Of a DNA stretch of 34,447 nucleotides, positions 1-34,447 are shown one piece after another. Positions within the stretch are counted from its first letter, which is position 1, and each line of letters begins with the position of its first letter. The position numbers and the translations under genes are program-made. The stretch lies in the IMG/VR virus record IMGVR_UViG_3300017989_000273, positions 1 through 34,447 of that record. One strand, written 5' to 3'. The notes under the pieces were generated by a model. It saw only the letters and a program-made list of their open reading frames with translations, ran no database searches and had not been told where the DNA came from. The DNA comes from a virus.

Positions 1-142
1 TATTAAACCAGCAGATCTAGCACAAATAAAAAAGATAGTAAATAATGCTGTTAAAGATATCGATGCTATAGAAGAAATTCAAGTTAACGTAGAAACAGTA
101 ACTAATTCTGTAGAAAGACCTAAGATCCGTATTCTATTGTGA
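1..142 (+). CDS. C-terminal end of an unknown protein (partial)
   Basis: The frame starting at base 2 is open from the left edge to the TGA at 140-142 and gives the last 46 residues of a protein. The visible part is mixed, with an acidic middle (DIDAIEEIQ) and a basic end (RPKIRILL). No motif is recognisable. The next gene starts 25 bases further on in the same direction with an AAGGA-type ribosome binding site, so the two are probably co-transcribed. The function cannot be judged without the missing N-terminus. Confidence 0.6.
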   Translation, partial: IKPADLAQIKKIVNNAVKDIDAIEEIQVNVETVTNSVERPKIRILL

Positions 143-167
143 AAGTTTCACGGGATAAGGATCAATA

Positions 168-539
168 ATGCAATCACTTAAAACACTACAACGAAATAAA
201 AAAGAATTAAAAGAAGATTTATATAATCTTAACAGAGAAGTTAATCAACTCAATAAGCGTATAAAGGAGAAAATGGATAAACTAGATCGAGTAGATGACT
301 TAATTCACCAGCAAACACAAGATATTAAAGTTTCAGAACATGCAGTGCTACGTTACGTAGAACGTGTTTTAAAAGTTGATACTGATGCTATACGCAATGC
401 TTTATTACCAGATAAGGTAAAAGAGCAAGCGTTACGATTAGGCAGCGGCACTTATCCAATTTCTAACGGGATTCTTAAAATTGTTATTAAGGATAATGTA
501 GTAACGACATGTTTAACTAAAGATATTAATGAATACTAA
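168..539 (+). CDS. Small coiled-coil protein, unknown function
   Basis: The protein has 123 residues. Residues 1-55 are rich in Lys, Glu, Leu and Asn with heptad-like spacing and should form a coiled coil. The remainder is a compact alpha/beta stretch that includes SEHAVLRYVERV (about 57-68) and a beta-rich end (ILKIVIKDNVVTT). The SEHAxxRYxER motif occurs in small phage proteins of unknown function and loosely resembles the start of DUF4258/BrnT-like folds, but I cannot confirm that link. AAGGATCAATA precedes the ATG. It lies 18 bases before queC and is probably in the same transcript. Confidence 0.75.
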   Translation: MQSLKTLQRNKKELKEDLYNLNREVNQLNKRIKEKMDKLDRVDDLIHQQTQDIKVSEHAVLRYVERVLKVDTDAIRNALLPDKVKEQALRLGSGTYPISNGILKIVIKDNVVTTCLTKDINEY

Positions 540-557
540 ATAGAAAGGAAGAATTCC

Positions 558-1256
558 ATGAAGAAAACTATTTTAATCTACTCAGGCGGTTTGGATAGCA
601 CATGCCTACTATCTCAACTACTAAAAGAAAAACAAGAAGTAATTTGCTTGAATTTTTACTACGGATCAAAACATAATCATTTAGAAAGAGCTTGTGCTGA
701 AAAGATATGTCAACATTATAATATTCCTTTTAAGAAAGTGAATCTAGATTTTATCAATGATATGTTTAAATCAGATCTGTTGCAATCTGGGGGCAATATT
801 CCAGAAGGTCATTATGAAGCTGATAATATGTCATCAACTGTTGTTCCTTTTAGAAATGGTATAATGCTATCAATAGCTACAGGTCTTGCCGAGAGTCTCC
901 AGTGTACATCTGTAGCGATAGGAGCTCACGGAGGTGATCACCATATTTATCCAGATTGTCGACCTGATTTTACATCCGCTATGGAAAGAGCTATGATGTG
1001 CGGAACATCTAGTGGAGTAGAAATACAAGCGCCTTTTCTTAATATAGATAAAGGTGATATTGCTAAAATAGGGTTCGATAATGGTGCGCCTTTACACCTT
1101 ACTTGGACGTGTTATAATCCTACTAATGGGATGCACTGCGGAAAATGCGGCGCATGTGTTGAACGTATTGAAGCCTTTAAAAAGCATGATGTCGATGATC
1201 CTACTTCTTACGTAGATAAGGATTTTGCATTAAAAGAGTTAAACTTAAAACAATAA
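558..1256 (+). CDS. queC: 7-cyano-7-deazaguanine (preQ0) synthase QueC
   Basis: QueC is an ATP-dependent ligase-type enzyme that turns 7-carboxy-7-deazaguanine and ammonia into preQ0, the precursor of queuosine in tRNA and of deazaguanine bases in some phage DNAs. The 232-residue length is normal for the family. Visible signatures are the PP-loop SGGLDST (residues 9-15), VVPFRNG (95-101), GAHGGDHHIYPDCRPDF (122-138) and the zinc cysteines C185, C194, C197 and C200 in TWTCY and HCGKCGAC. All key residues are present, so the enzyme should be active. The start has AGAAAGGAAG upstream. No other gene for preQ0 synthesis or for base exchange (queD, queE, folE, dpdA) is in the window, so partners must lie elsewhere in the phage or in the host. 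Confidence 0.95.
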   Translation: MKKTILIYSGGLDSTCLLSQLLKEKQEVICLNFYYGSKHNHLERACAEKICQHYNIPFKKVNLDFINDMFKSDLLQSGGNIPEGHYEADNMSSTVVPFRNGIMLSIATGLAESLQCTSVAIGAHGGDHHIYPDCRPDFTSAMERAMMCGTSSGVEIQAPFLNIDKGDIAKIGFDNGAPLHLTWTCYNPTNGMHCGKCGACVERIEAFKKHDVDDPTSYVDKDFALKELNLKQ

Positions 1257-1291
1257 GATACTTTTTTATTATTATTTATAGAGGAGTATCT
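1256..1291 (+). promoter_or_regulatory. Hairpin overlapping the ribosome binding site of the sensory-domain gene
   Basis: AGATACT (1256-1262) and AGTATCT (1285-1291) are perfect inverted repeats around a 22-base AT-rich loop. The right arm overlaps the AGGAG (1282-1286) that serves the ATG at 1303, so folding would partly hide the ribosome binding site. The arms are seen directly. Translational control is an inference. Confidence 0.35.
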
Positions 1292-1302
1292 CGTAAAAAT
1301 TT

Positions 1303-1929
1303 ATGGTATTAACTATGACAGCAGATAACAGCGCTTCTTGTTTTAGTACAAAGGTCTTATATCGATGGTATAAAACACACGTACCGGAAGAATTAGGTGA
1401 TAAAAATTTTTTATCTAGTATAGAAAATATACCTTTAACTTACCTTCTTGACGATAAGAACTGGGTATCTATTGATGTATGGTCTACACTTTTGCATAAT
1501 ATACAGACAACTATTCATAACACTACAGGAGACACCAAGACAGCATATCAATTAGGTTATGAAACAACTATAGAAGCCCGATCTTTAGATCAATTAGCCT
1601 ATTTACTGATAACGCCTTTAAATAGTATTATTGCAACGTTATCTGTCCATATTTTACGTAATATTAACTCTAATTTACTAATACAACTTCGCGGTCGACA
1701 TAAACATGGAATTACTTTGGAGCAAACACCTCTAAGAAAAGAATGGTATAACAATGATGTATGTGCGTTTAATAGAGGTTCGATGCATGCAATTTTAGAT
1801 ATGCGTGGATATACTGATGTGTGTTTAGAAGAGCATACTTGTGCAGCACATAAAGGTGATAGTTGTACTTTTGAGGCTACGTGGACTAACAGAAGTATTA
1901 TTAAAGCGCTAAAATTTTTAACTAAATAG
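1303..1929 (+). CDS. Stand-alone V4R-like sensory-domain protein
   Basis: The 208-residue protein matches the pattern of an N-terminal sensory domain found in bacterial adenylate cyclases and histidine kinases and related to the V4R (4-vinyl reductase) fold. Residues 47-56 (YLLDDKNWVS) resemble the conserved YLxDxxNWVS start. Residues 157-194 carry the typical end: NRGSMHAI, GY, then cysteines C174, C180 and C188 in a CxxHKGDSCxFEATW arrangement. In bacteria this domain is attached to a catalytic output domain, but here the protein ends straight after it. It may bind a small ligand or dimerise with a host protein. It follows queC by 46 bases. GAGGAG lies about 16 bases before the ATG, a little far, and ATG at 1315 is an alternative. 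The family call is from remembered patterns and is moderate. Confidence 0.6.
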   Translation: MVLTMTADNSASCFSTKVLYRWYKTHVPEELGDKNFLSSIENIPLTYLLDDKNWVSIDVWSTLLHNIQTTIHNTTGDTKTAYQLGYETTIEARSLDQLAYLLITPLNSIIATLSVHILRNINSNLLIQLRGRHKHGITLEQTPLRKEWYNNDVCAFNRGSMHAILDMRGYTDVCLEEHTCAAHKGDSCTFEATWTNRSIIKALKFLTK

Positions 1930-1940
1930 GAGATATGGCT

Positions 1941-2123
1941 ATGTTAAATATGAATCAGTTACAACAGTTAAAGGATGCATCGCACTTAATAGAAGGTCTT
2001 GTCAAAGATTCTAGTATTTACGCTAAAGGCGAAGGTAAAGAGAAAAAAACCCTACATAGAGTAGCTCTTAATTTGAGATGGTTAATTGCACAACAGCGAA
2101 TTAAGCAAATAAAAAGCAAATAA
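1941..2123 (+). CDS. Small basic helical protein, unknown
   Basis: I chose ATG at 1941 rather than the in-frame ATG at 1935 because AGGAG at 1928-1932 sits 8 bases from 1941 but only 2 bases from 1935. The 60-residue product is lysine- and leucine-rich and likely all-helical (LNMNQLQQLKDASHLIEGL near the start, ending in IKQIKSK). No family is recognised. It lies between the sensory-domain gene (11-base gap) and the next gene (2-base gap), so it belongs to the same operon. Confidence 0.65.
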   Translation: MLNMNQLQQLKDASHLIEGLVKDSSIYAKGEGKEKKTLHRVALNLRWLIAQQRIKQIKSK

Positions 2124-2125
2124 AA

Positions 2126-2797
2126 ATGTTACATATGTCACCGCAGCATTGGCTGGATAATATTCCTGATACAATACGTACTTCTTTCGGTAAATGGTAT
2201 AGAGATAATGATGGGCCTGTTAGCTATTATTGGCTTCTAATGCAGATGTTTCGTGCGATAAAAGAAGAACCTATAAGCTGGCTCTATATGCAAAAACTAC
2301 TCAAGGATGTAGGAAATATTGAGGATATTAAACAAGCAATTGATTTTTCTTCTAGTATACCCGATGAAGAGTTCGCTGCATTAAATCAATTAGAAAAGCA
2401 CGAACAATATAAAGAAGATACAATACGTGAAGAGGTAGAAGAGGTAGGTAGCTCTAAGATACTTAAAGCTGCTATGAATACGTTGCATACATCGAAATTT
2501 AAGATATTTTTAGCACATATTTTTGGTAAGAAAGATACGATTGTTCTTGATCATTATATAGTAACTACGCATGAATGGAAAGGTAAGATTTACTTAACCG
2601 ATTATAGCGTTTGTGCAAATGATGCTGAACCAGCTACGTGTCTACATATTATTTCGGAATTTTCTGCCCGTGAAAATCGCTATATTTATCATACGTCTTG
2701 TGGTACAGAATTTGCAGTAGTTACTAAAATATCAGAAGAAAAATTATTTAAATACTGTTCATACTGTGGTAAACACCTTAAATTTTTAGAAGATTGA
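2126..2797 (+). CDS. Unknown protein with C-terminal zinc-ribbon-like cysteines
   Basis: The 223-residue protein has a tryptophan- and tyrosine-rich helical N-terminus, an acidic middle (about 85-110), and a C-terminal part with C192 in HTSCGTEF and C211-x2-C214 in KYCSYCGKHL. This pattern suggests a zinc-binding ribbon. There is no clear ribosome binding site for ATG 2126, and ATG 2135 (residue 4) is an alternative, so translation may be coupled to the gene ending 2 bases upstream. The function is unknown. The same frame stays open for a further 201 bases after the TGA. Confidence 0.65.
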   Translation: MLHMSPQHWLDNIPDTIRTSFGKWYRDNDGPVSYYWLLMQMFRAIKEEPISWLYMQKLLKDVGNIEDIKQAIDFSSSIPDEEFAALNQLEKHEQYKEDTIREEVEEVGSSKILKAAMNTLHTSKFKIFLAHIFGKKDTIVLDHYIVTTHEWKGKIYLTDYSVCANDAEPATCLHIISEFSARENRYIYHTSCGTEFAVVTKISEEKLFKYCSYCGKHLKFLED

Positions 2798-3067
2798 GAG
2801 ATATTTATTCATTCACAGCCCGTAGAGATACGCTGCTTGGCTTTTGAGCACGCTATATTAAAAAACGCCGCAATAGATCATATCATACGCAGAGGAAATG
2901 AGAATCTATTTATGCTACGCATATTCGAATGTGATAATCGAGTACAAATCAATGTTTATAGTCAAATAGGCGATCTATTCTTGGTATATTTTATCGATTA
3001 GCCTGCCTTTATACGTTATTATAGTATTTTACTATTATTTACAAGCCCAGAAGGGCAGGAGATAACT
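2798..3067 (+). other. Gap before the next small gene, with an open frame and promoter-like bases
   Basis: The reading frame of the preceding gene stays open after its TGA to a TAG at 2999-3001 and would encode about 67 residues. The only usual start inside it that leaves a useful length is TTG at 2837, which has no good ribosome binding site. Just downstream, 3017-3036 reads ATTATAGTATTTTACTATT, which resembles the -10 region of the promoter candidate near 11640. I see no RNA gene or strong hairpin here. Confidence 0.3.
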
Positions 3068-3223
3068 ATGATAAAATTAAAAAATTTGTTAAAAACAATA
3101 AAAAAGGAAACAACGCTGCTGAAAGATATTCCGCAGTTTCAGCATGTTCCCTTAGAATTAGGTATAGACGACGAGGAAGAAAAAAGACGGATTATACGTC
3201 TAATCCAGAAACTTACTAAATAA
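3068..3223 (+). CDS. 51-residue protein with cassette-like N-terminus, upstream of portal
   Basis: ATG 3068 has AGGAG 5-6 bases upstream. The 51-residue product begins MIKLKNLLKTIKKE, which resembles the MKxLKExL openings of many small proteins in this window, and then has a short mixed part with an acidic patch (DDEEEK) and a basic end. Its position 27 bases before the portal gene suggests a role in the head. T4 has small prohead core proteins near its portal gene, but I cannot show homology to them. Confidence 0.65.
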   Translation: MIKLKNLLKTIKKETTLLKDIPQFQHVPLELGIDDEEEKRRIIRLIQKLTK

Positions 3224-3250
3224 GAATTCTTCACACTATGGAGATAATAA

Positions 3251-5101
3251 ATGAGTCTTAAACAAAATCTATTAAACGCAACTAACAAAGTACTCTTTCA
3301 ATTATTCAATCTTGATTCTTTACCTTCAGCAGATGGTAAACGTATAACTAAGCCTAGTGATATGGCAGCAGCAATAGATAATGCTATTAGTTCTCTGGGT
3401 ACGAATAACTATATGTTCAATGCTTTAGATTGTTATCTAAAGTCAGAATCCGAAAGACAGCGCTGCTATAAAGAGTATGATACTATGGATGATGCTTCTG
3501 ATGTTATTTCTACTGGTTTAGACATATACGCAGAAGATGCCACAGATTTTGATACTTTTATTAATTCTCGCGTTTGGATTACAGCTAATGATAGTGCAAT
3601 AGCTACGGAAACTAATGAGTGGTTAAAAGCTATTAAGTTAGAAAAAAATCTACCTAAGATAGCTAGAAATTTAGCTAAATACGGTGACTTCTTTTTAAAT
3701 CTACAATATGAAAAAGAAGAAAAAAATACTAATAATAGGCGCAATCAAACAACGCGTCAAATGTCTAGTGAGATTGTACGTATTGATACATCATACTATC
3801 CAGGTGATGTTATGCCTATAGTAAAAAATTATCATTTATTAGGCTTTTTTGTTAGTGATCAAGAAAAAGCACGTAAAGCAACATCTAATAATTTATATGC
3901 ACCTTGGGAATTTATTCACTTTGCTATTCCAGGTGATTCTAATTTTATGCGTTATAATAATACTTCTACAATGACACAACGCGAAAGAGAAAATCAGGTT
4001 GAATACGGACAATCTCTTTTACGCGCTGCTAGAAGACCTTATAAAAGATCAAGTTTAATGCATGATATTTTAGCTATAGCTAGGATGACACGATCACCTT
4101 TACGTAGAATTTTTAAGTTTATGACTGAGACAGATAATCCGACTAAAGCTATTACTGACTTGGCTGTATTTAAAAAAGTCATGGAGAAAATTGGTGGTGT
4201 AGATAAAGCTAGTGAAGATATGTCTTATTCAGAACTTATGAATGTAATGACTAATGATGTTTATCTCCCTATTCTAAAAGATGCTAAAGGTGATTATTCT
4301 TTTGAAACAGTCGGTGGTGATGTTGACGTATCTAATATAGTTGATATAGAGATGTGGGATAATCGTTTATTCATGGCTTTACGTATTCCTAAAGAATATA
4401 TGAATTTTAGTGAAGCTATGGGTGATAGATCTACGCTTTTATTAAAAGATATTCGTTATGCTAAGCGTATTAAAAAGTTACAAAGTGCTATTAAAGAAGG
4501 CATAAGAGAATTAGTTTTTATTTACTGGGCACTTAAGGGTAAGACATTAACGGAGCACGATTTTGATGTTAATATGGCTTCTACCTCTATTTCAGAAGAT
4601 TTAGAACGTTTAGATTATTTCGGCAATGCTATATCTACAGCAGACGCTTTAACACGTATGCTTGAAAGTTTTGGTGAAGATGATGAAGGAGCCGAGGATG
4701 ATGAATCGCCGGCTGCACAAAAGAAACCTATAGACAAAGGTTATCTTGTATACTATATCTTGAAAAATATAGTTAAACTACCTGAATTTGATATTGTTAC
4801 TTTTTTTCCTGGAGCTCAGAAGTATATAGATAAAGAAGAAGAGCTTTCAAAAGAAGAAAAAAATAAGAAGCGTTCTACTGAAGAATTGGTAGAAAACAAT
4901 AAAAAATTTATACAGAAAAAATTTAATGAAAAGTTTGGTCAAGATTTAAAAGAAGCTGCAGAAGCTTTAAACGCTAATCTGATAAAAGAATACAGAAAAG
5001 AAAATCCTAAGTTAGAGAAATTCGATTATTCTAACTTATTAGAGTATTGTAATTCTGTCGTTTTAAAAGCATCCAGAAAAACAAAGAGAGGTGCTAAATG
5101 A
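3251..5101 (+). CDS. Portal vertex protein, T4 gp20-like
   Basis: The portal is the ring of twelve subunits at one capsid vertex through which DNA is pumped. This 616-residue protein has the size and features of gp20-type portals: an N-terminal region with YKEYDTMDDASDVISTGLDIYAED-type residues near 75-95, an RIDTSYYPGD segment, WEFIHFAIPGD, a stretch with SLLRAARRPYKR and LMHDILAIARMTRSP (about 250-285), and RIPKEYMNFSEAMGDRS in the crown-proximal part. The C-terminal third is acidic and lysine-rich and may be disordered. GGAG lies 8 bases before the ATG. Its stop overlaps the next gene by 4 bases (ATGA), giving translational coupling. Confidence 0.85.
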   Translation: MSLKQNLLNATNKVLFQLFNLDSLPSADGKRITKPSDMAAAIDNAISSLGTNNYMFNALDCYLKSESERQRCYKEYDTMDDASDVISTGLDIYAEDATDFDTFINSRVWITANDSAIATETNEWLKAIKLEKNLPKIARNLAKYGDFFLNLQYEKEEKNTNNRRNQTTRQMSSEIVRIDTSYYPGDVMPIVKNYHLLGFFVSDQEKARKATSNNLYAPWEFIHFAIPGDSNFMRYNNTSTMTQRERENQVEYGQSLLRAARRPYKRSSLMHDILAIARMTRSPLRRIFKFMTETDNPTKAITDLAVFKKVMEKIGGVDKASEDMSYSELMNVMTNDVYLPILKDAKGDYSFETVGGDVDVSNIVDIEMWDNRLFMALRIPKEYMNFSEAMGDRSTLLLKDIRYAKRIKKLQSAIKEGIRELVFIYWALKGKTLTEHDFDVNMASTSISEDLERLDYFGNAISTADALTRMLESFGEDDEGAEDDESPAAQKKPIDKGYLVYYILKNIVKLPEFDIVTFFPGAQKYIDKEEELSKEEKNKKRSTEELVENNKKFIQKKFNEKFGQDLKEAAEALNANLIKEYRKENPKLEKFDYSNLLEYCNSVVLKASRKTKRGAK

Positions 5102-5970
5102 TAGAGCAGCTCAATGTGTTAAAAGAGAGATATAAAGGGTATTACTTAAATAAAGGTAGTTACCGTAAGTATCTGATGAAGGTTGAATCAGCTAATACAG
5201 CTGAAGTTTACGATTATTTTTCTAAGTTAACTATACGTTTAGAGCACATAAGTAAATGTTCTGAATTATATAGTGCAACAAAAATGTATAAATTTATAGA
5301 AGATGTTTCAAATTTTCGCGGAGATTTATCTTATATTTCTTCAAAAGTTTTTGAATATAGAGGCCAGGGTATTAATAAAATATTTGGTGAAACGTATGAT
5401 GTAGTAGCTTCTATAATTGAAGGTTTTGAACTAGAAGCCTGTTCTTATTTAGATACTTTGGATTCCACTTATTCATTATCGGAAGATGCTCAGTTGATTC
5501 AACGTAGAAGTCGGTTACAGAAAAATAAAAATGTGAAAGATCATATAAAATCTCGTTCAGCTAAATCTGCCTGGTTACGTAATAGAAAAAACTACGAAAA
5601 AGGGATTAAGAAATTTCATAAGTCTACAGCAGGTAAACAATTTCATAGAAATTTAAGTAGATATAATAGTTTAAGAAATAAAAGTGAGGACTTCGAAATC
5701 TCTGAGGATGATATTCTAGTCTTATCTAAAGGCGTTAGTTCTATGCAGACACACATTATCATAGAGATACAAAATGTTTTAAAAGATAACGTAGATATGT
5801 TAAACGAAGAGGTTACGCAGATAGTAGAAGTAATGCGTGATTTGTTTGAGCTATTTAACGTTGCTTTGATGAACTTAATAGAAGCCCGCTTTAATGGTGA
5901 CAAAGAAATAGTGTTAGATGTTATTGATATTATAAATGAGTATTATCAGATTGCCGAGGCAACATGTTAA
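5098..5970 (+). CDS. Putative head protein after portal, unknown
   Basis: The 290-residue protein is coupled to the portal gene by an ATGA overlap. It is mostly helical, with a strongly basic central part (about 140-195) that contains SAWLRNRKNYEKGIKKFHK and GKQFHRNLSRYN. I have seen similar FHKSxxGKxFHRxLxRxN wording in phage structural gene clusters, but not with an assigned job. The C-terminus is acidic and helical. Location next to the portal suggests a virion or prohead role, perhaps binding DNA or the portal, which is an inference only. Confidence 0.7.
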   Translation: MIEQLNVLKERYKGYYLNKGSYRKYLMKVESANTAEVYDYFSKLTIRLEHISKCSELYSATKMYKFIEDVSNFRGDLSYISSKVFEYRGQGINKIFGETYDVVASIIEGFELEACSYLDTLDSTYSLSEDAQLIQRRSRLQKNKNVKDHIKSRSAKSAWLRNRKNYEKGIKKFHKSTAGKQFHRNLSRYNSLRNKSEDFEISEDDILVLSKGVSSMQTHIIIEIQNVLKDNVDMLNEEVTQIVEVMRDLFELFNVALMNLIEARFNGDKEIVLDVIDIINEYYQIAEATC

Positions 5971-6182
5971 AATTAGAACGCGCTATTAAATCTGCTAAGA
6001 AGAGCTTTCCCGGAAAATTTTCTTGGGATGGTCATAATACTATTACCGTTAAATTTCCTAATGGTACAGTAGATACTTTTGACGTAAGAGATAAAGCCGT
6101 CGCTATGGTTACTATGAATAAGGCAAAAAGAACGCCAGGTAAGGCTTATCAAAGTTTATTAAAAAGAATGAAAAGGAGATAA
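5964..6182 (+). CDS. 72-residue basic protein, cassette-like start
   Basis: The gene overlaps the previous one by 7 bases and has GAGG 4-5 bases before the ATG. The product begins MLKLERAIKSAKKSFPGKF, a variant of the lysine/leucine N-terminal helix found on its neighbours. It then carries a beta-like segment (HNTITVKFPNGTVDTFDV) and a basic tail rich in Lys and Arg (KAKRTPGKAY, KRMKRR). A small DNA-binding protein packed in the head would fit, but no family is recognised. Confidence 0.7.
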   Translation: MLKLERAIKSAKKSFPGKFSWDGHNTITVKFPNGTVDTFDVRDKAVAMVTMNKAKRTPGKAYQSLLKRMKRR

Positions 6183-6183
6183 A

Positions 6184-6648
6184 ATGCCAGCAAATATAGT
6201 TAAAAGTTTTGCAAAAGATACAGGCAAGTCAGTGCCTGAAGTTGAGAAAATGTGGGATAAGGCAAAAGCTATGGCTGCTGATGAAGGCCAAGAAGATAAT
6301 TACGCCTATATAACAGGAATATTAAAGAAAATGTTAGGGATAAAAGAAAGCGCTATAAAAAACTTAAAAGAAGCTATTCAAAGATTTCATGAAGTTGACT
6401 TAAGACAACGGTTAGGTTCTGAGTATTATGCACCACCGGAGATTGGTGGATGTTTATCGGCGCGTAAAACAGAAGATATGGATCATTTTTCATGCTATGC
6501 TTTTGGTGGTGGAACCATTAATGCAGGAAATGATCGTGTTAATATAGAAGTAGGTTCAACTTGTCCTTATGCTGCGACAGCTGATAAAGAAGCAGATTGG
6601 GAAAGAGCTGCTTTACAGTGTAATCATTATAAAGGTAGAATACAATAA
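6184..6648 (+). CDS. Two-part protein: small helical domain fused to an internal targeting-like cassette
   Basis: Residues 1-55 form a small helical domain (MPANIVKSFAKDTGKSV, VEKMWDKAKAMAAD, ITGILKKMLG) like those of short phage proteins of unknown function. Residues 57-70 read AIKNLKEAIQRFHE, which matches the N-terminal cassette of other proteins here (MKNLKEALQRVYE). At the DNA level an ATA (6355-6357) stands where the others have ATG. Residues 71-154 hold four to five cysteines and a glycine-rich segment (CYAFGGG, STCPYA) and may bind metal. The gene looks like a fusion of an upstream domain with a former cassette gene. AAGGAGAT precedes the ATG, and the gap to the previous gene is one base. 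Confidence 0.75.
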   Translation: MPANIVKSFAKDTGKSVPEVEKMWDKAKAMAADEGQEDNYAYITGILKKMLGIKESAIKNLKEAIQRFHEVDLRQRLGSEYYAPPEIGGCLSARKTEDMDHFSCYAFGGGTINAGNDRVNIEVGSTCPYAATADKEADWERAALQCNHYKGRIQ

Positions 6649-7248
6649 ATGTTAGAACTTGCCTTAATTAAAGCGTATATCTTATTGGAACGAGCTAACC
6701 CACCCGAATTAAAAGATGGTGAATATGCTGTTCCTATGCGCGTTAAGAAAAAGAATCGTAAGGTAAATCCTAAAACTAATAGGATGAAAAATTTTAAAAA
6801 GATTCAATATCATATAACTACAGTAGCACCAAAAGAACGCACTTTAAAAAATATACCTAGATATGCTGATGGTAAAGCTAAAGTAAACTTTATTCAGTGG
6901 TTAGGTATCAACCCAGTTATTGATGGTAATCACGGTAAAGGTACTGACGGTAAATGGTACGGTTGGTCACATCGTGCAGTACACGGCTTCCGGCCTGGAG
7001 ATCGCGTTACAGGAGATAATCTAGGTAAAAAAGTTATATATGGTAAGTATACAAAAGCTGAAGTAGAGGCGATTAAAGCTGAGAAGGAAAAGGAAGCTGA
7101 GGCTGCAGGAGAAAAGCTTAAAGCCTTTTATTTACCTAAAGTAGGTGAACTAAACTATGATAATGCTACATACGAAAAAGATTTTGTGATTAAAGACGAT
7201 GCTCATGCAAAGCAGGTTGCAAAAACTTTTGCTGATAATGTGAGTTAA
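6649..7248 (+). CDS. Putative virion protein with GWSHRA motif
   Basis: The 199-residue protein starts immediately after the preceding stop. Its first 16 residues (LELALIKAYILLERAN) form a leucine-rich helix ending in LLE, another possible prohead protease site. The centre carries IQWLGINPVIDGNHGKG and WYGWSHRAVHGFRPGD, a pattern I associate with small phage structural-cluster proteins of unknown function. An alanine/glutamate/lysine-rich helix follows (about 130-160). There is no strong ribosome binding site, so translation is probably coupled to the upstream gene. Confidence 0.7.
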   Translation: MLELALIKAYILLERANPPELKDGEYAVPMRVKKKNRKVNPKTNRMKNFKKIQYHITTVAPKERTLKNIPRYADGKAKVNFIQWLGINPVIDGNHGKGTDGKWYGWSHRAVHGFRPGDRVTGDNLGKKVIYGKYTKAEVEAIKAEKEKEAEAAGEKLKAFYLPKVGELNYDNATYEKDFVIKDDAHAKQVAKTFADNVS

Positions 7249-7276
7249 ACAAAATTAAAAATAGAGGAATAGAAGT

Positions 7277-7561
7277 ATGCACAAGTTAAAAGAATTATTA
7301 GGTGAGATAGGTGAAGCAGAAAAAATGAATTATTCTGATCTTACTAATAAACAATTAGAAGTATTAAAATTGTTTGATATAAAAGAAAATCATATAAAAG
7401 GTATCACTAGTTCGGCTGTAAGTATTATGATTACTGTTGCTCATCCGCGTTTAGTTTTAAGTGGTTTAGATTTAAAAAAGATATCACAGCATCCATTATT
7501 TAGAGCTATAATGCCTGGTACCGGTAACAAAGAATTTACACTAGGAGTACGTAATGAATAA
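7277..7561 (+). CDS. Small head-associated protein with capsid-targeting-like N-terminus
   Basis: The 94-residue protein starts MHKLKELLGEIGEAEK, a good example of the shared cassette: an amphipathic Lys/Leu helix followed by IGE|A, which fits the (I/L)xE|A cut site known for T4 gp21 protease. The rest (DLTNKQLEVLKLFDIKENHIKG and a hydrophobic middle) has no recognised fold. AGAGG lies about 10 bases upstream of the ATG. It overlaps the next gene by 8 bases. Packing inside the prohead is inferred from the N-terminus and the head-gene context. Confidence 0.7.
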   Translation: MHKLKELLGEIGEAEKMNYSDLTNKQLEVLKLFDIKENHIKGITSSAVSIMITVAHPRLVLSGLDLKKISQHPLFRAIMPGTGNKEFTLGVRNE

Positions 7562-7988
7562 ACTAAAGAAAATGCTTAGCGAGATTACAGTACGTGAACG
7601 CGAAAAAAGGATTGAGTTAGAAGCCTTACCACCAGAGTGTGAGGGTGTTAAGCCTTCTAAAATTGTTCAGGGTTTTATCAAAGAAGTCAAACAAGATAAT
7701 AAACCTTTGTGCGATGTACGTATTCGTAATGAAAATGGGCGCTTTACTTTAACAGCTAAACATAGACCTACTTATTCAGAATCAACTACTTCTATATCTA
7801 AAGATACCTTCGAAACTCTTTGGAGAAAAGCTCGATCTAAACAAGAAAAAGCACGTTATAAATTACAATCGGGTTGGGTTGTTGATTCATTTAAAGATGG
7901 TCGCGTAGTCGCTGAATACGAATATGGTAAAGATAAGTTAAAAGCTTTTAGACCTGCAGGGTTTAAAGTAAAGGAAATTTTAAACTAG
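7554..7988 (+). CDS. CYTH-like (triphosphate tunnel) domain protein
   Basis: The CYTH superfamily forms a beta tunnel that binds triphosphates (thiamine triphosphatase, adenylate cyclase CyaB, RNA triphosphatase). After a cassette-like start (MNKLKKMLSEITVRERE), this 144-residue protein follows the CYTH order: ELE near 22-24, LPPE, IVQGFI, VRIRNENG, FTLTAKHR, a SISKDTFETLW segment, KARYKLQSG, VVDSFKDGR and EYEYGKDK. The family's first motif is ExExK; here it reads ELEAL, so the lysine seems to be missing, while the later Arg, Lys and Glu positions are mostly kept. It may therefore bind rather than cut its ligand. AGGAG is 7 bases from the ATG. Confidence 0.6.
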   Translation: MNKLKKMLSEITVREREKRIELEALPPECEGVKPSKIVQGFIKEVKQDNKPLCDVRIRNENGRFTLTAKHRPTYSESTTSISKDTFETLWRKARSKQEKARYKLQSGWVVDSFKDGRVVAEYEYGKDKLKAFRPAGFKVKEILN

Positions 7989-7998
7989 GGAGATACTC

Positions 7999-8163
7999 AT
8001 GGATAGAGAGGTATTATCAAATTCAAAAGTTTCTTTTAGACGCGGTTCAGATAAGCCAGAAAAAGAAAAAGACTTTGTTGAAAGAGAAACTCCTTACGAA
8101 AAAGTAGCGGGTCAAACAAAGAAGGAAACCGAAAGGCTTCTAGAAAAAAGAATAGACGGGTAA
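7999..8163 (+). CDS. 54-residue charged protein, unknown
   Basis: ATG 7999 has GGGAGA 5-7 bases upstream. The product is highly charged, with alternating Lys and Glu (SDKPEKEKDFVERE, KKETERLLEKR), and is probably helical or disordered. It lies between the CYTH-like gene (10 bases before it) and the Ser/Thr-rich virion gene (19 bases after it). No family is recognised. Confidence 0.6.
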   Translation: MDREVLSNSKVSFRRGSDKPEKEKDFVERETPYEKVAGQTKKETERLLEKRIDG

Positions 8164-8182
8164 TTTAAAAAAGGATACACTT

Positions 8183-9637
8183 ATGTTAGGAAGTATTAAA
8201 CAAGGGGGGCGCGTAAAGTATGCAGGTGTTCCGCCCAAAAAGTTGTATCAATTTCTTGATACAAAGGGCGACGGTACTGGTATTAAAAACGCTAATGATG
8301 ATTATAGTAGCAATGCCACTAAATTTTTCATAGAGCCAGCAGGTAATAACGGCGATATAAATACTATTGCTGAAACATATACGATACAAGAACTCGTTAT
8401 AATGATATATGATCAGGATGCTACATTGGCTGATAAATATGGTCAGGCTGGTCAATTGGCTAATGGTATTACGATACAAAAAGTTGATGCTAATGATGTT
8501 GTTATAGAAGATTATACCGCAGCTTTGCCTATTGTACGCACAGGGCAATACGCACAATTAGGTAAACTAAATGGTACAGCGGGTACTAATTATGATATGA
8601 TGCAAGTAGTTATTGATCTTGCAAAATTAAATTCAGGCGGTGCAACAGGTTGTCATTTATCAGGTATTGCAGGGGAGAAATTAGTTATTACTTTATCTGA
8701 TAATTTTACTGCCCTAGAAGAACACTTATTTATTGCACGAGGTGAATACTTAGCTGAAGGTAGTTTTGTTGTAGCAGTAACTACATCTAGCACATCTAGT
8801 AGTTCAACTTCTAGTTCGAGTACCTTAAGTAGTTCAAGTACAAGTAGCTCAACAAGTTCAAGTACAAGTACCTTATCTAGTAGCTCGACATCTAGCAGCA
8901 GTTCAAGTACCTTATCTAGTAGCTCAACAAGTAGCAGTAGTTCAAGTACAAGTAGTTCAACGTCCAGTAGCAGTAGTTCAAGTACAAGCAGCTCAACATC
9001 TAGCTCAACCAGTTCTTCAAGTACGAGTAGCAGTAGTTCAAGTACAAGCAGCTCAACATCTAGCTCAACCAGTTCTTCAAGTACGAGTTCTAGCTCAAGC
9101 TCGACATCTAGTAGCTCCAGTTCAAGCTCGACCAGTTCAAGCTCTAGTACCTTATCGAGTACAAGTTCTAGCTCAAGTACTTTATCAACTTCGAGTACCT
9201 TATCGAGTACAAGTTCTAGCTCAAGTACTTTATCAACTTCGAGTACGCTATCAACATCTAGTTCAACTAGTTCTAGCTCAAGTACTTTATCAAGCTCAAG
9301 TACAAGTAGCTCAACAAGTTCAAGTACAAGTACTTTATCAAGTTCAAGTACAAGTTCTACGACTTCTAGTAGCTCAACAAGTTCAAGTACAAGTTCTACG
9401 ACTTCTAGTAGCTCAACAAGTTCAAGTACAAGTTCTACGACTTCTAGTAGCTCAACAAGTTCTACAACTTCAAGCAGCTCAAGTACATTATCGAGTACTT
9501 CAAGTAGCTCCAGTACGTCATCCAGTTCCAGTAGCTCCAGTTCAAGCTCTACAAGCTCAACTCTAAGTAGTTCGAGTACAAGTACTTCAACATCTAGCTC
9601 TAGTTCAACTTCGAGTACTACAACAGTTGCACCTTGA
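8183..9637 (+). CDS. Virion-type protein with a long mucin-like Ser/Thr tail
   Basis: The 484-residue protein has two parts. Residues 1 to about 197 form a beta-rich globular domain (YQFLDTKGDGTGIKNA, FFIEPAGNNGD, ITIQKVDANDVVIEDY) that resembles capsid- or tail-associated domains of phages. Residues from about 200 to 479 consist almost only of Ser and Thr with occasional Leu, followed by TTTVAP. Serine is encoded by all six codons in mixed order, which suggests that selection acts on the protein and not just on a DNA repeat. A displayed fibre or decoration protein with an extended, possibly glycosylated stalk is likely. AAAGGA lies before the ATG. Confidence 0.8.
   Translation: MLGSIKQGGRVKYAGVPPKKLYQFLDTKGDGTGIKNANDDYSSNATKFFIEPAGNNGDINTIAETYTIQELVIMIYDQDATLADKYGQAGQLANGITIQKVDANDVVIEDYTAALPIVRTGQYAQLGKLNGTAGTNYDMMQVVIDLAKLNSGGATGCHLSGIAGEKLVITLSDNFTALEEHLFIARGEYLAEGSFVVAVTTSSTSSSSTSSSSTLSSSSTSSSTSSSTSTLSSSSTSSSSSSTLSSSSTSSSSSSTSSSTSSSSSSSTSSSTSSSTSSSSTSSSSSSTSSSTSSSTSSSSTSSSSSSTSSSSSSSSTSSSSSTLSSTSSSSSTLSTSSTLSSTSSSSSTLSTSSTLSTSSSTSSSSSTLSSSSTSSSTSSSTSTLSSSSTSSTTSSSSTSSSTSSTTSSSSTSSSTSSTTSSSSTSSTTSSSSSTLSSTSSSSSTSSSSSSSSSSSTSSTLSSSSTSTSTSSSSSTSSTTTVAP
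8785..9628 (+). repeat. Low-complexity Ser/Thr-coding repeat tract
   Basis: The tract is built of short words such as agtagctcaaca, ttcaagtaca and tctagt. Longer exact units are also visible: a 60-base period spanning about 8967-9086 (two copies), a 48-base period around 9148-9245 (two copies), and a 39-base period around 9340-9460 (about three copies). These show recent tandem copying inside the coding sequence. All periods are multiples of 3, so the frame is kept. Confidence 0.85.
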
Positions 9638-9646
9638 GGACTATAG

Positions 9647-9901
9647 ATGAAAAAGTTAAAAGAAACTATTAAATACCTCGATGAAGCAAAAGCTAAGTCG
9701 AGGTATTTCAATGTAGATTATAAAGATACTACTGATGGTGATTTACCTGTTGTAGATGTTAAAATTTCCTTAAAAAGACCCTTAAACATCTCTATACCAG
9801 GTGAATCAAAAGATTTAAGTAGAGATATTCAACGTAAGATTAATCGTTTAGATGATCACATAGAAGATCTTATAGCAGTATTATCGGAGGATACAAAATG
9901 A
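9647..9901 (+). CDS. Small head-associated protein with capsid-targeting-like N-terminus
   Basis: The 84-residue protein starts MKKLKETIKYLDEAKAKS, a clear member of the shared cassette with LDE|A as the likely protease site. The rest has a short beta segment (DLPVVDVKISLKRPLNI) and a helical acidic end (RKINRLDDHIEDLIAVL). GAGG lies 7 bases before the ATG, and the gene overlaps the next by 4 bases. Prohead packing is inferred. The mature function is unknown. Confidence 0.7.
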   Translation: MKKLKETIKYLDEAKAKSRYFNVDYKDTTDGDLPVVDVKISLKRPLNISIPGESKDLSRDIQRKINRLDDHIEDLIAVLSEDTK

Positions 9902-10239
9902 AGACATTAAAAGAATTAGTTGAACAGGCTCAAATGCTTCTAGGTTATTTTTACGATGATGAAGGTAATCTGTATACATATGATGATTTTGCTTCAATTG
10001 AAGAACGCTTGGTACGTACAAGAGTTGTTAGAAAAGGTCGTAGAGTTATTAAATGGAAAACTGATAGACCTGGTTATAAAGTAGCGTTTGTTAGTGGTCG
10101 ACCTAAAGAAGTACGTATTAAACCTGCTGAACGTATAAAAAGAAAAAAAGGACAAAAGGCAGGTAAAAGAAAAAGAGTAGCAAAGAAGAGTCAAGCAGCT
10201 ATTCGTAGAAAAAGATCACTAAGACTTGTCAGAAGATAA
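9898..10239 (+). CDS. Basic internal-type protein, paralogue of the gene at 29709
   Basis: The 113-residue protein has a cassette-like start (MKTLKELVEQAQMLLG), then VVRKGRRVIKWKT, RPGYKVAF, GRPKEVRIKPAE and a tail of about 45 residues that is mostly Lys, Arg and Ala. Residues from 36 on line up with residues 14-94 of the protein encoded at 29709 (VVRRGKLIWKT, KPGFKIVF, GKPIEVRVTPAE). The tail would bind DNA, so a histone-like or internal head protein is plausible. CGGAGG precedes the ATG by 7 bases. It overlaps the previous gene by 4 bases. Confidence 0.75.
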   Translation: MKTLKELVEQAQMLLGYFYDDEGNLYTYDDFASIEERLVRTRVVRKGRRVIKWKTDRPGYKVAFVSGRPKEVRIKPAERIKRKKGQKAGKRKRVAKKSQAAIRRKRSLRLVRR

Positions 10240-10240
10240 T

Positions 10241-10936
10241 ATGAATATTACTAATGTCGATGTGTCTAGCGCCTGTTATACTCACGGTAGAAAAGATAGA
10301 ATTAAATACGGCATTATTCATTCCGTAAGCGCCAAAAATATAAAAGGATATGCACAAAATCCTTATGATATTAATGCAATTTTAGATCTATTTATAAAGA
10401 AGGGGCCTATTGATAAATTTTCTTGTCATTATTTAATAGATAGAGACGGATCTATCTATTGTATGGTTCCCTATAAAGATACAGCATGGCATGCAGGTGT
10501 GAGCGTTATACAAACGTCTAAGGGCTATGAAGTAAATCTAAATAATTCATCTGTAGGTATTGAACTAGTAGGTAAAGAAGGCGATCCTTTTACAACCGTA
10601 CAATATGATAGACTCACAGATTTAGCTATATATCTAGAGATGATCGTACTATCTAGTAATTTAGGTCAAATAGATCACTGGGTAGGACATGACTGGATTG
10701 CAGGACAAATATCTGTATCTTTAAAGTTGAGAGCAATAGGCGATATAAAGAAAGATCCAGGGCCGTTATTCAATTGGGATATGTTTCTCAAGGAAAAGTA
10801 TTATAAGAGGTATTTTCGCGCGATAGATCAAAGGAATAGCGCTAAAATAAAGGAATTAGAAACCTTTGATATGAGAAAGATGACTGCATTACAATTGATT
10901 AATACAGGCATCAAGAAGATCTTTAAAAATGACTAG
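10241..10936 (+). CDS. N-acetylmuramoyl-L-alanine amidase (Amidase_2 type)
   Basis: This enzyme cuts the bond between the sugar and the peptide of murein. I chose ATG 10241 over the upstream in-frame TTG at 10226, because 10241 starts right after the previous stop and avoids an overlap. In the 231-residue product the likely zinc ligands are H27 (GIIHS), H150 (GHDWI) and D172 (KKDPGPLFNWDMF). HYLIDRDGSIY (63-73), TAWHAGVS (81-88) and SVGIELVG (104-111) complete the T7 lysozyme/PGRP pattern. Between the last two ligands there is a slightly long loop. The C-terminal 45 residues are a charged helix. It may act in lysis or as a virion murein hydrolase. It sits at the end of the head cluster. Confidence 0.88.
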   Translation: MNITNVDVSSACYTHGRKDRIKYGIIHSVSAKNIKGYAQNPYDINAILDLFIKKGPIDKFSCHYLIDRDGSIYCMVPYKDTAWHAGVSVIQTSKGYEVNLNNSSVGIELVGKEGDPFTTVQYDRLTDLAIYLEMIVLSSNLGQIDHWVGHDWIAGQISVSLKLRAIGDIKKDPGPLFNWDMFLKEKYYKRYFRAIDQRNSAKIKELETFDMRKMTALQLINTGIKKIFKND

Positions 10937-11471
10937 AATACAGCGTATAAATGAAATAGCCCGAAAACAATTCCTAGGCGCAGCTGATCCAACCTTTATT
11001 CATCATGCGCAATATACTAAAGATCTACCCAAAGAAAACGAAACAGGTGCCCAATATTTTAAAACAGATACTATACGTGTAAAAGGTAAAAGACTATTTG
11101 AAGTAAAGTTTCGCACACGTAGTTCTGAGAAAACTGAAGTGTATATACAGAAAATCATTTTACGGGCGTTAGACGAGCTTATAAAAAGTAAACGTTCTAA
11201 TATGACCTTGAGACAGAAAGTCTCTTATTCAGTGAATAAAGGTGATTTACAGATATATTGTCCCTGCGATGCATTTCTTTATTGGGGTTACCAGTATATA
11301 AATACTACAATGGATTCTATTCATCCGCGACATAAGATACTAATACCACCTGATGAGCGTAATCCACAGCGGCGAGGTATTATCTGTAAACATTTAGGCT
11401 TAGTATTAAACGTCTTACCTTTTAATATTTCCAAAATAACAAGTGATGTGCAAAACATCCTACAGCGGTAA
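10929..11471 (+). CDS. SWIM-type zinc-motif phage protein, unknown
   Basis: The gene overlaps the amidase by 8 bases. The 180-residue product has a YCPCDAFLYWGYQY segment, then IPPDERNPQRRGIICKHL and VLNVLPFNI. C-P-C followed at a distance by C-K-H matches the CxC...CxH SWIM zinc motif. This combination of motifs recurs in phage proteins without assigned function. The N-terminal part has a beta-rich region (TIRVKGKRLFEVKFRTRS). It is the last gene before the 570-base non-coding node. Confidence 0.7.
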   Translation: MTRIQRINEIARKQFLGAADPTFIHHAQYTKDLPKENETGAQYFKTDTIRVKGKRLFEVKFRTRSSEKTEVYIQKIILRALDELIKSKRSNMTLRQKVSYSVNKGDLQIYCPCDAFLYWGYQYINTTMDSIHPRHKILIPPDERNPQRRGIICKHLGLVLNVLPFNISKITSDVQNILQR

Positions 11472-11472
11472 T

Positions 11473-11516
11473 CAACTGTCTAATATAAAAGTGCAAGGGT
11501 CTAAGACAGACAGTTG
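11473..11516 (+). terminator. Hairpin just after the SWIM-protein gene
   Basis: CAACTGTCT (11473-11481) and AGACAGTTG (11508-11516) are perfect 9-bp inverted repeats with a 26-base loop. There is no T-tract, so this is not a standard Rho-independent terminator. It may serve as an mRNA end-protecting or processing hairpin. Confidence 0.35.
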
Positions 11517-11620
11517 GACAGATGCCATACAACTCAGACAACGCAAGTATAGACAGACAAGATTTTGCGAACGCGAAATTTAAATAAAACTAAAGACTTT
11601 TGTTTGTTTTATAAAAAACG

Positions 11621-11650
11621 TTGATTTTTGCCCGTCGATTATAGTATATT
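11621..11650 (+). promoter_or_regulatory. Sigma70-like promoter candidate
   Basis: TTGATT (11621-11626) and TATATT (11645-11650) are 18 bases apart. The -35 and -10 words are the same as in the candidate at 16207-16235. It would drive the transglycosylase and the accessory genes. AT-rich surroundings raise the chance of a false match. Confidence 0.45.
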
Positions 11651-11653
11651 ACT

Positions 11654-11772
11654 TATTTTCAATAAGTTTAAGTTTTAATAATTAATATTTAAAAATTAAT
11701 AAATTTATAATAATTAAAAGTTTTAAAATTAATATCTAAATATAATTAAATTACATTAAAATTAATAAATTA
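11654..11772. repeat. Extremely AT-rich segment with AATTAATAAATT repeats
   Basis: Fewer than ten of about 119 bases are G or C. AAAATTAATAAATT occurs twice, near 11695 and near 11758, with several further AATTAAT copies between. The segment could act as a DNA unwinding element or a curved upstream region. It has no long open frame. Confidence 0.6.
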
Positions 11773-11809
11773 ACTGAGCTTTAGCTCAGTCAGTCAGCTC
11801 GTCTGACTG
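11773..11809 (+). other. Two adjacent perfect hairpins
   Basis: ACTGAGCT-TT-AGCTCAGT (11773-11790) is followed at once by CAGTCAG-CTCGT-CTGACTG (11791-11809). The two stems abut without spacer and are the GC-richest bases of the node. Arrangement beside the AT-rich segment is like that of some replication origins. No T-tract follows, so a terminator is less likely. Confidence 0.6.
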
Positions 11810-11987
11810 TATCAGGAATAATAGCTCAAGCTTAGGGCTTCTACTTGAAAAACTTTCTTTAAGACATTAGACATTTATTTGAAAAAGCTTCACTTTCGGT
11901 ATTATATTAAACAGTTTAGGATTTTTAAATAAAATCAAAGCTTTTTTCAACAACTACATAAATTTGAGAAAATTAAAGACATTTAAC

Positions 11988-12011
11988 TTGTTCAGTCTAT
12001 TTATTGAACAA
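11988..12011. promoter_or_regulatory. Operator-like inverted repeat
   Basis: TTGTTCA and TGAACAA flank a 10-base spacer, 31 bases before the TTG start of the transglycosylase gene. A dimeric repressor site is possible. No matching site was noticed elsewhere in the window. Confidence 0.3.
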
Positions 12012-12042
12012 CCATATTTAAACAATTCAATGAGGAGGCACA

Positions 12043-12744
12043 TTGATTAAATCTTTCAAAAAATATATAGGTATAGGTATAGTAATTGCCTTTGCTGTAA
12101 TGTTGCTAGTAATGATAGCTTACTTAGGTATTACAGTATATAAGGAATTTAATACAGACATCAATAGACAATTAAATACATTAAAAGTATACCAACAAAA
12201 AGAAAAAGAATTAAAAGCTATTCAACAAACTTTATTAGTAGCTTATCCAAAAAGAATAGTCAATAAACCTAATAGTAAAAAGAAAATGCTTTCAGGTATT
12301 AATAAAATAGAGGCAGAAGTTTACAGCTTGATATTCTATAATTTATCCAATAATCAAAAGCATGCAACGCACTGGACAAATTTAGCTGCTCTTATTTATA
12401 TAGAGTCTCAATATAATCCTACAGTTATTTCAAAAAAGAAAGCTAAAGGTATAAGTCAGCTACTAGAAAGTACGGGACGCGCAACTGCTGCAAAAAATGA
12501 GATGCTATATTTATCTAATAATAGTCTATGGCATGATATTACTAATTTGTATATCGGTCTAACATACTTTTGTGAGGGACTCCGCGATGATAAGAATCTT
12601 ACTCACGCTATTAAGCGTTATTTAGGCGGCCCAAATTATGCTAAGTATAAGTATCAGAGCTCTATTAATAATTATTATAAAAGAGTAATCGACGAAGCTA
12701 CTAAGTTGTTATATATTTATAAAGGCGTTAAAAAGGGGAAGTAA
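12043..12744 (+). CDS. Membrane-anchored lytic transglycosylase (SLT/GH23 type)
   Basis: The start is TTG at 12043, with GAGGAGG (12032-12038) just upstream; no ATG is suitably placed. Residues 8-33 form one hydrophobic membrane segment (IGIGIVIAFAVMLLVMIAYL). A lysine/glutamine-rich linker follows, then the SLT domain: catalytic E121 in LIYIESQYNP, AKGISQLLESTG (134-145) and NLYIGLTYF (168-176). Such enzymes cut murein between MurNAc and GlcNAc. The anchor could be a signal-anchor that holds the domain in the periplasm, as in some phage lysis enzymes, or it may be part of a DNA-injection device. Two tiny membrane-protein genes follow directly. Confidence 0.82.
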   Translation: MIKSFKKYIGIGIVIAFAVMLLVMIAYLGITVYKEFNTDINRQLNTLKVYQQKEKELKAIQQTLLVAYPKRIVNKPNSKKKMLSGINKIEAEVYSLIFYNLSNNQKHATHWTNLAALIYIESQYNPTVISKKKAKGISQLLESTGRATAAKNEMLYLSNNSLWHDITNLYIGLTYFCEGLRDDKNLTHAIKRYLGGPNYAKYKYQSSINNYYKRVIDEATKLLYIYKGVKKGK

Positions 12745-12746
12745 CT

Positions 12747-12917
12747 ATGTATGATGGTTTTATGTATATGCGCGAAATTATTGGTTTCTGGTTGGGCGTT
12801 ATATGGTGTTTATTATATTACATAACGTGGCCCTTTTGGATTTTACCTTATAAATTAGTATACCACTTTAAGCATAGAAATGATCCGTGGTATAGAATCA
12901 GAAAGTTTGTTACTTAA
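12747..12917 (+). CDS. 56-residue membrane protein, holin candidate
   Basis: ATG 12747 is 6 bases after GGGGAAG and directly follows the transglycosylase stop. The product has a hydrophobic, tryptophan-rich segment of about 30 residues (IIGFWLGVIWCLLYYITWPF) and a basic C-terminus (HFKHRNDPWYRIRKF). Position next to a murein hydrolase suggests a holin or another lysis accessory. No family match is claimed. Confidence 0.65.
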   Translation: MYDGFMYMREIIGFWLGVIWCLLYYITWPFWILPYKLVYHFKHRNDPWYRIRKFVT

Positions 12918-12933
12918 GGCTGGGGATAATCAT

Positions 12934-13050
12934 ATGAAAGATACAATTAAATTTTGGTTAAAAGAATTAGGTTTAATGATTTTACGCGGTACTTTAGTAG
13001 CAGTAGCAACTGGTTTATTACTAGGCACAATTTATAATCTTCTACCTTAA
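12934..13050 (+). CDS. 38-residue membrane protein, unknown
   Basis: ATG 12934 has GGGGAT upstream. The short product has a charged start (MKDTIKFWLKEL) and one membrane helix (LVAVATGLLLGTIY). It could be a lysis accessory with the previous gene, but the assignment rests only on location and size. Confidence 0.55.
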   Translation: MKDTIKFWLKELGLMILRGTLVAVATGLLLGTIYNLLP

Positions 13051-13060
13051 GGATTTTATA

Positions 13061-13276
13061 ATGGATACACAAGTTGTAAAAGAAATTAACGGAAAGCGTT
13101 ACAATCGTTTTGATCAAGAAATAACCGGTTGTACTATTTGCGGTCATGCTACTGTTAATACTTCCATGGGTTTATGCGATTCTTGTTGGGAGTTAAAATC
13201 GCGTATGAGTCTTAACCCAGCATTAGCGCGCAAGATCTTGGGCGTAGTTATAGCCGAACAGCGCGGACATAAATGA
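13061..13276 (+). CDS. Zinc-finger miniprotein
   Basis: The 71-residue protein has C24-x2-C27 (GCTICG) and C39-x2-C42 (LCDSCW), a treble-clef or zinc-ribbon pair, followed by a helix rich in Ala and Arg. AAGGA lies about 10 bases before the ATG. Such proteins in phages often bind DNA or host proteins. No specific partner is indicated. Confidence 0.7.
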   Translation: MDTQVVKEINGKRYNRFDQEITGCTICGHATVNTSMGLCDSCWELKSRMSLNPALARKILGVVIAEQRGHK

Positions 13277-13315
13277 TGTAATTAAAACTTGTCAGTTAGA
13301 CAAAGGAGAAATATA

Positions 13316-13588
13316 ATGCCAATATTTGATGTAAAGAAACGCGAAGATTTATTATTAGCAAAAGATACTATTCTAAATTTTGCTAAATTACTTACTGATA
13401 ATATCACCGAATTAATTAAAGAAGATAAACCTATAACAGGTCAAGAACTAACGCAATGCTTACAACGTTATAATACTAATAAGAAGCGTTTAAACGATTC
13501 CTGTAGCCGTGTTATGTCTGAAGTGCGGAAACATATTATAACTAGTCCTTTAATTCAAAAAGACCCAAACATAAATAGGGAGAAATAA
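13316..13588 (+). CDS. 90-residue helical protein, unknown
   Basis: ATG 13316 has AGGAG 8 bases upstream and is preferred over an in-frame TTG at 13289. The product is helical, with Lys/Glu/Asp-rich segments (DVKKREDLLLAKDTIL, LIKEDKPITGQELTQCL) and no known motif. It lies 1 base before the next gene, so the pair is probably coupled. Confidence 0.65.
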   Translation: MPIFDVKKREDLLLAKDTILNFAKLLTDNITELIKEDKPITGQELTQCLQRYNTNKKRLNDSCSRVMSEVRKHIITSPLIQKDPNINREK

Positions 13589-13589
13589 A

Positions 13590-13901
13590 ATGAAAGATAA
13601 TAAACCAAAAATTTCAGGTATTGTAAAGGAAGAATTATTAGCAAAGCGTAGACGAGAACTTTGTAAGCGATTCTGCGCTAGCGCACCGAAGCTAAATCTA
13701 TTTTATAGTGATAATATAACTACTTGCGATGAAAAAGAAGAACTTCAAGACTTTTTATTGAATTGTAATAATTTAGCTTTTGCTGCTACAGGTATTTCAT
13801 TAATTGATGCTATATGGGGCATAGCTGATTCTGATTTTCAAAACGGTACTCAAGATCTATCTAACGACGTTATGGATGCGGTTCATGAATCTAAAAACTG
13901 A
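13590..13901 (+). CDS. 103-residue protein, unknown
   Basis: GGGAG lies 8 bases before ATG 13590. The N-terminal third is basic (KEELLAKRRRELCKRF), the rest acidic with a hydrophobic stretch (NNLAFAATGISLIDAIWGIAD). No motif is recognised. It overlaps the next gene by 26 bases in another frame. Confidence 0.6.
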   Translation: MKDNKPKISGIVKEELLAKRRRELCKRFCASAPKLNLFYSDNITTCDEKEELQDFLLNCNNLAFAATGISLIDAIWGIADSDFQNGTQDLSNDVMDAVHESKN

Positions 13902-14154
13902 ATATAAGCACATCTATTTTAGAAGATTAAACTATTCTAGTGCACCTAAACGTAAAACTTCTATATGGGGATGTTATAGTCTTAAAAATGATTTTTGTCT
14001 GGGTCTAGTTGAATGGCAATTTTCGTGGAGGCAGTATTGTTACTATCCAGAAATCCATACTCTTTATAGTAAAGACTGCCTTCAAGATATTCAGGATTTT
14101 ATGCAAAAGTTAAGAGCTTTTGAATTAGCAGAGAGGAAGAAAAAGAATGATTAG
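13876..14154 (+). CDS. 92-residue aromatic-rich protein, unknown
   Basis: The product has many Tyr and Trp residues (KHIYFRRLNYSSAPKRK, LVEWQFSWRQYCYYPEIH) and a helical lysine-rich end. ATG 13876 and ATG 13885 are both possible starts and neither has a strong ribosome binding site; both overlap the previous gene. It overlaps the next gene by 8 bases. The function is unknown. Confidence 0.55.
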   Translation: MRFMNLKTEYKHIYFRRLNYSSAPKRKTSIWGCYSLKNDFCLGLVEWQFSWRQYCYYPEIHTLYSKDCLQDIQDFMQKLRAFELAERKKKND

Positions 14155-14359
14155 AGTATTGCATGATGGCGAAAACCAAGAGATGCTTACAAATGAGCCA
14201 ATGGAATTATATAACGTGTTTGCTTTCGGTAAATTTGAAGGTAGTACATTGGATGAAGTTATGGATGAAGAACCCAGTTATATCCGCTGGTGTATGGATT
14301 ATGTAGATAATTTTGAAATATCCGATGAAGCCCTAGGTTATTTAGAAAGTCGGGAATAG
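14147..14359 (+). CDS. ExoX-C/DUF3820-like small protein
   Basis: The 70-residue protein carries FAFGKFEGSTLDEV followed by EPSYIRWCMDYVDNF. FGKxxGxxLxEV...PxYxRWxL is the pattern of the small domain found at the end of exonuclease X-type proteins and alone as DUF3820. It may bind nucleic acid or protein partners. GAGG lies 10 bases before the ATG. It overlaps the previous gene by 8 bases and the next starts 2 bases after its stop. Confidence 0.6.
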   Translation: MIRVLHDGENQEMLTNEPMELYNVFAFGKFEGSTLDEVMDEEPSYIRWCMDYVDNFEISDEALGYLESRE

Positions 14360-14360
14360 T

Positions 14361-14708
14361 ATGCCAACATGTATTTTACAAACTAAGGCTGATATACCAA
14401 ATCCAGCGGGCCATGTATACTCTAAAGATATTTTAACTAAAATGCTTAAAGATGCTCAGTCTAAAATAGAAGAGCAGCGATTATTTATTATTAAGTCGGG
14501 AGAGTATTGTGAAGAGCCTCGTATTTCAGATTATGCAGCTATAGTACGCTCTATGACGTTTATAGATAAAGAAATTGAGGTTACCTTTGATTGGATATTT
14601 GAAGAATGTAAGTTTAAAAGTTTAAGTATGTTTGGTTACGGTAACGTAGATAAAGAGAATAAGATAAAAGCTTATCGTTTAGCATATCTACGTTTTATGC
14701 ATAGTTAA
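14361..14708 (+). CDS. Small protein with an S80-protease-like opening motif
   Basis: Residues 12-28 (IPNPAGHVYSKDILTKM) resemble the NRNGRVYTRKLWEKVL motif of the prohead protease encoded at 25161: N, G, V, Y, a hydroxyl and a basic residue sit at the same places. The rest (115 residues in total) has beta-like and helical segments but no GELDHP- or SSRAYG-like catalytic motif. It may be a stripped-down relative of that fold; unrelated convergence cannot be excluded. It starts 2 bases after the preceding stop. Confidence 0.55.
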   Translation: MPTCILQTKADIPNPAGHVYSKDILTKMLKDAQSKIEEQRLFIIKSGEYCEEPRISDYAAIVRSMTFIDKEIEVTFDWIFEECKFKSLSMFGYGNVDKENKIKAYRLAYLRFMHS

Positions 14709-14726
14709 TAAGAAAGGAAAAATATT

Positions 14727-15071
14727 ATGAGTCTTTTAGCTGAAGCAGGAATAACTACTATATTTGTTTTGTTGTTTACGCAATATATAACACTATTGTC
14801 TGATATTTTATTACAACGGCGTATTGATAAAATTGAAATATTATTTTGGTTAGTACCTTTTGTATCATTCTTTAGAGATATCATTGAAGGTCTTACTCAA
14901 AGATATAAAGAACCTGCATGTAAATTAGACCGCACAAGATTTGGTGCCGATATAGAAAGAGTCTGTAAAAGACATATAGTTAATTTTAATATAAATTCTC
15001 TCTATGGTTATCATATAAGAAATTTTGTTGATGATATTGTGCGAGAATCTAAAAAGGAGAATGAGCAATGA
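14727..15071 (+). CDS. Membrane protein with two hydrophobic segments, unknown
   Basis: The 114-residue protein has hydrophobic stretches at about 8-27 (GITTIFVLLFTQYITLLSDI) and 38-50 (IEILFWLVPFVSFF). The C-terminal 60 residues are soluble and basic and contain two cysteines. GAAAGG precedes the ATG. It overlaps the next gene by 4 bases. A host-membrane-modifying role is possible but unproven. Confidence 0.6.
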   Translation: MSLLAEAGITTIFVLLFTQYITLLSDILLQRRIDKIEILFWLVPFVSFFRDIIEGLTQRYKEPACKLDRTRFGADIERVCKRHIVNFNINSLYGYHIRNFVDDIVRESKKENEQ

Positions 15072-15244
15072 AAGATTATACAGTTTTAGTTTGTAGATAT
15101 AGTGCAGACGGTTTAGAAGAAGAAGTTAATAAATATTTAGAAAAAGGTTATGTACTCGTAGGTGGTGTATCTGCAGCAATTTATCCTAATGCTTCTATAA
15201 TATGGTCGCAAGCTGTCGCTATACCTTTACATGATCCACAATAG
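15068..15244 (+). CDS. DUF1737-like small protein
   Basis: The 58-residue protein reads YTVLVCRYSADGLEEEVNKY, then LEKGYVLVGGVSAA and WSQAVAIPL. This order (beta strand, helix with EEEVN, EKGY-x-VGGVS, short strand) fits DUF1737, a small domain of unknown function common in phages and bacteria. AAGGAG lies 8-9 bases before the ATG, which overlaps the preceding stop. Confidence 0.65.
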   Translation: MKDYTVLVCRYSADGLEEEVNKYLEKGYVLVGGVSAAIYPNASIIWSQAVAIPLHDPQ

Positions 15245-15253
15245 GAGAAACCT

Positions 15254-15751
15254 ATGCTGTATATATTATGTGGCTTACCCGGTTCAGGTAAATCAACTTG
15301 GGCAAAATATAAAATAAAGACTTCTTTAGAAGAAGGGCAGATCACTTACTATATAAGTAAAGATGCTATTCGTACTATGTTACATACACGGTATGCTTTT
15401 GATCCTTTGTTAGAACCTATTATCTCAGATACGGCTAGAGATCTTTTATGTAATCTACTTGATGCAGAGTTGTTAATAGATATTATTATAGATGAAACAC
15501 ATATCACAAAAGATAAACGCCGTACTATTTTAAATATAGCACTAGACTATAGTGTACCTACTACCTGTGTTTATTTCACTGAGCAAAATAATAATTTAGA
15601 AAATCGATTAAATGATTCAAGAGGTATTACTGATAGAATATGGGACAGTGTTATTACTAAGATGAAAAAGAATTTTGAACCGCCTACAGTAGCCGAAGGT
15701 TTTAATAAGTTAATAACAGTTTCACCACAGGATATTGCAGAGATTCTTTGA
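15254..15751 (+). CDS. P-loop polynucleotide kinase-like protein (AAA_33 type)
   Basis: The 165-residue protein has a Walker A motif GLPGSGKST (7-15), then SKDAIRTML (about 34-42), IIIDETHITKD (about 76-86, the Walker B-like strand) and a late R residue lid region (GITDRIWDSV, then PPTVAEGF). This is the layout of the kinase domain of T4 polynucleotide kinase and related small kinases that phosphorylate 5'-OH ends of RNA or DNA. No phosphatase domain is attached. A role in repairing tRNA cut by host defences, as for T4 Pnk, is possible, but no RNA ligase gene is seen in the window. AGGAG precedes the ATG. Confidence 0.75.
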   Translation: MLYILCGLPGSGKSTWAKYKIKTSLEEGQITYYISKDAIRTMLHTRYAFDPLLEPIISDTARDLLCNLLDAELLIDIIIDETHITKDKRRTILNIALDYSVPTTCVYFTEQNNNLENRLNDSRGITDRIWDSVITKMKKNFEPPTVAEGFNKLITVSPQDIAEIL

Positions 15752-15780
15752 GAAAACCTATATAGCGAAGGAGAATATAC

Positions 15781-16164
15781 ATGAATCAATTATCTATAAC
15801 TGACGACGAAATAGTTAAGAGACTAAAAAGAGGTAGTACTTATAGAAAGCTTTCAGAAGAATTAAATACTTCTGAAAATACACTACGTTATAGAGCACAA
15901 AAACTTGGTTATAAACATAAAAGCAGAGTTGTTACATCAGTTATGCCTGGAGTTATTTCTAAAGAGACGTACTGTTTTAAAATATTATCTTTAAAAGAAC
16001 CGCCTAATTGGGTTTCACCTAATATCAAACGAAGTATTCGGCGTTGGGGTTTAATATTTAGAGAGAATCATAGGCCTCTGTTTAACGATAGTTATACACA
16101 CTATTTAAAAACAAAAGAAGTAACTATTAAAGGTCAAATATTAAATGATAGAATATGGGCCTGA
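15781..16164 (+). CDS. Helix-turn-helix DNA-binding protein
   Basis: Residues 6-45 (SITDDEIVKRLKRGSTYRKL, then NTSENTLRYRAQKLGY) form a homeodomain-like or resolvase-type helix-turn-helix. The remaining 80 residues are basic with aromatic residues and no known domain. AAGGAG lies 7 bases before the ATG. It sits directly upstream of the best promoter candidate of the accessory region, so local regulation is possible. Confidence 0.65.
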   Translation: MNQLSITDDEIVKRLKRGSTYRKLSEELNTSENTLRYRAQKLGYKHKSRVVTSVMPGVISKETYCFKILSLKEPPNWVSPNIKRSIRRWGLIFRENHRPLFNDSYTHYLKTKEVTIKGQILNDRIWA

Positions 16165-16206
16165 TTTTATCCTGTAAATAAAAATATAAAAAAGTTTATT
16201 TTTTTC

Positions 16207-16235
16207 TTGATTTCTTTCTTTTAAGAGTTTATATT
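16207..16235 (+). promoter_or_regulatory. Sigma70-like promoter
   Basis: TTGATT (16207-16212) and TATATT (16230-16235) are separated by 17 bases, in a 94-base gap between genes. The start would fall about 15 bases before the AAGGAG of the next gene. The surrounding GAGTTTATATTAATA is almost repeated at 24779-24793. It would drive the second half of the accessory genes. Confidence 0.6.
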
Positions 16236-16258
16236 AATAGTATAGAAAAGGAGAAAAA

Positions 16259-16483
16259 ATGGCTTTAGTAAAATGTAAAAATTGTGGTAAGCTAACTAAT
16301 ACAGTTATCAGCGATCATATTCATAATATAGATAAGCCGCATCGAGCCGATAAGTGTTACGTCGCCTTAATTCAAGTTTCATCTACACGTAAGAATTACG
16401 TTAAAGGGTGCGCCTATAATGAAGCTCCTTTTTATGTAAAACAAAATGTCGATTTATTAATTGAAAATAATTTAGAATTTTAA
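16259..16483 (+). CDS. Zinc-ribbon miniprotein
   Basis: The 74-residue protein starts MALVKCKNCGKLTN, with C6 and C9 as one zinc pair, and has further cysteines at 33 and 52 that may complete the site. The middle has several histidines (SDHIHNIDKPHRADKC). It is the first gene after the promoter candidate. AAGGAG lies 7 bases before the ATG. Confidence 0.65.
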   Translation: MALVKCKNCGKLTNTVISDHIHNIDKPHRADKCYVALIQVSSTRKNYVKGCAYNEAPFYVKQNVDLLIENNLEF

Positions 16484-16493
16484 AGGAGTTAAA

Positions 16494-17081
16494 ATGAAAA
16501 AATCTTTAAAAGTACCTAAGTATCGATCTTTAATAGAAGATTATTTTAATTCAATTTATATAGCAGAGATGGTTGATGAACGTGCCGACTCTTTAGCTGA
16601 ACGTTTAGGTTTGACAGGTTATACTAAAACCTTATTAACGATTTTTCTTAACCATCCAAAAGATATTCATTATACTTGGAAGTTAGTCTCAAGGCATTAT
16701 CAACCTAGACCCGCAGTTTGGAGTGATTCTTCTTGGAAACGTGATTTACGTAAGAATTTGAAATTTTTGATAGATACAGGTTTTATAAAGAGAGTCAAAA
16801 CAGGAGAGTATAAACTTGCATCTAAAATAACCTTAGAATTATATGAGCGTACGAAGAATTTAACTACTGATCATTTAGTAGGTAAGGATCTCAAGGTTTT
16901 TGTTGGTTGTCCTATAAAGAAACATGGTCAAGAATACTACATTGCTATGGCAGAAACCGAGAGCTGTAATTCTTTAGGCTTATCTCAATATGGTAGCTGT
17001 ACTTCTTGTAGTGTTAGCCTAGTCTCTTGGGCAAAAGATGCTGAATGCCCATTTTGTCATAAATCTATTTATTTAACGTAG
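16494..17081 (+). CDS. Winged-helix-like protein with C-terminal zinc ribbon
   Basis: The 195-residue protein has a helical N-terminal half with a segment typical of winged-helix ends (FLIDTGFIKRVKTGEYKLAS, about 95-115). The C-terminus holds CTSC and CPFCHKS, a four-cysteine zinc ribbon. Nucleic acid binding is likely, but no family is recognised. AAAGGAG precedes the ATG. Confidence 0.6.
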   Translation: MKKSLKVPKYRSLIEDYFNSIYIAEMVDERADSLAERLGLTGYTKTLLTIFLNHPKDIHYTWKLVSRHYQPRPAVWSDSSWKRDLRKNLKFLIDTGFIKRVKTGEYKLASKITLELYERTKNLTTDHLVGKDLKVFVGCPIKKHGQEYYIAMAETESCNSLGLSQYGSCTSCSVSLVSWAKDAECPFCHKSIYLT

Positions 17082-17089
17082 GAATTATT

Positions 17090-17374
17090 ATGACAATACT
17101 CGATATGAATAATAAGATTAATCCTGATATGTTAAATGATATTCACAAAGAACATGCTGCACAGATCTTTAATAAGGATATATCAGAAGTAACGTATGCT
17201 GAAAGACGTGTGGCAAAAACAGTACAACTTTTGAAACATTATGGTGCATCCAAGAAAGCTGTTGTGAAAGTTCTTAAAGAAGATAGTACTAACTTTAGAC
17301 TGATTAATTATGCTGAATTAGAAAAAAGATTAACAGCATTTATGCTAAAAAATAAAAGGAGTAACTATGTGTGA
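17090..17374 (+). CDS. Small protein resembling the fingers (O-helix) part of DNA polymerase I
   Basis: Residues 17-53 read DIHKEHAAQIFNKDISEVTY followed by AERRVAKTVQLLKHYGAS. In family A DNA polymerases the same region is DxHxxTAxxIFxxxxxEVTxxxRRxAKxxNFGxxYG, which forms the nucleotide-binding O helix. The Arg, Lys and Tyr positions (R754, K758, Y766 in E. coli Pol I) are kept. The Phe 762 position is Leu and the NFG is lost. The whole product has only 94 residues, so it cannot be a polymerase. It might be a domesticated fragment that binds nucleotides or interferes with a polymerase. The start has a weak AGGAAT site. Confidence 0.5.
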   Translation: MTILDMNNKINPDMLNDIHKEHAAQIFNKDISEVTYAERRVAKTVQLLKHYGASKKAVVKVLKEDSTNFRLINYAELEKRLTAFMLKNKRSNYV

Positions 17375-17768
17375 AGTATGCGATAAGCATTTTGCTGATA
17401 TGGAACCTGACGATGTTCCTATTAAAAAAGCTACAGAAGAAACTCTCGAAAAATTTGGCTTAGGATCTGAAGACGTTAAAGAATCTGGTTATGACCAGTT
17501 ATGGAATTACTTTGGTTCGTCTTATGCATCTTGGTTAACTATTCCTAGAATACTAATGCATGCAATGCCCGATGAGTGGCAAGAAAAGATGGCAAAGCTT
17601 CTTGAAGAATATCAAGATACTTTTCCTAATCAGCCTGATGTAGGTACTCGAGTGCATATAACAGACTTAAAGGGTAAGCTTATTAAGTGCCCTAAGTGGT
17701 TATTAAATTATCGACGCCCTAATCAAGCATGTATTAATGAGCTTAGAAAGGATTCAAATGGAGAATAA
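17367..17768 (+). CDS. Conserved-type phage protein, unknown
   Basis: The 133-residue protein has an N-terminal CEVC pair and the segment GSSYASWLTIPRILMHAMPD followed by EWQEKMAKLLEEYQDTF, wording that I recognise from phage proteins of unknown function. AAAGGAG lies 6-7 bases before the ATG, which overlaps the preceding gene by 8 bases. No enzyme motif is seen. Confidence 0.7.
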   Translation: MCEVCDKHFADMEPDDVPIKKATEETLEKFGLGSEDVKESGYDQLWNYFGSSYASWLTIPRILMHAMPDEWQEKMAKLLEEYQDTFPNQPDVGTRVHITDLKGKLIKCPKWLLNYRRPNQACINELRKDSNGE

Positions 17769-18273
17769 TTTAACTTTTGAGCAGGCAGTTGCGAAATATC
17801 CACAATATTTAAGCATAACAGAAGAAGGTGCCTGTGAAACTATACGTTGTAATAAGAAAAATAGGTTGGCAGTTAATCAAACTTTAAAGGTTCTTAAGAA
17901 TTTAAGAAAAGTTATTAAGACTGAACCTCTAAAAGGTTACGACTGTACGGATACGGGCTTTAAAAATACTGAATGTAATTGGGGTATTTGTGGAGAGAAT
18001 CCGAAAGTGTTTCCCGATCCAGAAATGCATACTTGGCCCTATGATTTTATTCTATATAAAAGAGTAGCACCCCTATTTCTCGCTGAAGCTATTAGGTGTC
18101 CTTTAGATAAAAGAGACTCTAATGATTTAAATGGTTGTTTTTATAAATGTATGTTTTTTCGACATGAAAAACGAAGTAAGAAACTATCTCGAGAATACGT
18201 TCTTGAGAGACTAGATAATCAAATTAGGCATTGTCAAAATTTATTGCAGAGAAAAAGTAATGGTCTTAATTAA
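17758..18273 (+). CDS. Cysteine-rich protein, unknown
   Basis: I chose ATG 17758, which follows AAAGGA, instead of an upstream in-frame TTG (17737). The 171-residue product has about ten cysteines, including ACETIRC, YDCTDTG, ECNWGICGE and GCFYKCMFF, suggesting one or two metal sites or disulfides. The ends are helical and basic. It overlaps the previous gene by 11 bases and the next by 14 bases. Confidence 0.65.
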   Translation: MENNLTFEQAVAKYPQYLSITEEGACETIRCNKKNRLAVNQTLKVLKNLRKVIKTEPLKGYDCTDTGFKNTECNWGICGENPKVFPDPEMHTWPYDFILYKRVAPLFLAEAIRCPLDKRDSNDLNGCFYKCMFFRHEKRSKKLSREYVLERLDNQIRHCQNLLQRKSNGLN

Positions 18274-18376
18274 CATAGGTTTCGTAATAATAAATTTAAT
18301 TTTAGTCGGATTAAACTTAAAGATGCTAACTGAATACTGGAAAGATAAAAGTATAAAAGGGAGAAATAGACAATGA
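18260..18376 (+). CDS. 38-residue membrane miniprotein
   Basis: The product consists of one hydrophobic helix (VLINIGFVIINLILVGLNL) and a basic tail (KDKSIKGRNRQ). ATG 18260 overlaps the preceding gene and its TGA overlaps the next ATG (ATGA), which supports it as a real, translationally coupled gene. The function is unknown. Confidence 0.55.
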   Translation: MVLINIGFVIINLILVGLNLKMLTEYWKDKSIKGRNRQ

Positions 18377-18543
18377 AATTATCTATAAGTTTAAACGAGA
18401 TGCTAGAATTAGCTAAAGATTTTGATGCATTATGCGATGATATTGGTATCAATCCTTATTGTATGGCAGAAGGTTTAGCTACAGGATATGAAATACAAGA
18501 GATAGATATAGATGTAGCTAAGAGACACGGATTGTTAGATTAG
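18373..18543 (+). CDS. 56-residue acidic protein, unknown
   Basis: GGGAGA lies about 8 bases before ATG 18373. The product is acidic and helical (LNEMLELAKDFDALCDDIG, then YEIQEIDIDVAKRHG). No family is recognised. Coupling to the upstream membrane miniprotein by the ATGA overlap suggests joint expression. Confidence 0.6.
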   Translation: MKLSISLNEMLELAKDFDALCDDIGINPYCMAEGLATGYEIQEIDIDVAKRHGLLD

Positions 18544-18573
18544 TTAACTTTATACGGGAAGAGAAGGTGTAGT

Positions 18574-19224
18574 ATGATTGGTTTAAAGGTAAAATACCAT
18601 GATTGTTTGAAGAGAGAATTACAAGAAGCAGTTATTTTAGATAAAATTTTAATTGGCGCGGAATACTCTATGCAGTATAAAGAATCTCAAGCGTATTCTA
18701 AAACCGTTTATTTAGCCAAGATAACTAGTAATGAAATTATTGGTCAAACCCTTGATGAAGAACAGAATATTATAAATAAATATGGAAATGTTATTAAGGT
18801 AATAAAAATACATCCAGAAGATATTAAAGAAATATTACCAGCAGAAAGGGAGTGTTTAGATACAAAAGTGCCTACAGGTTATAAAGATAGAGATGGTGAG
18901 AATTTATTCTACGGTGATATAGTAGATGTTTCTAAATTTAATGGTATCTATGATTTTGAAGGTAAATGTAAAATAGAAATGAAACCTATTTTAACGTCAT
19001 TAAAAAATAAAGACGACAGTCCTTCAACTCTTTGTAGATATTTTGATGAATTACCTACGTATTATTACTGCTGTAATCTCTGTAATGAAAAATTTAGGGA
19101 GTTCGATAAAGAAAAGAAAGCATGCCCGTCTTGTAAAGCAATCAATATTACGCTGTTACGTACAGCGTGGTCAGATCTTTTAAAGAAGGTCGAAAGTCCC
19201 GACTTGGAGGAAGATAAGATATGA
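18574..19224 (+). CDS. YopX-like domain protein with C-terminal zinc ribbon
   Basis: The 216-residue protein contains GYKDRDGENLFYGDIVDVS (about 102-120), which fits the GLKDKNGKEIYEGDIV core of YopX family phage proteins (function unknown). The C-terminus has CCNLC and ACPSC, a zinc ribbon. The N-terminal half is mixed alpha/beta and charged. GAGAAGG precedes the ATG. It overlaps the next gene by 4 bases. Confidence 0.65.
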   Translation: MIGLKVKYHDCLKRELQEAVILDKILIGAEYSMQYKESQAYSKTVYLAKITSNEIIGQTLDEEQNIINKYGNVIKVIKIHPEDIKEILPAERECLDTKVPTGYKDRDGENLFYGDIVDVSKFNGIYDFEGKCKIEMKPILTSLKNKDDSPSTLCRYFDELPTYYYCCNLCNEKFREFDKEKKACPSCKAINITLLRTAWSDLLKKVESPDLEEDKI

Positions 19225-19430
19225 AAATTCCTAGCCACTATACTTTAATTAATTTTGCAGAATTTAGAGCTGTATGTTACATGAATAAAACGTTTTACGG
19301 GAGGACGGGGCCTTTTTGTCATATTAAAAGACCTATACCACCAAAGCTTGCTGCAAGACCTTGTAAGGCTCGGTGGTGTCTACCTTGGAGGATTATGAAA
19401 AGATGGCAAAGACAGCTAGAAAAGAAATGA
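19221..19430 (+). CDS. 69-residue basic protein, unknown
   Basis: GGAGG lies about 12 bases before ATG 19221, which overlaps the preceding stop (ATGA). The product is basic and rich in Pro, Cys and Arg toward its end (KRPIPPKLAARPCKARWC, then MKRWQRQLEKK). No domain is recognised. It overlaps the next gene in another frame. Confidence 0.55.
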   Translation: MKIPSHYTLINFAEFRAVCYMNKTFYGRTGPFCHIKRPIPPKLAARPCKARWCLPWRIMKRWQRQLEKK

Positions 19431-19654
19431 ATGGTTGGTTATCACCTGATGCTAAGTTTATCTCTTGTGAGTATGGTAAGCACGATAAGTTTATCGAAGA
19501 TTACTTAGGATTGTCTATTAATATTATAGAAAAGATGGGCTGGCAAAAGATAAATCAGAGTAAAGGCTCCGGCTGGTCTTATTATGGCAGTAGAGAGCCT
19601 AATTTTGAACAAAAAGAATGGATAAATAGAAAATTAAGAGAATGGAGAAAATAA
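19403..19654 (+). CDS. WLSPD-type small phage protein
   Basis: The product carries MNGWLSPDAKFISCEYGKH, then a helical stretch and IEKMGWQKINQ, GWSYYG and a C-terminal helix ending in REWRK. This arrangement is common in small phage proteins of unknown function. Three in-frame starts are possible: GTG 19373, ATG 19403 and ATG 19427. I chose 19403 because GGAGG at 19387-19391 lies 11 bases before it, though homologues of this type usually start at the MNGWLSPD methionine (19427). A truncated relative lies at 24717. Confidence 0.6.
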   Translation: MAKTARKEMNGWLSPDAKFISCEYGKHDKFIEDYLGLSINIIEKMGWQKINQSKGSGWSYYGSREPNFEQKEWINRKLREWRK

Positions 19655-19776
19655 TGAATCCTGTAAAAGTAAAAATTAATAGAGATTGGTATAAAATAAA
19701 TAATAGATGGTATCATTGCTGTACTACTGCTGACGGCCGTAGATATATAAATGGAATTTTGCAAGAGGATAAATAA
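19654..19776 (+). CDS. 40-residue miniprotein, unknown
   Basis: ATG 19654 overlaps the last base of the previous stop and follows TGGAGAAA. The product is rich in Asn, Tyr and Trp (INRDWYKINNRWYHCC) and has a CC pair. No family is recognised. It is probably translated by coupling. Confidence 0.5.
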   Translation: MNPVKVKINRDWYKINNRWYHCCTTADGRRYINGILQEDK

Positions 19777-19778
19777 TT

Positions 19779-20282
19779 ATGTTTTACAAATACTATTATC
19801 ATAAACATACAGTATTATCCGATGGTTCATATAACATAACTATTAAGGGAGTGAGAAAAATACCTCTGCTATGGCGCTTTCTTGGTACAAAAGAGATCTA
19901 TGAAACTTATAATGGTGAAAGTACTGTCTGGTATAATGTTGACGGTTTTATCAGGGCAACTACTTGTTTGGAATTACACTTAGCAGGTTGTGTATCATGG
20001 ATTAAATATAGTAAACTTGATGAGAATAAAAGAGAAATTCCTTTTAATATTAACTATGGTGTTAAAGTTAAATTAACGGAAAGAGGTAGAGACATTTATT
20101 ACCATAGGTATGATGAGCTTAATAAACTTAAAAGCCATGAAATAAAACCTTCATATCCTGAAGTAGACGAAGATGGTTATTTTAAAACAGCGTTATGGGA
20201 TTTAATGAATATTTTTGGCTCACATTTTCGTTTAGATGAGAAACCACCCTTTTCGACTGAGATAATATTAATTAAAAAATAA
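19779..20282 (+). CDS. 167-residue protein, unknown
   Basis: The protein has an aromatic N-terminus (FYKYYYHKHTVLSDGSYNI) with alternating hydrophobic residues, which suggests beta strands, and a charged, more helical end. No motif is recognised. The ATG is 2 bases after the preceding stop and GAGGAT lies about 9 bases before it. Confidence 0.6.
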   Translation: MFYKYYYHKHTVLSDGSYNITIKGVRKIPLLWRFLGTKEIYETYNGESTVWYNVDGFIRATTCLELHLAGCVSWIKYSKLDENKREIPFNINYGVKVKLTERGRDIYYHRYDELNKLKSHEIKPSYPEVDEDGYFKTALWDLMNIFGSHFRLDEKPPFSTEIILIKK

Positions 20283-20298
20283 TAACAGAGGATACCGT

Positions 20299-20655
20299 AT
20301 GAAAGTAAATATTACAGATGAAATAGATAGAAACAGCTTGCTTTCTCATTTTATTCTTGAAATGGATACGCCTACTATACAAAAAATAGTTAAGAAGATA
20401 CGGGGCAAGAAACCTAGATCTATAGATGTGCAAATGACTGTTGAGGGTTATAGCGTCGACGTTAATAAGACTATGAAGCATATCGAGAGTCAATTAGAGA
20501 ATTTAATAGAGAAGAGAGCAAAGAAACTATTTACAGAAAGATATGAGTCTATTATTACCGATAAGTTAGAACAGATAGGTGATATCGCTGACGATTTAAA
20601 AGAAAGACTCGACAATGAAGTAGACAAGAGAAAAGAAGACTGGGAGAAAGATTAA
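20299..20655 (+). CDS. Helical coiled-coil protein, unknown
   Basis: The 118-residue protein has a short beta-like beginning and a long charged helix (MKHIESQLENLIEKRAKKLF, then ADDLKERLDNEVDKRKEDW) with heptad-like spacing. AGAGGA lies before the ATG, and its stop directly abuts the next ATG. The function is unknown. Confidence 0.6.
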   Translation: MKVNITDEIDRNSLLSHFILEMDTPTIQKIVKKIRGKKPRSIDVQMTVEGYSVDVNKTMKHIESQLENLIEKRAKKLFTERYESIITDKLEQIGDIADDLKERLDNEVDKRKEDWEKD

Positions 20656-20904
20656 ATGAATCTACAGGATAGAATATTTATAGATAAGCGAGGAAACAAG
20701 CACAGAGGCTTAATTAGATATGTCAAATACTTAGTGCATCGAGCTGTATCTATTTTATTAAAAAGATACTCTGATAAAGAAATACGCAAATTAAACGCTC
20801 GTATAGACGAATTAAATAAGCGTATTAGAACAGTAGAAATGGAGACTACTACTACTTATGGTAATAAGCCGATAGGACCTAGTTTAAATCAACCTTTTAG
20901 TTAA
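20656..20904 (+). CDS. 82-residue basic/helical protein, unknown
   Basis: The gene starts immediately after the previous stop and is preceded by GGGAG. The first 45 residues are basic (DKRGNKHRGLIRYVKYLVHR), followed by a coiled-coil-like helix (IRKLNARIDELNKRIRTVE) and a flexible Thr/Pro end. It may pair with the coiled-coil protein encoded just upstream, which is an inference. Confidence 0.55.
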   Translation: MNLQDRIFIDKRGNKHRGLIRYVKYLVHRAVSILLKRYSDKEIRKLNARIDELNKRIRTVEMETTTTYGNKPIGPSLNQPFS

Positions 20905-20915
20905 AGGAGAATAAA

Positions 20916-21140
20916 ATGGCGATAGCACAGGTAAAGGCGACAGTCAACGAGTACGTATGGGATTGTCCAGCATGCGGTGAAAGCAACTATATAGAATATA
21001 AAGAAACAATAGTAAACTGTAGAAACTGCGATCATCCTTATGAGATTTTATACCCAGAGGTTAAAAACGACTCTGAAACTATTTTATTAAAAGAGTTAAA
21101 TAATTTTTTTGATAAGACTAGAGTCAGCAGAGGAGAATAA
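20916..21140 (+). CDS. Zinc-ribbon miniprotein
   Basis: The 74-residue protein has WDCPACGESNY and VNCRNCDHPYE, two CxxC pairs 14 residues apart, a textbook zinc-ribbon spacing. The C-terminal part is an acidic helix. AAAGGAG lies 7 bases before the ATG. The partner is unknown. Confidence 0.65.
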   Translation: MAIAQVKATVNEYVWDCPACGESNYIEYKETIVNCRNCDHPYEILYPEVKNDSETILLKELNNFFDKTRVSRGE

Positions 21141-21141
21141 A

Positions 21142-21699
21142 ATGTCGTTACCTATTTGTAACAAATGCATAGATTCTTTTCTACCAGATCTTAAAGAACA
21201 TATAGAAGAAGATGAAGTCTTTTATTTTGGAACGGATTGTAGCGTATGCAAAGAATCAGGTATTTTCCATTACGCAATACCGGAACAGCAGAAAGAAGGT
21301 ATGTCTTGTTTAGAAACTATTAAAGATTTTTTGTTGAAAGTAAAACATAAAAAAGATAAATCAGGAGATAAAGATATGAAAAAAGAACCTACATCAGAAA
21401 CTCATGCAAATGTAAAAGGTTACAGACCTGAATATTTAGATGATAGAGGTAAATGGCATGCTATACGTATGAAAACGACTGCTTGTGGTATAGAACGATC
21501 TAGGTTCAACAAAGAAATCATGTCTTTAACTAATTTAATGGGGTATGAAGCTGCACAAGCGCTTGCATGGGCTTTTTTAGCTAATTTTAAAGATAAGTGC
21601 AAAACTACGCGTATTGTACCTTACACTATTGATTTCTCTTATTCGACCTATAAAGAAGAATACGAGGCAGAAGAGATAACAGTCCATAAGGAAAAATAG
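21142..21699 (+). CDS. Zinc-finger protein with a possible nested second start
   Basis: ATG 21142 follows AGGAG by 6 bases and is preferred over an in-frame TTG at 21109. The N-terminal part has ICNKC and DCSVCKESG, a zinc finger. Residues from 79 on (MKKEPTSETHANVKGYRPEY, then helical NLMGYEAAQALAWAF) form a second domain. That methionine is encoded by ATG 21376, which has its own AGGAG 8 bases upstream, so the second domain may also be made alone. The function is unknown. Confidence 0.65.
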   Translation: MSLPICNKCIDSFLPDLKEHIEEDEVFYFGTDCSVCKESGIFHYAIPEQQKEGMSCLETIKDFLLKVKHKKDKSGDKDMKKEPTSETHANVKGYRPEYLDDRGKWHAIRMKTTACGIERSRFNKEIMSLTNLMGYEAAQALAWAFLANFKDKCKTTRIVPYTIDFSYSTYKEEYEAEEITVHKEK

Positions 21700-21872
21700 T
21701 GGAAGTAGAAAACTGCGCCGTTTGTGATGTCCAGCCAAAAATAAGAAAAAGATATTTTCGCATATCTTATGAAATATTTTGTAAAAGATGTAAAATAATT
21801 ACTTACGCAGTAAGAAGGAAAAAAGCTATACAAGCATGGAATACAATACAAAGGAGAAATAATGTCAGATGA
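21699..21872 (+). CDS. Lar-like zinc miniprotein (GTG start)
   Basis: The frame starts at GTG 21699, which overlaps the preceding TAG, and gives 57 residues. It has NCAVCD, FCKRCK and ends in AIQAWNTIQRR. Two CxxC pairs followed by AxxAWN is the pattern of small Lar-type (restriction alleviation) phage proteins. There is no ATG and the ribosome binding site (AAGGAAAA) is modest, so expression probably depends on coupling. Confidence 0.55.
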   Translation: MEVENCAVCDVQPKIRKRYFRISYEIFCKRCKIITYAVRRKKAIQAWNTIQRRNNVR

Positions 21873-22035
21873 TTGGTTGAAAAAAGATATAAAGGTGTTT
21901 TATAAAGGCGTAGATATAACAGAACATGTAGGTACATGTGTTTGTCGTCATTGCTTAAAAAAGGTTAGAGCTTCTATAGATAAAGACTTACAGCGTAAAG
22001 AAAGACTCCTTGATAGTTTACAATTATTAGTTTAG
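21862..22035 (+). CDS. 57-residue protein with CxCxxC, unknown
   Basis: AAAGGAG lies 6 bases before ATG 21862. The product starts MSDDWLKKDIKVFYKG and has TCVCRHCLKK, a possible metal site, followed by a charged helix. It overlaps the preceding Lar-like gene by 11 bases in another frame. Confidence 0.6.
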   Translation: MSDDWLKKDIKVFYKGVDITEHVGTCVCRHCLKKVRASIDKDLQRKERLLDSLQLLV

Positions 22036-22058
22036 AAAATTTTAAAGGAAGACTGGGT

Positions 22059-22322
22059 ATGAAATTAAGAAGTAACTTTGTAGATGAACTAATCGATGAT
22101 ATAAAAAATAAACCTGAAACTTACAGGGATAATGGTGGATGGGGAGTAAAAAAAGATAATGTAGAAATATTTGGCTACGGGAATATGAGATTACTTTCAA
22201 TTATTACTGTGAAAATAAATGAAAAATTAATGCCTTTATCCTTTCTAGATAGGTATCACTTAGAAGTAGCAGTAGGTAACTGGTATAAAAGGATAAAGCT
22301 CGATATATTAAAAAGGATATAA
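22059..22322 (+). CDS. 87-residue protein, unknown
   Basis: AAAGGA lies about 10 bases before the ATG. The product has an N-terminal helix (NFVDELIDDIKNKPETY), a glycine-containing beta-like middle (GWGVKKDNVEIFGYGN) and a helix at the end. The pattern resembles short phage proteins without known function. There are no cysteines. Confidence 0.6.
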   Translation: MKLRSNFVDELIDDIKNKPETYRDNGGWGVKKDNVEIFGYGNMRLLSIITVKINEKLMPLSFLDRYHLEVAVGNWYKRIKLDILKRI

Positions 22323-22339
22323 CTATCAAGGAAAAGAAG

Positions 22340-22489
22340 ATGAAGGGAATTAAAAATAGAGTACGAAAGTTTTTGTATTGTGATTTAAATATGGCTGATT
22401 CTATAAATAGAAATATGTTTTATGCAGCCTTAGCAGGTGGTTTAATAGCTATATTTATCATAATATTTGCCAAATGGTTATCAAGTTAA
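22340..22489 (+). CDS. 49-residue membrane miniprotein
   Basis: AAGGAA lies upstream of ATG 22340. The first half is basic (MKGIKNRVRKFLY) and the second half is one membrane helix (YAALAGGLIAIFIIIFAKWL). It is one of at least five tiny membrane proteins in the accessory region. The function is unknown. Confidence 0.55.
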   Translation: MKGIKNRVRKFLYCDLNMADSINRNMFYAALAGGLIAIFIIIFAKWLSS

Positions 22490-22517
22490 CCCCTCAAGAT
22501 TAAAGAGTAAAAGAGAT

Positions 22518-22790
22518 ATGAAATGTAGAAACTGTTTAAAAGAATTATTAAAACTAGCACCTGAAAAGGCTGAGGATATAATAAAAGCTGAACTCGAATT
22601 AAAAGAGCTTGCAGATAAAGAACAACAATATATTAAAATTATTAACGGTTTTTTAAACAATGCTCCAGATAAATATCATACCAACGAGCAATTTAAAAAC
22701 ATAGTTATAGATGCCGTAGCCTTATTGTTTATAGAGCCTTATTTTAGTAAATATGAGCCTAAGTCCATAGCTAAACATAAGGGAGAATGA
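22518..22790 (+). CDS. 90-residue helical protein with CxxC start, unknown
   Basis: ATG 22518 (after AAAGAG) is preferred over an in-frame TTG at 22467, which lies inside the previous gene. The product begins MKCRNCLKEL, a possible half of a zinc site, and continues as lysine/glutamate-rich helices. No family is recognised. Confidence 0.55.
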   Translation: MKCRNCLKELLKLAPEKAEDIIKAELELKELADKEQQYIKIINGFLNNAPDKYHTNEQFKNIVIDAVALLFIEPYFSKYEPKSIAKHKGE

Positions 22791-22791
22791 T

Positions 22792-22920
22792 ATGTTAGAA
22801 GTTGTAATAGGATCGGGTGCTTTTAGTATTGCAGTCGGGTTGTGGTTTATTTCTTCACATTTACACGGCATAGAAATAGAATTAAAGCGCATATCCAACA
22901 GTTTAGACAATAAGGAGTAA
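22792..22920 (+). CDS. 42-residue membrane miniprotein
   Basis: ATG 22792 is 2 bases downstream of the previous stop and has GGGAG upstream. A membrane helix (VVIGSGAFSIAVGLWFIS) is followed by a charged helix (HGIEIELKRISNSLDNKE). A signal-anchor type orientation is plausible. The function is unknown. Confidence 0.55.
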   Translation: MLEVVIGSGAFSIAVGLWFISSHLHGIEIELKRISNSLDNKE

Positions 22921-22925
22921 GAGGT

Positions 22926-23177
22926 ATGAGAGAATCGAACTATAATAAATTAAACTTCGGTCGTATGCTATCGGGGTATGATGGTGATAAGAATAATCAT
23001 GGAGACTGTTTTCATTATGGTTCTGTAGGTGGCTGTGATGAATATTGTCCAGCTCTTAGAGAAGGTAATTGTGAAGTTCCGCAAGAAAACGCTGATTTAA
23101 TTAGAAACGACGAGGAATTGTTGGAGATGTATCCAGGAATATCCCCCACTATTGAGAAAGGAAAAGAAGATGAATAA
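22926..23177 (+). CDS. Cys-cluster small protein, unknown
   Basis: The 83-residue protein has a cluster GDCFHYGSVGGCDEYCPALREG followed closely by another Cys (NC); four cysteines lie within about 22 residues and could hold zinc or an Fe-S cluster. The C-terminus is acidic. AAGGAG lies 8-9 bases before the ATG. It overlaps the next gene by 8 bases. Confidence 0.6.
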   Translation: MRESNYNKLNFGRMLSGYDGDKNNHGDCFHYGSVGGCDEYCPALREGNCEVPQENADLIRNDEELLEMYPGISPTIEKGKEDE

Positions 23178-23457
23178 AGATTTAGAAGAAGTAATTGAAG
23201 TTGTTGGAGACTTAAACGATGCTTTTAGTTCTGAAGATATAGATGCAGAAATACAGATAATCACTAATGGAATGTGTTTCAGAGTAGAGTTTCTGAGTGC
23301 ATTAGTATGTTCTTCAGAGGATGATGAAAGGCTCTTTGATGAAGATAATAACGAGTATGAACCTTGGAACCATTGTATAAAAAGAATCATAAAGGAATTA
23401 GTGAACTTGGATGATTTTAAACACATGTCAGAAATTTTAGATAAGGAAGCACAATGA
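23170..23457 (+). CDS. 95-residue acidic protein, unknown
   Basis: ATG 23170 follows AAAGGAAAAG and is preferred over an in-frame TTG at 23152. The product is strongly acidic (LEEVIEVVGDLNDAFSSEDI, SSEDDERLFDEDNNEYE). Highly acidic small phage proteins sometimes mimic DNA, but nothing else here proves that. It overlaps the next gene by 4 bases. Confidence 0.6.
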   Translation: MNKDLEEVIEVVGDLNDAFSSEDIDAEIQIITNGMCFRVEFLSALVCSSEDDERLFDEDNNEYEPWNHCIKRIIKELVNLDDFKHMSEILDKEAQ

Positions 23458-23822
23458 ATAAAGAACCTTTGAATTGCCCTTTTTGTGGTGGCAAAGCTTA
23501 TAAGCTACCGTTAGGTGAAGACGATAGTAATATAGCTGCAAATACATGGTGTCTCGGAGATGTAAATTGTCCTCTTAGAGATATATCTATACCGATACAT
23601 AAATGGAACACTCGCACAGCCTCCCGAACAGATAAGAAGGAATCCCAACAACCAGAGACTAAGGAGTGTAATAACTGTATTGAACAATTTAAAGATACAG
23701 CAGAGCATCTTAATGCTATCTTAGATAATTTTGGTATTCAAAGTGATGAATCAAGAAAGATTCAACTATCAGAATTATCAAGAATAATCTATAAGCGTAT
23801 TACAACGGCACAGGCACAATAG
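23454..23822 (+). CDS. Lar-type restriction alleviation-like protein
   Basis: Lar proteins of lambdoid phages reduce restriction by host type I enzymes. This 122-residue protein has NCPFCGGKAYKL (C8, C11), a second pair in WCLGDVNCPL and then HKWNTR, which is the CPFCGG...C...CP...WNxR order of that family. After residue 62 comes a Lys/Glu-rich extension with a further ECNNC pair. This is longer than a minimal Lar domain. Its start overlaps the previous stop by 4 bases. Confidence 0.7.
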   Translation: MNKEPLNCPFCGGKAYKLPLGEDDSNIAANTWCLGDVNCPLRDISIPIHKWNTRTASRTDKKESQQPETKECNNCIEQFKDTAEHLNAILDNFGIQSDESRKIQLSELSRIIYKRITTAQAQ

Positions 23823-23838
23823 AAGGGAAGGTGTAGTA

Positions 23839-24051
23839 ATGGATATTGAATTATACGAAAAAGCACAAAAGGGACTAACGAACTTAGAAAATTACGAAAG
23901 TATTAAGTTAGAGTTTCGTTTATTTGACGGAAAAGAAATAAAAGTTGTATCTAAAAATATATCACCTGAAGATTTATATTGGATTGGTGATTCTATTAAC
24001 GCGTTGCTCGAGGAGATACCTCCAGTAACCCCAGATAGAGAGTCTAATTAA
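23839..24051 (+). CDS. 70-residue protein, unknown
   Basis: GGAAGG lies about 7 bases before the ATG. The product has a helix, a beta-like stretch (SIKLEFRLFDGKEIKVVSKN) and an acidic helix (EDLYWIGDSINALLEEI). No motif is recognised. Confidence 0.6.
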   Translation: MDIELYEKAQKGLTNLENYESIKLEFRLFDGKEIKVVSKNISPEDLYWIGDSINALLEEIPPVTPDRESN

Positions 24052-24054
24052 ACA

Positions 24055-24252
24055 ATGGAATGGATATCAGTAAAAATAAAACAGTTGTTTTGTTTGCATA
24101 AGTGGAGAAAGGGTATTGTTAATTTTGAATGGACACCAAACCCTTTTAAATTTGGTTTAATTTGGGGCGAAGGTTATTACGAACCTTATCACTGCGTAAA
24201 ATGTGGTAAACACATAACATGTAATTCTATACCGATAAGTTGGGAGGATTAA
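24055..24252 (+). CDS. Small zinc-site protein, DUF1660-like
   Basis: The 65-residue protein has FCLHKW near residue 12 and YHCVKCGKH near residue 47. C-x-H-K-W plus CxxCGK is the pattern of short phage proteins such as DUF1660 members. Between them is an aromatic, glycine-rich stretch. It lies 3 bases after the preceding stop, with weak ribosome-binding bases. Confidence 0.55.
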   Translation: MEWISVKIKQLFCLHKWRKGIVNFEWTPNPFKFGLIWGEGYYEPYHCVKCGKHITCNSIPISWED

Positions 24253-24363
24253 ATGAAAAGAGTGCTTAAGAGGATAGAGAATCCTCATTTTAAAAAACAA
24301 GGGAAGGTTAATTGGTGTGATGGGTGTGTTATTAACCATGGCTGGTTGTACTGGAGTCCGTAA
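24253..24363 (+). CDS. 36-residue basic miniprotein with CDxC
   Basis: GGGAGG lies 6-7 bases before ATG 24253, which abuts the preceding stop. The product is basic and ends KVNWCDGCVINHGWLYWSP. The start signal is good, but the product is too short for family assignment. Another frame overlaps its second half (see the lipoprotein candidate). Confidence 0.5.
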   Translation: MKRVLKRIENPHFKKQGKVNWCDGCVINHGWLYWSP

Positions 24364-24421
24364 TTTCCCCTGTGAAAATGCTAAATACATTTGGGTCTTA
24401 GACAAGGAAGAGAGTAAATAA
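24320..24421 (+). CDS. Tiny lipoprotein candidate overlapping two genes
   Basis: A frame from ATG 24320 (or GTG 24317) gives about 33 residues: MGVLLTMAGCTGVRN and a charged end (VLDKEESK). LLTMAGC is an acceptable lipobox, so the mature protein would have 24 residues with a lipid on Cys. GGGAAGG lies 9-12 bases upstream. Its TAA overlaps the next ATG (TAATG), as in coupled genes. Short outer-membrane lipoproteins in overlapping frames are typical of o-spanins (Rz1), but no i-spanin is obvious here. Without the upstream basic codons the signal peptide is short. Confidence 0.4.
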   Translation: MGVLLTMAGCTGVRNFPCENAKYIWVLDKEESK

Positions 24422-24579
24422 TGGTGTCATTTGATGACTGTTGTAAAGATAAAACTTGTAAGCATCATTGGACAAATTTAACTGTTAGAGAATTGTATCG
24501 TATACATACGGAGAATAATTGCACTTGCAACGGTGCGTGTATAAAAGTGGATTCCAACAATAATAAAGAGGAGGAGTGA
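24421..24579 (+). CDS. Cysteine-rich 52-residue protein
   Basis: ATG 24421 follows GGAAGAG. The product has CCKDKTCKHHW near the start and NCTCNGAC later, six cysteines plus two histidines, so a metal site is likely. The end is Asn/Glu-rich. It abuts the next gene directly. Confidence 0.55.
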   Translation: MVSFDDCCKDKTCKHHWTNLTVRELYRIHTENNCTCNGACIKVDSNNNKEEE

Positions 24580-24720
24580 ATGGATGAGAAGATCAATGTT
24601 GAAGATGATACAATTGCGCTCGAAGCAATGTTTGATATTTTAGATCAAGTGAGCAATAACAAAGATACGAGAATAGAATATTGTGCCTTATATAGGAAAG
24701 ATAAGGAGAAAAAGAAATGA
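24580..24720 (+). CDS. 46-residue acidic protein, unknown
   Basis: GAGGAGG lies about 7 bases before ATG 24580. The product is an acidic helix (INVEDDTIALEAMFDILDQV) with a basic tail (RKDKEKKK). No family is recognised. Its stop overlaps the ATG of the following gene remnant. Confidence 0.5.
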   Translation: MDEKINVEDDTIALEAMFDILDQVSNNKDTRIEYCALYRKDKEKKK

Positions 24721-24779
24721 ACGATTGGTTATCACCGGATGCTATTAGAAAAATAAAATGTAGTGTTTTTTCATATTAG
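24717..24779 (+). pseudogene. Truncated copy of the WLSPD-type gene
   Basis: The frame encodes 20 residues, MNDWLSPDAIRKIKCSVFSY, then TAG. The first eight residues match MNGWLSPDA of the gene at 19403, and the DNA is alike over the first 27 bases (gattggttatcaccggatgct against ggttggttatcacctgatgct). AAGGAG lies upstream. It looks like the start of a relative that was cut off, marking the right edge of the accessory region. Confidence 0.55.
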
Positions 24780-24793
24780 AGATTATATTAATA
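24779..24793 (+). promoter_or_regulatory. Promoter -10-like element repeated from 16224
   Basis: GAGATTATATTAATA here differs by one base from GAGTTTATATTAATA at 16224-16238. TATATT would be the -10. There is no good -35 at the usual distance, so an activator or a phage-specific factor might be needed. It would drive the possible RNA downstream. Confidence 0.35.
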
Positions 24794-24794
24794 A

Positions 24795-24935
24795 ATAACA
24801 TTGCAAGTGTCATATAGCTGTATATGCTTCGCTGACTTGGAAGGGCAGGGCACATACAGATTTCGCCGCACGGGTGTTTACTTTGAGAGCTAAGGGTAAG
24901 TAACAATTTTTTGCGGAATTCTACTTACCCTTTTT
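24795..24935 (+). ncRNA. Possible structured RNA ending in a terminator
   Basis: The stretch 24800-24900 is clearly richer in G and C than its surroundings and has no gene. It contains CAAGT (24804) pairing with ACTTG (24835), an inner ATATA-GCTG-TATAT stem, a GCAGGGC/GCCGCACGGGTGT part, and a strong terminator at its end. The promoter-like element lies just before it. No known RNA family is recognised, and it does not fold as a tRNA. Confidence 0.3.
24892..24935 (+). terminator. Rho-independent terminator
   Basis: AAGGGTAAGTA (24892-24902) pairs perfectly with TACTTACCCTT (24922-24932) around a 19-base loop, followed by a run of T. It should end transcription of the accessory region before the protease gene. 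Confidence 0.8.
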
Positions 24936-25160
24936 ATTCCTCCTACAAAAAGTAATAATATTTATTATCCATAATAAACATTTCAAGTTTTAGACAGTTC
25001 TACCCCCTAACAGTAATAACTGCGCATATACGCAAAGTATTCCCTATTTAAACGCAGAATATCAAGTGTCTAGACCGGTATTCCAACGGTTTATATTTAT
25101 TTATGATTAAACAGCAGGCAAAACCAGCTGATTTTTAACATTTAACAAGGTTTTACGTAT
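24936..25160 (+). other. Leader region of the protease-scaffold gene
   Basis: The 225 bases hold no gene. There are small inverted repeats (TGCG-CATATA-CGCA near 25021 and CAGC/GCTG near 25112) and AT-rich words such as CTATTTAAAC (25046) and TTATATTTATTTATG (25091) that could be late-promoter-like. None is a clear match to the T4 late sequence TATAAATA. Confidence 0.4.
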
Positions 25161-26492
25161 ATGCAAGAGTTGAAAGAACGTTTTGATGGTTTGAACATTA
25201 TCACAGAGCGAACAGCTAACGGCAAGACTATCTATAAGTTTAGAGGACCATTTCAGGAAATGAATGATATCCGTAATAATAAGAATCGTAACGGACGTGT
25301 CTATACGAGAAAGCTTTGGGAAAAAGTCTTGCAAGATGAAAACGTGCTTGAACGCTTAAATTCAAAGCGTATGCTTGGAGAATTGGATCATCCGACAGAT
25401 GATGGCCAGATTCGTAGAACAAGTCATATTGTTACTAAGATAAAACCAAATTATAACGAAGGTATTATATACGGAGAGTTGGAACTTCTAAATCATGATC
25501 AGGGTGATGCTGCTTTATTACGCGCATTAGTCGATCAAGGAGTACAGCTTTGTGTTAGTAGTAGAGCCTATGGAGACTTTTTGGAAGACGGACGCACTAT
25601 TGATCCAGATACTTTTAAGTTGACTACATGGGACGTTGTTTTAGATCCTTCTGTATCTATCGCGCAATTGAACAAGGTTTCCGAATCTGTCAATAAAGCT
25701 TTAGACGGAGAATCAAGAGCACGGAGCAATTTCGTTGAACGTACATCATTCAGCGAAAAATTAAAAGATGAACAATTAAATGAACATAAGTCTGGAGGAC
25801 TAACAATGGACGAATTAAAAAAATTGATGACTGAGAACAAAGAATTAGCAGTAGCTAATGGTATTCATGAGACAAATATTGGACACATGAAAACTTTACT
25901 TGATGAAAAGAATAAAGCTCTTGAGACCACTGAATCTGCATTAAGCGAAAATAAAGAAAAATTGGAAACTTTAAGCGCAGACGCTGAAAAATCTGCTGAT
26001 CTTTTAGAAAAAGCTACAGCTGAAAATAAAGAGCTAAAAGAAAAGAATGAAGCTCTTGAAGCAAAACTTAAAGAATACGAAGAGATTGAAGAGCAAGCAG
26101 TTGAAGCTATTGAAACTCTTAAAGAAGAAAAAGAAGAGCTAGTAGCTAAAGTTGAAGAGCAGGAAAAGCTTGGTGAAGAAGCGGCTGAAGTAATCAATAA
26201 TCTAGTTGATAAAAAAGACGAGTCTAAAAAAGATGAATCTTCAGAGAAAAAAGATGAATCTAAGAAAGACGAATCTGAAGAGAAAAAAGACGAGTCTAAA
26301 AAAGAAGCTGATATGGATAAGGGCGACGAAGAAAAGTCTGACGAGAAAAAAGAAGCAGATATGAATAAAGATGACGATGACGAAGAAGACGACGAAGAAA
26401 AGTCTGACGAGAAAAAAGAAGCAGCTCATCGTGAAGACATCTCAGCTAGAATGTTTGAAGCAGTTGCAGGAAAGAAATACGAAAAGAAATAA
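25161..26492 (+). CDS. Prohead protease fused to scaffold region (T4 gp21/gp22-like)
   Basis: The protein has 443 residues. Residues 1 to about 175 are an S80-family prohead protease like T4 gp21: NRNGRVYTRKLW (42-53), MLGELDHP with the likely catalytic His77, and SSRAYG (133-138) with the likely catalytic Ser. The protease cuts the scaffold and other head proteins during maturation. Residues from about 216 on form a long charged coiled coil and then repeats of the type KKDESKKDES rich in Asp, Glu and Lys (about 350-425), as expected for a prohead scaffold. The ribosome binding site of the whole gene is weak (AAGG, 10 bases upstream), while an internal in-frame ATG has a strong one. The first residues (MQELKERFDGLNIITE) also resemble the shared cassette. 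Confidence 0.88.
   Translation: MQELKERFDGLNIITERTANGKTIYKFRGPFQEMNDIRNNKNRNGRVYTRKLWEKVLQDENVLERLNSKRMLGELDHPTDDGQIRRTSHIVTKIKPNYNEGIIYGELELLNHDQGDAALLRALVDQGVQLCVSSRAYGDFLEDGRTIDPDTFKLTTWDVVLDPSVSIAQLNKVSESVNKALDGESRARSNFVERTSFSEKLKDEQLNEHKSGGLTMDELKKLMTENKELAVANGIHETNIGHMKTLLDEKNKALETTESALSENKEKLETLSADAEKSADLLEKATAENKELKEKNEALEAKLKEYEEIEEQAVEAIETLKEEKEELVAKVEEQEKLGEEAAEVINNLVDKKDESKKDESSEKKDESKKDESEEKKDESKKEADMDKGDEEKSDEKKEADMNKDDDDEEDDEEKSDEKKEAAHREDISARMFEAVAGKKYEKK
25806..26492 (+). CDS. Nested scaffold protein (internal start)
   Basis: ATG 25806 is in frame with the protease gene (its residue 216) and has GGAGG at 25794-25798, 7 bases upstream. This is better than the signal at 25161. 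It would yield a 228-residue scaffold (MDELKKLMTENKELAVANG, coiled coil, acidic/lysine-rich tail, ending EDISARMFEAVAGKKYEKK) without the protease. Phage lambda makes Nu3 scaffold from inside gene C in this way. More scaffold than protease would be produced, which fits their needed ratio. The site is seen in the sequence; its use is inferred. Confidence 0.7.
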   Translation: MDELKKLMTENKELAVANGIHETNIGHMKTLLDEKNKALETTESALSENKEKLETLSADAEKSADLLEKATAENKELKEKNEALEAKLKEYEEIEEQAVEAIETLKEEKEELVAKVEEQEKLGEEAAEVINNLVDKKDESKKDESSEKKDESKKDESEEKKDESKKEADMDKGDEEKSDEKKEADMNKDDDDEEDDEEKSDEKKEAAHREDISARMFEAVAGKKYEKK

Positions 26493-26500
26493 TTGGTTAT

Positions 26501-26563
26501 GTGCAGATTAACCTCTGCACTTTACCTAACAACTGAGCGCACTTTCGCAAGATGACAGTTAGG
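26501..26563 (+). promoter_or_regulatory. Two hairpins between scaffold and capsid genes
   Basis: GTGCAGA-TTAACC-TCTGCAC (26501-26520) is a perfect 7-bp hairpin followed by TTTA. CCTAAC(aa)CTG (26525-26535) pairs with CAGTTAGG (26556-26563), enclosing a smaller GCG/CGC stem. They may slow or process the transcript to set capsid-protein levels. The T-run is too short for a strong terminator. Confidence 0.5.
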
Positions 26564-26599
26564 ATTTAATTTGACAACTTTAACGAAAGAGTAAATATT

Positions 26600-28051
26600 A
26601 TGTTAACAGAAGACAAAGTTTATGGAAACGCTCAGGTCGTAGAAGGCCTTAGAGTAGCAGAAAGAAGTGATGAGCTTGGTGGATACGCCAAAAGAGCCAT
26701 TGATATGTATGAACAGATGAATGGTAAACAACCTAACGTTATGTGGAGATCCGCTCTCGGACACATACTTGAAAATTTCAATACTTTTCAACAGAGTTTA
26801 CAGGAAACTGTTACACAAGCCTCAATGCCTTTCCTTCAAGATTACGGTTTTGAATTAATTATCGCTTTAATGCCAGGTCTTATTGCTGATAGAGTATTCC
26901 AGACACAACCTGCGAAATACAAAAACTATTCAGTATTTTACCAAAATTATCAGTATGGAAATACTAAGGGTACAACTACTGCAAACGATAATGCAATTAC
27001 TTCTCTTACAGCCGATGCTATCAATGATGACTATACTAAAGATTCAGAAGTAGACAAAACTATCGGTACAGGTGATGGTGCTACAGCTGCTTATTCAGTA
27101 TTAGCAGGCGTTCTTTATGTTCCTGTTGTTGCAAGTTCTGTTGCTATTTCTTCTACAGATGTTGGTGACAATGCAATGGCTGTTGTTGATGATGGCGCAG
27201 GCGCTTTAACTGGCGATGTTGCTGCTCCTGGAACTATTAACTATACAACTGGTGCACTTTCTTTTACATTTAATGCAAATGTAAAAGATGGAACAGCTGT
27301 TCTTCTTACTTACGAATATGTAGGTGAAGGATCAACTACTAATGCAATGCAGTACAATATGGTTATCAGTGAGAAGACTGGTCAGGCAAAAGAAAGACGT
27401 TTACGTTACAATTTCTCAATTGAATCACAATTCTCTTACAGACAACAGTTCGGTCGTTCAATGGACGGGGATTTGTTAGCCGCTTCTATTATGGAAATAA
27501 GGAAAGAGATTGATCAAGATCTTATTCTTTATGGAAATACAGTAGCCGCAACAACAACTGGTGCTAATGCATCTGCTGGAACAGTTACATGGGACAGAAC
27601 ACCAGATACAGGCGTTCAGTATTTCTTCTGGAGAGAACAGTTTATCGATACCCTTATAGAAGCTGGAAACCTTATAGTAAAAGCAACTGGTTTAGGCCAG
27701 GGTAATGTTGCCGTTGGCGGTATTACATTTAAGAACGTAGTTGAAACTATTGGACCACGTTTTAAATCAGCTAATACTTCACAGGTTAAAGGTTCAAGAT
27801 TCATCGGTACAATTGATGGTAACATTGATTGTTTTTACGAACCAGCTATGGCTGATGCTAAGTTCTTCGTAACATATAAGAGCGATAATCCATTAGAAGT
27901 AGGTATTGCTTACAATCCATGGATGCCTCTATATGCTTCAGATCCACATATGCTTGATAATGGTAAGCTTCACAGATACTTGATTACATCTTCTGGAAAG
28001 CTTCTTATTAATCCTAAGTTGTATGTTGGTGGAACTATAACTACGTCATAA
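26600..28051 (+). CDS. Major capsid protein, T4 gp23-like, with an inserted beta domain
   Basis: The 483-residue protein builds the capsid shell (HK97 fold). Gp23-type features are WRSALGHILENFNTFQQ (49-65), SMPFLQDYGFELIIALMPGL (75-94), VFQTQPAKYKNYSVFYQNYQYG (99-120), AKERRLRYNFSIESQ (about 263-277) and FVTYKSDNPLEVGIAYNPWMPLY near the end. Residues about 152-241 (KTIGTGDGATAAYSVLAG to YEYVGEG) are an extra GDG-TGTINYTTGALSFTF type beta domain, a module seen in many phage surface proteins, probably displayed on the capsid. Codon use favours C-ending codons more than neighbouring genes, as for highly expressed genes. The ribosome binding site is AAAGAG. A terminator follows the gene. Confidence 0.9.
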   Translation: MLTEDKVYGNAQVVEGLRVAERSDELGGYAKRAIDMYEQMNGKQPNVMWRSALGHILENFNTFQQSLQETVTQASMPFLQDYGFELIIALMPGLIADRVFQTQPAKYKNYSVFYQNYQYGNTKGTTTANDNAITSLTADAINDDYTKDSEVDKTIGTGDGATAAYSVLAGVLYVPVVASSVAISSTDVGDNAMAVVDDGAGALTGDVAAPGTINYTTGALSFTFNANVKDGTAVLLTYEYVGEGSTTNAMQYNMVISEKTGQAKERRLRYNFSIESQFSYRQQFGRSMDGDLLAASIMEIRKEIDQDLILYGNTVAATTTGANASAGTVTWDRTPDTGVQYFFWREQFIDTLIEAGNLIVKATGLGQGNVAVGGITFKNVVETIGPRFKSANTSQVKGSRFIGTIDGNIDCFYEPAMADAKFFVTYKSDNPLEVGIAYNPWMPLYASDPHMLDNGKLHRYLITSSGKLLINPKLYVGGTITTS

Positions 28052-28082
28052 CCGACCTCCGAAAGGTTATTTCATAACAGAG

Positions 28083-28114
28083 GGGTAGGGTATATTTCTT
28101 ATCCTACCCTTTTT
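28083..28114 (+). terminator. Rho-independent terminator after the capsid gene
   Basis: GGGTAGGGTA (28083-28092) pairs with TATCCTACCC (28100-28109) with one G-U pair and a 7-base loop, followed by five T. It would give a separate, abundant capsid transcript. A second possible hairpin (ATAACC/GGTTAT, about 28048-28070) overlaps the stop region of the gene. Confidence 0.85.
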
Positions 28115-28140
28115 ATTAACTATTTAAAAAGGTAAGACAA

Positions 28141-28779
28141 ATGGCACAGAAATATGTAATAGCAAAAAATGTTACGGAAGTTCCTCTAGGTTTTTCTACT
28201 TTTGGTGGTGGACGAGTAACATTAGATAAGATAGGTGCTCGTAAAAGTGAGCTAAAGATTCTCATTGATGAAGAAAGAGAAGAAGAGGCTTTACGTTATT
28301 ATAAAGCTCTAAGAGAGGTCCCAGGTTTGGTTCTCACATTCTCAGAAAATACACCTCTACCTGAAGACAAATTAAAACGTTTAGTTGTTACTACTCCAGA
28401 TAATGTAAATAAAAGTGTATTAGCTCGCGTAGATTTCATGAGAAAGAAACAAGAAAAAGAATCTAAAGCTAAAAGACTTACGGATTCAAGATTAGCCAGA
28501 GCTAAAGCAGAAGCAGCAATTAAAGCAGGTAAATCATCTAAAGAAGTTGATAAAGCTGTTAAAGATGCTTTTATTCGTGAACCAATACCTGCTGATGATC
28601 CAGATCTAGCTGAAGTAACTCTTCCAGAAGAAGGTGTAGAACTTTCTCCAGAAGTAGTAAAAGCTATGTCCGATCATGATCTTTTAGATATTGCTAAACA
28701 ATTAGAAGTAGCAACTGAAGGTATTGAACGAGCAGCTGTCGAAGAAGCTATCCTAGCAGCTTCAGCAGAAACTGAATAA
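28141..28779 (+). CDS. Putative head protein downstream of capsid, unknown
   Basis: The 212-residue protein starts with a beta-like region (QKYVIAKNVTEVPLGFSTFG), followed by long charged helices (EEREEEALRYYKALREV, EKESKAKRLTDSRLARAKAE) and an acidic C-terminus (PEVVKAMSDHDLLDIAKQLE). It lies alone between two terminators, after the capsid gene. Similar alanine/glutamate-rich proteins follow capsid genes in some T4-like marine phages, but no function is established to my knowledge. AAAAGG precedes the ATG. Confidence 0.7.
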   Translation: MAQKYVIAKNVTEVPLGFSTFGGGRVTLDKIGARKSELKILIDEEREEEALRYYKALREVPGLVLTFSENTPLPEDKLKRLVVTTPDNVNKSVLARVDFMRKKQEKESKAKRLTDSRLARAKAEAAIKAGKSSKEVDKAVKDAFIREPIPADDPDLAEVTLPEEGVELSPEVVKAMSDHDLLDIAKQLEVATEGIERAAVEEAILAASAETE

Positions 28780-28788
28780 GTATATTAT

Positions 28789-28813
28789 GTGCCTCTTCGC
28801 TGAGGCACTTTTT
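28789..28813 (+). terminator. Rho-independent terminator
   Basis: GTGCCTC (28789-28795) pairs with GAGGCAC (28802-28808) around TTCGCT, followed by five T. It is a compact, strong terminator. Confidence 0.9.
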
Positions 28814-28829
28814 CATAGAGGGAATTATA

Positions 28830-29552
28830 ATGTCTTTTCAAAATGATATAAAGTACGCATTAGGACACCCTTTAATTGATGTCGAATTAGAAGATAAACC
28901 AGGTACAGCAGAAGATTCTTATTCTCATATAGAAGAGCGTACTCTGCGTAGTATAGCTGATTATCATCCTCAAGAATACATTGTAAGAAAAGATGTACCA
29001 TCAGCAGGTAGTGGTGTAGGCGAAGGTTATCTCGATGTATCAAGTGACGGTTTTTTAGGTATTACCGATGTATATCCAATAGTACCTAAAGCAAGTAATG
29101 AAGTATTACTACCATGGTCTTTTGTTCATGTGTGGGAACAATCGTGGTTAGGACAGAAAGACTTTGCTGGAACAGATTTTTTAGTTTGGCAAAATAGTAT
29201 AGCGCAAATCAGACAGGTAACTAATACAGTTTACGCCTGGCGTTATTATAAACCAGAAGAAAAGGTTTATGTTACTAATATACCTTCGTATGCAACAGGT
29301 GTTGGTGTTAGAGGTCTAAAGAGAATCACTAAGATAGGTGATTTAGATACAGCTAGTACTTTATATGAGTACGCTCTAAAACTAGCTGTAGGCTTTGCAA
29401 AACAGTCCATAGGATTAGTATTACGTAAATATAACGTTGATGGTATGGAGATGCCGGGTAGCGATTATATTAATGAAGGTAAAGAAGAAGTATCCGAAGC
29501 GTTAGAATGGATTCATAAAGAAGCGGTATATCCAGGTGGATTAAATACTTAA
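28830..29552 (+). CDS. Putative neck / head-completion protein
   Basis: The 240-residue protein begins SFQNDIKYALGHPLIDVELED, then EERTLRSIADYHPQEYIV, the style of head-tail adaptor proteins of T4-like phages (gp13-type), which start with a DIxxxLGxPxxxVEL helix pair. The middle has WSFVHVWEQSWLGQKDF and WRYYKPEEKVYVTNIP; the end is helical (YEYALKLAVGFAKQSIGLVL). Position after portal-capsid genes agrees with a connector role. AGAGGG precedes the ATG. The family assignment is tentative. Confidence 0.5.
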   Translation: MSFQNDIKYALGHPLIDVELEDKPGTAEDSYSHIEERTLRSIADYHPQEYIVRKDVPSAGSGVGEGYLDVSSDGFLGITDVYPIVPKASNEVLLPWSFVHVWEQSWLGQKDFAGTDFLVWQNSIAQIRQVTNTVYAWRYYKPEEKVYVTNIPSYATGVGVRGLKRITKIGDLDTASTLYEYALKLAVGFAKQSIGLVLRKYNVDGMEMPGSDYINEGKEEVSEALEWIHKEAVYPGGLNT

Positions 29553-29707
29553 TGAGACTAAAATTCAAGAGTTTTGAGTTAGATTTAAAGAGTAAAGTAT
29601 TATCTTTCATTGCTATTCTTTTGCTTGCTGTATTAGCGCTCTACGCGCTTCATATAACAGAAGAATATTTAATCGGTGATACTATTGAGCATGTAGAAGA
29701 AAAATAG
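29552..29707 (+). CDS. 51-residue single-pass membrane protein
   Basis: The ATG overlaps the last base of the preceding stop. The product has a basic N-terminus (MRLKFKSFELDLKSK), one membrane helix (VLSFIAILLLAVLALYALHI) and an acidic end. It lies oddly among head genes. It ends just before the next ATG. The function is unknown. Confidence 0.6.
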   Translation: MRLKFKSFELDLKSKVLSFIAILLLAVLALYALHITEEYLIGDTIEHVEEK

Positions 29708-29708
29708 T

Positions 29709-30260
29709 ATGTATAAATTAGAAGCACTTTTAGAAGAAATCTTATCTGAGAAAATTAAACGTAAGAAAGTAGTTCGGCGAGGCAAACTTATATGGAAGAC
29801 TTTTACAACTAAACCAGGTTTTAAAATTGTTTTTAAAGGTGGTAAACCTATTGAAGTAAGGGTGACACCTGCAGAGGCTAAAAAGATGCGTAAAGCAGCT
29901 AAAAGAGCCGCCCGTACTGGTAGACATAGTAGAGGAGCAGCAGCTAGGCAGATGAAAAAATCTTTACTGAAAATAAGTAAAAAAGGTCAAAAGCAAACAG
30001 ATACTGATGATCTTATACCGACAGAAACTTTAGGAGAAAATACAATGAAGAATTTAAAAGAAACTTTAAGCAAAGTAGATGAAGCAAGAAAACCTAGAAC
30101 CGTCGATCAACTTATTCGCATGTTAGTCGATGAAGGTTTCGATACAGATGATGCTATAGAATTTGTCTTTGATTCTTTGAGTAATGCAACTAAGAAGAAG
30201 GTAATAGATGATGCTATGGTTGAGTTTGATAAATGGAAGAAGAGCATCAGCGGCGATTAA
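29709..30260 (+). CDS. Basic internal-type protein with a nested second gene
   Basis: The 183-residue protein starts MYKLEALLEEILSEKIKRKK, a cassette-like helix with a possible ILSE site. Residues 18-95 are the basic domain shared with the protein at 9898 (VVRRGKLIWKT, KPGFKIVF, GKPIEVRVTPAE, then Lys/Arg/Ala-rich). Residues 113-183 start MKNLKETLSKVDEARKPR, a complete second cassette with a VDE|A site, then an acidic helical domain (IRMLVDEGFDTDDAIEF). The start of the long form has a weak ribosome binding site (GAAGAAAA). The fusion probably arose by loss of a stop codon between two cassette genes. Confidence 0.75.
   Translation: MYKLEALLEEILSEKIKRKKVVRRGKLIWKTFTTKPGFKIVFKGGKPIEVRVTPAEAKKMRKAAKRAARTGRHSRGAAARQMKKSLLKISKKGQKQTDTDDLIPTETLGENTMKNLKETLSKVDEARKPRTVDQLIRMLVDEGFDTDDAIEFVFDSLSNATKKKVIDDAMVEFDKWKKSISGD
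30045..30260 (+). CDS. Nested short form with its own ribosome binding site
   Basis: ATG 30045 is residue 113 of the 183-residue frame. AGGAG at 30032-30036 lies 8 bases upstream. The 71-residue product would begin with the capsid-targeting-like cassette at its proper N-terminal place. The arrangement suggests that it is translated on its own, in addition to or instead of being the tail of the longer protein. Confidence 0.6.
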   Translation: MKNLKETLSKVDEARKPRTVDQLIRMLVDEGFDTDDAIEFVFDSLSNATKKKVIDDAMVEFDKWKKSISGD

Positions 30261-30272
30261 TAGGAGAATGTA

Positions 30273-30306
30273 ATGAAAAATTTAAAAGAAGCACTTCAAA
30301 GAGTTT
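30273..30306 (+). repeat. 34-base exact repeat (copy 1 of 2): gene-start cassette
   Basis: The first 34 bases of this gene, encoding MKNLKEALQRV and the first base of the next codon, are identical to 30479-30512. The sequences differ before and after, apart from single-base matches. This indicates recent copying of only the targeting cassette. Confidence 0.9.
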
Positions 30307-30464
30307 CACTTATTGAGGTCAAATCATTTACTAAAATGACGGATAAAGAACTAATAGCTTGGTTAAAAAAGAATTGGACTGAGGAACCTGTTTCTCCTGT
30401 ATTTGGTCGGCATTTAAAAAATGCAAATAAAGAACTATTAAAGCGCGGTTTAAAATTTAAATAA
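30273..30464 (+). CDS. 63-residue cassette protein
   Basis: AGGAG lies 7-8 bases before ATG 30273. The product begins MKNLKEALQRVSLIEVKSFT, with LIE as the likely cut site, followed by a helical part (TDKELIAWLKKNWTEEP) and a lysine-rich end. Its first 34 bases are identical to those of the next gene. The mature part would have about 48 residues. A small packed internal protein is the best guess. Confidence 0.7.
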   Translation: MKNLKEALQRVSLIEVKSFTKMTDKELIAWLKKNWTEEPVSPVFGRHLKNANKELLKRGLKFK

Positions 30465-30478
30465 GAGAGATATCAAAA

Positions 30479-30512
30479 ATGAAAAATTTAAAAGAAGCAC
30501 TTCAAAGAGTTT
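30479..30512 (+). repeat. 34-base exact repeat (copy 2 of 2): gene-start cassette
   Basis: Second copy of the cassette described at 30273. A diverged third copy at 6355-6393 has ATA in place of ATG, and a fourth, more diverged one lies at 30045. Confidence 0.9.
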
Positions 30513-30691
30513 ATGAAGCTGAGATAGATAAAGCAGCCGTAAAAGCTGCAGCGATGAAAAAGGCTAAGCAAGCATTCGGTGATAAACTAGATCAGAAAAA
30601 AGTAGACGGCATGGTTGATAAAGCTATTTCAATGGCTAAAGATACAGAAGATGCTGTAGGTATTGTATTAGGATTTTTTGACGAAAAATAA
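30479..30691 (+). CDS. 70-residue cassette protein
   Basis: The product begins MKNLKEALQRVYEAEIDKAA with VYE|A as the likely cut site. The rest is a helical domain (KKAKQAFGDKLDQKKVDGMV, then DKAISMAKDTEDAVGIVLGF) that resembles the N-terminal domain of the protein at 6184 (VEKMWDKAKAMAADEG, ITGILKKML). AGAGAGAT precedes the ATG. Confidence 0.7.
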   Translation: MKNLKEALQRVYEAEIDKAAVKAAAMKKAKQAFGDKLDQKKVDGMVDKAISMAKDTEDAVGIVLGFFDEK

Positions 30692-30704
30692 AAGGTAAGT
30701 AAAA

Positions 30705-31934
30705 ATGATAAGCGTATTAGTCAATGCATGCAATAAGACTAATTCCGATCCCGTAGTTGATGCACGTAGTTGCGCTAAAAAAGGATATTTAGTAGCAGCT
30801 AATAATACAGGACGTTGGGGATTAGCAGAAGGTAAGCCAAATTTTGTTAGAATAAATATTACAGATACGGATGATTTATCCGCAGTACAGAATTATGTAA
30901 AGAATGTATCGCGACAAGTCGAAGTAGTTACTAGAGAGCACGTTGGCGTAACAGACACTTATAAAGTTAGAATACAGGCGATAGCTGATACAATAGGTAA
31001 GACTCCTTGCGGACAAATTTCTAAAGATGAATCTGACGCATTTCTTTTAACCTTTGGTTCCACCGGCATAGTAGGACAGTTGAATGGTGTAGATGCTGAA
31101 TGGACTGTATTTAACGCTGTATCTAATACAGGTTTCTTTTCTTATGGTGAGGAAGAAGAGTATATCAAGTATACTGAATTACTCCATACGCCAGGAACAG
31201 GTGTACATAGAATACGAGTAGATTATTCATTATCAAGTTTAACAGATAAAGCAGCTATAGAAGCTGTTGTAATAGATGCAGGTTGTGCTGTTGTTTCACA
31301 TGATACGGGTAAAGGTCTTATGGTCATAGAAGTTAAAGGATCTACTGTATTTAACAGTTTTGCGCAACATACAAGAGAACATTTTAGTGATTGTGTATGT
31401 AAGTCACAGTATTACTTTGCTGATAAGGCTGCAGGTACTGTCGATATCGAAAAACAGCCGGTTAAACTAACGCGTATAAGCGGAGATCTATTTACAAGTT
31501 ATACAGTTGATAATACTGTTACATTAGGAGATATTTCAATGACTGTATCTTCTATTAGTGATGACGATACTATGTATGTAGCAGGCGATATTGATGATGT
31601 TTCTACTATTGTTCTAGCTAGAGCATCAGATCCTTCTTTAGAATCTACAGTTTCTGTCGAGAATCAGCCGGCTAAAGTAACTTATAGTACAGGCGATCAA
31701 TTTACAGATATTGAAGTAGGAGACGGTTTATGTATTAATAGCAATCAGGTTGCTAAAGTATCTTCCAAGTCAAGCCCTTTAATATTATTTATAGAAGCGG
31801 GTGCATGGAGCACAGTAGAAGGTGCAACGTATACAAATTCGATAACAGAAAATGCGTGCGTAACTAATGCCTCAGGAACTTTAGAAATGACAATGGCAGA
31901 GTTTACAACTGCTTTAACAGATAAGATGAGCTAA
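30705..31934 (+). CDS. Beta-rich virion protein, unknown
   Basis: The 409-residue protein has a mixed N-terminal half (ISVLVNACNKTNSDPVVDAR, then several cysteines) and a C-terminal half with two tandem beta modules: VDIEKQPVKLTRISGDLF with DNTVTLGDISMTVSSIS, and VSVENQPAKVTYSTGDQF with VGDGLCINSNQVAKVSS. The same SGDxF...V...D module occurs in the next protein. AAAAGG precedes the ATG. It lies next to a large fibre-like gene and probably belongs to the virion surface or tail. No sheath or tube motif is seen. Confidence 0.65.
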   Translation: MISVLVNACNKTNSDPVVDARSCAKKGYLVAANNTGRWGLAEGKPNFVRINITDTDDLSAVQNYVKNVSRQVEVVTREHVGVTDTYKVRIQAIADTIGKTPCGQISKDESDAFLLTFGSTGIVGQLNGVDAEWTVFNAVSNTGFFSYGEEEEYIKYTELLHTPGTGVHRIRVDYSLSSLTDKAAIEAVVIDAGCAVVSHDTGKGLMVIEVKGSTVFNSFAQHTREHFSDCVCKSQYYFADKAAGTVDIEKQPVKLTRISGDLFTSYTVDNTVTLGDISMTVSSISDDDTMYVAGDIDDVSTIVLARASDPSLESTVSVENQPAKVTYSTGDQFTDIEVGDGLCINSNQVAKVSSKSSPLILFIEAGAWSTVEGATYTNSITENACVTNASGTLEMTMAEFTTALTDKMS

Positions 31935-34447
31935 TGGCAACAACAGAAAAATACTCAATAGGATCTGCTGCTAATTATAGTACTGGTACAGTAACAACTG
32001 GTGGCGCAAGTAATTTAACTGTTACTTTATCCGGTGGTACTTTTCCTACTTATATAGGTGAAGGTGATCTTATAGTAATGAGTGCTGTAAATTATTACGT
32101 AGAATCTAGAGATAGTGATACGCAAGTTACTTTACAATCGTGGCAAACTGTTCCATCTCATTCTGGCATAGCTTATACAATAGGTAGAGCTTATTCTAAT
32201 TTTAGTGCTTTTGAAACGGCGCAACAGCAAGATTGCGTTGCTAATGATGTTATAATAAAAGGCGTGATGCGCGCGGATTCTACTTTTACAGGCGATACTA
32301 ATCGATTTAATATACAGGGTTGGACTTTTGATGCTACAAGATATCTCTGGATAACAACAGTTGAATCGGAGAGGCATTTAGGTGTATTTGATGCCGGCGT
32401 TGTAATAGATGCTTCATTATGGAGTAGCGTCGGTTTGGCTGTAGGCGGATATCTCTTATTGGAGTGGTTAGAGATAAAAAATATGACCAATACCTATGCA
32501 AAAACTATAGAATTTAGAGGACAGCAGCATGTTTGTCGTTATAATATATTTCGAGATAATGACTCGTCAGGTGCAGTAATACATTTTCACAATGGTAATT
32601 CTAGCTGGGATAATGATATTCACGATAATATTTTTGCGGACAATAATACTGTAGCTATATTTAGTTATCAAACTAGTATTGCCCAACCAGGCAATCGTAT
32701 ATTGAATAATATTGTTTATAATAACGCTACGGGTATAGCTTCTCTAGGTACTAGATCGGCTAGTCTCAATCGGGATCTTGTTAGAAATAATATTGTGCTA
32801 GATAATACTACCCAGAATATTGATACTAATTGGTCTGGCAGTAGATGGTCAATGGTTGCAGACAAGAATCTAGTTAATGGAAATGATGCTTTTCCTACTT
32901 CACCAAGTTCACCAGATACAAATACTATATATGTTATTGCTGATGAAGTATTTACAGATAAAGATAATAATGACTTTAGTAGTAAAGAAGGATCTCCAGG
33001 TATATTTTATGGCAATAATGAATCGGGAAATACGAGATTAAGTAATGATCTTTGTATTAATGGTATTGTTCGAAATACTAATGCACAACCTTGGGATTGC
33101 GGTGCTTTTAAAAATACTACTATTGTAAGTCGCATAGGTACAGGCACATGGTCAGGAACCGTTAATACAACTGTAACTACTAAGAAAGTAGATTGGATTT
33201 CTGGAGATAAATTTGATAGTTACGGCTTCAGAGATGGATCTACTATAACCATTAATTCAGTAGATTATGTTATTGATTATGTAGAAACAGATGAAATTTT
33301 ATATCTAATAGGAGATCCAGGAACACAATCTGGTGTTTCCTTTTCTATAGCAAATAGAGATTATACTACTATGACTGCATGGGAAACAGCGACAGCTTCT
33401 GATCTTACGTCAACAGAACGTATCTGGAAGGGAGAAACCTATGCTGATTCTACTTTTGATGAGCTTACTGTTTTAGCAGGTGTGACAACTAGTACATCTT
33501 ATTATCAGTGGTTAACAGTCGCAGAAGGGCAACGACATAGTGGAAATGCCTTTAGTGGAGGTGTAGTAGTAGATAGAGGAGGAAAAGTCGGTACCGTTGT
33601 GACTATGAGTACGAACTATGCTAGAGTCGAATGGCTGAGAATAACTAATTGGAGTAGTACATATAGTGGTGTAGCCGTCCCTTCTGGACCTACGGGTACC
33701 ATTTGTAACAAATTAATAATACACGATGCCACTAATACATCCGGTTATTCTTTAACGGGAATATCTATTCTTGTAACCGCAACCCTTCGGACAGTGACAA
33801 ATTGTATTATATATAATTTAAAATCTACGGCTGCGGTACCTACTGCTAATACTACAGGCATAGCTGCAAGTTATTTACAAAGAGTTTATAATAATACCGT
33901 ATATAATATAGAAGCATCAAGCACTGCTAATGCAGTTATAGGTATACGTAATTCTAATGCTACTACATACGTAGCAAATAATATAGTACTAGATGTTATA
34001 GGAGGTGTTCTTAATGCGTGTTATTCAGCAGCTTTCGATAGTAATTCGAAAAATAATATGTCGTCTGATGCGACTGCTACAAGTGCCAATTCTTTAATAA
34101 ATAAATCAGCAGTTGATCAGTTTACTTCGATAACAGCAAGTGCTGAAGATCTTAGTTTAAAGCCTTTTTCAGAAGCTATTGAAGCCGGTACCTACTTAGC
34201 TGCTATTGATTTAGCAACGGATGCCGCGGGTGAAGCTAGACCAGAAAGCGGTTCAGGTTCGGATTGGGATATGGGAGCTTTACATAGCGTTGTAGTAACT
34301 ACTTCAATAGGCACTGATGTTTCAAGAACCTACTCTACTTTTGCAGCTTGGGAAACGGGTGAGCAAGGCGATTTAGTTGCACAGAATAGAATAAGAAAAG
34401 GTTTATATTATGGTGATACCGTATTAACGGCTGGATGCGTAATAGCA
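31934..34447 (+). CDS. Large beta-helix-like virion protein (partial, runs off window)
   Basis: ATG 31934 overlaps the preceding TAA, and the frame is open to the window's end (838 codons). The N-terminus is Ser/Thr/Gly-rich. Three long repeats are visible, each starting with a motif of the type RxYSxFxAWETxxxxDL then IxKGxxYxDSTF: near 32180, 33355 and 34327. Each is followed by an ERHxGxxFxxGVVID strand and a WLxIxN helix-turn stretch (EWLEIKNMTN, EWLRITNWSS) and then N-rich rungs (NNIVYNNATG, NNTVYNIEAS) that are typical of right-handed parallel beta-helices, closing with WDCGAF or WDMGAL. Such modules occur in fibres, adhesins and tailspike-like proteins. The C-terminus is missing. Confidence 0.75.
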   Translation, partial: MATTEKYSIGSAANYSTGTVTTGGASNLTVTLSGGTFPTYIGEGDLIVMSAVNYYVESRDSDTQVTLQSWQTVPSHSGIAYTIGRAYSNFSAFETAQQQDCVANDVIIKGVMRADSTFTGDTNRFNIQGWTFDATRYLWITTVESERHLGVFDAGVVIDASLWSSVGLAVGGYLLLEWLEIKNMTNTYAKTIEFRGQQHVCRYNIFRDNDSSGAVIHFHNGNSSWDNDIHDNIFADNNTVAIFSYQTSIAQPGNRILNNIVYNNATGIASLGTRSASLNRDLVRNNIVLDNTTQNIDTNWSGSRWSMVADKNLVNGNDAFPTSPSSPDTNTIYVIADEVFTDKDNNDFSSKEGSPGIFYGNNESGNTRLSNDLCINGIVRNTNAQPWDCGAFKNTTIVSRIGTGTWSGTVNTTVTTKKVDWISGDKFDSYGFRDGSTITINSVDYVIDYVETDEILYLIGDPGTQSGVSFSIANRDYTTMTAWETATASDLTSTERIWKGETYADSTFDELTVLAGVTTSTSYYQWLTVAEGQRHSGNAFSGGVVVDRGGKVGTVVTMSTNYARVEWLRITNWSSTYSGVAVPSGPTGTICNKLIIHDATNTSGYSLTGISILVTATLRTVTNCIIYNLKSTAAVPTANTTGIAASYLQRVYNNTVYNIEASSTANAVIGIRNSNATTYVANNIVLDVIGGVLNACYSAAFDSNSKNNMSSDATATSANSLINKSAVDQFTSITASAEDLSLKPFSEAIEAGTYLAAIDLATDAAGEARPESGSGSDWDMGALHSVVVTTSIGTDVSRTYSTFAAWETGEQGDLVAQNRIRKGLYYGDTVLTAGCVIA

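Follow-up and report, generated by a model that had tools for sequence, protein, structure and literature searches.

A putative scaffold start nested in frame within a T4 gp21-type prohead protease gene of a virus fragment and its fused relatives

The locus described here raises the question of whether a single open frame joining a prohead protease to a putative scaffold is read as one protein or, through a second start inside the frame, as two. The window, that is, the whole stretch of DNA analysed, is a virus record of 34,447 bases and a linear fragment, and in it the frame at 25161-26492 is open for 443 amino acids (50.7 kDa); its translation runs from a T4 gp21-type prohead protease into an acidic coiled coil. 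An earlier note on this DNA had placed a scaffold start inside the protease frame, a proposal that the comparison with fused and split relatives supports. The frame, its parts and the head genes considered with it are the following.

25161..26492, plus strand: full-length frame, prohead protease and putative scaffold (PHROG 207, head maturation protease, 2.4e-30)
25206..25685, plus strand: S77 (T4 gp21-type) protease domain, residues 16-175 (Pfam S77, 5JBL profile, model)
25806..26492, plus strand: putative scaffold part (gp22-like), 228 aa, 26.1 kDa (role suggested by split relatives)
26600..28051, plus strand: major capsid protein of the T4 gp23 type, downstream neighbour (Pfam Gp23, 3e-22)
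3251..5101, plus strand: portal of the T4 gp20 type (Pfam Portal_T4, 1.3e-36)

Residues 39-175 match Pfam Peptidase_S77 (PF03420) with 42.6 bits against a cut-off of 27 (E 6e-11), and a profile of relatives picked out a single relative with a solved structure, T4 gp21 (5JBL; 3.3e-20). Accordingly, the S80 label that had been given to the protease is not supported, and an identity as Peptidase S80 (phiKZ gp175) was rejected, S77 alone lying above the Pfam threshold; a Pfam search found no S49/ClpP-type protease match in the frame. An AlphaFold model of the fusion was built with 44 sequences, in which the protease is confident at about residues 16-175 (pLDDT about 95), and a Foldseek search with this model likewise ranked T4 gp21 (5JBL) first (E 2.7e-7, target TM 0.74). 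Weaker matches included, among others, the pseudorabies, Epstein-Barr, varicella-zoster and cytomegalovirus proteases; herpes proteases account for 5 of the 12 best fold matches, with probabilities of 0.23-0.97 and low TM, and they match the model weakly (E 6e-3, target TM about 0.3). H77 and S133 are invariant in 44 relatives, as are S88 and H89, and these residues are candidates for the catalytic His and Ser.

In T4, portal and protease genes are near neighbours, whereas in the window about 20 kb separate the protease from the portal upstream of it. The spacing is alike in the closest relative, L001, a 141.8-kb contig with a protease 66% identical to that of the window, where the portal occupies 65813-67564 and the protease lies near 87.7 kb. 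The roughly 20 kb between the two genes in the window (5101-25161) are filled with small genes, including an amidase and a transglycosylase. Elsewhere in the window, 558-1256 encodes QueC (7-cyano-7-deazaguanine synthase; Pfam 4e-61), possibly serving modified DNA bases or queuosine, and the gene at 8183-9637 carries a run of about 270 residues composed nearly entirely of Ser, Thr and Leu, with the opposite strand open too.

In the AlphaFold model the protease is followed by a linker that is disordered at 176-190, forms a low-confidence helix at 186-211 and breaks at 212-215, and then by a single helix of 141 residues (216-356, pLDDT mostly 93-97), of which Met216 is the first residue. The part from Met216 onward contains a long coiled coil, has a pI of 4.5 and 54% charged residues, and lacks Cys and Trp. 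No profile in PHROG or NCBIfam was useful for naming it; its position between the protease and the capsid gene, its composition, the synteny and the split relatives suggest that it acts as a scaffold. The codon of Met216 is also the proposed scaffold start, and the signals at the two starts of the frame are these.

25147..25150, plus strand: weak main-start Shine-Dalgarno (SD) AAGG, spacer 10 (duplex energy -3.8 kcal/mol)
25794..25798, plus strand: internal SD GGAGG, spacer 7 (sequence; -9.3 kcal/mol)
25806..25808, plus strand: internal ATG, Met216 (codon 216, in frame), proposed scaffold start (SD, conservation, helix start)

The GGAGG seven bases before ATG 25806 and the mere AAGG at the main start, both pointed out earlier, are indeed present in the sequence. 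SD strength was taken as the duplex energy with the anti-SD, and the in-frame internal ATG, GTG and TTG codons of the 52 window genes were scored. By this measure none of the 236 in-frame internal start codons has a stronger SD than ATG 25806 (-9.3 kcal/mol), which is level with the five strongest of the 52 gene starts; the median gene start scores -5.85 and the main start of the fusion -3.8. When synonymous codons were resampled in the window alone with the protein held fixed, the SD was not unusual (p = 0.58), a result that is uninformative because Gly-Gly codons always give GGNGG; the evidence for the internal start is consequently comparative and not local. RNA structure at the main and internal starts showed nothing beyond shuffles.

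For the comparison, 198 loci with the protease and an anchor motif were surveyed. In 139 of them the frame ends 12-72 aa past the anchor, and in these roughly 140 relatives protease and scaffold are separate genes, as in T4; in 53 others, 45 of them distinct, the frame is fused and runs 217-610 aa past the anchor. A fusion produced by assembly error or a lost stop was rejected, because the fusion recurs in L001 and in dozens more distinct loci. Within a preset junction, 10-60 codons past the anchor, 25 of the 56 in-frame ATGs of the 45 distinct fused loci have an SD of -7 kcal or lower; for the ATGs in the rest of these frames the figure is 6/336 (Fisher 1e-18, a value that, like the other p-values, overstates independence because the loci are related). 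Among loci fetched later, which added 14 distinct fused ones, 5/9 junction ATGs reach -5.5 kcal or lower as against 13/95 (p 0.007), and 4 further loci carry an SD-preceded ATG at +71 to +93, at the end of a longer linker and opening the coil. The preset limits of +10 to +60 had missed such long-linker relatives, and the widening to +100, which gives a 91-codon junction, was made post hoc; with it, 43 of 58 distinct fused loci have a junction ATG with an SD of -5.5 kcal or lower, compared with 5/58 and 10/58 for control stretches of equal length in the scaffold and the protease, respectively (Wilcoxon about 1e-9 against the junction). Synonymous resampling combined across 37 loci gave p 2e-4, and in 26/33 fused relatives even the best SD that could be assigned to the main start is weaker than the internal one. 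The A4 scan gave known loci only.

L001 is likewise fused and has an AGGAGG with a spacer of 5 before an ATG at 3643. The residues encoded over the SD differ, being SGGLT-M in the window and IQEDS-M in L001, as does the codon phase of the SD, and the scaffold parts align Met to Met with 38% identity over 151 columns. Loss of the SD and ATG in close fused relatives had been named beforehand as evidence against the internal start, and what was found is that L001 and most distant relatives keep both, the junction SD recurring with different residues and spacings. Cultured phages also belong here, namely Escherichia phages IME392 and EP_H11, Acinetobacter phage Ab1-TPeters and the Rhizobium phages RHph_TM, which like the window have a fused gene with a junction ATG and SD but differ from it in a protease only about 30% identical and a shorter linker; in each of them the fused gene is annotated as one protein.

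A good junction SD is lacking in 15/58 fused relatives. Two of these loci (L038 and L173) have no junction ATG and each carries an SD-preceded GTG instead, several others (L138, L187, L192 and L198 among them) have a weak junction SD, and a group of gut and jumbo phages (L007, L136, L141, L246 and L266) mostly has a conserved Met at the coil start and no SD, perhaps since their hosts do not rely on it. The coil-start Met of this last group often opens M(D/E)NGQ. The predicted nested start is thus the norm in a large phage clan with gp21-type proteases and not peculiar to one genome.

The split relatives allow the internal Met to be compared with the start of a separate gene. Vibrio phages 150E35-1, 1.031.O and Va2 are members of the fused clan (150E35-1 and Va2 by their place in the tree) but are split, with a stop after the protease and, 20-40 bases on, a separate coiled-coil gene preceded by AGGAG or AGAGG and opened by ATG. 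Aligned with IME392, Ab1-TPeters and RHph_TM61, these Vibrio scaffolds have their N-termini at the internal Met, which is codon 204 in IME392; by this alignment, the internal Met of a fused frame sits where the separate scaffold gene begins. The tree calls for four or more switches between the fused and the split layout, whichever way each of them went. Three Vibrio phage loci (L162 at 1553-2983, L163 at 1595-3013 and L166 at 1607-3061) have an extra domain of about 290 residues at the protease N-terminus.

Taken together, the sequence comparison makes it highly likely, in our judgment, that one frame gives two 3' co-terminal products, few copies of the fusion and many of the scaffold alone. 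We infer from it the use of ATG 25806 in the cell, the ratio of the products, the targeting of the protease and its cleavage, in the following manner. From the weakly signalled ATG 25161 ribosomes would make few copies of the protease-scaffold fusion, and initiation at ATG 25806, with its strong SD, would yield a surplus of free scaffold, so that a weak outer and a strong inner start would set a protease:scaffold ratio like that of T4, whose core holds about 576-580 scaffold and 55-100 protease molecules (PMC5694885, PMC9958956). The C-terminal coiled coil, common to both products, would allow the few fusions to enter the assembling core of the prohead together with the far more numerous scaffolds and so bring the protease there; once the shell has closed, the protease would cut itself loose at an (L/I/V)-x-E site that follows its domain, and would go on to degrade the scaffold. 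The candidate sites for such processing are listed below.

25206..25208, plus strand: candidate N-terminal self-cleavage site IIT-E16, fitting the gp21 motif (L/I)-x-E
25683..25685, plus strand: candidate C-terminal self-cleavage site V-S-E175, before S; motif kept in relatives
25782..25784, plus strand: second candidate linker cleavage site L-N-E208, before H; motif match

In P2 gpO-like arrangements the scaffold is released from a single fusion by self-cleavage, and a similar reading of the present locus, which we hold to be unlikely, is that only the fusion is made, the scaffold being freed by self-cleavage in the linker and the SD and ATG being a relic of the start that the scaffold gene once had. 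E16 is nearly invariant in 44 relatives, (L/I)-x-E being the cleavage motif of gp21 (PMC9026906). The pattern [LIVM]xE occurs at the offset of E175 in 40/45 fused relatives, which, together with the fused relatives that lack a good internal start, would suit a single product. The motif is, however, as common in split relatives (126/139), and for that reason it is not a mark of fusion and was rejected as such; since C-terminal processing of gp21 has also been described (PMC9026906), the site after the protease is probably inherited and did not evolve for the fusion. Moreover, a relic would be expected to decay, whereas the SD and ATG persist at about 30% identity with the residues and the codon phase changed, and an output of 1:1 would yield as much protease as scaffold.

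A translational pause, in which the SD-like motif would hold the ribosomes back and give the protease time to fold ahead of synthesis of the coil, the ATG being incidental, appears more improbable still. The motif does lie at the border of two folded domains, but it goes together with in-frame ATGs that are spaced as at a start (25/56, against 3/95 of the out-of-frame junction ATGs at the same -7 kcal limit), 56/58 fused loci have an ATG at the junction, and in the split relatives a separate gene does begin at this Met. The least credible reading is that Gly/Glu/Lys-rich linkers and coils yield GGAGG-like strings which a Met follows by accident, as the resampling of the window (p 0.58) and the high background in GC-rich relatives would allow, but as neither the coiled-coil stretches of equal length (5/58 against 43/58 at the junction) nor the other internal ATGs of the window, never as strong, would lead one to expect.

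Apart from this locus, the window contains a second probable nested in-frame start, at 29709-30260, where AGGAG with a spacer of 8 precedes ATG 30045; no nested start like it was found in L001. The sequence read from this ATG starts with MKNLKETLSKVDEARK, which nearly matches the beginning of the two genes that follow (at 30273 and 30479: MKNLKEALQRV), and the upstream half of 29709-30260 resembles the gene at 9898-10239. An N-terminal M-K-x-L-K-E followed by an x-x-E site occurs at 7277, 7554, 9647, 9898, 29709, 30045, 30273 and 30479, and also at 25161, in genes that are otherwise unrelated; the DNA pattern of the tag is found 12 times in the window, with 0.9 expected, and 3 times in L001. 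The capsid-targeting sequences of T4 are about 10 residues long and are cut by gp21 after Glu, and by analogy the tagged genes may encode internal head proteins.

Nested protease and scaffold genes were known before, with lambda-type and Mu-type proteases and in herpesviruses; here a nested layout is predicted with a T4 gp21-type protease, to which the herpes enzyme is similar in fold, and in the literature searched, which left out most subscription journals, no description of a nested or fused S77 protease-scaffold was found. Cultured members of the large clan infect E. coli, Acinetobacter and Rhizobium, and these fused phages together with the split Vibrio relatives make the question testable. 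A nested gene would be a simple genetic setting for both the protease:scaffold ratio and the entry of the protease into the prohead. T4 itself resembles the window in its protease family and its gp20- and gp23-type genes, and its (L/I)-x-E specificity and excess of scaffold are what is predicted for the window, but it differs in that gp21 and gp22 are separate genes, as the earlier note had stated; a stop and a start lie between them. The internal start of T4 gp21 at Met45 leads to a shorter protease and not to a scaffold (PMC9026906), and another alternate start is annotated in the same gene.

As for lambda, with which the locus had been compared, the likeness in nesting holds, but the nearest precedent is found in herpes UL26/UL26.5, which is closer in having a protease of similar fold. 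The lambda C protease is of the ClpP/S49 type, unrelated to the gp21 type, and descent from lambda C/Nu3 was ruled out, there being no ClpP/S49 match and the fold being that of gp21. In lambda the scaffold Nu3 is nested in the protease gene C (Shaw and Murialdo 1980, cited in PMC8508860), and lambda and Mu both encode protease and scaffold in one gene (PMC8508860). Mu I/Z and Mu-like phages of Pseudomonas have an in-frame scaffold start in the protease gene with an SD before it (PMC4378225), although Mu I/Z differs from the window in protease type and head module and has no gp20 and gp23 neighbours. In the herpesviruses, UL26/UL26.5 (UL80/UL80.5 in HCMV) encodes protease and scaffold in one frame, and UL26.5 gives the scaffold alone from a mid-frame start, 3' co-terminal and in large excess (PMC12474303); the herpes protease and T4 gp21 have elements of their fold and catalytic residues in common (PMC5694885). 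That a single ancestral nested arrangement underlies both the gp21-type clan and the herpesviruses, the separate genes 21 and 22 of T4 being derived, seems to us a slender prospect. UL26/UL26.5 has the nested layout proposed for the window and a protease similar in fold to gp21, but belongs to a eukaryotic virus in which the short product has its own gene and no Shine-Dalgarno site.
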